A stretch of 64,000 bases of DNA from Candidatus Zixiibacteriota bacterium (GTDB lineage: Bacteria > Zixibacteria > MSB-5A5 > GN15 > JACZUZ01): the NCBI GenBank assembly GCA_024280835.1, contig JAJRPJ010000011.1, positions 248,001 through 312,000 on the forward strand, written 5' to 3'. Below, in pieces: positions 1 through 64,000 of this stretch; the first letter of the stretch is position 1; every line of letters begins with the position of its first letter. A model generated the notes under the pieces. It made no database searches. It saw only the letters and a list, made by a program, of their open reading frames with translations, and had not been told where the DNA came from. The position numbers were made by a program, and so were the translations under genes.

Positions 1-1974
1 AAACATGCGAAAAGTGTTTTCCAACAAAGAGAGCGTCACTCTATTTTCAGGGTCAATCAGTAACGCTTTCTGTATCGTAATCTCAGCGTCGCGAAACCGA
101 CCTTGCTTGAGATATACATCAGCTTTACCCCAAAAGGATGGCAGTAAGAATGGATCAATCGTCAATGCCGCCGAGAATTCCCGAAATGCATCGTCAAGCT
201 CTCCTCTAATCGAGTGAATATCACCAAGACCGTCATGCGCGTGGGCATGATTGGGATTGAGTTCCAGAGCCCTCCGCATTTCGAGTTCCATATTTTCGAG
301 ATCCCCACGGTTCTCAAAAACAAATCCCAGGGCAAAGTGCGCCTCAGCAGATCTTCCATCTAAAGCAATCGCTTGCCGCGCCGATTCCTCTGCGAGACGC
401 AGCCAACGTTCGTCGTAGTCCCAGCCGGAGTTGGAATACTGTGTGTAACACAAAGACAAACCAGCATAGGCGAGCGAAAACATAGAGTCCAGCCCAATAA
501 CAGTCTTGAAGATTTCTATTGCCTGCTCATTTTCCGAGCGAGAGTATGTGTAGAAAAGAGACCGCCCTTTCAAATAGAGTTTGTACGCCTCTACGTTCGA
601 AGTAGGCGCTTTCCGAAGGGATTCGCGCTCTGGCTGTAACAAGGTGATATCAAGTTCTCGGGCAATTGAGATGGCTATCTCCGACTGAAGCGCAAAAATT
701 TTAGTTAGCGCCCGCTGATAGGACTCAGACCAGAGATGCCGATCATCAGAAACCTGAATCAACTGCGGAATAATACGCACAATGTCTGTGTCCCCTGTTT
801 TGTCCCAGAGAATCGTTCCCTCAAGGATATAACTAACACCCAGCTCAGCGCCTATTTGTTGCAGAGACTTGTCTGTTTCCTTGTATTGCATCGAGCTGGT
901 GCGGGATATCACACCAAGTCCGGAGAGATTCGCCAGTCGCGATGTAATCTCATCGGTGATACCATCGGCGAAATATTCATCTTCGGCGCGACCGAGATTT
1001 TCAAAGGGAAGAATAGCTATTTTTTTGATCGCGGCGGAATCATTGGTGACAGAAGCGTTTGATGGCCAAAACTTGATTGCTCCAAATGCAAGTGCGCTGA
1101 GAATAGCAATGCTTGAAATCATCAATGGCATTTTGCTCTTAGATTTGGCTGGAGTTGCAATAATTGTACTCCCAGAAGGAGCAAGTAGCCGTTTGAGATC
1201 GCTAGTAACACCTTCGGCGTGCTGATAGCGCAATGATGCTTGTTTTTCCAGAAGCTTTGAAACAGTGCGCTGTAATTCATCAGGTACACTCGCTTTGTAA
1301 CGAGCTAGTGGCTCTGGATTGTCAGTGATTATCGACTTGAGCGTGGCAGCTTCATTGTCCTGCTCAAACGGCGTGCGTCCAGCTAATAGTTCATATAGTA
1401 ACACTCCGAGCGAAAACAAATCAGATCGACGATCAATTTTCTGCCCCTGCACTTGCTCTGGTGACATATAGCGAATAGTGCCGAGAGTTGAGCCAGTCTT
1501 AGTAAGGTTCTCACCACCTTGAATAGCAGCCAGTCCGAAATCAAGAATCTTAGGACGGCCATAGGAATCGATGACAATATTTGCCGGTTTAATATCTCGA
1601 TGGACAACCTGCTTTTCATGAGCCGATCCCAGACCATCACACAGTTGAATAGCAATTTCGATAATTCTATTAACATCAAGTTTATTGCTTTTCGATAAAT
1701 CTGAAAGAGTCTGGCCCTCAACTAATTCCATCGCAAAGAATGGCCGACCATGTTGTTCTGAGACTTCATAGATGGTGACAATGTTCGGATGGTTAAGTTT
1801 GGCGGTGGCCTGAGCCTCACGAGTGAATCGAGCGCGAAGGTCAGAATCCTGAGCCATGTTAGCTGGCAGAAACTTTAGAGCGACCTTGCGATCAAGCTTG
1901 GTATCTTCTGCTAGATACACTTCCCCCATGCCGCCTGCCCCGATTTTATCGACTATGCGGTAATGTTGCACCAT
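1..1974 (-). CDS. Serine/threonine protein kinase with TPR region (first of tandem pair, C-terminus cut by window edge)
   Basis: The minus-strand frame is open from about 2076 to the window edge with no stop. It starts with a PknB-type kinase domain: a glycine-rich loop (GAGGMGEVYLAED), catalytic HRDIKPAN, DFGLA and a MSPEQ activation segment. A single transmembrane stretch follows, just after SKSKMP. Next comes a TolB/FlgO-like segment (IAILPFENLG...ADGITDEITSRL) and then TPR-like helices running off the edge. The kinase half is almost the same as the gene at 2299-5310, while the C-terminal half differs. The start is uncertain. The ATG at 1974 precedes VQHYRIVDKIG; a GTG at 2049 lies in the same frame, and the codon matching the TTG start of the paralogue is TTC here. 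It probably signals from a cytoplasmic kinase to targets recruited by the sensor/TPR half. Confidence 0.88.
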   Translation of the reverse strand, partial: MVQHYRIVDKIGAGGMGEVYLAEDTKLDRKVALKFLPANMAQDSDLRARFTREAQATAKLNHPNIVTIYEVSEQHGRPFFAMELVEGQTLSDLSKSNKLDVNRIIEIAIQLCDGLGSAHEKQVVHRDIKPANIVIDSYGRPKILDFGLAAIQGGENLTKTGSTLGTIRYMSPEQVQGQKIDRRSDLFSLGVLLYELLAGRTPFEQDNEAATLKSIITDNPEPLARYKASVPDELQRTVSKLLEKQASLRYQHAEGVTSDLKRLLAPSGSTIIATPAKSKSKMPLMISSIAILSALAFGAIKFWPSNASVTNDSAAIKKIAILPFENLGRAEDEYFADGITDEITSRLANLSGLGVISRTSSMQYKETDKSLQQIGAELGVSYILEGTILWDKTGDTDIVRIIPQLIQVSDDRHLWSESYQRALTKIFALQSEIAISIARELDITLLQPERESLRKAPTSNVEAYKLYLKGRSLFYTYSRSENEQAIEIFKTVIGLDSMFSLAYAGLSLCYTQYSNSGWDYDERWLRLAEESARQAIALDGRSAEAHFALGFVFENRGDLENMELEMRRALELNPNHAHAHDGLGDIHSIRGELDDAFREFSAALTIDPFLLPSFWGKADVYLKQGRFRDAEITIQKALLIDPENRVTLSLLENTFRMF

Positions 1975-2101
1975 TACGCCTTTGGTCAGGACAAGGTGGG
2001 TGCGAGTTTGGTCGTTATCTGGTTCTTTATCTACTATGCTGGGCCACACTTTGATTAGTATTTTTGAGAAATAAGATTACTCCTATTTCTTGACAATAAC
2101 G

Positions 2102-2130
2102 AATATAGAGCCAAAAGGTCTACTGAACAA
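2102..2130 (-). promoter_or_regulatory. Putative sigma70-type promoter of kinase gene 1
   Basis: Read on the minus strand, a TTGTTC -35 and a TATATT -10 are separated by 17 bases, about 50 bases upstream of the coding region. The block is conserved upstream of the second kinase gene (5342-5370), which supports a functional role. Assigned by eye. Confidence 0.5.
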
Positions 2131-2298
2131 CACAGAAGAACGCGCAAATTTGAAGATTGGGAAGATTGTCAAAACAGCAAAAAACGGGTGAGCGAACAAA
2201 TGGCTGCGTGATGTACTCCCTACACATCACTCGCACCTCCTGCGCCGAGTTTTTCAAAGACTCTATACTGTTGAAGTCTATGCGCCGACTAAAACTCT

Positions 2299-5200
2299 TT
2301 AAGCCTTGAGCTTCGCGAGTCGTTCTTTGGCATTTTTCAGGTCAATGATGTTGTCGTCGGCGTCTTTCCATATCTCCAGAAACTGTTCGTATTTCTGAAT
2401 TGCTTTGTCATTCCATCCAGATGCTTCGTATGCCTGGCCCAGCCAGTAATGGACACGCACAGTTAGGATTACATCGAAACTTCGCAAGTTGTCATAATTC
2501 CTCTCTGCTTTCTCTAGCGCGGCAACTGACTCTCCGATTTTTCCAGCGAGCAATAACGCGTGACCCAGGTGAGCATAATTGGTAAATGAAGGGTCGGCGT
2601 CTACTGCGAGGTTCGCAAAATGCGCGGCAGAGTCATATTCTCCATGATAAAACGTGCGTAGGAACTCGTTTAGTCTAAAACGAGTCAGACTTCGCATATC
2701 CGTTGTGTCAATATCTTTCTTAGGTAGAGACCTGAGCATTGAATCGGCTCGCTCAATTTCTCCTAGTTTCAACCAGGTATCTGCTCGTAGAGAAGTTGTA
2801 TGATCAATTAGCGCCTCTTTAGATACCGTAGATGAGGGGTTATTCAAAATCAAGCTATCATAAGAATCCAAAGCCTTGAACGCAGAATCGGCCCACTGGC
2901 GCTCACCAGTTAGCTCATGTAGCAACAACGCGAAATCCTTTCGCTGGGAATAATGCCACGCCGGGATTTTGCCTTTGTTTGTCTCGATTCTACTGCTTTC
3001 AAAAAAGTATTCATAACGTTCATACGCTTTTCGGAGTTTACCTTGGTAGAGAGATATGTTCTTAAGCCCCGCGAGTCCGTTGAGGCGAACACTCTTATTA
3101 ATGTGTGACGCCCGTTCCCTCATTAGTCGGGAGGCCTCAGCTATGTTTCCAGAATACAAATAAGAATACGCCAAACTTTTGAGAGCGCTTCCGTATTCTG
3201 GATCAATAGTGAGCGCTCTCTTATACGATTCGATTGCCTGCTTGAGTTGACCATTTTGGGCGTAGAGATCTCCTCGAACGTAGTAAGGATTTGGTTCATT
3301 GGGCGCTATCTTGATATATTCGTTAATCGCCCAGATAGAACTGTCCGCATCCCCGAGCCGATTGTAACTATGCGCTAAGACGCTATAGGCCATTTTGTTT
3401 AGTGGGTCAATCTCAATCGATTTGAGAAGACTATTCACTGAAGAACGAAAGTCGCGTGTGGGCCAGCTAGCATATAGTACACCAAGGTACGTAAGGACTC
3501 CCTTTTCATCCGGATACTTTGTTGCGATTTCCTCGTGCAGCTTGATCGCTTTAATCACGCTGTCCTGTATCACTGCCTCCTGGGCTAAGATAGCCATCCG
3601 AAGCAGTTCAGGGACATTGTCCATGCGTTCTTTCGCCTTCTGTATGTAATATTTACGATTATCGCCACTAAGGGAACGCATATAATATGCCATCGTGAAA
3701 TTCGAATCAGCGGCAATCGCTTTCTCGAATGCCTTACTAGCCTCAAAGAATTGAAAGCGGTTGAACAGCTCTTCGCCATCGAGAAAGTAGCGATAAGCAT
3801 CTGGTGAGTTGGTGGTCAGCTCGGCTACGCTTGGGCTTTCAGAAATAGTAGCCGCTGGCACATCAAATCGTGAGGTGATATTATCAGTGAGGCTATCCAC
3901 AAGTCCAAAGATATCTTCACCAGGGGCTCCATCGATTCGTGATGACGTCAAAATATTACCAGTAGCTACATCCACCAATTGCGCGGTCAGGATAACATTC
4001 GGCTCAGTGCGCAGAATATTTCCAGTGAGCATCCACTTCGCGTTGGCTTTGTTTGCGACCTGTGAGGCTACATCGCGATCAATAGTCTTCGCGCCCTCTC
4101 TACCGAGCAGCTTGAGGATATCATAGAGTCTTTGTGACGAAACAACTTTTAGTTCAGTGGAGGCCGATATATCAGTAATCAGGAGACTAGCAACAATTTC
4201 TCCCTGACGAAGAGTGTCATTTGGATCAGCGAGGTTATGAAAATACATAATCGCCAGTCGGTCTTCTTGGGCTTTGGCTTCTTGCGTTGGCGAGATATCA
4301 AATTTCCACGGTTTGAGAATTAGCGCTACTACGAGAATCACTACAACCAAGCCCAAAATAATCACTGGCATCTTGCTCTTGGATTTGGCCGGAGTTGCAA
4401 TAATTGTACTCCCAGACGGAGCAACAAGTCGTTTGAGATCGCTAGTCACGCCTTCGGCATTTTGATAACGGAGCGATGTTTGCTTTTCCAATAGTTTCGA
4501 AACAGTGCGTTGTAACTCATCGGGTACATCAGCTTTGTAGCGAACCAGTGGCTCGGGATTGTCGTTAATAATTGACTTTAGCGTGGCCGCCTCATTGTCT
4601 TGTTCAAAAGGGGTGCGTCCCGCAATCAGCTCGTAGAGCAAAACTCCAAGCGAGAACAGGTCAGACCGACGATCAATTTTTTGCCCCTGCACTTGCTCTG
4701 GCGACATATAGCGTATTGTGCCAAGCGTTGAACCAGTTTTGGTGAGCTTATCACCACCTTTAATGGCCGCCAAGCCGAAATCAAGAATCTTGGGACGACC
4801 ATGAGAATCGACAACTATATTGGAAGGTTTGATATCTCGATGGACGACTTCTTTTTCATGCGCCGCTCCCAAACCATCACATAGCTGAATAGCTATCTCG
4901 ATGATTCTGTTGACATCAAGCTTATTGCTTTTCGACAAATCTGAAAGAGTTTGCCCCTCAACTAGCTCCATCGCAATAAACGGACGACCGAATTGCTCTG
5001 AGACTTCGTAGATGGTGACGATGTTTGGATGGTTAAGCTTGGCAGTGGCCTGAGCTTCCCGCGTAAATCGAGCGCGAAGATCAGAGTCCTGAGCCATTCT
5101 GGCCGGCAAAAACTTTAGAGCGACCCTACGCTCTAGCTCGGTATCTTCCGCTAGGTACACCTCTCCCATGCCGCCTGCGCCGATTTTGTCAATTATGCGA

Positions 5201-5310
5201 TAGCGCTGCACCATCGCACCTTTAGTCAACGCTAGGAAAGTACGAGTTTGGTCGTTATCTGGTTCTTTATCTACTATGCTGGGCCACGCTTTGATTAGTG
5301 TTTTTGGCAA
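2299..5310 (-). CDS. Serine/threonine protein kinase with TPR repeats
   Basis: The protein has 1003 residues. A PknB-type kinase domain spans roughly residues 33-300 (GAGGMGEVYLAED loop, VAIK-like VALKF lysine, HRDIKPSN catalytic loop, DFGLA, SPEQ). A transmembrane helix lies near residues 315-335 (MPVIILGLVVVILVVALIL). A FlgO/CsgG-like segment follows (LAIMYFHNLADPND...), then a long C-terminal array of TPRs (for example GDLYAQNGQLKQAIESYKRA). The TTG at 5310 is used as start because a GAGAG ribosome-binding-like site sits 9 bases upstream and the 32-residue extension is conserved, with synonymous differences, in the neighbouring copy; the ATG at 5214 is the alternative. Such kinases usually phosphorylate regulators or transporters; no substrate is evident here. 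It forms a tandem duplication with the gene at 1-1974. Confidence 0.92.
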   Translation of the reverse strand: MPKTLIKAWPSIVDKEPDNDQTRTFLALTKGAMVQRYRIIDKIGAGGMGEVYLAEDTELERRVALKFLPARMAQDSDLRARFTREAQATAKLNHPNIVTIYEVSEQFGRPFIAMELVEGQTLSDLSKSNKLDVNRIIEIAIQLCDGLGAAHEKEVVHRDIKPSNIVVDSHGRPKILDFGLAAIKGGDKLTKTGSTLGTIRYMSPEQVQGQKIDRRSDLFSLGVLLYELIAGRTPFEQDNEAATLKSIINDNPEPLVRYKADVPDELQRTVSKLLEKQTSLRYQNAEGVTSDLKRLVAPSGSTIIATPAKSKSKMPVIILGLVVVILVVALILKPWKFDISPTQEAKAQEDRLAIMYFHNLADPNDTLRQGEIVASLLITDISASTELKVVSSQRLYDILKLLGREGAKTIDRDVASQVANKANAKWMLTGNILRTEPNVILTAQLVDVATGNILTSSRIDGAPGEDIFGLVDSLTDNITSRFDVPAATISESPSVAELTTNSPDAYRYFLDGEELFNRFQFFEASKAFEKAIAADSNFTMAYYMRSLSGDNRKYYIQKAKERMDNVPELLRMAILAQEAVIQDSVIKAIKLHEEIATKYPDEKGVLTYLGVLYASWPTRDFRSSVNSLLKSIEIDPLNKMAYSVLAHSYNRLGDADSSIWAINEYIKIAPNEPNPYYVRGDLYAQNGQLKQAIESYKRALTIDPEYGSALKSLAYSYLYSGNIAEASRLMRERASHINKSVRLNGLAGLKNISLYQGKLRKAYERYEYFFESSRIETNKGKIPAWHYSQRKDFALLLHELTGERQWADSAFKALDSYDSLILNNPSSTVSKEALIDHTTSLRADTWLKLGEIERADSMLRSLPKKDIDTTDMRSLTRFRLNEFLRTFYHGEYDSAAHFANLAVDADPSFTNYAHLGHALLLAGKIGESVAALEKAERNYDNLRSFDVILTVRVHYWLGQAYEASGWNDKAIQKYEQFLEIWKDADDNIIDLKNAKERLAKLKA

Positions 5311-5341
5311 GTAAGACTACTCTCACTTGTTGACACCAACG

Positions 5342-5370
5342 AATATAGAGCCAAAAGGTCTACTGGACAA
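5342..5370 (-). promoter_or_regulatory. Putative sigma70-type promoter of kinase gene 2
   Basis: Read on the minus strand, TTGTCC and TATATT are spaced 17 bases apart, leaving a short leader before the TTG start at 5310. The same arrangement precedes the first kinase gene at 2102-2130. Confidence 0.5.
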
Positions 5371-5455
5371 CACAGAAGAACGCGCAAATTTGAAGAATGG
5401 GACGATTTTCGAAACAGCAAAAAGGGTGTGCGAACAAATAGTTGCAGCGCTGAAA

Positions 5456-5522
5456 GATACAAAAGTGGCGGGCCTTACGAGACGAGTTTCTAAAAAGCAT
5501 TTACTCGCATGAAGTCATTGAA
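5456..5522 (+). repeat. Dispersed intergenic repeat, copy A
   Basis: The element begins GATACAAAAGTGGCGGGCCT and has the core ACGAGACGAGTTTCTAAAAAG, then ACTCG and GAAGTCATTGAA. CGAGT and ACTCG are complementary and can form a short hairpin. It lies about 80 bases beyond the 3' end of the minus-strand gene at 5603-12526. Five similar copies lie elsewhere in the window, all in the same orientation. Confidence 0.75.
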
Positions 5523-5602
5523 GGTGATGAAAATTACTACGTTCAGCAATCTCTTCGAACGTGGGTTTGGTGACAAAAAGTGTAAATAGTGATGCAATGA
5601 CT

Positions 5603-8600
5603 CTACTTCAACAAAACCATCTTCCGTGAGGCGCTAAAATCTCCAGCGGTAATCCTGTAGAAATACATTCCGCTGGAAACGCTTTGACCGCGACTATCTG
5701 TGGCATTCCATGTCACTTTGTGTGTACCTGCGGATTGCTCACCCCTATCAAATACTTTTACCTTCTGGCCAAGGACATTGTAAACAGTAATTGTAACTTT
5801 GGCTTTCACAGGCAACGAATATACAATCTCTGTTGACGGGTTAAATGGATTTGGATAATTCTGACTGAGTTCGAACGAACTCGGTAGGATAGCGACTTCG
5901 TCATCATCAATATCAGTCTGGAAATCAGTGGTAAACAAAGCATAGACACCCACAGCGCTAATCAATGCGCTAACCTGTTTCAAGGACGTGTCAACCACCG
6001 ACTCAAGAACATCCCATCGACCAAAAGCAGAATTCCAATAATGAACCTTCAAGGAATGCTGGTCATTGAAAGTCGACGCGCTACCAATCAAGTCACCAGC
6101 GTCATAATTAATCGTCAACCTATTCTCGCCTTGCAATGCAACTGCGGGATAGACAGAGAGCGCTTGAGTATTACCAGCTTGAAGACTGCGCACGTTTAGA
6201 TTCGCTCTCGCTATAGCAAATGGTGATGAGACGACCAACATCTTCTCGATACTGACATTACTTGTATCAAGGTCGAATTCAGCGCTAGCATCAGCAGAAA
6301 CAGCGAACTTAGCTTTCTGTAAATTGACATTGGCGCTCAATCTATAATTGATGTCGAAGAAGAATGACTTCAACGAATCATCCACGGCATTAATTTCAAG
6401 CGCTCCCTGAGAAACATTTCGCATATCAACAACACCTTGATACTGCAAGGCATTCAATGTCAATCCCTCGCTAAACAATCCAGCGGAGTCTTTCACATAG
6501 CGCATAGATGGGAGAGAATCAAATGCCCGCTCTGCATCCATCCGTAAAACAAAAGAAGCGCTGTCAAGTTCTGCTGAGACGATTAGGGGGAAATTGCCAG
6601 TGATAGGAGACATTATGAGCGTTTGGGCGAATGGCGAACTTGAGCGCTGATTCCCACCGCTAACCACCATTTCACCATTCACCCATCTAAATATTCGTCC
6701 GATAACACCAGTGGAATCAGCAAATGCAACAAACTGACTACCTGATGCGCTCACTGCGTTTCCATCATTAAGTCCTATTAGCCAAATCTCACCATCATCG
6801 CTAGTCCGGCCCTGTTTAACTTTGAATTCATCCGCACCCGTACCGCGGTAATTGCTTACTTCAACATTAGCCAACTTAGCGCCGTCGATATCAGTCAACG
6901 TCCACTTCTCTTCGAAAGCTGGAGAGACGACATTGTTAACATTGAAAGTCATTCGACTACCAACATCATAATTCAAAGTCATTTCACCTGTCTGAGGATC
7001 CGAATCATTCGGACCTGCAAAATAATTCACACCATCTTCTAAACCGTGCTGAAACGGTAGGGCAATTGATGCGAACACCCCTGCATCATCTGGAATATTC
7101 CCTTCAAAGCTATTCTTGAAATGATCCCAACATGATGTTCCATTGAACTGAAACTGCTTCGTCAATCTGCATCCTACATTGTCATAGTTTCTCGACCATG
7201 ACATTTCTGAATTGGCGCCATCATCACCGTTGCGAGGATATGGCCACCCCATAAAGCCCATATTATTTGACACATCGCAACCTGCATTACGCGCTTCAAG
7301 ATTAGATTCACGATAGAATCCAAAGATGTGCTTAGCGAGTAATTGAGCCACCTTACGCCAATGCAATATGTCCGCAGGATTTGTTATATCCTCAGCCGCG
7401 CTCAAATTTCGAACATTAGCCGTTGATGGGCCAAATCCTCTCCGTGGCATGAGTATTAATTCATAGCCTGAACTATATAATGGGAACTCAACATTATTGG
7501 CTACAATCAATATGTCAGCTTTGAACTCTGGACTTGGATCATCGACCAACTCTCGTCGGATATCCTCTCGTATGCTCACTGTATCAAGTCGCACCTGTCC
7601 ATCAAACACGTCATAGAGATAATTCCCAACCATGCGCATACCTGAAACCACACTGTCGATATATGCCCGAGTCGCATCCCATTCGATAGCTATAGTGATG
7701 CTAAACCCAACTGTTGTATGGTTCACTATGATCTCTTGCAATGTGTCATAAGTCAGTTCATCAAAAATCGGATTGAATGAAGTCGGATCAAGATAACTAT
7801 TGTCCAAGGTTATACTGGACTCCAGAAAAGATCCGCCGCCCTCGCGAAGAACTTTCGTAACTTTGATAGAGTCACCCACCTCAAGTTCTCCTGAGCTGAG
7901 TAGACTGGTTAGATCAATTATGCCTTCTGCATCAGTTGTGTAGGTTCCATACGGAGTTTCGGTGTAGTTCGGAACATCGAACGCCACATAAGAGACTTCA
8001 AAGTCTTTCAAGGCTACGGGAACACCATTGTTATCTCGTATTTGAAGCTTCTTAAGCTGTGGCCAGCAAGGCGAAAACTCTGAAGTATTTCCTTCAACAT
8101 CTGTCAATGTCACAGAGAAGAATGTTTCTGACACAACAATTGATGGATCAAGTAAGAATCGAAAGCTCCCAAAACCATCAGGGCCAGTTTGTGCGAAAGT
8201 AATTCCAAGGGACTTAGCGCCTTCTCCACTTCCCAATGAATCGCAAGATTCATTTGAAAATACCTCTGCCACGAAACCAGTAAGAGGACTGCCAGTAACA
8301 CTTCCAAAAACATAGATTCCTATTGGACCAAGAGAGGGAGTGTCTACAGCAATTGTATTTATGAAAGGATGATTCAAAAGGTCATTGGGACCTTCGTCCT
8401 CATCAGAATCGTCATTTTTGTTAAATCCAATCGGCGCGAGATCAATCCCCAGCCCAACATTTGCTGACATACTATTGCCCATTATTGTGTTGTTGAATCC
8501 TGATTGCAGAAACACACCCGAGCCACCGTTGCCAATGATCTCATTTCCTTGAATCTTATTGATATCGCCGCTCTCAACAAATACACCTGAACCACCATTC

Positions 8601-11600
8601 TCAGCAATTCTATTCCCTACAAGAGAATCCTGAGGTTGGGCAAGACCAGCGTCTGAACCAATAACATTCTCAGATGATTCTATGATGTAAATGCCATGCA
8701 ATGCGTTACCCTGATCAAAAATATCAAGTTCGCCGCCCCCCACTCCAATCGTGGCGTTTTCAATGTAATTGCTACCTCTACTCTTGAGAACAATTCCATT
8801 GCCAGAAAAACCACCAATCGTTATTCCTGAAATATCACAACGACCAGCGCTAATTGTCAATCCATCAACCTCAAAAGCAAAAATTACATCAGCGCCATTT
8901 ATTAGAATTTTCTTACCGTCTCGCTGAGACTCACCAATAATACTGACAGCATCTGTTATCTCTGGTAACCGTGTCAATGGTTGGATTATAATTGGAGCTA
9001 GTGGATTTGCCGTCTGTATGTTGAATTCAATTTCATCGAAATTTGGGCCAGCATTGGAGGTTTCAATGGCAGCTCGGAAAGTACACTCTTTCTCGCCGTT
9101 TGGAAGTGTCACACCTGTCCAACATTCTCCATCACTTAGATCAATATCAGGCGCATCACCATCAGAATTGACCACAATCGGCCCTACATAGCACGGAGAA
9201 AACTCCGAAGTATTCCCATCACCATCAGTTGCCGTCGCCGTCAGGGTTCTGTCAAAATCATATATGAACTCAGTGGATGTAACAGAAAACTGACCAAACC
9301 CAGTCGCATCTGTTCTCACAACAATTGACAGCGAGCTCTGAAAAATCATTCCTTCACCATATGTCGATTCATCACAATCCAAGTTTTCAAAAAACTCAAT
9401 CACATAGATCGCAGATGGAGCAGCATCCACAATTCCACGCACCGTAGTAGAGATTTCAACTCCTGCGGAATTTGTATCAACAATAACTCTCGTAATGAAT
9501 GGGGAATTAACCAAACCATTCGGACCCACATCAAGATCGAGAGAATCCGAGACTGTCACACCCAATGGAGCTAGGTCAATCCCCAGTCCACCGTTAGAAA
9601 CTATGCTATTCCCCAGAATTGTATTGCGATCACCACTGGCGATGAAAACACCTGCATCACCGTTCGAGAAAATCGAGTTTCCAACAATATTTGTAAATGT
9701 TCCATCTTCGATAAATATTCCGGCCACACCATTGAATGCGATGAAATTTGTCTTCATAACACCATTTAGACTCTCACCACCAATTTCATTCAAGCGAGAA
9801 TTACCAGTGATTAGGATACCGGAGAGGGCATTGCCCTTTTCGATCAATCCATGCTCACCAGTTCCTATTGTGTTGCCATGTATGAAATTAATTGACCCAC
9901 CGTCGATGACAATACCATTGCCAGGGAATTTGTTAATGAACAACCCCGAAATTTCAGAGCCAATTGACTTTAGGGTTAGTCCATTTACAATTGGTTGAGA
10001 AAAATCAAATGGAATCGATGAACCGTCTAGTTCAACAGTTCCAGCGCTCGGCTGTGTCGCGCCAATAATTTTAACACCTTCGGTAATCTCGGGAAGAGCT
10101 GTCAAGGGCTTGATAACTGGAATCCCCGCTACATCAATATCAAACGAAATCTCATCGGGCCCAGCAAGCTGATTTGCAGTTTCAAGCGCCGCACGGAAAG
10201 TACACTCGGGTCCCCCACCAGGCAGAAAATTACCCGTCCAACAAACACTATCATCTGGAGAAAGATCACCGATATCAGCAACTGAGTTCACAACAATTGG
10301 AGGCGCTGCGCATGGCGAAAATTCTGATGTCCGACTATTGTCTGACATCGTAGCGCTCACAAACCATCGGTCAACAATCGGCTCTGAGAACTCTATAGCA
10401 AACCGCGCAAATCCATCTGGATCAAAATTCAGAGAGTCCGTAACCCACAGAAATCTACCCTCTCCAAAACCACTCGGATCACATTCAAAATTTATGTAGA
10501 GTTCAATAATTCGCGTCCATCCGAAAAAATTGGGACTCTCAAAAATACCTCGACCGATTATACCATAGGCGGTAGCTCGACCACCAGAAACCCTAACAGA
10601 ATCGATCTGTGGATAATTATTCCGCTGTCCAGCGACATTAACTGTGGGGCCCTCAGGAGCAATATCAATCCCCATGTCCCCATTATCATAAATCGTATTC
10701 CCACGAATCGAAATCACATCATCAGCAAATACCCCCGCCCTACCATTATTGGCAATGATGTTACCATGCGGAAGCCCATTGGAACTGGGGTCCAATCCAA
10801 ATGTCTCACCATCGCCAATACTTACATCAGCATCTTCGCCTATCACCTCAACCCCATGACCAGCGTTGCCCCAATCAGAAGCTCCATCTGGTCCCACACC
10901 AATACGACAGTTTTCAATTATTCCGCTGTACTCTCCATCAAAAAATCCAGGCGATGGTCCAATTGTAATTCCATTTCCTGGGAAATTACCAATACCAAAT
11001 CCGCGTACCCTTGGATTAAAACCACTCATCAGCAAACCACTGACACTAGTATCAACCAAGAGCGACCCATCAAGGTTCACCATTCCCGAACCAGGCTGTG
11101 TCGAACCATCAAGGATAGCGTCTCCCGTAACAGGCGGCAAAGCGCTCTGCAGGCGAATAATCGGCCCATTGCTTCCTCCACTTGGAATATCAAAAACGAT
11201 ATATGAAAGTCTCCGAGTAAGGTTCGCATTCTGAAGAGCCGCACGAAGCGTACACTCACCTGGTGTACCTGTCTCACAAATACCGTCGTTCAAATCTGCG
11301 TCACCCTCGTCACTAACCGAGTTGACCGTAGTTGGCCTAGTAAGTACAAAACCCCAATCAATCGTAAGCCCATTCCCGCGGCCAATACAAGTAATCACTC
11401 CATTATCAGAAATACTCGTAGCCAAACGTAATAGCGTGCCACCAGCCCTGTCTGGATTGACAACGTCCGTCAACTTATGTAACCCTGCGTTAAGCCCGTA
11501 ATTATCTTGCGGTAACCACAACACCGCATGAAAGCCATCAGCGTCACGAATCTGACCAACAATCTCACCCAGTATGTTTATGTCATAAGCAACAGAAAAA

Positions 11601-12526
11601 AGAGTGCCAGCCCAAACTTCTAACACCGTGCTTCCGCTCCCTTCCCATTTAACAGCTCGACCGCCACTAATTGCCGTCAAAGGACTCGAAGTTGATCTCC
11701 AAGAAACACCAACAGCCACACCATTATCATTTATTGCGTAAGCGGCGCTAAGGGTGTCACCAGGAAGAACTCCCAAGTCAATCATCGCACCGCCGCCTCG
11801 CCAAATGAATGCATGGTCAGGAACGAAAAACTCACTGACTCTAACATCAGAAACACCAACAACAAACCCAAGATTATTCATTCCATAGGCATGACTAGTA
11901 CGACCACCAGGCAACGTCCCTAGGTTTCTAACTGAAGTAACATCAGAATTAAAAAGCGCCGCATGGATGTTGAATCCTCCCTCAACTTCCACAAGATGGG
12001 ACCCAGCGATTTGTCCGCTATTGTTGATATCTTGAAATATTGTAGTCCTACCGTTAAACTTACCAAAAAACTTTACCGTGTCAGCTTTAAATAAAATCGA
12101 CCTTTGTATACCTATCCCATCGGAAGTCTTAAAACGGATTCCACGAGAGCTGGCGTCAATTCCTATTGCCCAACCAGAGTCATTAACCGCCAAGGCGCCC
12201 TTATACTTGCCATCAGCAAGAGCATCAACATCGCAACCAGGAAAATAGTCAAACAAACTATCGTTCGTCGCAAAAGCCTTACTATTACCTGAACCAGCGC
12301 CTCCAGACGGATGAGTACAATCTGTGCCAAACTTACTAGCCCCCACGACCCAACCAGTGTTACTAACGCAATAAGGCCGAGTTAGACGAGTGTCGGTATG
12401 AACAATAAATGAAGGAACCGCGGCGATTGCCCCAATTGAAGCAATATTGACTATCAAGAAGCCAAATAATAGAGCCTTTATTGACTTCCCAGTTGATTTC
12501 GAATTGATACTTCTCGATAACTTCAT
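5603..12526 (-). CDS. Giant secreted HAF/CSLREA beta-helix protein with C-terminal sorting domain
   Basis: The protein has about 2307 residues from the ATG at 12526, chosen because AAAGGAG lies 6 bases upstream and a signal peptide follows directly (hydrophobic ALLFGFLIVNIASIGAIAA). Residues ~40-400 carry HAF-type repeats (AYAINDNGVAVGVSW, GMNNLGFVVGVSD). Three CSLREA-like modules follow near residues 425, 777 and 1150 (ECTLRAALQNAN, ECTFRAALETAN, ECTFRAAIETSN), each trailed by parallel beta-helix repeats (GNSIFSNGDAGVFI). Residues ~1625-1810 resemble a CLCA-like metalloprotease region, but the position expected for HExxH reads QLLAKHIFGFY, so it is probably inactive. The last ~85 residues are a type A (Por secretion-like) sorting domain with SQNYPNPFNPSTEI and a KMVLLK end. 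It is likely exported and anchored at the cell surface; function unknown. Confidence 0.92.
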   Translation of the reverse strand: MKLSRSINSKSTGKSIKALLFGFLIVNIASIGAIAAVPSFIVHTDTRLTRPYCVSNTGWVVGASKFGTDCTHPSGGAGSGNSKAFATNDSLFDYFPGCDVDALADGKYKGALAVNDSGWAIGIDASSRGIRFKTSDGIGIQRSILFKADTVKFFGKFNGRTTIFQDINNSGQIAGSHLVEVEGGFNIHAALFNSDVTSVRNLGTLPGGRTSHAYGMNNLGFVVGVSDVRVSEFFVPDHAFIWRGGGAMIDLGVLPGDTLSAAYAINDNGVAVGVSWRSTSSPLTAISGGRAVKWEGSGSTVLEVWAGTLFSVAYDINILGEIVGQIRDADGFHAVLWLPQDNYGLNAGLHKLTDVVNPDRAGGTLLRLATSISDNGVITCIGRGNGLTIDWGFVLTRPTTVNSVSDEGDADLNDGICETGTPGECTLRAALQNANLTRRLSYIVFDIPSGGSNGPIIRLQSALPPVTGDAILDGSTQPGSGMVNLDGSLLVDTSVSGLLMSGFNPRVRGFGIGNFPGNGITIGPSPGFFDGEYSGIIENCRIGVGPDGASDWGNAGHGVEVIGEDADVSIGDGETFGLDPSSNGLPHGNIIANNGRAGVFADDVISIRGNTIYDNGDMGIDIAPEGPTVNVAGQRNNYPQIDSVRVSGGRATAYGIIGRGIFESPNFFGWTRIIELYINFECDPSGFGEGRFLWVTDSLNFDPDGFARFAIEFSEPIVDRWFVSATMSDNSRTSEFSPCAAPPIVVNSVADIGDLSPDDSVCWTGNFLPGGGPECTFRAALETANQLAGPDEISFDIDVAGIPVIKPLTALPEITEGVKIIGATQPSAGTVELDGSSIPFDFSQPIVNGLTLKSIGSEISGLFINKFPGNGIVIDGGSINFIHGNTIGTGEHGLIEKGNALSGILITGNSRLNEIGGESLNGVMKTNFIAFNGVAGIFIEDGTFTNIVGNSIFSNGDAGVFIASGDRNTILGNSIVSNGGLGIDLAPLGVTVSDSLDLDVGPNGLVNSPFITRVIVDTNSAGVEISTTVRGIVDAAPSAIYVIEFFENLDCDESTYGEGMIFQSSLSIVVRTDATGFGQFSVTSTEFIYDFDRTLTATATDGDGNTSEFSPCYVGPIVVNSDGDAPDIDLSDGECWTGVTLPNGEKECTFRAAIETSNAGPNFDEIEFNIQTANPLAPIIIQPLTRLPEITDAVSIIGESQRDGKKILINGADVIFAFEVDGLTISAGRCDISGITIGGFSGNGIVLKSRGSNYIENATIGVGGGELDIFDQGNALHGIYIIESSENVIGSDAGLAQPQDSLVGNRIAENGGSGVFVESGDINKIQGNEIIGNGGSGVFLQSGFNNTIMGNSMSANVGLGIDLAPIGFNKNDDSDEDEGPNDLLNHPFINTIAVDTPSLGPIGIYVFGSVTGSPLTGFVAEVFSNESCDSLGSGEGAKSLGITFAQTGPDGFGSFRFLLDPSIVVSETFFSVTLTDVEGNTSEFSPCWPQLKKLQIRDNNGVPVALKDFEVSYVAFDVPNYTETPYGTYTTDAEGIIDLTSLLSSGELEVGDSIKVTKVLREGGGSFLESSITLDNSYLDPTSFNPIFDELTYDTLQEIIVNHTTVGFSITIAIEWDATRAYIDSVVSGMRMVGNYLYDVFDGQVRLDTVSIREDIRRELVDDPSPEFKADILIVANNVEFPLYSSGYELILMPRRGFGPSTANVRNLSAAEDITNPADILHWRKVAQLLAKHIFGFYRESNLEARNAGCDVSNNMGFMGWPYPRNGDDGANSEMSWSRNYDNVGCRLTKQFQFNGTSCWDHFKNSFEGNIPDDAGVFASIALPFQHGLEDGVNYFAGPNDSDPQTGEMTLNYDVGSRMTFNVNNVVSPAFEEKWTLTDIDGAKLANVEVSNYRGTGADEFKVKQGRTSDDGEIWLIGLNDGNAVSASGSQFVAFADSTGVIGRIFRWVNGEMVVSGGNQRSSSPFAQTLIMSPITGNFPLIVSAELDSASFVLRMDAERAFDSLPSMRYVKDSAGLFSEGLTLNALQYQGVVDMRNVSQGALEINAVDDSLKSFFFDINYRLSANVNLQKAKFAVSADASAEFDLDTSNVSIEKMLVVSSPFAIARANLNVRSLQAGNTQALSVYPAVALQGENRLTINYDAGDLIGSASTFNDQHSLKVHYWNSAFGRWDVLESVVDTSLKQVSALISAVGVYALFTTDFQTDIDDDEVAILPSSFELSQNYPNPFNPSTEIVYSLPVKAKVTITVYNVLGQKVKVFDRGEQSAGTHKVTWNATDSRGQSVSSGMYFYRITAGDFSASRKMVLLK

Positions 12527-12731
12527 CAACACTCCTTTGAAATCATATAAATGCCTATACTCCAGCGTCTTAGCCGACTTTCGCACTAAGGGAAACACAC
12601 GATAATAGACAATATAACCCTTATTTATGAATTGACAAGCGCAATGTTTGAGCGCCTTCTAATCGTCAATAATCATTCAAAACAAGAGAAATAGGCTGAA
12701 GCGCCAATCTTACGGCATCGACTTATCTGAA

Positions 12732-12800
12732 GATACAAAATGGCGAGCCGTACAAGACGAGTTTCCCTGAAAAGTATGAGCTTGACTGAAACCCATTGAA
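12732..12800 (+). repeat. Dispersed intergenic repeat, copy B
   Basis: This copy has GATACAAAATGGCGAGCC, then ACAAGACGAGTTTCCCTGAA and a GACTGAAACCCATTGAA tail. It is more diverged than the others. It is also the only copy not just 3' of a minus-strand gene; instead it lies 200 bases upstream of the giant gene at 5603-12526. Confidence 0.65.
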
Positions 12801-13090
12801 CTACACAATGCTTACTATACTCGACCACATTATTCCGAAGAACATTATCAGTAATTTCACTACTTCACTGAGTTCTGCAAATATGATTTTTACCAAAGCG
12901 CTGATTCATGAACGCACTCAGCAAAAGATTGAGTAGAATGAACGCAAAACTCATCCTTTGTTAACACAACCGAAACATTCGAACCTTATTCTGTTTAGAC
13001 CTATAGATATCTATATATATAGGTAGATGATTTGTGGTTTGAGTTCATCGCGCCAATGTAGAATAGCGTATACAAGAAAGGAGTAAGCCT
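12801..13090. other. Non-coding stretch
   Basis: This is A+T-rich sequence with no convincing reading frame. It contains a short TA-rich inverted repeat (CCTATA...TATAGG, 13000-13023) upstream of the small ORF at 13091. Nothing else is recognised. Confidence 0.4.
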
Positions 13091-13342
13091 ATGAATCAGA
13101 AAACGTTTCATATTGACAACATGATAGTCACAAATAGTGGAACTAGAATGAAGTCTACTCATTCTGAATTGTCGAGTCGAGTGAATCTCCGAGCCCATAC
13201 TCAACGTCGGAGCGCTAACGAATCCACAAACCATGTCGATACAAGATATGTCAATGTGCCAACTTGCTCCCGAGATATGAGACACCACACACTTGGTGAT
13301 GGGACTATGTTGGCGACGCTACTGGAGCGTTTAGTAGCATAG
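13091..13342 (+). CDS. Small hypothetical protein
   Basis: An 83-residue ORF is preceded by a good ribosome-binding site (AAAGGAG, 7 bases before ATG), the main reason to list it. The product is polar and rich in Thr, Ser, Arg and His, with no signal peptide, membrane segment or family motif that I recognise. It stands alone between the divergent giant gene and the beta-propeller gene. The composition is not strongly protein-like, so it may be spurious. The remaining 13343-13626 shows no feature I can support. Confidence 0.3.
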   Translation: MNQKTFHIDNMIVTNSGTRMKSTHSELSSRVNLRAHTQRRSANESTNHVDTRYVNVPTCSRDMRHHTLGDGTMLATLLERLVA

Positions 13343-13626
13343 GGACTGAATTGGCGTAGTGGTAAGCAAATGAGAAGACTGATATTGCATCACCCACGAT
13401 ATGGAGTGGAACGCATCTTTTTTTGCTTGACAAGCGGGTCAAAAATTAGTATCTATGGTAGCAAAGGTAAGTTCGCCGTCAGAACATCTACATGCCGTCG
13501 TAGTATCAACTTCCCCAGTCTGCATTCAGTCGTAAGTTTCCATAAGGATTCCTCGCACGGTAGTGCGTTCAACCTCTATCAGCGCCTTAAGATAACCAAC
13601 AACACAAGGACAGCAGGTTTATCACT

Positions 13627-16185
13627 ATGAGTCTTCCATTGTCATTGCTTCGTCGCGCGCACGTGTCCGCTGCGCTACTCAACAACTATTCACAACAAAC
13701 AAAAGTTTCGATCTCGACCTTATTGTTCATGGTAGTAGCAATTGTAGCATTGCCGATCCTAGGTTTTGCTCAGTGGACAGAGTTGGGGCCATACGGCAAG
13801 AATATTCACGCGATGACACAGGCGCCAGACAATCCCAATATTTTGTTCGCGGGGTCATTCGGTTGGGGCACATTTTCGAGCTTTGACAATGGCGCCACTT
13901 GGGTGAACCACCGACTTGGCTTGACGAACAGCTTTGTGCGCTCAATCAAGGCCCGCAGTTCGGCGGTAATTGTCTGCGGCTCGAATGACAACATAGCCCG
14001 CAGCGCTGACAGTGGCGCAACTTGGGTAGTTGTCCAAACAACGCTGAACTCTGTCCGTTCAATTGACTGGGATCCAGTGACAGGGAAATGGTATGCTGGA
14101 ACATTCGGTGATGACTTGTACACCAGTTCTAATGACGGTGTAACCTGGACAAAGGCTATCGTCAGTGACCCGATTAGTCTGGAGTCACTACATAAGATTC
14201 GCTCGGTAAAAGTCTTCGGTGTAGATTCAATTTATGTCGCTGGTTCCATTACAAATATCACCGCAGGTGGAGCGCTGTTTCGCAGTGTCAATGGCGGACT
14301 GACATGGACTCAAGTGCAGCAGAGCATAGGTGTTCGGAGCACAGTAAATTCGATTTCTGTATCACCGAACTCGCATGCCACAAGCTATATTTTTGGTACG
14401 GCCGCCAATGGCATGTATAAGAGCACAACGGGGGGGTTGACGACGATTCAAGTCAACGGTGATAGCACATTGAATCCGCTTTCTGACCTGGCTGTCTCAA
14501 CAACAGGCTTCACTAGCGCATATCGTATGGCTGGCAGTAGTACACTTGGCAATCTCTATTTGCGCCATCTCGGTGACACAACAATCGGCTGGATAGGAGC
14601 CAGTGGCCTTCCCGGTGGTAACGCGACACCAAAAACAATTCTGGACGCTGGCGGTGGAGCAAGAATCATAGCTGGACTCGACGAGGAAGGCGCCTATGTG
14701 TCTAATGATAGCGGCTTGAGCTTCACACCTCTCTCCCAGAGTCTCCTGCGCACCGCGGTACGCGGAATAGCGTTTACTTCTACAGGTAGGATAGTAACGG
14801 GGCTAGGCTTTGGAGACAAGATTTTCCACAGTGACAATCTCGGATCGAGCTGGAGCCGTGATTCACTCGGCTCCTTTAACTCAATCTTCGATGTTGAAAT
14901 GAGCTCAAACGGTGATATATACGCTGCGCAATACGGCACAGGAGTACTGAAAAGCGCTGACAATGGGACAACATGGGGCAAGACGGACACATTGGTAATT
15001 AATCGCTTTGTTCGCGCAGTGACTCCGGATCCGCTTAACCCGCTTGTGGTCTATGCCGGAACTGGTAATGGAGTGTTCAAAACCACCAACGGGGGACTGA
15101 GCTGGGTGGACGCAAAAGGCGGCGTGATACCGTTTAGTACATCTATTCGCTCATTGAAGGCCTCACCACTGACATCTGGGTTAATTTTCGCTGGAACCGA
15201 TGTTGATTTCCTCTATCGAAGCGCCAATGGCGGCGTAACGTGGTCTCATGTGACATCTCTCAATGGATTCGCCGCTCAGGATGCATTTGTGCGCAGTATT
15301 GGTTTCGATCCAGTGGCGGCGAATGTCGCATATATCGGCTCTGACAGCGGCCATGTGTACAAGAGCAGTGACGCAGGAAACAATTGGAGCCTGTTGGTTG
15401 ATTTGCCCACAGTTAACTCAGTGCGCAGAGTTCTGGTCAACCCGGCCAACACCTCGAACATCTTTGTAGCGACATTCGGCGGCGGTGTGTTTGTAACTGA
15501 GGACGGTGGCTCTACTTGGTATTCGTACAATGACCCATTGATAAGTTTAAAGGTCTACACAATAGAGATGCGTCCAGGGACAAACCCACCCGAACTATGG
15601 GTCGGCACACGCTGGGGCGCTTGGAAGCAAATTTTCACTGGCCTTCCAGCGGATATTTTTCCAATAATTACTGGTCCTGCCAGCTCATGTGTAACTGCAG
15701 GGTCCATGTTTAGCATGAGCTACACAGCAACCGACCAAAATGTGAATGATATTCTGCAGTTTTCGTTAGTTGGTCCAGGAACTGTGACATGGACAGCATC
15801 GACAAGTCCAGATATTGTGACATATCAATGGCTGACATCGATAAGTGATGTAGCGGGTTCGCCCTACACAGTCGACATTATTGTTGACGATGGCGCAGGT
15901 GGACTTGATACTGCAGTTGTGGAACTGACAGTCGTTGATCCTGTGAATCCTACTGGCTGCTCTTGCTGTGCTGTCGCCGGTGACGCGGATCATAATGCCA
16001 AATTCAATATAGCGGATGTGACATTCATGATTAATCGAATCTTTACTGGTGGAGCTGCGCCAGTATGCAATGACGAAGCTGACGCCAACGGCAGCAATGG
16101 TGTCAATATTGCCGATGTTACATTTTCGATAGCTCGAATATTCACTGGAGGCTCTCCCCCAGTTTGCGGTACAACAGGAAGTTGA
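13627..16185 (+). CDS. Secreted beta-propeller (BNR/Asp-box) protein with dockerin-like C-terminus
   Basis: The protein has 852 residues. A signal peptide lies near residues 26-49 (STLLFMVVAIVALPILGFAQ) after an extended N-terminus. The body is an array of Asp-box/BNR repeats of the form S-x-D-x-G-x-T-W (FDNGATW, SADSGATW, SNDGVTW, SVNGGLTW, SADNGTTW, SEDGGSTW-like), as in sortilin/YCF48/sialidase-type propellers. A cadherin- or Ig-like segment follows at ~680-775. The C-terminus has two EF-hand-like dockerin motifs (DADHNAKFNIADVTFMINRI and DANGSNGVNIADVTFSIARI) framed by cysteines. It is expected to act outside the cell, anchored or complexed through the dockerin-like tail. The same tail occurs on the protein at 24232-25890. 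No enzymatic residues are evident. Confidence 0.9.
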   Translation: MSLPLSLLRRAHVSAALLNNYSQQTKVSISTLLFMVVAIVALPILGFAQWTELGPYGKNIHAMTQAPDNPNILFAGSFGWGTFSSFDNGATWVNHRLGLTNSFVRSIKARSSAVIVCGSNDNIARSADSGATWVVVQTTLNSVRSIDWDPVTGKWYAGTFGDDLYTSSNDGVTWTKAIVSDPISLESLHKIRSVKVFGVDSIYVAGSITNITAGGALFRSVNGGLTWTQVQQSIGVRSTVNSISVSPNSHATSYIFGTAANGMYKSTTGGLTTIQVNGDSTLNPLSDLAVSTTGFTSAYRMAGSSTLGNLYLRHLGDTTIGWIGASGLPGGNATPKTILDAGGGARIIAGLDEEGAYVSNDSGLSFTPLSQSLLRTAVRGIAFTSTGRIVTGLGFGDKIFHSDNLGSSWSRDSLGSFNSIFDVEMSSNGDIYAAQYGTGVLKSADNGTTWGKTDTLVINRFVRAVTPDPLNPLVVYAGTGNGVFKTTNGGLSWVDAKGGVIPFSTSIRSLKASPLTSGLIFAGTDVDFLYRSANGGVTWSHVTSLNGFAAQDAFVRSIGFDPVAANVAYIGSDSGHVYKSSDAGNNWSLLVDLPTVNSVRRVLVNPANTSNIFVATFGGGVFVTEDGGSTWYSYNDPLISLKVYTIEMRPGTNPPELWVGTRWGAWKQIFTGLPADIFPIITGPASSCVTAGSMFSMSYTATDQNVNDILQFSLVGPGTVTWTASTSPDIVTYQWLTSISDVAGSPYTVDIIVDDGAGGLDTAVVELTVVDPVNPTGCSCCAVAGDADHNAKFNIADVTFMINRIFTGGAAPVCNDEADANGSNGVNIADVTFSIARIFTGGSPPVCGTTGS

Positions 16186-16229
16186 ACCTAGCAAAGTGAT
16201 ATAACGAGTTTCAATGAACGAGTTTGTTT

Positions 16230-16258
16230 TTGAAAACAAGCTTCTTGAAAACAAGCTT
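16230..16258 (+). repeat. Short tandem direct repeat before pgsB
   Basis: The 14-base unit TTGAAAACAAGCTT occurs at 16230-16243 and again at 16245-16258. Just before it, AACGAGTTT is also repeated (from 16203). The array sits between the beta-propeller stop and the pgsB ribosome-binding site. It could be a regulatory or slippage-prone site; function unknown. Confidence 0.6.
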
Positions 16259-16273
16259 TCTTGAAGGGATGCA

Positions 16274-17485
16274 ATGACAGCGCTGAGTATTACTCTTCTC
16301 CTGCTTGTAATCGTGTCGACATACATGATTGCACAGGCCTCACGTCACGCAAAATACTTGCATGAGATACCTATTCGTGTACATGTCAATGGCACACGCG
16401 GGAAATCATCTGTCACTCGGCTGATTGCGGCTGGGTTACGAGCTGGAGGCATAACGGCGATTGCGAAAACCACCGGCACCAAACCACGGTTCATCTATTC
16501 TGATGGCTCCGAAGTCCCTGTTGTCCGAGCTGGCAAGGCAAACATCATCGAACAAGTGCGTATCGTGCGTCGCGCGGCGGAGCTGGGCGCAGAAGCGCTG
16601 GTCGTCGAATGCATGGCAATTAAACCAGAATTACAATCACTTCTTGAAGACCGGATAATCAAGTCCACTCATGCAGTCATCACCAATGCGCGGGCGGATC
16701 ATCTTGACGAGATGGGTCCAACCGTGGCAGATGTTGCTTACAATCTCTCTAGGACGGTGGCTCAGGACGGCGTGCTTGTCACCGCAGAGCGTGAGCGTCT
16801 GCCAATGCTCTGCGAACGAGCCAAAGAGCGAAACTGCTCTGTCAATGTAGCTCTGGAAGAGTCAATTCCCGATACAGACATGATGGGTTTTTCATACTTT
16901 GAACACGCCGAAAATGTAGCGCTCTCACTAGCTGTGTGTCAGGCGCTTGGTGTTGGACGTCAGGTGGCGCTTCGAGGAATGCATGACTCCACTCCAGACC
17001 CTGGGGCATTGCGAATGTTTCGGCTGGAAGTTTTCGGTAAGAAAATCACATTCATCAATGCTTTCGCCATCAATGATCCGGATTCGTACATTATGGTCTG
17101 GAAGCGATTGAAAGCCCGAGTGCCTGCCGATGCGCGCTTTGTGACTATTGTGACAACACGCGCCGACAGGGCGCAACGCGCCGAGCAACTCAGCGAACTG
17201 ATTGCAGGAGAGCTTCAAGCGGATTTGAGTCTTGTCGCCGGCGAGGGAGCGCGGCCTGTAATCGTGCATGCAAAACGTAATAAGGATTTCAACGGCCTGG
17301 TGGAGGATTTTGGTGATGCAACACCAGCCGATATATTTGAACGCGTGCTGGCATTTGCCGCAACAGGAGAAGTTGTAGTCTATGGCATAGGCAATATCGT
17401 CGGAGCAGGCGAAGAGATAGTCAATTACTTTCGGAGCAGAGGAAAAGAAGTTGTTTACGGAAACACTACAAAGTCTAATAATTGA
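16274..17485 (+). CDS. pgsB: Poly-gamma-glutamate synthase PgsB/CapB
   Basis: The protein has 403 residues, as is usual for PgsB. A membrane anchor at residues 3-20 is followed by a Mur-ligase-type ATP-binding loop (VHVNGTRGKSSVTRLI), and by ECMAIKPELQ and ITNARADHLDEMG, all characteristic of the family. PgsB is the ATP-dependent amide ligase that polymerises glutamate through its gamma-carboxyl at the inner membrane. The start follows GAAGGGATGCA. It is the first of five overlapping genes; the 3' end overlaps pgsC by 35 bases, indicating translational coupling. Confidence 0.95.
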   Translation: MTALSITLLLLVIVSTYMIAQASRHAKYLHEIPIRVHVNGTRGKSSVTRLIAAGLRAGGITAIAKTTGTKPRFIYSDGSEVPVVRAGKANIIEQVRIVRRAAELGAEALVVECMAIKPELQSLLEDRIIKSTHAVITNARADHLDEMGPTVADVAYNLSRTVAQDGVLVTAERERLPMLCERAKERNCSVNVALEESIPDTDMMGFSYFEHAENVALSLAVCQALGVGRQVALRGMHDSTPDPGALRMFRLEVFGKKITFINAFAINDPDSYIMVWKRLKARVPADARFVTIVTTRADRAQRAEQLSELIAGELQADLSLVAGEGARPVIVHAKRNKDFNGLVEDFGDATPADIFERVLAFAATGEVVVYGIGNIVGAGEEIVNYFRSRGKEVVYGNTTKSNN

Positions 17486-17942
17486 ATCAGTCGGCCTCGG
17501 TTTAGTTCTAAGTCTCATCTTTAGTGAGACACTCGGTCTGGCCGCAGGTGGAATGGTTGTGCCAGGGTATATTGCCCTGATGCTCCATGATCCGGGGCGC
17601 TTGGTCGGCACAATCCTTGTGGCTCTAGGAACGTTTGGCGCAGTTAAACTGCTCAGTTCTGTAGCATTCATTTATGGACGTCGCAGAATTGTCTTCACAA
17701 TCCTCATCGGTTTCCTTCTCGGGTTGGTGTCACGTGACCTGTTGGTATTTGACATCGGAGGCATGAACTTCGAGTTGCATACGATAGGACTGATCATCCC
17801 TGGACTTATCGCCAACTGGATGGAGCGCCAAGGAGTGATATCAACGCTGTCAATGATGCTGATAGCCGCAGTCTTTATCCGTCTATTGTTGATGATACTT
17901 TCGGGAGGTGATATCGGACTGGGGGGGACTGAGCTACTATGA
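17451..17942 (+). CDS. pgsC: Poly-gamma-glutamate biosynthesis protein PgsC/CapC
   Basis: This is a 163-residue, highly hydrophobic protein with four to five predicted membrane helices. The N-terminal half has the PgsC hallmark (GLVLSLIFSETLGLAAGGMV then VPGYIAL). PgsC forms the membrane synthase complex with PgsB. The start is a TTG at 17451 inside pgsB, preceded by a purine-rich GAGGAAAAGAAG site; no later start keeps the first helix. Its stop overlaps the pgsW ATG (ATGA). Confidence 0.93.
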   Translation: MFTETLQSLIIESVGLGLVLSLIFSETLGLAAGGMVVPGYIALMLHDPGRLVGTILVALGTFGAVKLLSSVAFIYGRRRIVFTILIGFLLGLVSRDLLVFDIGGMNFELHTIGLIIPGLIANWMERQGVISTLSMMLIAAVFIRLLLMILSGGDIGLGGTELL

Positions 17943-19072
17943 AATGGAAAGAAAACAAGGCTCCATCCTGGCATTTGCTTGCTCTTGCGGTGTTATCTTT
18001 GATAGTATTCATGCTGGCAGAAAAAACCGCGACACAGGTCAAACAGCCGCGTTACCGCACGAAGATTCGCGCGGCGCAGACAACGCTGGCGGCCCAACAG
18101 GCAATTCGCGATGAGTTGCACAAGAGGAACATTGCAATAGACCTGCGCAATGACCCTTGGGGAACTGGACTAATTGGCGAGAAACGTACAGTTATCACAT
18201 CTGATAGAGGTGTCATCTCCGCAAAAGTGCTGGCCACGAATCCGAATTTCGCAGCGGCATTTGTGGATTTGCTTCATCGAGCCGGTGTTCGCAAGGGCGA
18301 CAAAGTCGCCATTGGTATGACTGGCTCTCTACCAGGTTGGGATATCGCCATGCTGGCGGCCTGCAAAGCGCTCAAGGTTGAACCTGTCGTGATTTCTTCT
18401 GTCGGCGCTTCGGACTGGGGAGCCAACCGTCCGGATTTGACTTGGCTGGATATGGAGCGTCTGATTCGCGAAAAAGATGTTATGCCGTTCAAGTCTGTGG
18501 CCGCCTCGATGGGTGGTGGTGGTGACTATGGCCGCGGCCTGTCTCCTGAAGGAAGAAGATTCATTCGCGAATCAATGGAGCGATGCGGTGTGCCAATGAT
18601 AGACGGCAAGTCACTGGAAGAGAATATTCAATTACGTATGACATACTATGACGGACTTGCAGATTCCACTGGCTATGCGGCATATATCAATATTGGAGGC
18701 GGTCTCTCGTCACTTGGAGGGCGATATAACAATAAGATTATCCCTGCGGGATTCTCGAGGCGGTTACCTCCAGCGAATTATCCGGTGCGAGCCGTCATCA
18801 ATCGAATGTCCGAGAAAGGCATACCGATTATCAATCTGACGAATGTGCTGAAAATGGCGGAAAAATATAGTTTAACGACTGTCATCGGTCCAGAGGCCCC
18901 AGACATTGGCATTGGAACTCTCTACTTCAAGGGCCAGTACAATATTTCAACGACAATAATGCTGACAATCGCGCTGGCGTTGATAGTCTTTGGCGTGATT
19001 AGAGTTGATATCAAGCACTATTTGGGTCGCCGCAAACGAGTAATGACACCCAGACCAGGAGAGGGAGTATGA
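17939..19072 (+). CDS. pgsW: Poly-gamma-glutamate system protein PgsW
   Basis: The protein has 377 residues. It has an N-terminal membrane helix (HLLALAVLSLIVFMLAEKT), a large soluble domain with WGTGLIGEKRTVITSDRG, GVRKGDKVAIGMTGSLPGWD and GASDWGANRPDLTWLDME, and a second membrane helix near the C-terminus. This matches the PgsW family that accompanies pgsB-pgsC in several bacterial phyla and appears to replace PgsA; no PgsA/CapA metallophosphoesterase-like gene is present here. It overlaps pgsC and the next gene by ATGA, so the five genes are almost certainly co-transcribed. Its biochemical role is not established. Confidence 0.88.
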   Translation: MKWKENKAPSWHLLALAVLSLIVFMLAEKTATQVKQPRYRTKIRAAQTTLAAQQAIRDELHKRNIAIDLRNDPWGTGLIGEKRTVITSDRGVISAKVLATNPNFAAAFVDLLHRAGVRKGDKVAIGMTGSLPGWDIAMLAACKALKVEPVVISSVGASDWGANRPDLTWLDMERLIREKDVMPFKSVAASMGGGGDYGRGLSPEGRRFIRESMERCGVPMIDGKSLEENIQLRMTYYDGLADSTGYAAYINIGGGLSSLGGRYNNKIIPAGFSRRLPPANYPVRAVINRMSEKGIPIINLTNVLKMAEKYSLTTVIGPEAPDIGIGTLYFKGQYNISTTIMLTIALALIVFGVIRVDIKHYLGRRKRVMTPRPGEGV

Positions 19073-19959
19073 AGTCCCAAAGGCGAACATTTCTGACGCT
19101 GGCTTTCGTGCTAGCCGTGACCACAACCGTCAATGTAAACGCAAAGCAGGTCGCACCAGAGTCCGGCGAACTCATGACATTAGATATAGCTGGAAAACAA
19201 AGCACGTATTACCGTATTCAAAAAGACAGTTCACTTTTTGTTACACTTTCAGGCCCTGGAACATTAACAGGGATTGTTCGACTGATTACGCCCTCGGAAA
19301 CCCACACGAATGTCACTTATACACTTATTGTGAGCGACGGCAAGAAGCTTGTTAAAACGCTCAATTCAACAACTTCTTCAAGTCAGTGGAATTGGCTTGG
19401 TAATTCTGAGGGAGCAGGCAAGTCCCGCAAGTTTCATGTGCGCATTGGCGAGGGAAAACACCGGTTGCGGTTCTCTTTGAAGAATACATTGGCATCAGCC
19501 GCGGGAATCAGATTCAATTTCGACAAGAGCTCACCTCACGTAGGAGAGTCACCCCTATATCCGCTGTCAATGCGCGAGCAAGTGACTGTACAGGTTCGTG
19601 AGCGGTCACTCGACTATGCGATAATGGATGCCGAAACACCAGTTACTGTGCGCATCATTGGTCCGACGCGTTTACGGATTGTTTCACGATTGCTCTATTC
19701 CGGCCTAATGAAAGGTCCCAAACAATATTCGATTGTTTCAAGAATGGACAATCGTAAATTACCTGCAAAGAAACTTAAGACAAAGAAGTCGTTCACTACG
19801 AAGATAATTAATCACCCTGAATGGATTTCAGGCCGAAGCAGGACGTTCTATGTGCCGATACCAGAAGGAGAGCATGTTGTCTCTTTCCGGATGTCAGCAA
19901 TGGAGGCCCCGGGAGTGGCACTACGATTTTCTATACCTAAAGAGGACACAAGAAAGTGA
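19069..19959 (+). CDS. Secreted beta-rich protein of the pgs operon, unknown function
   Basis: The protein has 296 residues with a signal peptide (residues 1-24, TLAFVLAVTTTVNVNAK). The mature part appears to be two similar beta-sandwich halves: each has a strand set with hydroxyl- or Pro-rich loops, GPGTLTGIVRLI or GPTRLRIVSRLL, followed by FHVRIGEGKHRLRFSL or FYVPIPEGEHVVSFRM. The internal duplication is visible by eye. It overlaps pgsW (ATGA) and the next gene (GTGA). No family is recognised. Its position between the polymer synthase and an outer-membrane barrel suggests a periplasmic partner for polymer export or attachment. Confidence 0.85.
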   Translation: MKSQRRTFLTLAFVLAVTTTVNVNAKQVAPESGELMTLDIAGKQSTYYRIQKDSSLFVTLSGPGTLTGIVRLITPSETHTNVTYTLIVSDGKKLVKTLNSTTSSSQWNWLGNSEGAGKSRKFHVRIGEGKHRLRFSLKNTLASAAGIRFNFDKSSPHVGESPLYPLSMREQVTVQVRERSLDYAIMDAETPVTVRIIGPTRLRIVSRLLYSGLMKGPKQYSIVSRMDNRKLPAKKLKTKKSFTTKIINHPEWISGRSRTFYVPIPEGEHVVSFRMSAMEAPGVALRFSIPKEDTRK

Positions 19960-21140
19960 AACTCAAATCTAGCGTTGAAAAGGTTCTTAGATCAAGAAAA
20001 CAGTCACGTCGTTTTTCGACAAACATTGTGGCGCTAAGCGCATTGATGTTTGTATTCCTGCTTACTGGCCTTCAGAATTCAGAGGCTCAAATCATCCCAC
20101 CGAGCCAAAAGACAAGAACAACGATAAAGAAGAGTCGTAAGCGTCACAAGAGAAAGAAACGTCCAGCCAAAATCGACGGCTATATCAGAATTAGCAGTTA
20201 TTATGATGACAACGTTTTCGGCTATTCCGATTCTGACAGGACAGTCTTCTCAAACCAAACCAAACCAGAGAGATTCCCAATCGACCAGATTGATGACGTT
20301 GTCACCTCGGTGGCGGCTCGTGGAGATATTGTTTGGAGTAGAAAGAGACGTTCAAACTGGCGGTTGCGCTTTCGCTATGACGCCTCGCTGTATCAGAGCA
20401 ATACTTTCCGTAATAACAATCAATTCGGCGTTGAACTTCGTCGAAAGAAGAGACATTCCCAAACGGAACTCTCAGTACGATGGACGCCAAACTTTTATCT
20501 CAGACATTTATTCTGGAGTTCACTGAGATCATCAACACCGCGCACTCTCACCGACCCAACTTATGCCCCAGCAAATCTGTCAAAAGTCGGATTCTATCTG
20601 GAACGTGAGCAACGTCTCGCGCGTCGACTGTATGGTCGAATTACACTCGGTTATATCATTAAGAATTATGGAGCGCCGTTTGACGAGCGGGACAACAATA
20701 CATTTTCTGTCGCCGCACGGTTGCGTAAAGTTTTCACAAGACGGTTTGAGGCCTATGTCGGCGGCTTTATTGGCACAGTCAATTCCAGCGCGTCTGACTA
20801 TAATGTAGTTGGCATCTCTGATGTTGGTAATACCGAGACAGGATTTAAGGGCGGGTTTGAGCTTAAACTCGACAAGCGTGGCAGATTCAGTTGGAGCGAA
20901 TCCTTTGCATATGCGCACCAGTCCTACAGCACATCAGATGTAGCAGATGTGTTCCACTTCAACCGTTCGGACAATGAAGCCGTCTGGAGAAATCGTCTGA
21001 CGTGGCGGGTACATCCTCACTGGCAACCACGTGTGTTCTATACCCTGCGTAGCAGCAGCACCAATGTTCAACCTGGTGTCAGTGATGTAGGGGCATTCAG
21101 CTCGAATCGTTTCGGAGTGCAAATCCTGCACTACTTCTAA
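19956..21140 (+). CDS. Predicted outer-membrane beta-barrel protein of the pgs operon
   Basis: The protein has 394 residues and a GTG start overlapping the previous stop (GTGA). A long basic n-region leads into a hydrophobic signal segment (NIVALSALMFVFLLTGLQ) with likely cleavage after SEA. A short Lys/Arg-rich stretch follows (RKRHKRKKRPAK), then regularly alternating amphipathic strands rich in Tyr, Arg and Phe, ending in the aromatic QILHYF typical of barrels recognised by the Bam complex. No named family is recognised. As the last gene of the pgs operon it could be the outer-membrane exit pore or anchor for poly-gamma-glutamate; the basic stretch could contact the anionic polymer. That role is inference. 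Confidence 0.85.
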   Translation: MKLKSSVEKVLRSRKQSRRFSTNIVALSALMFVFLLTGLQNSEAQIIPPSQKTRTTIKKSRKRHKRKKRPAKIDGYIRISSYYDDNVFGYSDSDRTVFSNQTKPERFPIDQIDDVVTSVAARGDIVWSRKRRSNWRLRFRYDASLYQSNTFRNNNQFGVELRRKKRHSQTELSVRWTPNFYLRHLFWSSLRSSTPRTLTDPTYAPANLSKVGFYLEREQRLARRLYGRITLGYIIKNYGAPFDERDNNTFSVAARLRKVFTRRFEAYVGGFIGTVNSSASDYNVVGISDVGNTETGFKGGFELKLDKRGRFSWSESFAYAHQSYSTSDVADVFHFNRSDNEAVWRNRLTWRVHPHWQPRVFYTLRSSSTNVQPGVSDVGAFSSNRFGVQILHYF

Positions 21141-21239
21141 CGGAATTGTTGTAGAATTCGGGTCCGTCAACCGTGACGAGTTCGATTCAATCATTCCGTG
21201 CGACAGTTATGACACTGTTTGCCCAGCTGGGTACAACAT

Positions 21240-21285
21240 ATCTCGCAAGTCTCCCCTCTTGAAAGTCAGCGGAGACTTGCGAGAT
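21240..21285. terminator. Perfect 15-bp inverted repeat downstream of the pgs operon
   Basis: ATCTCGCAAGTCTCC and GGAGACTTGCGAGAT are exact complements separated by a 16-base loop, 100 bases after the barrel gene stop. There is no T run after the stem. It could therefore be a transcript-stabilising hairpin, a weak terminator or a protein site rather than a standard intrinsic terminator. Confidence 0.5.
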
Positions 21286-21849
21286 TGTCACTGGGCCGTA
21301 CTCTTAATCGCTCTCACGGAGCGTCGAATGATGCCGCTCTACAAAAGACAACCCGTGAAGTCTACAAGGTTGAGAAATCAACACCGGCCCTTAGGACAAC
21401 AGCTGATTTACTGCGATGATGTACTCCCACGGCCAAAGGCGATCTATTCCATCCAAGCTCTACTGCATCTCAGTCCCAAGACCAACCTCCTGCATATATC
21501 TACCTTCGACTTCTGTCTCGGCTTTCAACTCACATAGGCGTCAGCTATCTGCTCCATAATCTTCCGTGATAGAGCTTTCACATGTAACACATCACTTCAC
21601 TCGTCCGCAGCTTACTGCTCTCAACCTAGACTTTCGCTTTTATATCCATTTCCTGATAAATCTCAATGAAATAGGCTTCGTTGAATCTCCACGGCTACAG
21701 CAGAAGTCTCCTGACTACAATGTGGCAAACATTTTCAAGTTTACGATAGCCCCCCAAAGAGAACACTTGTAGGAACAACTGAATCTTCGAAAACCAAACT
21801 TATGAGGCGCCTAGTAGTACCAAAACTGGAAGTGGTTGAATAGCTTCTG

Positions 21850-21910
21850 GATACAAAATGGCGTGCCTGGCGAGACGAGTTTCTAAGAAGCGTGAACTCG
21901 TTTGAAGTCC
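21850..21910 (+). repeat. Dispersed intergenic repeat, copy C
   Basis: This copy has GATACAAAATGGCGTGCC, then CGAGACGAGTTTCTAAGAAG, GTGAACTCGT and TTGAAGTCC. Its hairpin is the best preserved: ACGAGTT pairs with AACTCGT. It lies about 160 bases 3' of the minus-strand response regulator gene. Confidence 0.75.
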
Positions 21911-22072
21911 CTACCAGTTGTTAGTTTATGATTCAGATTGAATAAGTAGTCGGCAAAAAAAATACTCTGTCGTCTCAGCTAAGCTCTTCAAGTATCACCA
22001 ATGAAAATAGAATCGCCTTGTGATACTCAGGAGCATGAATTAGTGACCCGAACCCATGGACAGTGTTGGAAC

Positions 22073-22891
22073 TTAATGCCCCAGCTGTTTGATTAGAGCA
22101 TCCAACTTAGATCTTCGCCTTCTAGATAGCAGTACTTTGCGTCCATTTTTTAAGAATAGCTCGTAGGAACCAGTGCCTGTTGCCTTATATGATTTTATTT
22201 TTGAAACGCCAACGATGAATTTCCGGTGGATTCTTACGAAACCTATTGGATTGAGACACTGCTCCATGTCCTTCATGGTTCCAGAGATCGAATACCGTTT
22301 GGTGTTAGTATAGATATTTAGCAGATAAGCATCAGACTCGATTAAGTCGATTGATGAAGGCTCAATTAGAACTGTTCCAATGGAAGTCTTGATTCGTAAC
22401 TGATTAGACTCGTCAATAACAAATTCATCAAGAGCAGGCGGAGATTGAATTGGCTCCTTGCTAGTTAGGGACCTTAGCAATCTACGAAGACTTTGATTCG
22501 TACTAGCCAATTGTCGAGACGCAATTGTTTTCCGAACTCGATCAAGCGCTTCATCAAATCGCTCATGACAAAATGGCTTTAGGAGATAATCCACCGCCTC
22601 TTGTTCAAAAGCGGTGACAGCAAACTCGTCATAGGCGGTGGCGAACACTACAGCTGGAGAGTTATCGATGACGATCTCCTTGAGAACTTCAAGGCCACCT
22701 TTTCTCGGCATCTTGATATCAAGAAAGACTATGTCCGGCTCGAGCTCTTCAATCAATGAGACAGCATCGACACCATCTGCGGCTTCGGCTACAACCTCCA
22801 TGTCTTTATGTGGCGCAAGGCAATCTTTGATGAATCTTCGCGCGAGAGGTTCATCATCGACAATCAATACCGTCTTAATACTTACCTTCAT
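22073..22891 (-). CDS. LytTR-family DNA-binding response regulator
   Basis: The protein has 272 residues. The N-terminal receiver domain carries VLIVDDEPLARRF and FLDIKMP (phospho-acceptor Asp58), the conserved Thr/Ala of FATAYDEFAVTAF and the Lys of YLLKPF. A linker precedes a C-terminal LytTR domain (~170-270: TSIGTVLIEPSSIDLIESDA, IGFVRIHRKFIVGVSKIKS). LytTR regulators bind direct repeats upstream of targets, often genes for extracellular polymers or secreted proteins. It overlaps its kinase gene by four bases (ATGA) and follows it in one operon. Confidence 0.95.
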   Translation of the reverse strand: MKVSIKTVLIVDDEPLARRFIKDCLAPHKDMEVVAEAADGVDAVSLIEELEPDIVFLDIKMPRKGGLEVLKEIVIDNSPAVVFATAYDEFAVTAFEQEAVDYLLKPFCHERFDEALDRVRKTIASRQLASTNQSLRRLLRSLTSKEPIQSPPALDEFVIDESNQLRIKTSIGTVLIEPSSIDLIESDAYLLNIYTNTKRYSISGTMKDMEQCLNPIGFVRIHRKFIVGVSKIKSYKATGTGSYELFLKNGRKVLLSRRRRSKLDALIKQLGH

Positions 22892-24018
22892 CGCGACACC
22901 TCGACATGGAAAGGAATAGTCAGCCGAACTGTCATCCCTGATCCGTCCTCGGAAGCTAGGTCCATCTCAAACTCATCGGCATAGAGAGCAACAAGTCGCG
23001 CTCTAGTATTTGCTAAACCTGTCTGAGTACCGAGATTGTCAGCTTCGTTCTTGGGACTGTCGTTTCCGGTATCGCTAACTCGGAGATGTAGTTTTCCGCC
23101 TGCAACACGAGCTGCAATCGAAACAACACCGCCCGTCGAGTTTTTTTCGACGCCGTGAACAACCGCGTTTTCAACGAGAGGCTGTAGAATCATATTTGGC
23201 ACAAGCGCGTCCAAAGCATCAGTATCAATAGTCTTTGAGACTTTGATCCTGTCGCTGAATCGTATAGAGACGATTTCTAGGTACTTGTCGAGCATAGCAA
23301 TTTCTGACATAAGAGTGACCTCATGCGTTTTAACGGAATCCAAAGAGTATCGTAGGAGTTCGGACAGTCTACTTATCACGGATATTGCCCGCCGCTTTTC
23401 ATCGCCAGAGACAAGGGCTGTTACTGTATTAAGAGTGTTGAACAAGAAATGAGGCTGGAGCTGATATTGAAGTGATGTTAATTGGGCTCCCACCAACTCT
23501 TTCTCAAGTTGAAGAGCTTTGATGTCTTTTTCGTGTGATTCACGATAATATTCATAGGCGTACGCAGCTCCAAGCAAGAGCCAATAGACTATGCTAATGA
23601 CGGCTCCATTTTGAAGTATATTCCCTGGCTTCAAGTAAAAGTCTATGTGTTGCTCATATGTCTCTGACGAAAACCTATAACCAATAACTGACTGAAAAAA
23701 GCCGAAATAGGTTCTTTGAACAATACCAAAGGAAAACGCCAGAACAGTGTGAATAGCAATTGACCTAATCGCGGTTTCTCGAGTAATCCTTATTCGAATT
23801 CTGAGCCAGTTTATCAACGGAGTAACCAATCCCCAAAAAGACCAGCCGATGATGTTGCCCATCAAAGTCGATGGTAGCGCGACGTCCCACCCGAGTGACG
23901 CTTGACCATAGTAGGTTATCAAGCCTAAGCAAGCGCCCCACCCTATCCAAAATATGAATGAGAGGAGTAGAAATCTTCCTCGACTCGGAAATGTGTCTGT
24001 ATTCTCTTCGGTGTTCAT
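22888..24018 (-). CDS. LytS-like sensor histidine kinase (His_kinase family)
   Basis: About 376 residues from the ATG at 24018. Four predicted membrane helices fill the N-terminal half (LLLSFIFWIGWGACLGLITY and others). A coiled linker precedes the His_kinase core with the phosphorylated His in LQPHFLFNTLNTV and an HATPase_c domain (PNMILQPLVENAVVHGVE, then TGLANTRARL). It phosphorylates the LytTR regulator encoded next. An in-frame ATG at 24120 would add 34 residues that do not look conserved and have no ribosome-binding site, so the inner start is preferred. The signal sensed is unknown. Confidence 0.9.
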   Translation of the reverse strand: MNTEENTDTFPSRGRFLLLSFIFWIGWGACLGLITYYGQASLGWDVALPSTLMGNIIGWSFWGLVTPLINWLRIRIRITRETAIRSIAIHTVLAFSFGIVQRTYFGFFQSVIGYRFSSETYEQHIDFYLKPGNILQNGAVISIVYWLLLGAAYAYEYYRESHEKDIKALQLEKELVGAQLTSLQYQLQPHFLFNTLNTVTALVSGDEKRRAISVISRLSELLRYSLDSVKTHEVTLMSEIAMLDKYLEIVSIRFSDRIKVSKTIDTDALDALVPNMILQPLVENAVVHGVEKNSTGGVVSIAARVAGGKLHLRVSDTGNDSPKNEADNLGTQTGLANTRARLVALYADEFEMDLASEDGSGMTVRLTIPFHVEVSR

Positions 24019-24231
24019 CTCTATCCCAGAGTTATCGACTATTATCGCCTCATTGTGAACAAGATAATGCATCCGACAGCCATCTGTCACTACTCTTTTT
24101 GAGGAATACATACCGTTCATGCAACATGATATACCGTTCGTGAGAAAGAGCTAGGAGTATTCTCTATAGCTTTGTTAATACTTCTAGAACGATGAAATAA
24201 TCAAGAATGACATAAGAGAAGGAGTATACAA

Positions 24232-25890
24232 ATGATTAAGAAAGTAGTTGCAGCCTTTGGAGTTTCGCTTCTGGCAGTGTCAATCCAAACCACTTCAATT
24301 CTAGCCACTACAATTGAAGTCCCTAGTGACATCTCATCAATCCAATTGGCTATTAACTCGGCAGTGGACGGAGACACAATACTCGTTGCCCCTGGTCGTT
24401 ACTATGAGAACATCATCTTTCATGGTAAGAAAGTTGTACTGACAAGCTGGTACTCTCTGAGTGGTGATCCGCAGGATATTCTGCGGACAATCATTGACGG
24501 CAGCCAGTATACCTATCTCGACTCGGCCAGTACCGTAGCAATGTACGACAATGAAGATTCCACTACCGCGTTGATAGGTTTTGTCATAACTGGGGGCAAT
24601 GGATGTATTGTCTTTGGCGCACGAGAAGGTGGCGGTATAAACTTGGACCATGCCTCGCCGCTGATTAAGAACAACATCATTGCTGGCAATCGCGCCACCA
24701 TACCAGCAGGCGGCAACCTTCGAGGAGGCGGTGGTGTCAATTTTCGTTTTAGTACGGGACTCTTGATTGGCAATTACATTCTCTCAAACCAAGGATACAA
24801 TTATTGCGGTGGACTCTTAATCCAAGATGCCTCGGTAGTAGCGAAGAACAATGTCATCGCGTACAACGACGGCGGCGACTTGACAGGTACTTGGGATGGA
24901 GCTGGCGCTGTTTACACATACAAGTGTTTCCCTCCATCAAAATTCTATAGCAACACCATTGCATTTAACCACGCAGCGCGAGCAGGGGGATTCTACGCAA
25001 ACGTAAATGGAAACTCCATTCTGATCAACAATATCCTCTATGGAAATGACAACGGGCAGATTACATTGTCTAATACCAATCCGGCCAACTTCCCTGTGCT
25101 GTATTCTGATATTGAAGGTGGTTTCAGTGGAACTGCAAATGTTGATATGAATCCAATACTGAATCCTGATATGACCCTAGATCCAATCTCACCCATTGTC
25201 GACCTTGGCGATCCTGACGTTTTCTTCAATGATGTGGAGGATATTACAAATCTCGGTAGCGCCCAGTATCCAGCCTTGGGTACAATTAGAAACGACATGG
25301 GGTCTTTTGGAGGGAGTGAACCAATATTTCAGATTCCTCTGCCAACTTTGAGTGATCCAATAGTCTCTTTCGAAGGATCGTCCTCAACATTTATTGATGA
25401 CAGCGCTTTTGTTTCTCACATGATAACAACGATTGTGACAAACGCAGGATTGAACTTGACCTATATTGATTCTATAGTGAACACAAGTTCGCTCTCGACA
25501 GTTGGGTCCCCATCTTTGCAAGAAGTCAGAATACTTGATCAGGATACCCTTTCGATAATCTGGACGCCTACCCAACGGTTTCCTATAATCGACACAGTCA
25601 TGATCTACCATAATGATGTCACCTACGGCTCGCCATTTTCCTATATAGTCGACTACAGTATTGCGCCCTGCTGCGCCACTCCTGGGGACTACGACCACAA
25701 TGGGGCATTCAACATTGCCGACGTAACGTCTGGTATTGCAAGAATCTTCAGTGGCGGCCCTGTGTCTCCATGTCAGGACGAGAGTGACGCTGACGGCAAT
25801 AATTCATTCAATGTCGCCGATGTCACTTACGGCATAGCCAGAATATTCGGAGGAGGCCCAGCGCCAACCTGTGGCACAACTGGAATCTAA
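24232..25890 (+). CDS. Secreted parallel beta-helix protein with dockerin-like C-terminus
   Basis: The protein has 552 residues, with AAGGAG 7 bases before ATG. A signal peptide spans residues 1-25 (VAAFGVSLLAVSIQTTSILA). Residues ~30-350 form a right-handed beta-helix, starting with IEVPSDISSIQLAINSAVDG, then DTILVAPGRYYENI, with later NIIAGNRA, NYILSNQGYN and NVIAYND turns, as in pectate-lyase-like NosD folds. A short linker leads to two dockerin-type EF-hand repeats (DYDHNGAFNIADVTSGIARI, DADGNNSFNVADVTYGIARI) and the ending CGTTGI, almost the same as the tail of the protein at 13627-16185. It is probably an extracellular carbohydrate-binding or structural protein; no catalytic site was identified. 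Confidence 0.9.
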   Translation: MIKKVVAAFGVSLLAVSIQTTSILATTIEVPSDISSIQLAINSAVDGDTILVAPGRYYENIIFHGKKVVLTSWYSLSGDPQDILRTIIDGSQYTYLDSASTVAMYDNEDSTTALIGFVITGGNGCIVFGAREGGGINLDHASPLIKNNIIAGNRATIPAGGNLRGGGGVNFRFSTGLLIGNYILSNQGYNYCGGLLIQDASVVAKNNVIAYNDGGDLTGTWDGAGAVYTYKCFPPSKFYSNTIAFNHAARAGGFYANVNGNSILINNILYGNDNGQITLSNTNPANFPVLYSDIEGGFSGTANVDMNPILNPDMTLDPISPIVDLGDPDVFFNDVEDITNLGSAQYPALGTIRNDMGSFGGSEPIFQIPLPTLSDPIVSFEGSSSTFIDDSAFVSHMITTIVTNAGLNLTYIDSIVNTSSLSTVGSPSLQEVRILDQDTLSIIWTPTQRFPIIDTVMIYHNDVTYGSPFSYIVDYSIAPCCATPGDYDHNGAFNIADVTSGIARIFSGGPVSPCQDESDADGNNSFNVADVTYGIARIFGGGPAPTCGTTGI

Positions 25891-25964
25891 ACCCTTGGAA
25901 CTATTGCTAGTCAGTAATCGGCCTTGGCTGAAGCATAATAGACAATTGTTTGGTTAATTTGTGG

Positions 25965-26026
25965 GTACAAAATGCCGTGCTTTACAAGACTAGTTACCAA
26001 AACGTATATGCTCGACCGAAGTTGTT
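25965..26026 (+). repeat. Dispersed intergenic repeat, copy D
   Basis: This diverged copy reads GTACAAAATGCCGTGC, then ACAAGACTAGTTACCAAAAC and GCTCGACCGAAGTTGTTG. It is followed at once by a GGGGGG...CCCCC hairpin (26027-26047). It lies about 80 bases 3' of the minus-strand sorting-domain gene that ends at 26110. Confidence 0.65.
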
Positions 26027-26109
26027 GGGGGGCATGAGATTTCCCCCATCCACCAGTCGCTCTGAACGAAAACTCCGTGACGAAAATGACGATACAAGTT
26101 AGAACCACT

Positions 26110-27522
26110 CTACTTCAGCAAAACCATCTTCCGCGAGGCGCTGAAGTCACCAGCGGTTATTTTGTAGAAGTACATTCCGCTCGCTACTTCTCTTCCACTT
26201 TTGTCGGTGGCGTTCCAAGTGACACTATGCTCGCCTGCAGATTGTTGGCCTTGATCAAATACTCTGACCTTTTGTCCCATCACATTGTAAATTACTACAG
26301 TCACTTCGGCTTTGATGGGCAAGCTATAAGTGATTTCTGTCGAGGGATTAAACGGGTTTGGGTAGTTCTGAGAGACTTCGAAGTGATTTGGAAGTACATC
26401 CAGTTCATCGTCGCTAACATCCGTTGGGATTCTTCTCACCATGTGAGTTGAATCAGTTGCCGAGTTATTCGAAGGTTGGATGTCTATTTCATTAGCGCTC
26501 ACGGTTGCAGTATTTTCGGTTAAACCAGAACCAACAGAAAGAGCTAAGACTGTGATAGTCGCACTCTCTCCAGAACCGAAAGTACCCAAGTTACACTGCA
26601 CAACTCCATCTAGTTCTGTACAATTCCCATGAGTTGTTGAATCAGAAATATATGTAAGCTGAGAAGGCAATGAATCGCGCATGATAACACCGGTTGCATT
26701 GTCCGACCCAATGTTTGTTACTGTAATTTCATATGTAACGGTATCACCAAAAAGTAACGAATCTAAGTTGTCAGTCTTTTCGACAAATAAATCTACTCCA
26801 GGACTTTGAACTACAAAATCTTTACAGTTAGAAAATTCAGAGGTATTAAAATTGACGAAATTATTTGCTGTAGCTGTGATAAAATCTGGTGGAGTACCGG
26901 TAATTTGATTAGTAACAGAATAGAAATTCGAAAACCCGAAATTATCGGTCTGGATTGTATCACAACCTATCCAATAGCCACCCTGCCCTAATCCGAATGT
27001 ATCACAAACTGCATTACCATAGAAATCAATTAAATATTTTTTATTCGGTTCACTTGAGAGAGTTCCTGTCAATACAATTTGGTTGGAACCTGTAATTGTA
27101 GCTGTCACTATTTCAGGTTTATTCTGCCCACCGTTTGGACCGTCATCAATATCTAGGCTGTCATTTGGATTCGGACCGTTAATAAAGAAATCAATTCCGC
27201 CATTGACATTACCTGATATTGAATTAAACCTTATATTATTGAAATCATCAAATTCATCTGATATCAGATCAATAAAAATACCTACTCCATTATTATCCAG
27301 AATGTAATTGGCAGTAGTTATCGTATCCCCACCGATAGAATTCGAATGTCCGTTAATATCAATGCCACCACCACCTATAGGACCACCTTGATTACCAAAA
27401 CCATTGTCTTCAATAAAATTACCGTAAACAGAGCAACCGTTTGACGAAAGTGTTAAACCTGTTCGATGATTATCGAGTATATAGTTCCCTAAATTTTCGT
27501 TAAAAAACCCTATGCCACCAAT
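26110..27522 (-). pseudogene. C-terminal part of frameshifted beta-helix protein (DUF11-like and sorting domains)
   Basis: The frame is open from the frameshift at about 27523 down to 26110. It reads on from the gene at 27510-30704 with more beta-helix turns (IGGIGFFNENLGNYI, SNSIGGDTITTANYILDNN), then a DUF11-like domain (VDLFVEKTDN...VTYEITVTNIGSDNATGVI) and an 85-residue type A sorting domain (SQNYPNPFNPSTEITYSLPI, ending KMVLLK). Taken alone, the first usable start would be the GTG at 27108, which would lack a signal peptide. One base added to the AAA run at 27523-27525 restores a single protein of about 1530 residues. It may be a real mutation or an assembly error. Confidence 0.8.
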
Positions 27523-30500
27523 AAAGTACCTGGTGAATTATTTGCAGCGATTCCCCAAGTATTTGGGTGAAGCGAAACAGTATCAATTCCTCGACCTATG
27601 ATATTTGAGTTAACCCATGTATCTTCACTGATACTATCAATCAGTATACCTGACGAGTCGTTTGCGGAAATCAGATTTCCTGCTCCTTTAAGAGTGCTAT
27701 CTATATCAAAATCAATACCAATAATAGACCGATTAGACCAGAAAATAGCAATTCCTTCTTCTTTGTTACCCATAGCAATCATTCCAGTCGTGTCAAGACC
27801 AATAATATTTCCTTGTATTAGATTAAAATGAGAACTATCAATTCGTACACCTGATTTTAAATTACCTGATATAATGTTACCATCGACTTTATCTCCACCT
27901 ATCAAATTAGAATTGGAAGTATTACTAATTAAAATACCATATAGTTCATTTCCAGCAACTGCACCACTTGAATTAAGACCAATTTTATTTTTGGTTACAG
28001 CGTTAAAATGACTACTAGAGTCTAGAAGTAAACCTGTTCCAAAATTCAAACTAATAATATTCCCTCTGATCATATTATAGTTTGAAGATCTCACATCTAT
28101 CCCCTCAATAACATTAGACATAATTGTATTACCGGTTTCTTTATCAAGCCCTATGAAATTTGAATCAGAGCTATGATAAATTTGAATTCCATCATCCAAA
28201 TTATCACCGTCAAAACCGTCAAAATCAATTCCAATTTTATTGCGTATAACAACGTTATATCTAGAGGTTGAATCAAGTCGTATTCCAGGACCACCATTAA
28301 AAGTAATTTCATTCCCATTGATTTGATTATATTTACTATTCAAAATCTTCAAACCGCCTTTAAGGTTATTGGCAATCTGATTTGATAAATTAGTAGCGCC
28401 ACCTATGAAATTGGAATCAGAATCAGCTGAAACAATTATCCCAAAATTTTTATTTGCTCTGCCAAAACCGTCTTCATCAATACCAATTTTATTACTTATT
28501 ATTCTATTAAATTTACTACTTGAATCGAGGTGGATTCCATTCGTTTCATTTAATGCCAGAAAATTTTCTTCTATAGTGTTATAACTTGAAAGTTGCACTT
28601 TGATACCATTGGCGCTGTTGTTCTTTATATAATTAGCAACTCCAAACGTCGTACCAATAAAATTTGAATCAGAGAGAGAAGTAATTTCGATACCATTTCC
28701 GAAATTCCCTGCTTGCCTACCTAAAATGGTCACGCCAATATGATTTAGAAGAACATAGGTATACTTGCTGGCATTGTCTAAAAGTAGTCCATTTTCTTTG
28801 TTTTCAATAAGTTCATTTGAGGTAACTTCGCATTCATCAGCGCCATCAATATATATCCCGTTTTTATTGTTGCCTCTAATTGAGTTCAAGGTAAGATCAA
28901 TACCTATAATTGTAGAATCTGCTAATTCACCTATGTACACACCGTTTTCGGCATTGCCGAGTTCATTTCCAGTCTCGGTCCCAATTAAAGAGATAGGTTT
29001 TTTACCTATCATGTTATTGCTTATCCTATTTTTGTGACTAATTCCGGTAATAGAAATTCCATCAAGTGCGTTATTTGAGATGCTGTTCTTTTCCCATGTC
29101 TCTTTAGAGCCAAGAGTATTGTATGATGAAGCTGATAGAGAGATTCCAGAAAAACCATTTCCAAAATTGACACCCGAAGAATCTGAGAAACCAATAGTAC
29201 AACCTGTAACTTTGCATTTTGAAACTTCTAACATTGAAATTCCATTACCTTCAAATCTGCCGATAAATAACCCTTCTACCCATACTGCATCTGAGGCAAA
29301 CACGAGTCCATCGACAAGATTTCCTGCATTTATACCATCAAACAGAACTGGCAGATTACCGGGTTGAGAGAAGCCGTCAATGAAAACAGTATCTTCAATG
29401 TCTGGTAAAGCTGAACTTGGTTGGATAGTAGGATCACCAGGAATATTAAAATCTATAATTACATTTTCAGTTTGTACATTCGATTCCATAAGCGCTGCCC
29501 GCATGGTACATTCAGGATCTCCCCCAGCGGTTGTATTACCAGTGTTACACAATCCATCACCTGGATTATTATCAACAGCATCACCTATTGAATTTACAGT
29601 TAGTGTCGGTGGTGGCAGTGGTATCATCAGCCATGAATTTGACTTCACAAAGGTTCCAAAATTCCCACTTGCCGCAATTATACCGCTGTCGTTAATATCA
29701 GTAACTCTGAATAAATCAAATTTGGGCGCTTGCGGAATGAGAAGATCCAAATTGTGAACCCCTGCTTCAAAACCATAGGCAGGTTCGGGTAACCAGAGCA
29801 AGTTAGGATGATCTCCAATATTGGGGTCATTGGAAAGACCAATGATCTCTCCATTGTTGTTTATTCGTAGACCAAGTAGAAAAGAATTTGGAGCAATGAC
29901 TTGCATCACACCATTTTCCCAGATAAACCCATCAAAACCACCTTGAGGAAGAATCGAACGCCCTATGACTTGACCAAGGTTATTAATATCTGCGGGAATT
30001 GTTGGGTTAGCGCCAAGATTTCCTAAATTGGTCGTAACACCATTTTTCCATATTGAAGTTTCGCTGGCGGGTGTTCCTGTAAGTCCCACAACTTCGCTGT
30101 TATCATTTATGAAAAGTGGAAAAGAACCGATTTCTTCTCCTACTAGAATAACCGCTCCGTTATCCCATATATATATTCCAGTAGTGGATTTTCCATTAAT
30201 TGCTGACCACATGTAACCTACTACTTGCCCTGCATTGTTAATATCCCGTGCCAAATTTTCAATAAGAATTGCATTGTTTGGAGGGGGAAGTAGTGTAAAA
30301 ACTCCGTTTTCCCATAAATACCCCCTCAGTCTATTTGTAAAAGTGTTCATCATTATTCCTGCAATTTGACCGGAATCATTGATTGCAACAGGACCATTTG
30401 TAAACTTAAATGTAAAAGAGTCAGGAGGTGTCAACATTGTCATCAAATCATTGCCACCATCAGCATCAAGGTCCTCATGCCAAACGCCATCAACGGAAGT

Positions 30501-30704
30501 AAGCAGAAAATAGTCAGTTTGAGAGTTAACATCAGCTCTACAAATCAGTTGTCCTGTATTGTTGAGATCAATAATAGATACAACCTGATACGTTGTATCC
30601 GGGAACCCAATATCAATATTTGTATATTCTCCTGCATGTGATGACGATATTGCAGAAAGGGATATGACTATAACGGCCAGAGGCAAAATGTGATGGCGTT
30701 TCAA
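27510..30704 (-). CDS. N-terminal part of frameshifted secreted HAF/CSLREA beta-helix protein
   Basis: The 1064-residue frame starts at a TTG (30704) that gives a clear signal peptide (ILPLAVIVISLSAISSSHA); no ATG alternative keeps it. HAF repeats fill residues ~50-360 (AINDSGQIAGIM, DINNAGQVVGYMW, DINNLGQVIGRS). A CSLREA-like motif follows at ~400 (DPECTMRAALMESN), then many parallel beta-helix rungs with a recurring SNFIGG...NGI..SSYNTI pattern. The frame ends at a TAG just after NSPGTLLVA, where the neighbouring frame continues the same repeat as FIGGIGFFNENLG, so the true C-terminus lies in 26110-27522. The gene is visibly more A+T-rich than its neighbours, which fits a separate origin. 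Confidence 0.85.
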   Translation of the reverse strand: MKRHHILPLAVIVISLSAISSSHAGEYTNIDIGFPDTTYQVVSIIDLNNTGQLICRADVNSQTDYFLLTSVDGVWHEDLDADGGNDLMTMLTPPDSFTFKFTNGPVAINDSGQIAGIMMNTFTNRLRGYLWENGVFTLLPPPNNAILIENLARDINNAGQVVGYMWSAINGKSTTGIYIWDNGAVILVGEEIGSFPLFINDNSEVVGLTGTPASETSIWKNGVTTNLGNLGANPTIPADINNLGQVIGRSILPQGGFDGFIWENGVMQVIAPNSFLLGLRINNNGEIIGLSNDPNIGDHPNLLWLPEPAYGFEAGVHNLDLLIPQAPKFDLFRVTDINDSGIIAASGNFGTFVKSNSWLMIPLPPPTLTVNSIGDAVDNNPGDGLCNTGNTTAGGDPECTMRAALMESNVQTENVIIDFNIPGDPTIQPSSALPDIEDTVFIDGFSQPGNLPVLFDGINAGNLVDGLVFASDAVWVEGLFIGRFEGNGISMLEVSKCKVTGCTIGFSDSSGVNFGNGFSGISLSASSYNTLGSKETWEKNSISNNALDGISITGISHKNRISNNMIGKKPISLIGTETGNELGNAENGVYIGELADSTIIGIDLTLNSIRGNNKNGIYIDGADECEVTSNELIENKENGLLLDNASKYTYVLLNHIGVTILGRQAGNFGNGIEITSLSDSNFIGTTFGVANYIKNNSANGIKVQLSSYNTIEENFLALNETNGIHLDSSSKFNRIISNKIGIDEDGFGRANKNFGIIVSADSDSNFIGGATNLSNQIANNLKGGLKILNSKYNQINGNEITFNGGPGIRLDSTSRYNVVIRNKIGIDFDGFDGDNLDDGIQIYHSSDSNFIGLDKETGNTIMSNVIEGIDVRSSNYNMIRGNIISLNFGTGLLLDSSSHFNAVTKNKIGLNSSGAVAGNELYGILISNTSNSNLIGGDKVDGNIISGNLKSGVRIDSSHFNLIQGNIIGLDTTGMIAMGNKEEGIAIFWSNRSIIGIDFDIDSTLKGAGNLISANDSSGILIDSISEDTWVNSNIIGRGIDTVSLHPNTWGIAANNSPGTLLVA

Positions 30705-30884
30705 AGTAGCGCTCTCAATTCTAATAGTTTGTGTTAGTTCTCATCCTTCATGGAGATACCAAAATTGTATGCAACTGGAAATATAACATGAAATGTGGAT
30801 TTTCCAAGTCCAAATATTGAGCAACTATGTCATACTGAGATGCAAATCACTGCGCCTCGAATTTGTGGAAAAATCGATTGAGCG

Positions 30885-30950
30885 CACAAGAATGGCGGGC
30901 CTTACGAGACGAGTTTCTAAAAAGTATGAACTCGACCGAAGTCGTTGAAC
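30885..30950 (+). repeat. Dispersed intergenic repeat, copy E
   Basis: This copy is CACAAGAATGGCGGGCCTT, then ACGAGACGAGTTTCTAAAAA, GTATGAACTCGACCGAAGTC and GTTGAA. CGAGTT and AACTCG are complementary. It lies about 80 bases 3' of the minus-strand giant gene at 31030-36765. Confidence 0.75.
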
Positions 30951-30965
30951 GACAAGAAGGTTACC

Positions 30966-30989
30966 CCGTTCAGCGCTTGAGCTGAACGG
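30966..30989. terminator. Hairpin 3' of giant secreted gene
   Basis: CCGTTCAGC and GCTGAACGG are a perfect 9-bp inverted repeat around the loop GCTTGA, 40 bases beyond the stop of the minus-strand gene at 31030. The T run is weak, so it may be a rho-dependent or transcript-end-stabilising hairpin. Confidence 0.5.
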
Positions 30990-31029
30990 AGTTTCTTGCA
31001 CGAAAACTGCGATTCAGACTAAAACAGCC

Positions 31030-34000
31030 CTACTTCAACAAAACCATCTTCCGCGAAGCGCTGAAATCACCGGCTGTTACTTTGTAGAAGTACATTCCAC
31101 TAGCAACTTCTTTCCCACGTGTGTCGGTGGCGTTCCATGTGACACTGTACTCTCCGGCGGATTGCTGACCCTGGTCGAAGACTTTAACCTTTTGTCCCAC
31201 CACATTGTAGATCACAATTGTCACTTCGGCTTTGGTTGGCAAACTGTAGGAGATAATCGTAGTTGGGTTGAACGGATTTGGGAAGTTTTGTTGAATTCTG
31301 AATCTCTTGGGCAATGTAACCAATTCATCATCGTCTACATCAGTCTGGATGTCAGTTGTGAATAGAGCATAGACACCAGTCTCGGTAACCATGGCAGAGA
31401 CCTGGTTATTAACCGTATCGACTTCGCTTTCAATTGGGTTCCATCTTCGCGTTAAGTCATCCCAAGAATGTATCTTGATAGTTTCAGGGCCATTGAATGC
31501 CCCCGAGACAGTATCACTGTCATTTTCCGAGTAGGTAATGACTAAAATATTCTCACCCTGCAACGTTGTTGATGGATAGACTGAAAGCGCATATGTAGGT
31601 CCAATCTGAATACTCTTGTCATCAAGTGTGTTTCTGATAGTGGGGAACAGAGAAGAGATAACTAGCATCCGCTTAATGTTTCCGTTCACACTGTCAATTT
31701 CGAATTCCGCGGAAGCATCTGCTGATAGAGCCAGATTTTCACTCGTAGAATCCACTCCCTGGCTGATCCTGAATTTTGTGTTGAAGAAAAACAATTCAAG
31801 TGAATCATCCGGCGCCTCGACAGTTATGCGACCCTGAGTGCTTTGTCCAAAATCTACAGTAGATTGATATCTAAGGCCATTCAGTGTAAACGTATCTGTC
31901 ACTCGTCCCAATGAATCCTTGAAATATCTCAACGTGGGCAATGAATCAAACATGCGGGAGGCCTTCATATTGTAAGCAAAAGTAGAGCTATCGAGTTCCG
32001 CAGAAACAATGAGCGGAAAATCCCCAGAGATTGGCTTCATGATTACTGTGCGCGCTTGAGGTGAGCTAGAACGAGCAGTAGCTGTGGTAACAACAGCCCT
32101 TCCGTTAACCCATCTTGTAACCGTCTGAGCTACACCACTAGAGTCTATTGTCGATACAAATCTCCCGCCTGCGGCAACAACTTCATCGCCGTCCTTAACT
32201 CCTACAAGCCATAATCCCCCTCTAAAGTCTGTTTTACCCTGATCAATTATTCTTTCGCCGAAGAAAATGTCGGATTGACTCGTATACACTTCCGTATTTC
32301 TCATAGGAAAGCCATTGGCGTGGGTAAACTTCCAGAATTCGTCAAATGAAGGCGATGGATCATTGTTACCAACAAAGAATACTCTCGAACCTGCGTCATA
32401 TTGAAGGTTAACGCCTCCGTTAACTAGGTCCCTATCGTTCGGGCCAAAGAAATATTTGTCTCCCGGAGGTAGATCTCTTTCTTCTGGGGTGATAACTGGC
32501 GCGAGAATTCCATCAAAGCCGGGGTATCTTCTCTCGAAAGTGATATCAAAATATTCCCAGCAAGACATGCTTCGTTTTCTGTATTGGCTAGTTGTTCGGC
32601 ACCCTAGATTCTGGTAATTTAGGGACCACGACATTTCCGAATTTGCCCCGTTATCATTGAATTGCGGATACGGCCAACTCATAAGCCCCATTTCTCGCTT
32701 GGTATTACAACCGTTACTTCTGGGTCTAGTCCGGTTCTCTGATAAGAAGCCCAAGTACCTCCTTGCGACTAAACTTGCAAGATTACTCCAATGTTTGACT
32801 GCAGCTGGATTGGTCAGGTCTTCAGTTGCACTCTGGTGGCTAATGTCACCGTCGGAGTGCAGAAATATTCTACGAGGGATTGTGATTCTCTTTCGCCGCT
32901 CGTCGTAGTTTGGGACTTCCACATTGTTTGCAACAATCAGAATGTCGGGATTAATCAGACTGCCACTATTTTGAATTCCTTCGAGATCAAAATCCTCCCT
33001 TATGGTAACATAGCCAATTTGAACCTGACCGTCCGTGACATCGTACAAGTAATTTGCCATTTGGCGTATGCCAGACTTTACGCTATCGATGTAGGCCCGA
33101 GTCGCATCCCATTCGATAACTATGTCCAGATCGAATCCGAAAGTTGAGTGATCTAGGACTATGGATTGAAGCGTGTCACGGTTGAGCGTGTCATATTCAA
33201 GCCCAAAGAAAAGTGGATCAAATTTTCCATTGTCCAATGTTACTGTCGTGTCACGTCGAACTAATCTGTCTCCTTGGAGAATCTTTGATATTTTGATTGA
33301 ATCTCCAGTTACGAAGAACCCAGAGCTATACATTTCCGTTATGTCTATGATACCGTTTCCATCTGTACTAACCTCCATTATGAAGTCTTCTGAGTGCACA
33401 GGTGGATCGTAATTTGCGAATGACAACGAAAACGTTTGGAGCTTAATAGCCGCGCTATCGGCGTCAAGTAACTTTATCTTCTTTATCTGTGGCCAGCAAA
33501 GCGAAAACTCGGACGTGTTGCCTTCATTGTCTGTTGCCGTTGCGCTAAGAAATTCGTTTTCCTCCAACGTAAACAGATTAGATATGACAACGTACTCAGC
33601 AAGCCCACTCTCATCTGTAGTAGTTGTCGTCGATCCTGAAACTTTCTCACCTTCACCGAAGAATGACGTATCACACTCGGAACTTTTGAATATCTCTATC
33701 TTGTATTCAGTCATCGGACTCGCTAGAACAATACCCCAAATGGAGACTTCAGGAAGACCGACTAGTGGCCTTGATGTCTTCACCGAATCGATGAATGGTT
33801 GATTAATCAGATGGTTAGCGCCATCGTCCAGATCAAGTGAGTCGTTGCGAGTCACACCTGGCGGACCGAGATCAATTCCGAGGCCGCCATTGGAAAATAT
33901 GCTATTTCTGCTTATCCGATTCGAAACTCCACTCTCAATAAGTACTCCGGCTTTACCATTCGAGAATATGGTATTCTCAAATATAGTATTGCTATCACCA

Positions 34001-36765
34001 TTCGATATTGAAATGCCGGATCCTTCGTTGTGACCGATTCGGTTGCCACTAGAAAAGAAACTGCCCGGATCAGCGCCAAACCAGTTTCCAGAGGAGTTTA
34101 CAACTTTGATTCCGCTTCCCGTGTTGCCACGTGACTCTTCACCATCAGGGCCAACACCGACGTAAACTCCATCTATGAGGTTACTGTCACCGGTCAGTAT
34201 CGAAATACCATTACCATTGAAATTATTTATCATGAGCGAATATACTTCACTGAAACCTGCGCTTATGCGCAAACCATCACCGGAAGTTGCATTACTGCCA
34301 TCGATACCGACCTGATGGGAATTAGGTTGAGACGAGCCGTCTATTGTGATAATGTCAGTTATCTCCGGAAGTTCTGAGTTGACACTTATCTCTGGTGTCG
34401 CCACTCCAGCGCCTGGGATATCAAAAACAATAATATCAATACCGGAGAGCGCATTAGCCTCCATTATCGCAGCGCGCAATGAGCATTCGATTTCGCCGGA
34501 TGCTGTCATGTTGCCTGTATTGCACACTCCGTCTCCTGGATTTGTATCTACACCATCAGCGACAGTGTTCACCAGCAAATCGCTGATGACACCAATGCAA
34601 GGAGAAAACTCCGAGGTGATACCAGATGAGGAGGATGTGGCAGTAACGAACCACTGCCCCAGCACGGGTTTGGGAAAGGTAAGCGCAAACCTCCCCTTTC
34701 GGGAATCGGCTAGATCCAGAGAGTCTCTTGCCACTGACATTAGCCCCTCTCCGAAGCCACTCTCATCACACTCAGCATTGACAAACACTTCAACAATGAA
34801 TACGAATTCACCCGGGAATCCCGCTTCAGTGGACTCGACAAATCCATATACAGTTACCTGACCACCAGATAAAACAACCGAATCCAGCGCCGGGTGGTTT
34901 AAGTTAATCTCTCGGTCGGTAGTGTCTGTGACATTTGGTCTGATCCCAACCGGTGCAATGTCTATTCCCAAGCCTCCATTGTCGTGAATAGAGTTTCCCA
35001 TGAGACCCGCAGGTGATTCCAAGAACACTCCTGCCTCACCGTTATAAGCAATCACATTGCCTTGCACATCGCTTGAAGAGCTGATCGCTGGAATTAGAGC
35101 GAAAGCGTCATGCTCTCCGATAGAAATGCGATCAAAAAATCCCAGCGGCACAGAAATTCCATTGAGAGAGTTACCCCAAGAGTTGTCATCATTAGGACCG
35201 ATTCCTATCCGACAATTCTCTATCACACCTCCTGGGGCGTCGTGCGGATTCTCAGGAGAGTTAGCTACAATTATTCCATTTCCGGAGAATTTACCGATGG
35301 TGAGACTTCGGAATGCCACATCAAAGCCTGCTAATGTCAAACCATTAGCAGATGGTTCAACTATTGATGAACCACTTAATGCAACTCGGTTTGATCCAGG
35401 TTGTGAGGATGCGTCAATTATTGTACGACTTAACACAGCAGGGAGTTGAGACTGAAGCTCAACAACTGGCTCACCGCCACCAACGCTAAGGATTTCAAAG
35501 TAAATCGCGCTGGACTTTCGCGCCGAAGCATTCGCCTGTTCGATGGCCGCGCGGAGTGTACAGTCACCCGAGGCAGTTTTGCATGTTCCGTCTGTTAAGT
35601 CAGCGTCAGAACCATCACCAGTCGAATTGACAATGAACGCTTCTTGCAAAACTACTCCCGAAGCGGTGTTTGCCCCATCAAATCCAGCTTGACCAACAAT
35701 TAACCCTAGGTCGGAAATGCTGGTGGCTACCTCTATGAAGAACCCGTCATTGTGGAGAACAATATCTGTAAGTTTGTGCGCTCCAGCTGGTAGCCCATAG
35801 TTTGGTGTTTGGAGCCAGAGGACACCATGCCTCCCCTGTGAGTCACGAATCTGGCCGACTATCTCACCTTGAGAGTTTACATCATACGCAACCGAACTTG
35901 TTGCACCTGGCCAAACCTCCAACTTTTCCACACCGGCCGCGCCTCTCCAACGTACAGCCCAGTTACCAGAAACACCCACGGCGACACCGTTATCACTTAT
36001 CTCATAGGCATAACCAACTGTCGTACCCGAAAGCAAGTCGAGTTGTGAAGGATCTCCACTGCCGTTCCAAATGAACGGAAGGAAACCAACCAAAGTGTCC
36101 CTAGAAGCGCCAACTACTGTACCACCGTTGTTAATCCCGTAAGCGAAGCTAAGATTACTTCCAGACAGTACCCCGATGTGTTGAAATGAAGTTACATTCT
36201 GATTAAACAAAACCGCATGAACTTCTTCTGTGGTGTCGGATGTTGAAATCAACTCAGACCCAGCTATTTTACCGACATTGTTTATATCCTGAAAATTGGT
36301 CTTGCTATTTGTGGAGAATGTACCGAAGAAAGCAACGGTGTCACCTCTGGAGAGGAAGGATTTGAAGACTTTCGAGGCGTCCTTGTGACGATATGCGCCG
36401 CTTGAAATCGCCACACCAATAGCCCAACCGGATTCATTCACGGACGTGATAGAACGGTAAAGCTGAGAGTCATCGAAGATAGCGCTATCGCATCCAGGCC
36501 TGTATCGCTTACCATTCTCATCGAAAACTAAGGGAATAGTTTGACTCGTAGATGTGGCCCCACCGAAACAGGTAGACTTGGATCTGCTACTGCCCACCAT
36601 CCAACCTGTAGATGTAATCTTGTATGGCTGGCGTAAGGTAGTCAAAGTGTAGACAAAGTTATTCGCAGCAGTTGCCCGATGCGGAATAAGAAAAGCGATA
36701 GACATTATTAGAGAGAGTATCCAGATTGGTCTACCCGCGGGCCTTGAACGCCAAGAGATATGCAT
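31030..36765 (-). CDS. Giant secreted HAF/CSLREA beta-helix protein with C-terminal sorting domain (paralogue of 5603-12526)
   Basis: The protein has 1911 residues, with AAGGAA 9 bases upstream of the ATG. The signal peptide is near residues 1-33 (PIWILSLIMSIAFLIPHRATA). HAF repeats fill ~40-370 (AYGINNGGTVVGASR, AYEISDNGVAVGVSG). Two CSLREA-like modules start near 403 (DCTLRAAIEQAN) and 765 (ECSLRAAIMEAN), each with beta-helix rungs. Residues ~1215-1410 match the CLCA-like protease region of the paralogue (YDVTDGQVQIGYVTI, MSCWEYF), but the metal-binding helix reads SLVARRYLGFLSE instead of HExxH, so it is probably inactive. The C-terminus is a sorting domain (QQNFPNPFNPTTIISYSLPT...KMVLLK). 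It has one CSLREA module fewer than the paralogue, consistent with module gain or loss. Confidence 0.92.
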   Translation of the reverse strand: MHISWRSRPAGRPIWILSLIMSIAFLIPHRATAANNFVYTLTTLRQPYKITSTGWMVGSSRSKSTCFGGATSTSQTIPLVFDENGKRYRPGCDSAIFDDSQLYRSITSVNESGWAIGVAISSGAYRHKDASKVFKSFLSRGDTVAFFGTFSTNSKTNFQDINNVGKIAGSELISTSDTTEEVHAVLFNQNVTSFQHIGVLSGSNLSFAYGINNGGTVVGASRDTLVGFLPFIWNGSGDPSQLDLLSGTTVGYAYEISDNGVAVGVSGNWAVRWRGAAGVEKLEVWPGATSSVAYDVNSQGEIVGQIRDSQGRHGVLWLQTPNYGLPAGAHKLTDIVLHNDGFFIEVATSISDLGLIVGQAGFDGANTASGVVLQEAFIVNSTGDGSDADLTDGTCKTASGDCTLRAAIEQANASARKSSAIYFEILSVGGGEPVVELQSQLPAVLSRTIIDASSQPGSNRVALSGSSIVEPSANGLTLAGFDVAFRSLTIGKFSGNGIIVANSPENPHDAPGGVIENCRIGIGPNDDNSWGNSLNGISVPLGFFDRISIGEHDAFALIPAISSSSDVQGNVIAYNGEAGVFLESPAGLMGNSIHDNGGLGIDIAPVGIRPNVTDTTDREINLNHPALDSVVLSGGQVTVYGFVESTEAGFPGEFVFIVEVFVNAECDESGFGEGLMSVARDSLDLADSRKGRFALTFPKPVLGQWFVTATSSSSGITSEFSPCIGVISDLLVNTVADGVDTNPGDGVCNTGNMTASGEIECSLRAAIMEANALSGIDIIVFDIPGAGVATPEISVNSELPEITDIITIDGSSQPNSHQVGIDGSNATSGDGLRISAGFSEVYSLMINNFNGNGISILTGDSNLIDGVYVGVGPDGEESRGNTGSGIKVVNSSGNWFGADPGSFFSSGNRIGHNEGSGISISNGDSNTIFENTIFSNGKAGVLIESGVSNRISRNSIFSNGGLGIDLGPPGVTRNDSLDLDDGANHLINQPFIDSVKTSRPLVGLPEVSIWGIVLASPMTEYKIEIFKSSECDTSFFGEGEKVSGSTTTTTDESGLAEYVVISNLFTLEENEFLSATATDNEGNTSEFSLCWPQIKKIKLLDADSAAIKLQTFSLSFANYDPPVHSEDFIMEVSTDGNGIIDITEMYSSGFFVTGDSIKISKILQGDRLVRRDTTVTLDNGKFDPLFFGLEYDTLNRDTLQSIVLDHSTFGFDLDIVIEWDATRAYIDSVKSGIRQMANYLYDVTDGQVQIGYVTIREDFDLEGIQNSGSLINPDILIVANNVEVPNYDERRKRITIPRRIFLHSDGDISHQSATEDLTNPAAVKHWSNLASLVARRYLGFLSENRTRPRSNGCNTKREMGLMSWPYPQFNDNGANSEMSWSLNYQNLGCRTTSQYRKRSMSCWEYFDITFERRYPGFDGILAPVITPEERDLPPGDKYFFGPNDRDLVNGGVNLQYDAGSRVFFVGNNDPSPSFDEFWKFTHANGFPMRNTEVYTSQSDIFFGERIIDQGKTDFRGGLWLVGVKDGDEVVAAGGRFVSTIDSSGVAQTVTRWVNGRAVVTTATARSSSPQARTVIMKPISGDFPLIVSAELDSSTFAYNMKASRMFDSLPTLRYFKDSLGRVTDTFTLNGLRYQSTVDFGQSTQGRITVEAPDDSLELFFFNTKFRISQGVDSTSENLALSADASAEFEIDSVNGNIKRMLVISSLFPTIRNTLDDKSIQIGPTYALSVYPSTTLQGENILVITYSENDSDTVSGAFNGPETIKIHSWDDLTRRWNPIESEVDTVNNQVSAMVTETGVYALFTTDIQTDVDDDELVTLPKRFRIQQNFPNPFNPTTIISYSLPTKAEVTIVIYNVVGQKVKVFDQGQQSAGEYSVTWNATDTRGKEVASGMYFYKVTAGDFSASRKMVLLK

Positions 36766-36953
36766 AATCGTATTTTCCTTGTTTTTCCATGCAGGAATCC
36801 GGCTACTCTTCCCAAGCTTCTCTCAAAAAAAAGGGGGAGCGAGGATGCCACAATAGATTTCAAACAATATAACACCAAAATCGGATTCGCCAAGTCCATT
36901 TTTGCCCAAGCTACCCAGAACGCAATCAACAGACTGGCGCAAAGGAGGTTAAC

Positions 36954-37082
36954 ATGACCGGTTAGGCTCGTGGGGTTCAGGGAGGTATTGATATTGGAAT
37001 AGACAGGAATGACGGCCCGTATGACCTGATGATCGGCTTCCGATACTCGTCAATCCCTAGCTCGAGAAAACAGCTTAGTTGA
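36954..37082 (+). pseudogene. Degenerate small ORF with strong ribosome-binding site
   Basis: AAAGGAGG sits 5 bases before an ATG, but the frame has a TAG at the fourth codon. The same frame then stays open for 38 codons with protein-like content (GVQGGIDIGIDRNDGPYDLM, then IGFRYSS) up to a TGA at 37080-37082. It may be the remnant of an inactivated small gene or a chance frame. No homologue is recognised. Confidence 0.25.
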
Positions 37083-37363
37083 TAAACTGTAATACATAGC
37101 GGTCAGCGAGTTGAATAGAAGAGAGTATTTTGACTTAGAAGCATTTTCGATTGGCTACGAGAAATCGAATCTAAGAAACCAGCTGAATAGTTAGACCTGT
37201 GGAACACGGCATGGTTACTTGATGTCCCTACTCGTAATAACCACCAAGACCGACTCTCGAAATGGCAGTTTAGGTTCAAAGATGTTGTGCGACGACGACT
37301 TGTGATTGCAGTCGAGCAATCCGTCTCGTAAGGCCTCAAATGTAAGTGGTTGTACAGTTTGTG

Positions 37364-37418
37364 GATACAAAATGGCGGGCTACACGAGACGAGTTTCTCA
37401 ACTGTATCACAACAGAAG
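37364..37418 (+). repeat. Dispersed intergenic repeat, copy F
   Basis: This copy is GATACAAAATGGCGGGCTAC, then ACGAGACGAGTTTCTCAACT; the 3' half is diverged. It lies about 120 bases 3' of the minus-strand TOPRIM-like gene that ends the restriction operon. It is preceded by a partial inverted copy of the core (GTCTCGTAAGGCC, 37323-37335). Confidence 0.65.
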
Positions 37419-37541
37419 CCTAAGGGATTCGAAGGCAATAGATCGTACGATAAATTGTTGCTGCACAAGCATTTTGTATTGCGGAAGACTCTTCTATATC
37501 ATCAGAAACCAAGAACTCACTGCATCCTGTTTCTTGTATAT

Positions 37542-38741
37542 TCAACCTTCTGACTGTTCCAGCTCAACGATTTCTCTTATCACATCAAACACTTTCTCGA
37601 ATTCATCAAGATCGAGATCGACAAACCCGGTTTCTCTGTTCAACACATAGTCAGCGAACACTGATTTAGAGATGCCTGTTTTATCACCTGTCGAGTTCTC
37701 TATCTTATGAGCATCACGATCAGCTATCTTTTTTGTGAACTCGATGCTGTCATCTGGCTCAATCTCGACGAAACGTAAGGAATTATCAGGGTTAATCTCT
37801 TTTCTTAGCTCATTGGTAAAGTGCAGTCTACGACCTTTGGTATCGCTTCGTCGCACATCTTCATCTTTGTAGAAAAACTCGATAGAGACATTATTGTATC
37901 TTTCTCTATGTGATGGCATTGGAAGAAACATGGAAAAGACATTATTACCCCAGTTTTGAAAACGATCCTCACCTTGAGTTTTTTCTCTCAATTCACTCAA
38001 TATCTTAGGATTATCTCTGTCAAAGACGAATATCATTTTCGTCTGTTGTGACATTCTTGAATAATGTTCACACATTCTTAATATATCCGAATCTCCTCTG
38101 TCATCTTCAAATTTGTGAAAGCTAATCCGTAGATCATTGCCCAGCGAAGCATGGGCATTCATCAAGTGCTTCCAGTCAGTTTTACCTTCGGTTATTATCA
38201 AAGGATAGTTCGTCTCTAAGATTGATGTATCTGCTTTGAGAACAATTTCTTTAAAGATTGTATCATGCCTCAATTTGCCCAAAATTTTGTACAATAAGTC
38301 CGTATCAAGATTTCTACGAAAATCAAAATAGAGGTAAGACCTCCATCCAATTCTACCCCCGTGAATTATCGCGTCATTAGGAGTAATCTCAATGTTGCTA
38401 AAATTTATCTCACCGACCTCGTCTATCTCGCTAAGATAAACGACTTCACCCTTTTTCTTGGACAGTCCTTCCTTGAGCTTGACAGTCCCTTCCATAGGAA
38501 CATCAATGTAAACGTCGTCCGTAGATGTCCCATGATCTAAGATTAAGAAATTTTGGATTCTTTCAATAGGAATACCTGTCTTCGCTAAGAACAAATTGGA
38601 AATCTGATCGATATATTTCATGTACTCAATATCGAAAGAAGTAAATCCACCGCGAACCATCAAGTCAACCGTAGTTCCGGCCTGCGCGGTATTTGCCGCA
38701 AATCCCGCAGATTTTGATGTTGGGAAAGTAAATTTCTGCAT
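37542..38741 (-). CDS. TOPRIM-like protein associated with type I restriction operon
   Basis: The protein has 399 residues. The central part carries TOPRIM-like signatures: the acidic strand-turn LIITEGKTDWKHLMNA (near residues 180-195), followed 50-60 residues later by MIFVFDRDNPKI. The C-terminal end has KSVFADYVLNRET, seen near TOPRIM nuclease-like defence proteins. The N-terminal 150 residues are unrecognised. It lies 38 bases after hsdR on the same strand, so it is probably the last gene of the restriction operon. TOPRIM proteins of the OLD/primase-like type cleave or nick nucleic acids with metal bound by Glu and Asp-x-Asp. A nuclease or accessory anti-phage role is inferred from motif and context only. 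Confidence 0.75.
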   Translation of the reverse strand: MQKFTFPTSKSAGFAANTAQAGTTVDLMVRGGFTSFDIEYMKYIDQISNLFLAKTGIPIERIQNFLILDHGTSTDDVYIDVPMEGTVKLKEGLSKKKGEVVYLSEIDEVGEINFSNIEITPNDAIIHGGRIGWRSYLYFDFRRNLDTDLLYKILGKLRHDTIFKEIVLKADTSILETNYPLIITEGKTDWKHLMNAHASLGNDLRISFHKFEDDRGDSDILRMCEHYSRMSQQTKMIFVFDRDNPKILSELREKTQGEDRFQNWGNNVFSMFLPMPSHRERYNNVSIEFFYKDEDVRRSDTKGRRLHFTNELRKEINPDNSLRFVEIEPDDSIEFTKKIADRDAHKIENSTGDKTGISKSVFADYVLNRETGFVDLDLDEFEKVFDVIREIVELEQSEG

Positions 38742-38779
38742 AGCTTAGCTAATCGGAGCTAACGCTCAGACAATTCTCT

Positions 38780-41700
38780 CTACAGTGCCCAGTCCTCAGC
38801 GAACAGCTCAGCTTGTTTTAAAACCCCTTCAGTAGCCAACAGTTGTTCATCTGGTGGGTAGCCGAATTTGCGTAACGTACGCTTAATAATCGTCCGTAGT
38901 TTCGCTTGTACACTCTCTTTGATCGTCCAATCAATCGAAGTGTTAGCTTTCACTTTTTCAACGAGCAATCTTGCCAGTTCTCGTAGCGTTTCATCACCAA
39001 GCACTTGTTTAGCACTATCATTATTGGCCAAAGCGTCATAGAAGGCCAATTCATCCTCAGATAAGTTTAGCTCATTACCGCGCTCATCTTCAGATTTGAT
39101 ATGTTTAGCGAGGTCAATTAACTCTTCAATAATTTGAGCTGCTGTTAAAAGATTGTTTTGGTATCTCTTAATTGCTTTTTCCAGCATCTCAGATAGCTTC
39201 TTACTTTGAATCAAGTTTCGAGTCGATCTGATTTTGATCTCATCAGCTAATATCTTCTTCAATAATTCTATAGCCAAATTTCTCCGACTCATCCCTTTGA
39301 TGTCTGCTAAGAATTCATCAGACAAGATAGAGATGTCCGGCTTTTTAATACCTGCCGCATCAAATACATCGATAACTTCTTCAGAAACTACGGCCTTATC
39401 TACAATCTGGCGTATTGCCGTTTCAATTTCCTCGTCAGACTTCCCACCTCCTGTAGGCGTAAACTTTGTGAGTCGCGCTTTAATCGCCTGAAAGAATCCG
39501 ACAGCGTCCGTTATAGCCATTGCTTCATCATTGGGAACAGAAAGAGCATAAGCTTTCGATAGCAACAGCACCTGTTTTACAAATCTATTCTTACCATCAT
39601 CCAACTTTAGAATATGCTCTTGCGCTTCTAAGATGATTATCATCTTGTCCTTGGTATTGGCAGTGAAGTAACGCTTGTAATCAAAGCCAGCAAACATTTG
39701 CTCTACGATCTCAAACTTCTCTAACATCGTGGCGATGGCTTCACCAATATCCAGAATCGGGTCACCTTTACCCCCGCTCGACGTGTAAGTCGCTATAGCT
39801 TTTTTGAGGTCAAGCCCAATGCCAATGTAGTCGACAATTAGTCCACCTGGCTTATCCTTGAATACTCGATTGACACGCGCAATCGCCTGCATCAGATTGT
39901 GACCACGCATCGGCTTGTCAACGTACATCGTGTGCAAACAAGGAGCGTCGAATCCAGTCAGCCACATATCCCTGACGATAACGAAATCAAGTTTGTCAGC
40001 TGGATTCTTAAATCGCTCTCCAATGTCTTTCCTGTCCTGTTTTGTTGTGTTGTGCTTCTGCCAGCTTTGAGGGTCACTCGATGTTGAAGTCATTATGACT
40101 TTGATCTTACCTTGTTTCTTGTCATCATCGTGCCAATGTGGACGTATCGCGACAATCGCCTCGTACAATTCTACCGCAATTCGACGGCTCATAGTGACAA
40201 TCATCGCCTTACCATCAAATACTACCTGTCGCTCCTCAAAGTGATCAACGATATCTTTCGCAACAGTCTTTAGCCGATCACGATGTCCTACAATCGCCTC
40301 AATCTGAGTCCACTTGACTTTCGCTTTATCTTTTGCAGTTGATTCCTCACCTTCGGTAATTGCATCAACTTCCGCGTCAAGTTTTTCTTTCTCTGTTGGA
40401 TTGAGATGAACTTTGACCAAACGAGACTCATAAAAAATTCTGACAGTCGCGCCATCGTTTACCGATTGAGCTATGTCGTAGACATCAATTTCATTCCCAA
40501 AAATCGCTCTTGTGGACCTATCTTCTTGTTCAATAGGAGTACCCGTGAAACCGATGTAGGTAGCGTCAGGCAGGGCGTCTCTGAGATATTTTGCGAATCC
40601 ATAGGTTGTGAATGCCTCATCGTTGCGCGTTACAACTTTGGCATCGAATCCGTATTGGCTCCTATGCGCTTCATCGGCAATGACAACAATGTTTTTTCGG
40701 TCTGATAACAGATCATACTTTTCTCTCCCATCCTCTGGTGAGAACTTTTGGATAGTCGTGAATACTATTCCACCACCTGCGACTTTGAGAAGCGTTTTTA
40801 GATGATCTCGATTAGACGCTTGTACGGGTACCTGCCTCAATAATTGTTTACAGCCAGCGAACGTGTCAAAGAGTTGGTCGTCAAGGTCGTTCCTGTCAGT
40901 GATGACGACAATAGTAGGGTTGTCAAGCTCTAAGACCGCTTGACCGGCAAAGAACACCATCGACAATGACTTACCACTGCCTTGTGTATGCCAAACAACA
41001 CCGCCTTTTCTGCTTCCATTATCGCTTGTAGCTTCCTTTGTTGACTCAAGGGCTTTCTTGACTGCGTAATACTGATGATAAGCCGCTATCTTCTTGGCTG
41101 TTTCGATTGTTGTGAATCCAGTTGTCGCATCTTCACTCTTGGTCTTTTCGAAAACAGTGAACTGCTTTATCAAATCAAACAAGACCTCTGGTCTCAACAT
41201 TCCTTTGACGACTGTTTCCATCTGAGGAATTGTCACGTCATCTTCTTTGGCGCCGTCACTTGTTTTCCAAGCCATGAAACGAGTCCAACCAGCCGTCAGC
41301 GAACCTACTTTAGCGTCGAGTCCATCGGATGCAATCAGGATTCCATTGTAGTAGAAAAGATTTGGGATTGCGTCTTTGTAGTTTTGTAGCTGAGTGTATG
41401 CTTTCTTGACAGTGGCGTGTTCGTCTGTTGGGTTTTTCAGCTCGATAACAACTAACGGCATACCATTGACAAACAGCACAACATCTGGCCGTTTGTTTGT
41501 ATTGTTATGAACAACTGTAAATTGATTGCAGACTATCAAATCATTCTTAGTTGGGTCGTTGAAATCAATCAACCAGACCTTGTCGCCCTTGATACCATCA
41601 TCGCTCTTGTATTCAACATCAATTCCATCGGTCAACATCCGATGAAACGCTTCGTTGTTTTCTACAAGGTTCTGGCTTGGAAGCGTAGACACCATCCGCA

Positions 41701-41908
41701 GAGCTTGCTCTCTGGCTTCCTCTGGAATTGTCGGATTGAGTGTATCAATCGCTGTTTTCAAGCGCCCTTTCAACAGCACATCCGATAAATCACCACGCTC
41801 ACTATCCCACTCCTCGGGAGTTAGATAGTGATAGCCTTGTTCCTCGAGAAACTCAATGGCTACTTGTTCAACTTCGTTTTCTGTTATCTTTCTAATCACT
41901 GTCATCAC
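38780..41908 (-). CDS. hsdR: Type I restriction enzyme R subunit HsdR
   Basis: This is a 1042-residue motor and nuclease subunit. The N-terminal nuclease region has the PD-(D/E)xK core (KRPDVVLFVNGMPLVVIELK, near residues 130-160). The SF2 translocase follows with Walker A HTQGSGKS (near 308), DEAHRSQ (near 406), FTGTPI, and later motifs DFVIVRDMWLTGFDAPCLHT and QAIARVNR. A C-terminal helical region binds the methyltransferase core. It cuts unmethylated foreign DNA after ATP-driven translocation with HsdM and HsdS. Its start overlaps the upstream DUF6119 gene by 17 bases; ATG at 41908 or 41905 is equally possible. Confidence 0.95.
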   Translation of the reverse strand: MMTVIRKITENEVEQVAIEFLEEQGYHYLTPEEWDSERGDLSDVLLKGRLKTAIDTLNPTIPEEAREQALRMVSTLPSQNLVENNEAFHRMLTDGIDVEYKSDDGIKGDKVWLIDFNDPTKNDLIVCNQFTVVHNNTNKRPDVVLFVNGMPLVVIELKNPTDEHATVKKAYTQLQNYKDAIPNLFYYNGILIASDGLDAKVGSLTAGWTRFMAWKTSDGAKEDDVTIPQMETVVKGMLRPEVLFDLIKQFTVFEKTKSEDATTGFTTIETAKKIAAYHQYYAVKKALESTKEATSDNGSRKGGVVWHTQGSGKSLSMVFFAGQAVLELDNPTIVVITDRNDLDDQLFDTFAGCKQLLRQVPVQASNRDHLKTLLKVAGGGIVFTTIQKFSPEDGREKYDLLSDRKNIVVIADEAHRSQYGFDAKVVTRNDEAFTTYGFAKYLRDALPDATYIGFTGTPIEQEDRSTRAIFGNEIDVYDIAQSVNDGATVRIFYESRLVKVHLNPTEKEKLDAEVDAITEGEESTAKDKAKVKWTQIEAIVGHRDRLKTVAKDIVDHFEERQVVFDGKAMIVTMSRRIAVELYEAIVAIRPHWHDDDKKQGKIKVIMTSTSSDPQSWQKHNTTKQDRKDIGERFKNPADKLDFVIVRDMWLTGFDAPCLHTMYVDKPMRGHNLMQAIARVNRVFKDKPGGLIVDYIGIGLDLKKAIATYTSSGGKGDPILDIGEAIATMLEKFEIVEQMFAGFDYKRYFTANTKDKMIIILEAQEHILKLDDGKNRFVKQVLLLSKAYALSVPNDEAMAITDAVGFFQAIKARLTKFTPTGGGKSDEEIETAIRQIVDKAVVSEEVIDVFDAAGIKKPDISILSDEFLADIKGMSRRNLAIELLKKILADEIKIRSTRNLIQSKKLSEMLEKAIKRYQNNLLTAAQIIEELIDLAKHIKSEDERGNELNLSEDELAFYDALANNDSAKQVLGDETLRELARLLVEKVKANTSIDWTIKESVQAKLRTIIKRTLRKFGYPPDEQLLATEGVLKQAELFAEDWAL

Positions 41909-43487
41909 TTCTTGAGATTTTCAGTAACGAGACTTTGTAGCCGTACGCTCTGAGCCTTCTGTGGGCATTTCTTAGCGTCACTTTACTAAAGAATGGTAAA
42001 CTAAGTTTCTTTGAAGATTTAGTGATTATGGCGAAGATAATCTCATAGTCCTCAGCTTTCGGTTTAACAGAAGTGTCACTTAGCTTGTGTGAAGCATCAA
42101 GTTTATCATTAACCTTTTCCCTGAACTTTTCATCAGCTACAAACAGCTCTCCAGAAACAACGCCCTGAGCAAATAAATGACTTAAAACGGATGAGCCACC
42201 ATAGTGCTTGACATGAACAATCTTCTTGTCATCGCGAAAAATGTCACAGAACTCAATACTGCTGTGTCCGCCACCATAGCTAATATTCTTCCTATCCATA
42301 CAACACAAGGACACATCACCATTCGCGACTTTCTCGTTGTAATCGCCCTCGTTCTTGTGATTGTAGTCGGGGATTGAAAAAGAGCAACCAGCATCACGTA
42401 TGGTTTCAAATGCACTATTTGTCTGCTCCGCGAATTCCTTCTCAATCTCATACCATTTCCCATTACTCAAGAGATAAGTCTTCTTAGTGGTGTCATCAAT
42501 TACTTCGCAGTAAAAACAGCTATATGCTCTCCAACGATATTTCGTCTCTCCGCTACTGGAACTAATGCAACGTATATCTTTACTCTTGAGAAAGTCTATG
42601 CTCAGGTTTTTATTCGTTTCATCGTCAAGCGAATCCATGAAAGTTAACAGTTCAATATCATCGTGAGAGTCGACGTTTTTCTTGTTTCCATACCGAAAAC
42701 AATCAACATCTTCCCATTCAAGTATTTGAGGGACAGCCATCCATGTCTTATCAAGATCGCCGTTCGTTATGTTGTCTATTAGCTGTTTATCAAGTCTCTC
42801 TTTGAGTGTTGAATCTTTGATCTCCGCAATCTGGTCGATCCATCTAAATTCCTGCTTGTAATCATCGCTGGCATATCGTTCATAGCACTTCTTTAGGAAC
42901 TCGTGTAGATTCGATATATTTACGTTTACTGATAATGTCAAAGAATCTTTGCCTGAGACCATACGACCGAAGTCTTTCAGTTCGGTTGAGCCTGTAATAG
43001 CTTGAATTAGATCCTGCTCAATATCGATACCAAAATCAGCAACGATACCAGACCTGCTAAGTTGCTCACTTGTGTCTTTTGGAATAGAAGACATGTTCTT
43101 TTTACTAATCTTGCGCAAGCCATCTGGTTTAACAATACTCAGTGTAGTTTTCAGCCCGAATCTCTCTTCACAAGCAGCTTGATTCAACATCGTCCACCCA
43201 TATCCGAATGGAACAGCAAAGGTTCGCATTACACTGTTGCCGACGTTTACACTAACGAGAAGTAAGCCCTTTGAACTGGAATTAGTGAAAGAGACATCGT
43301 CAAGAGATTTCACAAAGAACTTCTCTTTCCATCCTGGAGGGAATGTGTTTGAATCACTATAGTAAAACACTCCAACCTCATCGACTTCTTTCGACTTCAT
43401 AGAATCGTGATTCTTCACGATTTGCTCATGAGCGGCAAAGTCCTCTTTTATGAGATATATGGATATGTGATTCACAGGTACTTTCAT
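41892..43487 (-). CDS. DUF6119 / TIGR04141 sporadically distributed protein
   Basis: The protein has 531 residues, matching the family from memory along its length: an N-terminal ISIYLIKEDF strand, FAVPFGYGWTMLNQAACEER, FGLKTTLSIVKPDGLRKI, DFGIDIEQDLIQAITGS, DDYKQEFRWIDQI, YNEKVANGD, FCDIFRDDKKIVHVKHYGGS, VLSHLFAQGVVSGELF and a C-terminal FFSKVTLRNAHRRLRAYGYK. The family is patchily distributed and often found in mobile or restriction-linked loci; its biochemistry is not established to my knowledge. It sits between hsdS and hsdR. In the ancestral arrangement the hsdS stop would be 1 base before this ATG. It is probably an accessory part of the defence locus. Confidence 0.88.
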   Translation of the reverse strand: MKVPVNHISIYLIKEDFAAHEQIVKNHDSMKSKEVDEVGVFYYSDSNTFPPGWKEKFFVKSLDDVSFTNSSSKGLLLVSVNVGNSVMRTFAVPFGYGWTMLNQAACEERFGLKTTLSIVKPDGLRKISKKNMSSIPKDTSEQLSRSGIVADFGIDIEQDLIQAITGSTELKDFGRMVSGKDSLTLSVNVNISNLHEFLKKCYERYASDDYKQEFRWIDQIAEIKDSTLKERLDKQLIDNITNGDLDKTWMAVPQILEWEDVDCFRYGNKKNVDSHDDIELLTFMDSLDDETNKNLSIDFLKSKDIRCISSSSGETKYRWRAYSCFYCEVIDDTTKKTYLLSNGKWYEIEKEFAEQTNSAFETIRDAGCSFSIPDYNHKNEGDYNEKVANGDVSLCCMDRKNISYGGGHSSIEFCDIFRDDKKIVHVKHYGGSSVLSHLFAQGVVSGELFVADEKFREKVNDKLDASHKLSDTSVKPKAEDYEIIFAIITKSSKKLSLPFFSKVTLRNAHRRLRAYGYKVSLLKISRSDDSD

Positions 43488-43544
43488 TTTACACTCCCTT
43501 CACCCTCACTTGCCCACTCATCAGCTTAGGAAGCAGTGTGTCTC

Positions 43545-44822
43545 TCAGCTGAGTAAGGGTTGAGTTTGGCTTATGTTACTGAATATCTTTGCAAAGAGCG
43601 GGCTAACTGTATCTGCAAATTCCTTGTTGACGAGTTCAAGAGGAATCGTAACGCTGATACCCTTAATTGATTTGGAATTCACAGCAGTGGCGATAGATGA
43701 GGTGCTTCCCAATGTGTTGTAGTCAAATCTCTTTAGAAAGGAATAGACATAGGGGACAGACAAGGAGCAAATAGGAGTCAGCTTGATGTGAGCAATAGCT
43801 TCATTAGAAAGCATTTTACAAGTTGTTATGGCCACTCTGCCAACAGTAAGTTTGAAACTAACTACTACAGTATTCTCCGGAATGATAGGGACGTTGAATC
43901 TCTCTACTGCCTCACTCGTCAAATACTCTGATGTTCTGTTTACATATACACCAGAGTTGCCAAGGTCTTTGATTGACATCCATTTTATGTCTTTTGAGTT
44001 AGTAGAAAACCACTCACTCTCTTTTCTTGGAGGAGTTCTGCCAATTGTGATATCAGCTACTGAAGATAACTCCCCCACACGCCACCCGTCCGGTATCGCG
44101 CCCAGCTCAGAGTCGACCATCTTGCCACCTGAGTCTTTGTACGGCTTACCATTCTTGTCAGGGAAGTTGAAATTCACAAACCACTCTTTGAAGATGATCT
44201 GTGCGATCGCCTCGAGTGTTTCATTTTGATTTCGTAGCAGTGCTATTTTGTCATCGAGGGTTGCTAACACTTTTGAAATAGAGTTTTGCTCTGACAAGGG
44301 CAAACGGGGAACAGGAACTTCTTTGAAGTCTTTGAGAACTACTCGCGGAATAGCAGAGCCAGAGATAAACCAACTCCTCATTATCTCTTGAGAGACGGGA
44401 GACAACAAGAAGTGTGTATAGAATGATGGAGAGTATTCTGACTTCAATCGTACAATAGCTATTGATGAAAGCACTACGATTTCTTCTTCTTGCGAATATT
44501 TGAATATGATGTCAAGACAGTTTGCACCGTCTTTTGAGATTAGAATATCACTCTTCTCGGGAGAGCAACCTGCTTTCTTCAAACTAACAAAATCTTCCTC
44601 AGAAATGTGCTTGCACGCAGAAAAGTCAAACCCTTCGTAAGTCATATCTTTCACTGAAGCCATGAATCTACCGTTCAGCGTCGGCTTTGGAGAAAAATGA
44701 GAGCCGTCAGTCAAAACATTCGCAATTGATCCAAGTGTAGTCACTGTCCAGTCGGATGGGATTCTTCCAATCTCCGTTTCCTGCCATTCATCAGACATTT
44801 GTTTTTTCTTTAACGTCTTCAT
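43545..44822 (-). CDS. hsdS: Type I restriction specificity subunit HsdS (C-terminus frameshifted)
   Basis: The frame encodes 425 residues with two target-recognition domains. Each ends with a conserved helical spacer: SEQNSISKVLATLDDKIALL and the partial one at the C-terminus. The half-repeats IGRIPSDWTVTTLGSIANV and LGAIPDGWRVGELSSVADI mark the starts of the two domains. HsdS gives sequence specificity to the HsdM2S and HsdR complexes. After ISQTQ the frame falls to PLLS and a stop. A shift by one base at 43557-43562 gives the canonical end LTQLRDTLLPKLMSGQVRVK and a TAA at 43489-43491, directly before the next gene. A single base therefore seems to be missing, removing about 20 C-terminal residues. 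Confidence 0.9.
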   Translation of the reverse strand: MKTLKKKQMSDEWQETEIGRIPSDWTVTTLGSIANVLTDGSHFSPKPTLNGRFMASVKDMTYEGFDFSACKHISEEDFVSLKKAGCSPEKSDILISKDGANCLDIIFKYSQEEEIVVLSSIAIVRLKSEYSPSFYTHFLLSPVSQEIMRSWFISGSAIPRVVLKDFKEVPVPRLPLSEQNSISKVLATLDDKIALLRNQNETLEAIAQIIFKEWFVNFNFPDKNGKPYKDSGGKMVDSELGAIPDGWRVGELSSVADITIGRTPPRKESEWFSTNSKDIKWMSIKDLGNSGVYVNRTSEYLTSEAVERFNVPIIPENTVVVSFKLTVGRVAITTCKMLSNEAIAHIKLTPICSLSVPYVYSFLKRFDYNTLGSTSSIATAVNSKSIKGISVTIPLELVNKEFADTVSPLFAKIFSNISQTQPLLS

Positions 44823-44824
44823 AG

Positions 44825-45181
44825 CTATTCTGATTCACCAACTATCATCAATGTGCATCCAAAGAGTATCATCAGTACATCGGACGCCTTTCTCAATATC
44901 TCCTGAGTATCAAATCTCTCAATCGAATCCTCGAACAAATCATCAAAATTGTATTTGAAGTCGGCAGTATCAATTGTTTGAACACTGATTGTTAGCCGCT
45001 CGCTGGTTTCGACCGTATCACCCTCTTCTATACTTGCCAGTTCCATAGCTTGAAACTCAATAGTGGATAGACGGATCGCTTTGTAGACTCTCAAAGCAAA
45101 GTCTTTGTCAATCTTTACCCAGCTACTTGAACTGTTCTTCAAACAGAGAGATAATCTTTTCACCATCAATTGAGTCATCAT
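44825..45181 (-). CDS. Hypothetical protein, possibly the C-terminal part of the upstream gene
   Basis: A 118-residue frame overlaps the 3' end of the gene at 45123-45692 by 59 bases. The first 20 residues are a shadow of that gene. The protein-like part starts at WVKIDKDFALRVYKAIRLST and includes FNDDLFED-like acidic segments and a hydrophobic end (VLMILFGCTLMIVGESE). Joining it to the upstream frame needs removal of one base near 45120 (after EEQFK). Alternatively, AAGGAG upstream of two ATG codons allows translational coupling of two real overlapping genes. It lies just upstream of hsdS. Function unknown. Confidence 0.55.
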   Translation of the reverse strand: MMTQLMVKRLSLCLKNSSSSWVKIDKDFALRVYKAIRLSTIEFQAMELASIEEGDTVETSERLTISVQTIDTADFKYNFDDLFEDSIERFDTQEILRKASDVLMILFGCTLMIVGESE

Positions 45182-45692
45182 ACTCCTTCGGATCAGAATG
45201 GAATTTCCAGTTATATCCTACATCGGGGTACGTTATGAAATGTTGCAAAGAATCACTTATATATCCGCATGAGTCTACAGGAACCATCTTTGACCGAGCA
45301 GTTAGCGCACTTCCAACGCAAGCATCATAGAATGCTTGATCCGTTTTCAACTTAGGAGCTACATAATAAACATACGGATTTCGTTGCGCTAACATATAAA
45401 GGAGATTATTCTGTTTGTTACCACTATTTTTGTGAAGCGCAATGCGGTAGTAAGGGTTAGTGTATGTACTATCTTTGATGAATTTGGCATTGCCGCCTTT
45501 CAAGTAATCACTCATCTTGAACTGAAAATAGTAATCAATCCCTTTAGTCGGTAGTTTGGCATCATACCCTACTTTAGATTCTTCACGAAGAGACGGAATT
45601 ATTGGGACACACGACGAGCCACCATTTCTATTGACTTGCTCGTGCAAGAAAGAGAAGCTATATGAGAACTCTGATATACCTAATTTCGCCAT
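45123..45692 (-). CDS. Hypothetical protein of the type I restriction operon
   Basis: A 189-residue frame between hsdM (9 bases away) and hsdS. The N-terminal half has GISEFSYSFSFLHEQVNR, PSLREESKVGYDAKL and YYFQFKMSDYL. The spacing Asp...Q-F-K resembles a PD-(D/E)xK nuclease core, but this is only a resemblance. Later come YYRIALHKNSGNKQNNLL and YVYYVAPKLKTDQAF. I recall similar unnamed proteins near methyltransferase genes but cannot name a family. It may form one ~288-residue protein with the frame at 44825-45181. Context points to a restriction-linked accessory function. Confidence 0.7.
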   Translation of the reverse strand: MAKLGISEFSYSFSFLHEQVNRNGGSSCVPIIPSLREESKVGYDAKLPTKGIDYYFQFKMSDYLKGGNAKFIKDSTYTNPYYRIALHKNSGNKQNNLLYMLAQRNPYVYYVAPKLKTDQAFYDACVGSALTARSKMVPVDSCGYISDSLQHFITYPDVGYNWKFHSDPKEYDDSIDGEKIISLFEEQFK

Positions 45693-45701
45693 TATCCCAA
45701 C

Positions 45702-47282
45702 TCATCGTTCACTCTTGAGGTCACAATCTGTGATCTCAAGTTCAAATCCGACCCTCTTCAACTGCTCTCTGATCTCATCATCAAGCCGCTTCTCTTCTGC
45801 CATTTGCTCGGCCAGTTCCGCCGTCAACGTCTTCATCTTTTCTTCAAACGGCACACCGTCATCTTCTTCGTCTGGGATACCGACATAGCGGCCTGGCGTG
45901 AGGACGTGCTTGTGTTTTTCAACATCTGCGAGCGTCGCGCTCTTACAGAAGCCTTTGATATCCTCATAGTCGCCGTTCTCTTTGCGCCATTCGTGGTATG
46001 TGTTGGCAATTTGTGAGACATCTTCATCGGTAAACACCCGATGTTTGCGGTCAATCATGTGGCCAACTTCGGTTGCATCAATGAAGAGAATCTCACCAGA
46101 GCGTTTTCGGTTACCATTACCTGCCCTCTTCCGTGATATAAACCAGAGACATGCAGGAATAGTGACGTTGTAGAATAGATTCTTTGGCAGCGCAACGATG
46201 CAGTCAACCAAGTCGGCGCCTATGATGCCACTGCGGATGTCTCCCTCACCAGATGTATTCGACGATAGCGAACCATTAGCCAGCACCAACCCCATAATCC
46301 CTTTTGGTGAGAGATGATAAATCATATGTTGCATCCACGCATAGTTGGCATTACCCGTTGGTGGGACACCATGTTGCCAGCGCGGGTCTTTTCGTAAGAG
46401 CTGTCCGCTCCAGTCACTATCATTAAATGGCGGATTAGCAAGAATGAAATCAGCTTTCAAGTCTTGGTGTTCGTCTTTAAGAAATGACCCTTCATTATTC
46501 CATTTGACCTGTGAACCATCTATACCGCGCAAAGCCAAGTTCATTCGACACAAGCGATAGGTAGTCTGGTTACTTTCCTGACCGTAGATTGAAATATCGT
46601 TGACCTTACCCTTGTGATTCTCGACAAACTTTTCACTCATCACAAACATACCACCAGAGCCACAACACGGATCAAACACACGACCTTTGTATGGCGCTAT
46701 CATCTCGACCATAGTCTGGACAATAGACTTGGGCGTAAAGAACTGTCCGCCTTTTCTGCCTTCGGCCAATGCAAACTCACCGAGAAAATACTCATAGACC
46801 CGTCCAAGAATGTCTTTGCTCTTTGCGGCTTCATCGCCAAGCGCAATGTTTCCAATGAGGTCAATCAACCCTCCGAGTGAGGCCTTGTCGAGATTCGGCC
46901 GGGCGTAGACTTTCGGCAGGATGCCTTTGAGAGTCTGGTTCTCCTTTTCAATCGCCTCCATTGCATCGTCAACGTCTTTACCGACGGTTGGCTGTTTAGC
47001 GCGTGAGTGGAGATATGACCAACGGGCAATCTTGGGCACCCAAAAGACGTTCTCAGCGCGATACTCGTCAGCATCCTCTGGATCGGCTCCCTCATAGTCG
47101 CCTTTGCCAGCCAATAGTTTGGAGTGTAAATCCTCGAATGAATCAGAAATGTATTTCAGGAAAACCAACCCGAGTACAATGTGCTTATATTCAGCGGCGT
47201 CGATGTTCTTGCGTAGCTTATCAGCCGCCTTAAACAGCGTCTTCTCAAACCGTTCGTTGTTGTTCTTTTTTTCTTTAGCCAT
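45702..47282 (-). CDS. hsdM: Type I restriction-modification DNA methyltransferase HsdM
   Basis: The protein has 526 residues. The N-terminal helical HsdM_N domain ([31 protein letters not shown]) is followed by an N6-adenine methyltransferase domain: [18 protein letters not shown]-adenosylmethionine motif [10 protein letters not shown] (near residue 207) and catalytic NPPF (near 284). The C-terminal helical tail ([20 protein letters not shown]) contacts HsdS. It is the first gene of the restriction operon on the minus strand and protects host DNA by methylation. Overall length is normal for the family. Confidence 0.96.
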
Positions 47283-47707
47283 AGCCTGTTTTCTTAATAA
47301 CTACCAAATACGGATGAATCTCGCCCATTATTCAAACTAATGCGCTCGACGTATTCCCTTTCCGTGCAACAAGATAGGCAAACCACCCAAAGAGTCAAGG
47401 CATGGCCTGTCAAGGGTCACATTTCCCATCTGACACGGCTCAGATTCACTTTTTCTATAGCTAACGGTATGATGTACTGGGAAAAGCGAATCTCTCGCTG
47501 AGACTCCAAGTATATAGGTTTCTTAGAGTTCCAGCGTCGCTCATTGAGTTCGTGGCTCAATAACTCATCGATGTAGCTACGATTGATCGTAATCGCTGAG
47601 TGAGTAGGGCTCACGGTGTTATATTAGAACTACAGGAGTGTCGAGCTGAGAAATAGATGGTCGAGCCGTAGCGCGGTGCTGTGTGGGTGTTTTACAAAAA
47701 GAAAGAG
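47283..47707. other. Upstream region of hsdM
   Basis: About 425 bases upstream of hsdM hold its presumed promoter. The only reading frame of note is a 65-residue minus-strand frame (47417-47614, GTG start, no ribosome-binding site, ITINRSYIDELLSHELNERR). It reads like protein but has no other support, so it is not listed as a gene. Confidence 0.3.
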
Positions 47708-48073
47708 TTAACGTGATTCACTTTCGTGATCTTCGTTTTCTATGGCGATCTTCAGTAACTTTTTTAGTGTGTCACCTTCTTCTAATCCATCAAAAAACTT
47801 TCCCACCTTTTCAGCGGTTTCACTAATCGTCGGTTCCGCCGACTCATCTTTGATAGAAACTTCAAAGCCGACCAGATCGTCAAGTGAACAGCTCAATGTT
47901 TCAGCAAGAGCAACGAGAGTTCCAATCGATGGGACTTTGCCTTTTCGATCACCCTTCAGATACCTGTTGATCATCACATAGTGAATGCCTGACTTCTCGG
48001 CGAGTTCACGCACTGTGAGATTCTGACTGGCCATGAATCTCGCTAACCTCTCTGCAAACACCACGTTTTCCAT
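47708..48073 (-). CDS. XRE-family transcriptional regulator
   Basis: About 121 residues from the ATG at 48073; an in-frame ATG at 48112 would add 13 Cys-rich residues and run over an operator-like site. An N-terminal HTH_3 domain (FAERLARFMASQNLTVRELA, EKSGIHYVMINRYLKG, PSIGTLVALAETLSCSLDDL) is followed by a short acidic C-terminal tail for dimerisation. Such repressors commonly control restriction, prophage or toxin genes. Three AACGA-NN-TCG(TT) sites lie directly upstream, between this gene and the divergent gene at 48253, so autoregulation is likely. Confidence 0.9.
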   Translation of the reverse strand: MENVVFAERLARFMASQNLTVRELAEKSGIHYVMINRYLKGDRKGKVPSIGTLVALAETLSCSLDDLVGFEVSIKDESAEPTISETAEKVGKFFDGLEEGDTLKKLLKIAIENEDHESESR

Positions 48074-48096
48074 ATTGCCATAACAATGCTTGCAGT

Positions 48097-48108
48097 AACG
48101 ATTTCGCA
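48097..48108. promoter_or_regulatory. Operator-like half-palindrome O3
   Basis: AACGATTTCGCA shares AACGA-NN-TCG with the two full sites. It lies 24 bases upstream of the preferred XRE start, with a centre-to-centre spacing of 42 bases from O1 (about four helical turns). Confidence 0.35.
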
Positions 48109-48138
48109 ACATTTCATTGGTATTCTCTTGATATTATG

Positions 48139-48150
48139 AACGAGTTCGTT
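48139..48150. promoter_or_regulatory. Operator-like palindrome O1
   Basis: AACGAGTTCGTT has perfect 5-base half-sites (AACGA/TCGTT) two bases apart, in the divergent region between the XRE gene and the secreted protein gene at 48253. It is probably bound by the XRE regulator. Confidence 0.55.
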
Positions 48151-48200
48151 ATGTTTAAGAGATAAGAGGTCCGTTATTTAGCGAATTCCCAATTTGCAAT

Positions 48201-48212
48201 AACGAAGTCGTT
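48201..48212. promoter_or_regulatory. Operator-like palindrome O2
   Basis: AACGAAGTCGTT (extended to TAACGA-AG-TCGTTA) repeats the half-sites of O1, 62 bases away (about six helical turns) and 40 bases upstream of the ATG at 48253. The matching half-sites and phasing favour a real operator pair. Confidence 0.55.
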
Positions 48213-48252
48213 AATGAATGTTTGCAACTGTTACACCAGAAGAGGAGATGTT

Positions 48253-48861
48253 ATGAGATTGAAACCACACAATCACTTGAGATTTCGAGATTTGTACAAA
48301 CGAGTTATTATCTGTTTACTGTTAATACCAGCTACGATCGCACTGGGAGAGCCGCGTAATTTGACTCAGGAAGATATGTCAGACTTGAAGTCCGGAAAGA
48401 TTCCTAAGAATGCTCGCAAACAAATTATTGGGGGTGGATTCGAGATCATGATTTACACTCCGAGAGGCCGTGCGGCTCGGTTCGCTGAGGCAGCAAAAGA
48501 GAATTATATCAAGCTCGACTCGGTAATGTTCAATCCTGCGAAATTCAATGGAGGAGTCTCACTCGAAGTAACTAACCTCATGGCTTCGGCATACAACTCA
48601 TCGGTAAGCCCTGATGATGTTCGTCAGATCAGTCGTGGGATACTATTGGTAAATGATGAGGTGATCGAGGCTGACAGCACGGAGTACATTCGCACTCCCC
48701 TCAAGAATGCCTACGGGTCTGAATATCTAAACATTGATGCAGTTTTCTATTTTCCACTGTACTTGTTTGACGGATTTGAGGATATCAAGATTGTGATTTT
48801 CCATAGTGATGGGAAACTGAAAAAGAAGCTCAAGAGTAAAGACATCAGGAAGCTTGAATAG
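48253..48861 (+). CDS. Secreted or membrane-anchored hypothetical protein
   Basis: 202 residues from the ATG at 48253, preceded by GAGGAG at 5 bases; an upstream ATG at 48214 has no such site. An N-terminal hydrophobic segment (VIICLLLIPATIALGEP) is a signal peptide or anchor. The mature part includes SGKIPKNARKQIIGGGFEIM and LDSVMFNPAKFNGGVSLEVT and has a very basic C-terminus (KLKKKLKSKDIRKLE). No family is recognised. The gene diverges from the XRE gene across the operator-like sites, so it is likely under that regulator's control. Confidence 0.75.
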   Translation: MRLKPHNHLRFRDLYKRVIICLLLIPATIALGEPRNLTQEDMSDLKSGKIPKNARKQIIGGGFEIMIYTPRGRAARFAEAAKENYIKLDSVMFNPAKFNGGVSLEVTNLMASAYNSSVSPDDVRQISRGILLVNDEVIEADSTEYIRTPLKNAYGSEYLNIDAVFYFPLYLFDGFEDIKIVIFHSDGKLKKKLKSKDIRKLE

Positions 48862-48951
48862 GATAATCAATTCACCTATGCTTCAAAAACATCTACTACT
48901 GGGACAAGAACCTATTGTTGAGTTTAACCACATTTGCGGAGAATACACGAC

Positions 48952-49560
48952 ATGAGAAGATGTGTTACAATAATAGCCACAACTATAATATGTGTTATAC
49001 CGCTTTGTGCATCTGCCCAGATTGGTGGCAGCGAACCACTTATCAAATATGCTGAAAGTCAGGCAAGTAAAGTCTTTGAATACAATTCGGACGAGACCGC
49101 CCAACTGTGGTCTTTCAGTGAGGCATTGGACTTTCTCGGCGACAACAACGGGATTGAAGCGGGATCGCTTCTCGGAATCAAACTTCGCACATGGAGTGTA
49201 CCAATCACACTGGTAAGACTTGACTTTAATGAATCTGGTAATAGCTTCATTGCTCCAGCTCTTTCCGTAGGTATTGGATATGCTTGGATCAGCGGTGTGA
49301 CTATAATTGACGCAACAAGTGAAAGTCTTAGGATCGAACCACAAACGAGCATAGGAATCGCAACCAGCTTCGGAGCTGTGAACGGTGTCGATGGGATTAC
49401 AGTAAGTATTACAGTGTCCGGCGTTATTGGATTCAACTCTCTGAATATGTCGCTTGGATACGACCTCATTACTGAAACAGCGGTACTTGGAGTCGGCTTC
49501 CGAATCGATGTCTTTTCGTTGTCAAGAAACTCATACAGAATTTCCAAGCTCTCTGGATGA
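48952..49560 (+). CDS. Secreted hypothetical protein, possibly a small beta-barrel
   Basis: 202 residues from the ATG at 48952 with GCGGAG about 10 bases upstream; a TTG at 48934 is a less likely start. The signal peptide is CVTIIATTIICVIPLCASAQ. The remainder alternates polar and hydrophobic residues with many Gly and Ser (FIAPALSVGIGYAWISGVTI, NMSLGYDLITETAVLGVGFR), as in small outer-membrane or beta-sandwich proteins. The C-terminus does not end in Phe. It lies 90 bases after the gene at 48253 on the same strand. No family recognised. Confidence 0.7.
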   Translation: MRRCVTIIATTIICVIPLCASAQIGGSEPLIKYAESQASKVFEYNSDETAQLWSFSEALDFLGDNNGIEAGSLLGIKLRTWSVPITLVRLDFNESGNSFIAPALSVGIGYAWISGVTIIDATSESLRIEPQTSIGIATSFGAVNGVDGITVSITVSGVIGFNSLNMSLGYDLITETAVLGVGFRIDVFSLSRNSYRISKLSG

Positions 49561-49647
49561 TCAGTCAGATATTCGCTACGCTCGCGAACATGATCTTTGG
49601 CTCAGCGCAATTGACCACTATTCTTGCAATATTCTCATCTCGATTGT

Positions 49648-49902
49648 CTATTGCTCTATCGATCTTTGCTGTACCCACACCCCGTCTGAGCCTTTTACGA
49701 AATCAAATTTCTTAATCAGGTTAGGATCGACAGTCTCACCATTGTTTAAGTCAAATCCGACTGAGATACTTGTCGGCCCATTCAAGATTGTATCTGGATC
49801 TGGGTCGTTAATGAAATGCTCGTACCGAATTGGCTCCCCATCAGCATACGACAGCTTCTTACCGTCGTCATCAGTCAGTACCGTTTTATTGAAATCAGTC
49901 AC
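49648..49902 (-). CDS. Small acidic hypothetical protein
   Basis: An 84-residue ORF with a GTG start, a strong GGAGG ribosome-binding site and a near-consensus promoter (49926-49954), which together make it a convincing gene. The product is acidic and polar, with TVLTDDDGKKLSYADGEPIR and GFDLNNGETVDPNLIKKFDF; no membrane segment or known motif. It is transcribed against both neighbours, next to the replication module of the mobile element. Function unknown. Confidence 0.65.
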   Translation of the reverse strand: MTDFNKTVLTDDDGKKLSYADGEPIRYEHFINDPDPDTILNGPTSISVGFDLNNGETVDPNLIKKFDFVKGSDGVWVQQRSIEQ

Positions 49903-49925
49903 GATACTTACCTCCTATCTATTGT

Positions 49926-49954
49926 ATTATACAACGCACACGGTCTATGCTCAA
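49926..49954 (-). promoter_or_regulatory. Consensus-like sigma70 promoter of the small acidic gene
   Basis: On the minus strand TTGAGC and a perfect TATAAT are 17 bases apart, ending 24 bases before the GTG start at 49902, with GGAGG between them. Confidence 0.65.
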
Positions 49955-50441
49955 GCACGTTTCGTCGTTAACCGGAACTTCAAAGGTAGAGTTATGAATG
50001 CGGGGAAAGTCTTTGTTGGGATTGTACCGCTTTCTCCAACTTTAATCGCATTGCTCTATTCCACACAAAAAGAAATGTTTGTTGTTACGTAAGCGCTTAT
50101 GTTTTTCTTCTACTTCGCTTCCTGCCTTGTCATACGTCAAATGTATTAAATTGTAGTAAAGGACTAATTCCTACAGGCACCTCATTACCGACATCATAGT
50201 CTACAGACATTCAAATATCACAATATTCGCTTTTTTTGAAGTATTTTATCCCACAATTTGCTGATTCACTGAATCACAAAGTCGAGATTAAGTGGTACGC
50301 ATAATTGCTCTAAAATTTTTGTGCTTTTTTTCAACTTTATTTTCTCAGTCAATTCTGATGTAACTCTTTCCCTCCGTTCTGATTTGAGCTTACAAGTCAG
50401 TTCCTCCTGACTATTTCGAGTGAAAACAAATCAGTCAAATT

Positions 50442-50465
50442 GGCCGTTTTTTGCTCAAAACGGCC
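50442..50465. repeat. Perfect 9-bp inverted repeat upstream of primase-helicase
   Basis: GGCCGTTTT and AAAACGGCC flank the loop TTGCTC. No T run follows on the plus strand. It could be a replication or regulatory site, or a terminator acting on minus-strand transcription. Confidence 0.5.
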
Positions 50466-50510
50466 TGTTACCGTAAAACTGTTGCGATCGAAGGGCAAAG
50501 GACTCTTATA

Positions 50511-50546
50511 GGGGCCGCTCACAAAAAAAGAAAAATGAGCGGGGCC
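50511..50546 (+). promoter_or_regulatory. Hairpin in the primase-helicase leader
   Basis: CCGCTCA and TGAGCGG pair around a purine-rich 14-base loop; GG/CC can extend the stem past a bulge. It ends about 15 bases before the AGGAGG ribosome-binding site of the gene at 50570. It may control translation or be part of an origin. Confidence 0.4.
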
Positions 50547-50569
50547 TAGCAAACCAAATAGGAGGCATT

Positions 50570-52612
50570 ATGTCTAAAGAAAATGACACAAGAACAACTT
50601 CGGCTGTGAACTCATCATTCAGCTACCCAGATTACTGTTACGTCGAAACCGCAATCGGATCAGTCAGGAACCGAAATAATATTCTAAAGATTGACAACTT
50701 ACCTGATTTTCAACCAGCTCAGACGGTATTTACTTCTATGTACCGTTTTACTGACGAGTTAAAAAACTACGTCGCTAAGAACGGAAGTGTTTCAAAAATG
50801 CCACCAACTGTAGCTTGGTCAGATTATCTTTGGCTCGACATCGATAATAGTGATGATCTTTCACTGGCACACGAAACGTCTAATAAAATCATTACGCGAC
50901 TCTTGCAAGTAGACCGTTCAGCTGAAACTCAATTAGCTATTTACTTCTCAGGCATGAAAGGTTTTCACATTGGAATTCCATCAGTGTTTTTTGGTTTGGC
51001 ACCATCTCCTGACTTACCTGGCATCCACAAGAAACTCGCTTTGACTTTGGCTAATGGTCTAAAAATTGATAGCGGAATCTATCAACAGAGCCGGCTCTTT
51101 AGACTACCCAATACGCTTCATCAAAGATCGCAACTTTACAAAGTAAGATTGACGCTCGAGCAAATGGTCAAATTGACTGTCGAACAGATCAGGCACTTTG
51201 CAACTCAGCCAAGAGGAGCTTCAAAATTGGACTTGATTTCTAAAGATGGCGCTATACATCAACTCGACGAGTTTGTTCAAATGGTGACTCCAAGCAAAAC
51301 ATCAGCAGATGTGTTTTTCACAAGAGTGAAGCTTCTTATGAATGACAAAATGAATCCTTCTGCAAAAACCGCTGCTACGCTGAGCAATTTGAAAAACGGT
51401 AACCGACACAACACTTTTACCAGCTTGATTGGAAGGTTACATCGAGCTGGAATTAGCTCAGAAGATATTTTCGAGTTGCTTCGTGGATATGCTCGTAAAG
51501 TAGGATTCGAAGGCGAACTCGCCTCTCTCATTACAGACATCACAACCAGATACCCTTCTAATTCGTCTACGATTGATGACATATATAAGACAACAAACGT
51601 AGACAATTTCGACGCCGTCACTCTCAAAGAGTTTCTTGACACTACCGACCGAAATATCAATTGGATAGTCGACGGCATTATTCCAAAAGAATCCGCTTCA
51701 ATCATTGCAGGGTACCCGGGTTCAGGCAAGACTTTCATATTAGCCGATCTCGCGCTCGCTGTCTCAAGCGGTACTAAGTTCTTGAACAAGTTTGAAACCG
51801 AACAAGGGCGAGTCCTCGTCATCGACGAAGAGAACTCACCCCAACTAATGGCTCATAGATTCTCTGGTTTAATTAACGGGAAATCGCTCGAAAAACCACC
51901 GCCTACACTCCGAATCGCGCTGGGTCATGGGTTTAGATTCGATAGCTCCGAGTATGTAAAAAAACTGGAAAACATTCTCGATGACTTTCGACCCTCACTG
52001 GTCATAGTCGACTCTCTCATTCGAGTACATAACGGGGAAGAAAACTCTTCTTCAGAGATGTCAAAGATTTTTGGCCGCGTAAAGTCGCTAATGCAGAAAT
52101 ATGAAATCTCATTCGTTTTCTCAGATCATTTTCGCAAACCAGGCACGAATATTTCAAGTGCTGGTGCGAGCTTACGAGGTTCAACAGACAAATGGGCGTT
52201 CGTCGACACTCTATGGTCAGTGAAAAAGGAATCTGACCGCATTGATGTCGAACAAGTCAAATCTCGATTTAGGGAAGAACATCTCTCATTGGCTCTCAGA
52301 CTTACAGACCAATCTGAAAACTCTATTTCATTGGAATACATTGGTGACGCACGACAGCTCAAACAAACAGCCCTACTGCAAGACTCGAAAGCTTTCTTGC
52401 TGAGAACAATAGGTAATGAATGGGTTCCAAGAAGGGCTCTGTTAGAACTCGGTAAAGCCGAAGGACTGAAATCTGGTCTCATGGATAAAGCCTTTAAGGA
52501 ACTTACTGATTTTAACATAATCATTAGAGAAGAACAGAAAACAGAGGGGAGAGGACCGAAGAGGCACGCGTATAAGCTGAACCCTGATCACATAACAGAC
52601 ATCGATCGGTAA
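50570..52612 (+). CDS. Primase-helicase of mobile element (AEP-type primase and RepA-like ATPase)
   Basis: The protein has 680 residues, with AGGAGG 6 bases before ATG. The N-terminal ~230 residues look like an archaeo-eukaryotic primase: YLWLDIDNSDD supplies the catalytic Asp-x-Asp (near residue 89), YFSGMKGFHIGIPS the Ser/Lys-x-x-His motif, and SRLFRLPNTLHQRS the third motif. A linker is followed by a RecA/RepA-like ATPase (residues ~365-570) with Walker A GYPGSGKTFI (near 381), VLVIDEENSP and Walker B LVIVDSLIRVHNG, then SDHFRKPG. The C-terminus looks like a winged helix (WVPRRALLELGKAEG). This architecture is typical of replication proteins of plasmids, phage satellites and integrative elements. 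It lies just upstream of a recombinase gene. Confidence 0.85.
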   Translation: MSKENDTRTTSAVNSSFSYPDYCYVETAIGSVRNRNNILKIDNLPDFQPAQTVFTSMYRFTDELKNYVAKNGSVSKMPPTVAWSDYLWLDIDNSDDLSLAHETSNKIITRLLQVDRSAETQLAIYFSGMKGFHIGIPSVFFGLAPSPDLPGIHKKLALTLANGLKIDSGIYQQSRLFRLPNTLHQRSQLYKVRLTLEQMVKLTVEQIRHFATQPRGASKLDLISKDGAIHQLDEFVQMVTPSKTSADVFFTRVKLLMNDKMNPSAKTAATLSNLKNGNRHNTFTSLIGRLHRAGISSEDIFELLRGYARKVGFEGELASLITDITTRYPSNSSTIDDIYKTTNVDNFDAVTLKEFLDTTDRNINWIVDGIIPKESASIIAGYPGSGKTFILADLALAVSSGTKFLNKFETEQGRVLVIDEENSPQLMAHRFSGLINGKSLEKPPPTLRIALGHGFRFDSSEYVKKLENILDDFRPSLVIVDSLIRVHNGEENSSSEMSKIFGRVKSLMQKYEISFVFSDHFRKPGTNISSAGASLRGSTDKWAFVDTLWSVKKESDRIDVEQVKSRFREEHLSLALRLTDQSENSISLEYIGDARQLKQTALLQDSKAFLLRTIGNEWVPRRALLELGKAEGLKSGLMDKAFKELTDFNIIIREEQKTEGRGPKRHAYKLNPDHITDIDR

Positions 52613-52636
52613 ACTTGCTCAGATAACAGAATATCG

Positions 52637-52804
52637 ATGTCATCTTCTAAACCTAAGACAGTCTCAAATACTGACGGCTATAGTGACGTTCGCACTTTCT
52701 GGGAATCATACTCAGGAAACGAGCTAAGCGATGTTGACGCTCTTGAAATAGTTCAAAGCGTCACGTCATTCTTTGAGATTCTTTCAGAGTGGTCTCAAAC
52801 GTGA
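52637..52804 (+). CDS. Small protein (55 residues) between primase and recombinase
   Basis: This ORF begins at an ATG 25 bases after the primase-helicase stop: MSSSKPKTVSNTDGYSDVRT, then FWESYSGNELSDVDALEIVQ and SVTSFFEILSEWSQT. The second half is predicted helical and acidic. There is only a weak ribosome-binding site. The position and protein-like composition support a real gene, possibly an accessory factor for replication or excision (small acidic proteins are common there). No family recognised. Confidence 0.5.
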   Translation: MSSSKPKTVSNTDGYSDVRTFWESYSGNELSDVDALEIVQSVTSFFEILSEWSQT

Positions 52805-52814
52805 AACCCTAACT

Positions 52815-52859
52815 GTACCTTGTAGTGAGTTGCTGCTTGATGCAACCACTACAAGGTAC
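52815..52859. promoter_or_regulatory. Large inverted repeat upstream of the recombinase
   Basis: GTACCTTGTAGTGAGTTGC (52815-52833) and GCAACCACTACAAGGTAC (52842-52859) form an 18-bp stem with one bulged A and the loop TGCTTGAT. It ends 12 bases before the recombinase ATG. It is a candidate operator, attenuator, or recombinase site. Confidence 0.6.
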
Positions 52860-52871
52860 GTATACTAATCC

Positions 52872-54344
52872 ATGAGAGACTATCCTGATAAATACCGCAA
52901 CATTAAAGTAGTGACGTATGCTCGTGTGTCTTCTGTTGAACAAGCTGAAGAAGGCAGATCATTAGAAGCTCAGGTTGAGCTGATGGAAAGTCATGCTCAG
53001 CGGTATTCACTTCAAATAGTTAAGAGATTTAAGGATGAAGAGTCTGCTGGCAAAGCTGGTCGTACGCAGTTTACAGAAATGATCAGTTTCATTAGAAATC
53101 AGCCCAATGTTAATCACATAGTAGTTGAAAAAACAGACCGTCTTTACCGAAATCTGATAGACTACGGAACAATAGATAATTTAGATGTTGTGGTTCATTT
53201 AGTAAAAGAGGACGAACTATTAAGCAAAGATAGTAATTCTCATAGTAAGTTATCACACGGACTCAAAGCATTGTTAGCTCAGAACTATCTGCATAATCTC
53301 TCAGAAGAGGTGAAGAAAGGGTTAAATCAAAAAGCAAAGAGCGGTGAATGGCCGTCCCGTCCTCCAATCGGTTATGTCCGTAACCGCGAGGATCACAAGA
53401 TATACCCTGATCCTGAAAGAGCTCCATTAGTTCGAAAACTTTTCGAAGAATACTCTACTGGAAACTATTCTCTTAGATCAATGGCCAAGCTGGCGAGTAA
53501 GATCGGTTTGCGATCAACAAAAGGGAACGCCGTAAATAAAGCGGGCATACATCGGATTCTACAATATGAAATATATACAGGACAGTTTACTTTCAACGGC
53601 TACCGCTATGAAGATGCCGTTCATGATGCGATCGTTACAACAGAGCTGTTTGCTAAAGTCAATCAGTTATTGAAACGGCCTTCCACAATAAAAACTACGA
53701 GACGCAACTATGCCTTTAGAGGTCTTGTTAAATGCGGTTATTGTGGATGCTCGTTGACACCAGACTTAAAGAAAGGGAAGTATCTTTATTACCGCTGCAC
53801 TGAATACTCTGGACGATGCAGTAACTGGATTTCCGAACCGCATTTGTCTGATCTCCTGGGTCAAAAAGTCAGAGACGTTCAAATTACGACAGAAGCTGCT
53901 GTTGGGTTGAAACTATCATTGATGGAAGGATATGCTGACGCTAAAAAGTTCAGTGAGAAAGCAATTGCAACTCTACAAGCGCGTCATAAACTGATCAAAG
54001 CTCGTATTGATCAAGCCTACATGGATAAACTGGATGGAACAATCTCTCAAGATTACTGGAGGGAGCGAGCAAATGAATGGAATGCAGAATTGATGCAAAT
54101 CCAATCTCAGATTGGAGATCACAAAAATACTAACCACAACTTTCTCAAACGTGGATCTCAGGTTATTGACCTGGCGGAACAGTCGTACACACTATATCAA
54201 GCGCGAAATAATAATGAAAGACGCCTCCTCATAGATTCCCTTCTTTCTCAACTCTCTTATGCGGACGGAACCCTATGTGTCACATACAGAAAACCCTTCA
54301 ACTTACTCGTCAAAGGGCCAAAAACAACAATTAAGCGGGGTTGA
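52872..54344 (+). CDS. Large serine recombinase (site-specific integrase)
   Basis: The protein has 490 residues. The N-terminal resolvase catalytic domain has TYARVSSVEQAEEGRSLEAQ with nucleophile Ser20, and VVEKTDRLYRNLIDYGTID. The Recombinase domain follows (~165-270: KSGEWPSRPPIGYVRN, KAGIHRILQYEIYTGQFTFN), then a zinc ribbon (VKCGYCGCSLTPDLKKGKY, CTEYSGRC) and a coiled-coil C-terminus. Such enzymes integrate and excise elements between attP and attB. The last three codons and the stop (CGG GGT TGA) lie within the 3' end of tRNA-Asp (overlap 54336-54344), so the reading frame crosses the probable attachment junction. It is separated from the primase module by a 55-residue ORF and a large inverted repeat. 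Confidence 0.94.
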   Translation: MRDYPDKYRNIKVVTYARVSSVEQAEEGRSLEAQVELMESHAQRYSLQIVKRFKDEESAGKAGRTQFTEMISFIRNQPNVNHIVVEKTDRLYRNLIDYGTIDNLDVVVHLVKEDELLSKDSNSHSKLSHGLKALLAQNYLHNLSEEVKKGLNQKAKSGEWPSRPPIGYVRNREDHKIYPDPERAPLVRKLFEEYSTGNYSLRSMAKLASKIGLRSTKGNAVNKAGIHRILQYEIYTGQFTFNGYRYEDAVHDAIVTTELFAKVNQLLKRPSTIKTTRRNYAFRGLVKCGYCGCSLTPDLKKGKYLYYRCTEYSGRCSNWISEPHLSDLLGQKVRDVQITTEAAVGLKLSLMEGYADAKKFSEKAIATLQARHKLIKARIDQAYMDKLDGTISQDYWRERANEWNAELMQIQSQIGDHKNTNHNFLKRGSQVIDLAEQSYTLYQARNNNERRLLIDSLLSQLSYADGTLCVTYRKPFNLLVKGPKTTIKRG

Positions 54345-54409
54345 CGAGACTCGAACTCGCGACCTCCTGCGTGACAGGCAGGCATTCTAACCAACTGAAC
54401 TACAACCCC
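54336..54409 (-). tRNA. tRNA-Asp (GTC)
   Basis: The minus strand folds into a cloverleaf: acceptor GGGGTTG/CAACCCC, D-arm TAGTTCAGTTGGTTAGAATG, anticodon stem CCTGC/GCAGG around loop CTGTCAC (anticodon GTC), T-arm GAGTTCGAGTCTC and discriminator G. CCA is not encoded. The 3' end overlaps the recombinase reading frame and is probably the integration target of the mobile element. Confidence 0.95.
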
Positions 54410-54531
54410 GTTGGGATGCGGCTTTCGCTTGAATTACGAAAACGCAATATGGTGAGCAAACTTGTGAGACTAAACTGTGACTGGGCGCAAAGTAATCGCA
54501 ACAATTATACTAAAAACTGCGCCGTAAAAAA

Positions 54532-54605
54532 TGGGCGATAATGGATTCGAACCATTGACCCCCTGCGTGTAAAGCAGGTGCTCTAACCAACTGAGCTAAT
54601 CGCCC
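54532..54605 (-). tRNA. tRNA-Val (TAC)
   Basis: Acceptor GGGCGAT/ATCGCCC, D-arm TAGCTCAGTTGGTTAGAGC, anticodon stem CCTGC/GCAGG with loop TTTACAC (anticodon TAC), T-arm AATGGTTCGAATCCATT and discriminator A. CCA is not encoded. It lies 122 bases upstream of tRNA-Asp on the same strand, likely one transcript. Confidence 0.95.
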
Positions 54606-54673
54606 TATTTGAATCAAGCGATATTCGATCCAAAAGCATTCGAACCAAAATCATCCTTCAAAAATTCAAAAAA

Positions 54674-54943
54674 CTACTCGCTCTGTTCTGTAGTATCGTC
54701 CTGTTTCCCACCGATTATAATCGAAATCGGAATCAAAACGCAATACCCTAGAATCAAAAGCGCTGGTGACAAAGTCAGAAAAACCTGCCCCCAACTTTCA
54801 TCCAATGGGTCTGGATTGACAGCTGTATTGGCTAAAGTAATATAGCCCAGAATTATTGACACCAACCCTAATCCGAAGATTAGATAGTTTTTTTTGCCAA
54901 AGGGCCAATTGAATGCCCGCTGTTGATTTGCTATTTTTGCCAT
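54674..54943 (-). CDS. Small membrane protein (DUF3098-like)
   Basis: The protein has 89 residues. It has an N-terminal WPFGKKNYLIFGLGLVSIIL motif, the first membrane helix, and an acidic loop (ANTAVNPDPLDESWGQ). A second membrane helix follows (LLILGYCVLIPISIIIGGK) with a charged tail. The FGKKNY-helix-loop-helix pattern resembles DUF3098 proteins common in Bacteroidota relatives; function unknown. It is expected in the inner membrane. It precedes the tRNA genes on the same strand. Confidence 0.75.
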   Translation of the reverse strand: MAKIANQQRAFNWPFGKKNYLIFGLGLVSIILGYITLANTAVNPDPLDESWGQVFLTLSPALLILGYCVLIPISIIIGGKQDDTTEQSE

Positions 54944-55102
54944 GACCTTTATACACCGTAACGGCCTGAAAGTTAATCCATTACAGCGCGATTAGTATAC
55001 ACGCCAGAGCCAGAATGTCAAGGGATTTCCAGCGCATTCCTGCAAGAGCTACCCAAAGGCTATCTTCTTGCTCAACAACCTCATATAGACCATTATCAAA
55101 AA

Positions 55103-55135
55103 CCCCCGCCGTTATCAGAATGATAACCACGGGGG
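55103..55135. terminator. Bidirectional intrinsic terminator after groEL
   Basis: CCCCCG and CGGGGG, with inner GTTATC/GATAAC around AGAAT, make a strong stem; TTTTT follows on both strands (CTTTTTA on plus, TTTTTG on minus). It ends groESL transcription about 125 bases after the groEL stop and can also stop plus-strand reading. Confidence 0.85.
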
Positions 55136-55260
55136 CTTTTTATGAATTCGTAATCACCAAATGCAAGTTGAGAAACACCGTTGAGGCGCCCTTATTGGCA
55201 TCCGTGAATACGCGATTTGCCCAATTTGAGCAATGTGCAAAAAGTATGCGTGAGAATGGC

Positions 55261-56934
<1,674 letters not shown>

Positions 56935-56989
56935 CTACTGAAGCAATGTTACATCGTAACAACACTATAATATTACTGTTGTGACAACA

Positions 56990-57283
56990 TTACTTCGTGA
57001 CAACTGCGAGAATATCAGACTCACGCATAATCAAAAACTCGTCACCATCGAGTGTAATCTCTGTGCCAGAGTATTTACCGTAAAGAACCTTGTCGCCTTT
57101 TTTGACTTCAAGATCAATCTTCTTGCCGTCTTCAGTCATGCGACCTGGTCCGACTTCGACAATTTTGCCTTCTTGTGGTTTCTCTTTGGCTGTATCAGGA
57201 ATAATGATACCGCCTTTTTTGACTTCACCCGCGTCATCGAGGGCTTTGACCATTACGCGGTCAGCTAGAGGACGTACAGACAT
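56990..57283 (-). CDS. groES: Co-chaperonin GroES
   Basis: 97 residues from the ATG at 57283 ([20 protein letters not shown]), chosen because AAGGAG lies 9 bases upstream; an ATG at 57292 would abut the ribosome-binding site. The mobile loop ([20 protein letters not shown]) and the ending [20 protein letters not shown], then MRESDILAV are standard. It caps GroEL during folding. It is the first gene of the groESL operon. Confidence 0.97.
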
Positions 57284-57431
57284 GTTTGTCATCTCCTTAT
57301 GATTGTTAGAACTGAAAATACTTCTCTTTTGGTACAGCTTTTATATTAGAAGTACTCTTGTATCAGCCCAGTTTGTTTAGTTAGTAATTATTTCTTGTCT
57401 CTTAATCTCTATTTACTGCCGCAAATACTTA

Positions 57432-57458
57432 TTAGCGCTCAACTACTGTGAGCGCTAA
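57432..57458. promoter_or_regulatory. CIRCE operator (HrcA site) of groESL
   Basis: TTAGCGCTC-N9-GAGCGCTAA is a perfect inverted repeat matching the CIRCE consensus TTAGCACTC-N9-GAGTGCTAA except for one position per arm (A to G with the matching T to C), so symmetry is kept. It sits directly downstream of the promoter, as in HrcA-repressed heat-shock operons. The hrcA gene is not in the window. Confidence 0.9.
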
Positions 57459-57471
57459 TAATGCGAGCCGC

Positions 57472-57499
57472 AGTATAGGATAGTACCTACGAAAGTCAA
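57472..57499 (-). promoter_or_regulatory. groESL sigma70-type promoter
   Basis: On the minus strand TTGACT and TATACT lie 16 bases apart, with the CIRCE operator beginning 13 bases after the -10, the usual layout for HrcA control. The leader to groES is about 180 bases. Confidence 0.75.
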
Positions 57500-57735
57500 G
57501 AATGTTTCCCAAAAACTCAAAATATGCGACACGAGAAGTAAACTCCTGCCTAACAACGCATTACAGTACCGCAGAATTGCAAAAATGCGGTTGTAGTGGC
57601 GTCCCTCGGGGCGCCTTCCTACCAAATACAAAAAATCAGGCACAAACAAGCGCTCGCCAGAAAAATAAAAAAGGGGCAAGCCCTCCCCCTCAACTACGGT
57701 TATGTATCAGATTTAACAATTGTTATGGTGAGAAA

Positions 57736-58503
57736 TTAGCGCTGAAACTTGGCAATCAAGCGAATTCCATGGAGAGTGAGATCAGGACAGACCGCTGAAA
57801 ACAGGTCACAATGTTCAGCGATTAGCGCTCCGAGTCCGCCAGTGGCGATAACTTGTGGAGTTTGCCCAAGCTCTTGGCCGATACGTTTGAGCAAATATTC
57901 AATCTCACCGATTGTACCATAGAACATCCCCGATTTGATAGCATCACTGGTATTACGAGCAATCACTCCGCCCGAGGGTGGCTCAATTGACACAGATTCT
58001 AGTAGCGCCGCTTTCTTAGCCAGAGTCTCCACCGCGGTTTTGGGGCCAGGGCAAATGATACCGCCGATATAGTCACCAGCGCTTGAGAGAATATCGAATG
58101 TCGTAGCTGTGCCAAAATCTACAACCACCAATGGCTCGCCGGAGTTATGGTAAAGCTCTCTGGCGGCCACAGCATTGCAAATTCTATCGGCTCCAACCTG
58201 ACTCGGGTCATCAAAATCTAATCTTAGCGGCAGTTTGACCTTGGCGTTGATTAGCAATGGTCGGCGCTGACTCATACCATAGATATAGGTCGCCAGTGTC
58301 TGGCTAAGTTTTGGAACAACCGATGCAATCGCGATTTGCTCTGGAGAGATATTTTGTTTCTCTAGCCAAGCTGCAAACGGCCGAATCAATGTCTCTTGCG
58401 GATTGGCTCTTTCGGACTCAAACCTCTCAGAGTTGATGAGCTTGTCTCCGTCAAAAACCCCGACGACAGTATTGGTATTACCTATGTCAACTGCGATTAG
58501 CAT
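57736..58503 (-). CDS. coaX: Type III pantothenate kinase CoaX
   Basis: The protein has 255 residues. It opens with the ASKHA phosphate loop MLIAVDIGNTNTVVGVFDGD and has IASVVPKL, the pantothenate-binding GADRICNAVAA, LVVVDFGTATTFD (phosphate 2), GGIICPGPKTAVETLAKKAA and GGLGALIA near the end. It phosphorylates pantothenate, the first step of CoA synthesis; type III enzymes need a monovalent cation and are not feedback-inhibited by CoA. It precedes no obvious operon partner here. Confidence 0.96.
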   Translation of the reverse strand: MLIAVDIGNTNTVVGVFDGDKLINSERFESERANPQETLIRPFAAWLEKQNISPEQIAIASVVPKLSQTLATYIYGMSQRRPLLINAKVKLPLRLDFDDPSQVGADRICNAVAARELYHNSGEPLVVVDFGTATTFDILSSAGDYIGGIICPGPKTAVETLAKKAALLESVSIEPPSGGVIARNTSDAIKSGMFYGTIGEIEYLLKRIGQELGQTPQVIATGGLGALIAEHCDLFSAVCPDLTLHGIRLIAKFQR

Positions 58504-58550
58504 ATAAGTAGAATATAGGAGCTAGAGGAACCTCACGGTAGTCAGCAGCT

Positions 58551-58730
58551 CTATTTGCTCTTTCTTCTTGGGCGTCTGACTAACTCGCCAGCGCAATTCG
58601 GACAAGTAGCGCCCATCATTTCGGTGCAATTGGGACAAAAAGTACACTCATGAACGTAGATGAATGCATCCGATTCGTCCTGCAGTTCAGTGTGACAGCG
58701 GCCACATTCATTTTTCATCTCTAAAGCCAT
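58551..58730 (-). CDS. DUF1272 zinc-ribbon-like small protein
   Basis: A 59-residue ORF with three CxxC pairs: NECGRCHTEL, VHECTFCPNCTEM and ATCPNCAGELVRRPRRKSK. This matches DUF1272 (ECTFC.dCae, CPNCGGELVRRP) from memory along its length. It probably binds two zinc ions; function unknown. ATG at 58730; an internal ATG at 58718 would leave all cysteines. Confidence 0.85.
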   Translation of the reverse strand: MALEMKNECGRCHTELQDESDAFIYVHECTFCPNCTEMMGATCPNCAGELVRRPRRKSK

Positions 58731-58766
58731 TTTTCTCTACTCTCACAAGCTAGACAATTAGTCAAC

Positions 58767-59186
58767 TCAGGGCGCCAACCAATTTAGCGGCGCTATATCA
58801 ATATTGCGCATTATCCAAAAAGCGCCAACAGTCAACCAGAATAACCAAACAACTGGCCGCGAAACAATAGGGACGCGAAACCCAAGGCCCTCTCCTCGAC
58901 TGAACCTGCGATATGAATATACTGCCAAAGAGACCGGCAATAAACAAACCGCCAACAAATTCATCGACAGCGCCGCGGCAAACTCGCCATGCAATAACAA
59001 ATGCCCCGCTCGCAAAGCGCCACAACTAGGACAATGCCAACCAGTCACTTCATGAAGAATGCAATGCGGATACCAGCTAGTTTCCGCTGGGTTGAAAAAG
59101 AACAATATCAAAAGCGCGCCGCTGGTTCCAAGCGCCACCAGAGCTAACCAATAACGTTGAAAAAATTGCAGAGCGATCTGAGACAT
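58767..59186 (-). CDS. DUF2752 membrane protein
   Basis: 139 residues from the ATG at 59186; longer frames run back into the tag gene. It has a family-typical CILHEVTGWHCPSCGALRAG motif between hydrophobic helices (WLALVALGTSGALLILFFFN, AALSMNLLAVCLLPVSLAV) and ends with WLTVGAFWIMRNIDIAPLNW. It is an inner-membrane protein with three predicted helices; no biochemical role known. It starts 16 bases after tag and is likely co-transcribed with it. Confidence 0.88.
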   Translation of the reverse strand: MSQIALQFFQRYWLALVALGTSGALLILFFFNPAETSWYPHCILHEVTGWHCPSCGALRAGHLLLHGEFAAALSMNLLAVCLLPVSLAVYSYRRFSRGEGLGFRVPIVSRPVVWLFWLTVGAFWIMRNIDIAPLNWLAP

Positions 59187-59202
59187 TTGGCAATCTTTGT
59201 TT

Positions 59203-59787
59203 CTAGCTCTTGGTGCTAAGCTTCTTATAGCGAAAACACGAGGTTTCATGATCGTTGACCAAACCCGCCGCCTGCATATAGGCATAACAAATTGTCGGAC
59301 CACAAAACCCAAAGCCACGTTTTTTCATATCTTTGCTCATTGCTTCCGAAGTCTCAGTTTTAGCAGGAACCTGTGACATGTCTTTCCATTTATTGACGAT
59401 TGGTTTTCCATTGACAAAAGCCCAAATATATTTATCAAAACTCCCGAACTCTTTTTGGACAACCAGAAATGCTTTGGCGCTGGTCACCGCGGCGTTGACT
59501 TTTAGACGATTGCGAATAATGCCAGGGTTTTCAAGTAATTTCGCGATTCGCTTTTCGGTAAAACGCGCCACTTTTACTGGATCAAAATCAGCAAAGGCTT
59601 TCCGATAGTTCTCCCGCTTACGTAAAACAGTCAGCCAAGACAATCCCGCCTGCGCCGCATCGAGAATGAGATATTCAAAATGTACACGGTCGTCATGCAC
59701 AGGAGTCCCCCACTCGGTATCATGATATTCAAGCATCAGTTCATCACCGAGGCACCATTTGCACCTCTTTTGTGTCTTCTGAGTCAT
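59203..59787 (-). CDS. tag: DNA-3-methyladenine glycosylase I (Tag)
   Basis: The protein has 194 residues. It begins KRCKWCLGDELMLEYHDTEW with the zinc-binding Cys and His, contains FEYLILDAAQAGLSWLTVLR and RNRLKVNAAVTSAKA, and ends with FGFCGPTICYAYMQAAGLVN, NDHETSCFRY (remaining zinc ligands). It removes 3-methyladenine from alkylated DNA in base-excision repair. Length and motifs are normal. Confidence 0.95.
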   Translation of the reverse strand: MTQKTQKRCKWCLGDELMLEYHDTEWGTPVHDDRVHFEYLILDAAQAGLSWLTVLRKRENYRKAFADFDPVKVARFTEKRIAKLLENPGIIRNRLKVNAAVTSAKAFLVVQKEFGSFDKYIWAFVNGKPIVNKWKDMSQVPAKTETSEAMSKDMKKRGFGFCGPTICYAYMQAAGLVNDHETSCFRYKKLSTKS

Positions 59788-60087
59788 TCGTCGGTGTCCT
59801 TTTAGATACGCCGTTTAGATACACAGCTTTGATACATAGTGAAAATCGCCTCGCATTGGGCCTACAATTTATCAAAAAACAACCACAATGGCCAAAAGGC
59901 AAGTAGAGCTTTATCACATATTATTAACCAATGTACCTCTACTTAATAGCCAAGAAAACAAATCGAGAGAATCAGGCTTGCCCGCACTTATTCGCGTATC
60001 TATATTCATGTGGAGCTTAAAAGCTCCCATGTCGATACAATCATTAGAAACAAACATTAGAACAAAGCAAATGGCAGCGTGATTTCA

Positions 60088-61392
60088 ATGAATCAAGTAC
60101 AGTTATCAGCCAACCAGACGAAGCAGAAACCAATGAATCTACCTTCTGAATTTCATCCTCTCCAGCAAGTGATTGTCCACACTCCAGGACCAGAATGGGA
60201 GATGGTGCCGCTTGAATCGGATATGGCCGAGTCATATTTGGTCGAGGACATTCTGTTTCTCAAGAAGGCCGCCGCTGAACACACCGAGTTCGTCGAATGT
60301 TTGCGCCATATCGCGGGAGATGATGGAATCCATCAATTCTCAGATCTCTTGACTGAAATACTCTCTGATGACAAAGTCCGCTCAGATATAGTCGGTGCAG
60401 TCTCGGCGCTTGAAGGTGTCGGACTGAAAACCCATGACTTCCTGCTCAGCTCAGATTTATCAACCAAAGACTTATCTGCGATACTAATCAGTGGCTCTGA
60501 TGGTGACACCAACACTAGGCGCAGATATTTTCGTCCAATTCCGAATTTAATGTTCACTCGCGATGTCGGGGCTTTCATTGGCCAGACGGTGATTTTGGCG
60601 CATCCCGCCAAACGTGTGCGGCTTCGTGAAGGATTATTGGCACAATATATTTTCCGTTATCATCGACTGTTTGCTGAGACTCAGATAGTCGACATACTTG
60701 ATGACGCAGCTACTATTACATCAGGCGAAGCAGTGCATATAGAAGGCGGCGATGTCATGGCGCTTGATAGTGAGACATTGGTCGTCGGTACAGGTCAGCG
60801 AACTACAAAACTCGCAGTTGAGCTTTTGGCACAACGCCTACTTAGCGAAGGCATAATCAAACGTTTAATTATGGTTGAACTTCCCGCCGAACGCGCAACC
60901 ATGCATCTCGACACTGTCTTCACTGTAATTGGTCCCGAGGACTGTGTCTATTTCCCACCACTCTTCAGTGAAGATGACACTACAACCATACCAGCGCGCG
61001 CCTTGACCTACGAACTAGTAAATGGCCAAGCGCAAGTCACACATGACTCAAGCCCAGGAGGACTTTTCTGTGCGCTAGAGAGAATCGGATACAGTTTCCC
61101 AAATCGCTTTAAGTGCGGTGGAGACTCGCCGCTGTTTCAATCGCGAGAACAATGGACCGATGGCGCCAATTTGTTTGCCGCTCGCGAAACTGTCGCTTTC
61201 ATTTACGAACGCAACACCGAAACCATCGCCTCCTTTGAAGAAGCTGGCTATAGTATTGTGACACCCGCAGAGTTTCTAAAGCTTGACCCATCCACTGTAG
61301 AGAAGACTTTGGTCTCGGTCAATGGCGCCGAACTTTCCCGCGGTCGAGGTGGCGCACGTTGCATGACCATGCCAATCTCACGACATAGCTAA
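60088..61392 (+). CDS. arcA: Arginine deiminase
   Basis: 434 residues from the ATG at 60088 (a GTG at 60079 and an ATG at 60133 are alternatives; none has a clear ribosome-binding site). Guanidino-modifying family motifs are in order: RPIPNLMFTRDVGAFIG, HIEGGDVMALDSETLVVGTG, ERATMHLDTVFTVIG and the catalytic Cys in RGRGGARCMTMP near the C-terminus. It hydrolyses arginine to citrulline and ammonia in the cytoplasm. No carbamate kinase or ornithine transcarbamylase gene is next to it in the window, so its role may be nitrogen or pH handling rather than a clustered ADI pathway. Confidence 0.95.
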   Translation: MNQVQLSANQTKQKPMNLPSEFHPLQQVIVHTPGPEWEMVPLESDMAESYLVEDILFLKKAAAEHTEFVECLRHIAGDDGIHQFSDLLTEILSDDKVRSDIVGAVSALEGVGLKTHDFLLSSDLSTKDLSAILISGSDGDTNTRRRYFRPIPNLMFTRDVGAFIGQTVILAHPAKRVRLREGLLAQYIFRYHRLFAETQIVDILDDAATITSGEAVHIEGGDVMALDSETLVVGTGQRTTKLAVELLAQRLLSEGIIKRLIMVELPAERATMHLDTVFTVIGPEDCVYFPPLFSEDDTTTIPARALTYELVNGQAQVTHDSSPGGLFCALERIGYSFPNRFKCGGDSPLFQSREQWTDGANLFAARETVAFIYERNTETIASFEEAGYSIVTPAEFLKLDPSTVEKTLVSVNGAELSRGRGGARCMTMPISRHS

Positions 61393-61514
61393 TTCATCAA
61401 AAACTCCAACACCTTCAAGCGCTCTTTATCGCTCTCTCTTTAACGTTCCTTGTGTAGCGCCTCCTTCAATTTCACCAACCTCAATCTCTATCACTTAGAA
61501 CTAAGCCTCGCTTT

Positions 61515-61554
61515 AGCGACCTTCTTTTGTCAAATAGGTCGCTTCTTCTTTTTG
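61515..61554 (+). terminator. Intrinsic terminator after arginine deiminase
   Basis: AGCGACCT and AGGTCGCT form an 8-bp stem around a 13-base loop, followed by TCTTCTTTTTG. It lies 120 bases downstream of the arginine deiminase stop. Confidence 0.8.
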
Positions 61555-61905
61555 TTGGATTCTGATAGAAACATTGCAAAATGCGTCGATTTTCACTCCG
61601 AAAACACATTTTGGGTAAACTTTAGCTGAAAAAGTGTGAAAAAAATGCACAAATCGCCAAAGGTTCTGTCGGACAAGCCGATAACTAAAACAAATTCATC
61701 GTGTTATGTGGATTAGTGTGATTTTTGAAATGCATTTCCGCTACGTGATGAGAACAGAAAAAGAAGATAACAGAAGAACTAAGTAACCTAATCACAAAGA
61801 AGGGGATGACGTTCGGAGAAGACGCTTTTGTTTGAGTATCAAATATGAGCGCTGGATTCTTGCGAAGTTCCGTTTGAGCATTAACACATTGAAAGGAGCC
61901 ATCAC
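61555..61905. other. Leader region of the histone-like gene
   Basis: Around 350 bases without a gene. It probably contains the promoter of the basic DNA-binding protein (61906); the ribosome-binding site AAGGAG is 7 bases before its ATG. No other element is recognised. Confidence 0.4.
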
Positions 61906-62382
61906 ATGGCTTTTCGTAAAACAACCGCACGTCGTAAACCAGCAGCCAAGCGCAATGCTACACCGCGCGCCACAACCCGTCGCAGCGCCACCAAGCGCGG
62001 CGCCACAGTTCGCGTAAAAGTTTGGTCCGCCAGTGAGATCAGCCAGTTGCGTAAAAAATATCGCAACACAACCAACACCAAAATTGCCAAGTCACTTGGT
62101 CGTACAGTTGCTTCTGTCCGCGCCAAAGCTGGTTCATTGAGCCTCAAGAAGAACAAAAACTTCTTGTCAATGGTCGCCAAGACTGCTGGTAACGGTGGTA
62201 TGAAAACCCGCAAGAGCACAGCTCGCAAGACTGTCGCCCGTAAGGCCAGTTCAATGCGCGGTAAAGCTACCAAGCGCACCGCCGCGAAGCGTAATGCTCC
62301 AAAGCGTAAAACTTCAGCTCGTAAGAGCTCGACACGTCGCGCCACTTCATCCATGAAGCGTAAGGCCACACGTCGTCGCTAG
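61906..62382 (+). CDS. Myb-like DNA-binding protein with histone H1-like basic tails
   Basis: The protein has 158 residues. A central Myb/SANT-like helix-turn-helix (residues ~39-80: VWSASEISQLRKKYRNTTNT, KIAKSLGRTVASVRAKAGSL) is flanked by Lys/Arg/Ala/Thr/Ser-rich tails of about 35 and 75 residues (ATPRATTRRSATKRG, RKSTARKTVARKASS). The tails resemble bacterial histone H1-like proteins. It probably binds DNA widely, as a nucleoid protein or dual-mode regulator. It is a monocistronic gene with its own strong terminator (62425-62454), consistent with high expression. Confidence 0.85.
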   Translation: MAFRKTTARRKPAAKRNATPRATTRRSATKRGATVRVKVWSASEISQLRKKYRNTTNTKIAKSLGRTVASVRAKAGSLSLKKNKNFLSMVAKTAGNGGMKTRKSTARKTVARKASSMRGKATKRTAAKRNAPKRKTSARKSSTRRATSSMKRKATRRR

Positions 62383-62424
62383 TCGTTGAAATGACATTCA
62401 GCTCGTAAGGGTTGAATTGAAAAA

Positions 62425-62454
62425 GCCCGACAGCGAGACTGTCGGGCTTTTTTT
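62425..62454 (+). terminator. Strong intrinsic terminator after histone-like gene
   Basis: GCCCGACAG and CTGTCGGGC pair perfectly around CGAGA and are followed by TTTTTTT. Confidence 0.92.
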
Positions 62455-62588
62455 GTGCTTATGACACTAGGGAAAACTTAGGCATGGCTCTGCCAGTTTT
62501 GAACCTGTTAGTATCTAGTCCAGATTCGAGTACCTCACCTGAAGTCTGCAGCAATCATGTCTCGAATGTCTTACTACAATCAAACGAA

Positions 62589-62611
62589 GCCCGACAGATA
62601 TACTGCCGGGC
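62589..62611 (-). terminator. Hairpin after Spondin_N lipoprotein gene
   Basis: GCCCGACAG and CTGCCGGGC pair with one mismatch around ATATA; on the minus strand TTCGTTT follows. It is a probable terminator for the minus-strand gene ending at 62675. Confidence 0.55.
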
Positions 62612-62674
62612 CTCATTTTGCTGCTCTTTCGTAGCTTTATTGTAGGGCTAATGCTAAGAGTTTAAAGTCTTCGA

Positions 62675-63565
62675 CTAATCGTCGTCTCCATCGTCGTCAT
62701 TGTCGTTGTCATGATCAGACTCACCGCCAGAAATGAGTTCGATAGTGACTTTCGTAATCTTCTTTTCGATGACATTGGCATATGGGTCGAGATCGCCATT
62801 ACCCTGTGTGCCTTTATGCTTTTTGATGCGCTGATGTGGGCTCGAGTCGACAGCATCGTTTTCATTGCCATTGGGATCACCCGCTAGAGCAATAGCTCCC
62901 AAAGCGCTACAACCATCAACAATGTCTGAACTATTCTCGGTATTGTATTCTGTGCCAGCGTCATAGGCCTTTGTGTAATAAACTCGTTTGCCTTCTTTCG
63001 GTAATTTGACCGAATTCAAACCAGTGAATCCGTCATTTGTGCAGATCAACATCGCCGCAATCGAAAGACGGTCATGCTTCTTACCTGTGATTTCAAAGGT
63101 AACATAGTCTTTGAAATTGCCGACCATTGTGCCATAACGTGTCAGTGGCATACCAACATTGACAGCATCAGTCGAAGACGATGAAGCGCTGTAGCGATTG
63201 AACATCAATGAGACATCACCATTCTCTGCGATGGCCTCCAAACCACGCGAGGCGAGCTTGCCGACTTCAAACATTGTAAAACCTTTGACATGAGTGGCAA
63301 TAACTGGTGGGGCTAGCGGCTGTCCGACACTCAGGTTCTTGATAGTAACACGATAAGTACGCAGCCCATCACTGTCTTCGGAATCATCGGAGTCTGATTC
63401 GTCGCGCGAGCTACGGTATAGAGTTTGGAACTCTGGTGTTTCGTTGTCTGATGTAGTGGCGCTTGACGCATCGGAATTTAACATAGTGTCGTTTCCGCTA
63501 CAACCTACGAATGTCGCGCCTGATAAGGCGAAGACCGCTAGTAGTGTCAGCATTGATTTCTGCAT
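62675..63565 (-). CDS. Spondin_N domain lipoprotein
   Basis: 296 residues from the ATG at 63565, with GGGAGG 9 bases upstream. A lipoprotein signal (SMLTLLAVFALSGATFVGCS, lipid on the Cys) is followed by an acidic low-complexity linker (SSRDESDSDDSEDSD) and the Spondin_N domain: YRVTIKNLSVGQPLAPPVIA, THVKGFTMFEVGKLASRGLE, AAMLICTNDGFTGLNSVKLP, AYDAGTEYNTE. The very C-terminus is an Asp-rich tail (DHDNDNDDDGDDD) likely to bind calcium. It is probably exposed on the outer membrane, possibly in adhesion. It is followed upstream by an anti-sigma factor gene. Confidence 0.9.
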   Translation of the reverse strand: MQKSMLTLLAVFALSGATFVGCSGNDTMLNSDASSATTSDNETPEFQTLYRSSRDESDSDDSEDSDGLRTYRVTIKNLSVGQPLAPPVIATHVKGFTMFEVGKLASRGLEAIAENGDVSLMFNRYSASSSSTDAVNVGMPLTRYGTMVGNFKDYVTFEITGKKHDRLSIAAMLICTNDGFTGLNSVKLPKEGKRVYYTKAYDAGTEYNTENSSDIVDGCSALGAIALAGDPNGNENDAVDSSPHQRIKKHKGTQGNGDLDPYANVIEKKITKVTIELISGGESDHDNDNDDDGDDD

Positions 63566-63790
63566 ACTGAAAAACCTCCCTAAAAATGTAAGAAATTGTT
63601 TAGCGAACAATGTTTAGTAAATGTCTTCTGGCAAATGTCGTTTACCAAGCATTGAGCGCGCGCTTGAGGCGCCAGTCGGAGAGCTGGAGCTTCGTTGTTG
63701 TCATGGAGGAATACGATATGAAGCTGTAAATTGGATTGAATAAATCTATTTATTTCTTCGAAAAGCTTCAGGAAGCTAGACTTGGATGGC

Positions 63791-64000
63791 TTAGTGAATT
63801 TTGCTAAGCGTATTGTAGCCAAGGAGATAGCGCATGCCGGTTGGCTCTTTGACACCACCAATTGGCTCAATTGTGACCATGAAGGAATCAATCGAAGCAA
63901 CAGTTGGCAAACCGCGGAATTTCAGGAGCGCATAACCATCATTCTGAACTGTGAAGACACCAACACTTTGGGTGACACTATCGTGCTTAATCCAAGCCTG
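63791..64000 (-). CDS. Anti-sigma factor, RskA-like C-terminal part (runs off window)
   Basis: The minus-strand frame is open from the right edge to a TAA at 63791-63793: 69 residues such as SVGVFTVQNDGYALLKFRGL, SIDSFMVTIEPIGGVKEPTG. The ending FMVTIEP.GG..EPTG is characteristic of the RskA (anti-sigma-K) C-terminal domain in the periplasm. The N-terminal cytoplasmic sigma-binding and membrane parts lie beyond the edge, as would the sigma factor. It is upstream of and on the same strand as the Spondin_N gene. Confidence 0.75.
   Translation of the reverse strand, partial: QAWIKHDSVTQSVGVFTVQNDGYALLKFRGLPTVASIDSFMVTIEPIGGVKEPTGMRYLLGYNTLSKIH

Follow-up and report, generated by a model that had tools for sequence, protein, structure and literature searches.

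By what route could a polyglutamate chain made at the inner membrane leave a diderm cell? The CapsuleFinder model of the polyglutamate capsule comprises CapA-E only, the outer-membrane component being absent, and diderms need one protein more than monoderms (PMC5542703). Recent work on Cloacimonadota describes CapBCA only (PMC13082233), and the open-licence literature yielded no described protein that takes polyglutamate across the outer membrane of diderms. The question is raised anew by a five-gene operon on the plus strand of the window, i.e. the whole stretch of 64,000 nucleotides analysed here. Its host belongs to Candidatus Zixiibacteriota, within the FCB group, and is a diderm judging from its genes, with seven Omp85 matches as well as LptD.

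A pgsBCW operon with two additional genes

The first gene, pgsB (16274..17485), encodes the ATP-dependent ligase subunit of poly-gamma-glutamate synthase. Its full-length product covers positions 3-380 of the 380 of the TIGR04012 profile (E 1.4e-122), scoring 409 bits against a curated cut-off of 222.7, and harbors a Mur_ligase_M domain and an intact P-loop (NGTRGKSS). The overlapping pgsC (about 17451..17942, TTG start) encodes the small integral membrane subunit, which reaches 127.9 bits for TIGR04011 (curated cut-off 96.45; E 2.9e-37) and also matches Caps_synth_CapC (E 8e-33). They are followed by pgsW (17939..19072), with 301 bits for TIGR04332 (cut-off 100; E 7e-90), and by two genes designated D (19069..19959) and E (19956..21140, GTG start). 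The pgsB/pgsC overlap spans 35 nt, and those of pgsC/pgsW, pgsW/D, and D/E span 4 nt each. The reality of five overlapping genes, proposed by a first-pass annotation made from the sequence, is thus borne out at all four junctions and by the curated NCBI models that PgsB, PgsC, and PgsW pass. A scan for promoters and terminators gave signal at chance level. Since the five-gene arrangement is recurrent in several phyla, it is not due to chance.

The PgsBCA/CapBCA systems of Bacillus have PgsB and PgsC of the same families, likewise encoded by adjacent and overlapping genes. By contrast, the operon of the window lacks PgsA and carries PgsW in its place, together with D and E. The absence of PgsA, already claimed by the first-pass annotation, holds at the genome level: the PgsA/CapA model (PF09587) finds no match in this 96% complete genome, while the same model does find the protein of Bacillus subtilis. 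PgsW, which in the window is 90% identical to that of the MAG Dive100_bin1.56, displays a single TM-like segment at either end in hydropathy analysis. By the positive-inside rule, this suggests an inner-membrane protein whose large domain is periplasmic. Searches by sequence for solved structural relatives gave none that was convincing for PgsW, D, or E. The name PgsW was not found paired with glutamate in the open-licence literature, and an earlier description elsewhere is possible.

Proteins D and E and their fusion

Protein D begins with a hydrophobic segment followed by an AxA-like cleavage site, and its two halves, each a beta-rich domain, are homologous to each other (hhalign probability 99.8% over 126 columns). 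The secreted protein with two similar beta halves read from the sequence is therefore confirmed. The window protein is basic (pI about 10), and so is most of its alignment family (n=20), with a pI of at least 9 in 17 of the 20 members and a few that are not basic (L042, L052, and L053). The predicted structure has a pLDDT of 87 and a pTM of 0.53, so that the relative placing of the two halves is unsure. Comparison of this model with the PDB returned tandem CBM22 domains, PNGase, and the BcsB crown of cellulose secretion, with low E-values but low TM-scores; these matches hint only weakly at a relationship and serve as a lead.

Protein E also starts with a hydrophobic segment and an AxA-like cleavage site. 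Structure prediction, which the first-pass annotation had proposed as a check on its outer-membrane barrel, gave an AlphaFold2 model with 14 strands (pLDDT 78, pTM 0.72). The best PDB folds are those of OmpG and CymA, with a TM-score of 0.70-0.73 on the OmpG length. E resembles these 14-strand monomeric porins in its predicted strand number and predicted fold; it differs from them by its sequence (about 10% identity), its operon context, a YDDNxxxYS segment conserved in the family alignment (n=18), and its partner D. The lumen-facing residues are mildly positive over the family (375 K/R versus 287 D/E, with strand faces assigned from sequence). Ahead of the barrel, at about residues 50-70, the window protein carries a stretch of 20 residues of which 12 are Lys or Arg (TRTTIKKSRKRHKRKKRPAK). 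This Lys/Arg-rich N-terminal stretch, highlighted by the first-pass annotation, is indeed present in the window protein, but it is limited to part of the E family.

Neither protein corresponds to a described family. No Pfam or NCBIfam match above cut-off was obtained for D or E of the window, including with the OmpG model PF09381 for the latter. When the members of the D alignment were compared with Pfam, nothing consistent emerged. The 18 E homologues, compared with both Pfam and NCBIfam, gave weak barrel matches only: two match PF09381 weakly (best E 3e-4) and one weakly touches the PelB barrel model.

D and E form a single open frame in a subclade of WOR-3 (L132, L133, L135, L136, L137, L138, and L140), and gene fusion is classical evidence of two proteins acting together. 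The fused proteins consist of an N-terminal hydrophobic segment, D, in several cases a basic linker (e.g. KLKKKKRKKKKARKRRRRRR in L132), and the barrel, the linker being the counterpart of the Lys/Arg-rich stretch of the window E. Those fusion loci that were included in the PgsW tree all fall in one subclade, so that the fusion likely arose once. As both ends of even-stranded outer-membrane barrels are normally periplasmic, D should likewise lie in the periplasm. A W-D fusion encountered in genome G522 was rejected as a likely assembly fault; pgsB is also split there, and both partners are truncated.

Distribution of the operon and its neighbors

Among 132 genomes of Zixiibacteriota, PgsW was found in 19, D in 16, and E in 17, the latter corresponding to the same 16 genomes plus one 61-residue fragment. 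The 16 genomes with D are exactly the PgsW genomes with B-C-W-D-E loci, as far as contigs extend, and both genes are single copy and located downstream of pgsW (in G126, locus L031, the ORF caller overlooked D, which was recovered by reading the frame). The other three PgsW genomes (G063, G081, and G082) encode a divergent PgsW in a different neighborhood. In one group of families, the operon is flanked by genes for DNA polymerase III delta, an ECF sigma factor with a zinc-finger protein, and PCMT; since flanking genes vary between families, the five genes appear as the conserved unit. When 84,980 species genomes were scanned, 22 loci were returned. B-C-W-D-E occurs in Zixiibacteriota, Eisenbacteria, TA06, WOR-3, and Hydrothermota, and also in Bacteroidota; in a Bacteroidota-centred sample (n=247), it is present in three of the nine genomes that encode PgsW.

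The association can be quantified in the WOR-3 phylum (147 genomes), where W is found in 70 genomes, D in 70, and E in 72. W and D occur together in 66 genomes, W only in 4, and D only in 4 (Fisher p 1e-31, with genomes treated as independent though they are related). Because this p value assumes independent genomes, more weight is placed on the gene order repeated across distant lineages. D lies within 2 kb downstream of W on the same strand in 61 of the 66 genomes; in the remaining five it is away from W, on another contig in four of them. In at least three of the four genomes with D only (G421, G422, and G465), D is located at a contig end. Two exceptions are G455, with B-C-W and no adjoining D or E, and G490, with W and E without D. 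Altogether, D and E are almost certainly dedicated functional partners of the B-C-W-D-E-type synthase. In a Flavobacteriales locus (L056:9762-10601), B-C-W-D is found with E missing, and an unrelated DUF2490-like predicted barrel (a weak match, below cut-off) is encoded two genes on. It is possibly a non-homologous replacement of E, a swap one would anticipate where other suitable barrels are able to fill the role.

The named phyla carrying D and E are all diderm lineages, which agrees with part of what the first-pass annotation had proposed, namely that the two genes accompany pgsBCW in diderms. The proposal does not extend to all diderm pgsBCW loci, since a second type has the same three core genes in identical order and no D or E. 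It was found at nine loci, where B-C-W is accompanied by genes for an AstE-like protein, a DUF6305 protein, and gamma-glutamyltransferase (GGT): three in Zixiibacteriota, one in Ignavibacteria (L059), four in the Bacteroidota-centred sample, and one on a Cetobacterium plasmid (L085), the others being L034, L037, L038, and L098-L101. The hosts comprise Zixiibacteriota order-mates along with Bacteroidota, Ignavibacteria, and Fusobacteriota. The PgsW tree groups the D/E loci in a single 35-row clade (support 94/94), which includes the PgsW of the window, and the GGT-type proteins, whose genes have glutamyl-processing neighbors, branch outside it. The D/E clade also takes in two rows that lack both genes, one being cut off by a contig end. 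The co-occurrence is therefore a property of one PgsW clade. Taken as a whole, the first-pass annotation is partly supported, being right on the anatomy of the operon and mostly right on its meaning.

Other genes recur around these loci. Directly upstream of pgsB in the window lies a plus-strand gene (13627..16185) for a secreted sortilin/BNR beta-propeller with a dockerin-like tail (Sortilin-Vps10 E 2.4e-23). A homologue immediately precedes pgsB in L039-L042 and L051, and similar propellers are encoded in L054, L055, and L097. The position before pgsB recurs in several phyla, with a Por-type sorting tail in some loci. This propeller gene is possibly an accessory and may be a sixth component. 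In L053, L054, L057, L095, and L096, a propeller-repeat lipoprotein-like gene lies downstream of E, with LVIVD repeats in L095. A gene for a large protein comes next in L053, L057, and L095; in the latter two, this protein is a C25 (gingipain-type) peptidase. L096 has a C25 peptidase gene ahead of pgsB. On the minus strand of the window, the operon is followed by a pair encoding a sensor kinase (His_kinase family) and a LytTR response regulator (22073-24120), and large secreted proteins with C-terminal tails like T9SS/FlgD-type sorting domains (PNPFNPSTEI...) are encoded at 5603-12598 and 26110-27108.

Proposed export across the envelope and its alternatives

Trans-envelope export of gamma-polyglutamate by way of D and E, to which we assign a probability of roughly 0.55, best explains the operon and its conservation, the dedicated association of D and E with a single PgsW clade, the D-E fusion, and the predicted barrel fold. 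Judging by homology, PgsB and PgsC would synthesize anionic chains of gamma-linked glutamate at the inner membrane. PgsW would stand in for PgsA next to the synthase, on its periplasmic side, as proposed because of its topology and of the absence of PgsA. The tandem basic beta-sandwich of D may bind the polymer in the periplasm and, in view of the D-E fusions, may dock at the inner mouth of E. The polymer would then reach the surface through E, acting as a dedicated 14-strand barrel, and in part of the family the Lys/Arg-rich segment at the periplasmic entrance could assist its passage.

The synthase-dependent exopolysaccharide secretion systems (Alg, Bcs, Pel, and PNAG) share this plan, i.e. 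an inner-membrane synthase, a periplasmic subunit, and a dedicated outer-membrane barrel (predicted in the case of E) encoded by one operon. Weak likenesses link D to the BcsB crown domains and one E member to the PelB barrel. The operon of the window nevertheless differs from these systems by its presumed polymer chemistry, by the lack of a TPR scaffold and of PilZ (neither domain was found in the five operon proteins with Pfam), and by 14 instead of 16-18 strands. Indeed, the known polymer-exporting barrels are wider, with 18 strands in AlgE and 16 in BcsC and PgaA, and 14 strands are also typical of ordinary porins. The predicted narrowness of E and its closest folds, the diffusion porins OmpG and CymA, count against passage of a polymer. 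So do the only mildly positive charge of the E lumen, the few D members that are not basic, and the departures seen in G455 and G490.

D and E may instead serve to anchor the polymer at the outer membrane, or to display it there, while the crossing takes place elsewhere; they would then do in diderms what the CapD anchoring step does. D would suit this role as a binding-type double beta-sandwich that is mostly basic, the D-E fusion is as compatible with a binder anchored in the membrane as with a channel, and secreted surface proteins adjoin many of the loci. Binding alone, however, has no need of a 14-strand barrel with polar lumen faces, and the operon encodes no other conserved outer-membrane protein. 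This role seems rather unlikely to us.

The porin-like fold of E could also point to uptake or diffusion, with D as a substrate-binding protein, glutamyl compounds being recycled or scavenged and PgsBCW building a periplasmic or intracellular store. The second pgsBCW type lends itself to such a reading, as its AstE-like/DUF6305/GGT cluster, to which Cetobacterium L085 adds a gene annotated as a TRAP transporter, suggests turnover of glutamyl compounds more than export. Yet in the stretch read around D/E-type loci, a GGT match was found only in L097 and AstE-like and DUF6305 genes in none, these loci have no conserved transporter, and the PgsW clades of the two locus types are separate, all of which makes an uptake role improbable. 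Finally, D and E might export as proposed another gamma-linked product or one that is otherwise different, since PgsB belongs to a broad Mur-ligase-like family and, as illustrated by the capBCA genes of Francisella, homology to cap genes does not necessarily indicate a capsule of polyglutamate (PMC4688374), but PgsB and PgsC pass curated equivalog cut-offs over their full length and we hold this to be quite improbable.

With export through D and E as the preferred reading, the odds appear even that B-C-W-D-E, as a complete machine exporting a polyamino acid across the whole envelope, is the first of its kind to be described, with a synthase, a PgsA substitute, a periplasmic guide, and a dedicated pore, conserved over several FCB-related diderm phyla and of a single origin with its own PgsW clade. 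Many diderms possess polyglutamate synthases, and D and E represent two conserved and testable candidates for passage across the outer membrane, and D next to W provides a simple genome marker for locating such systems.
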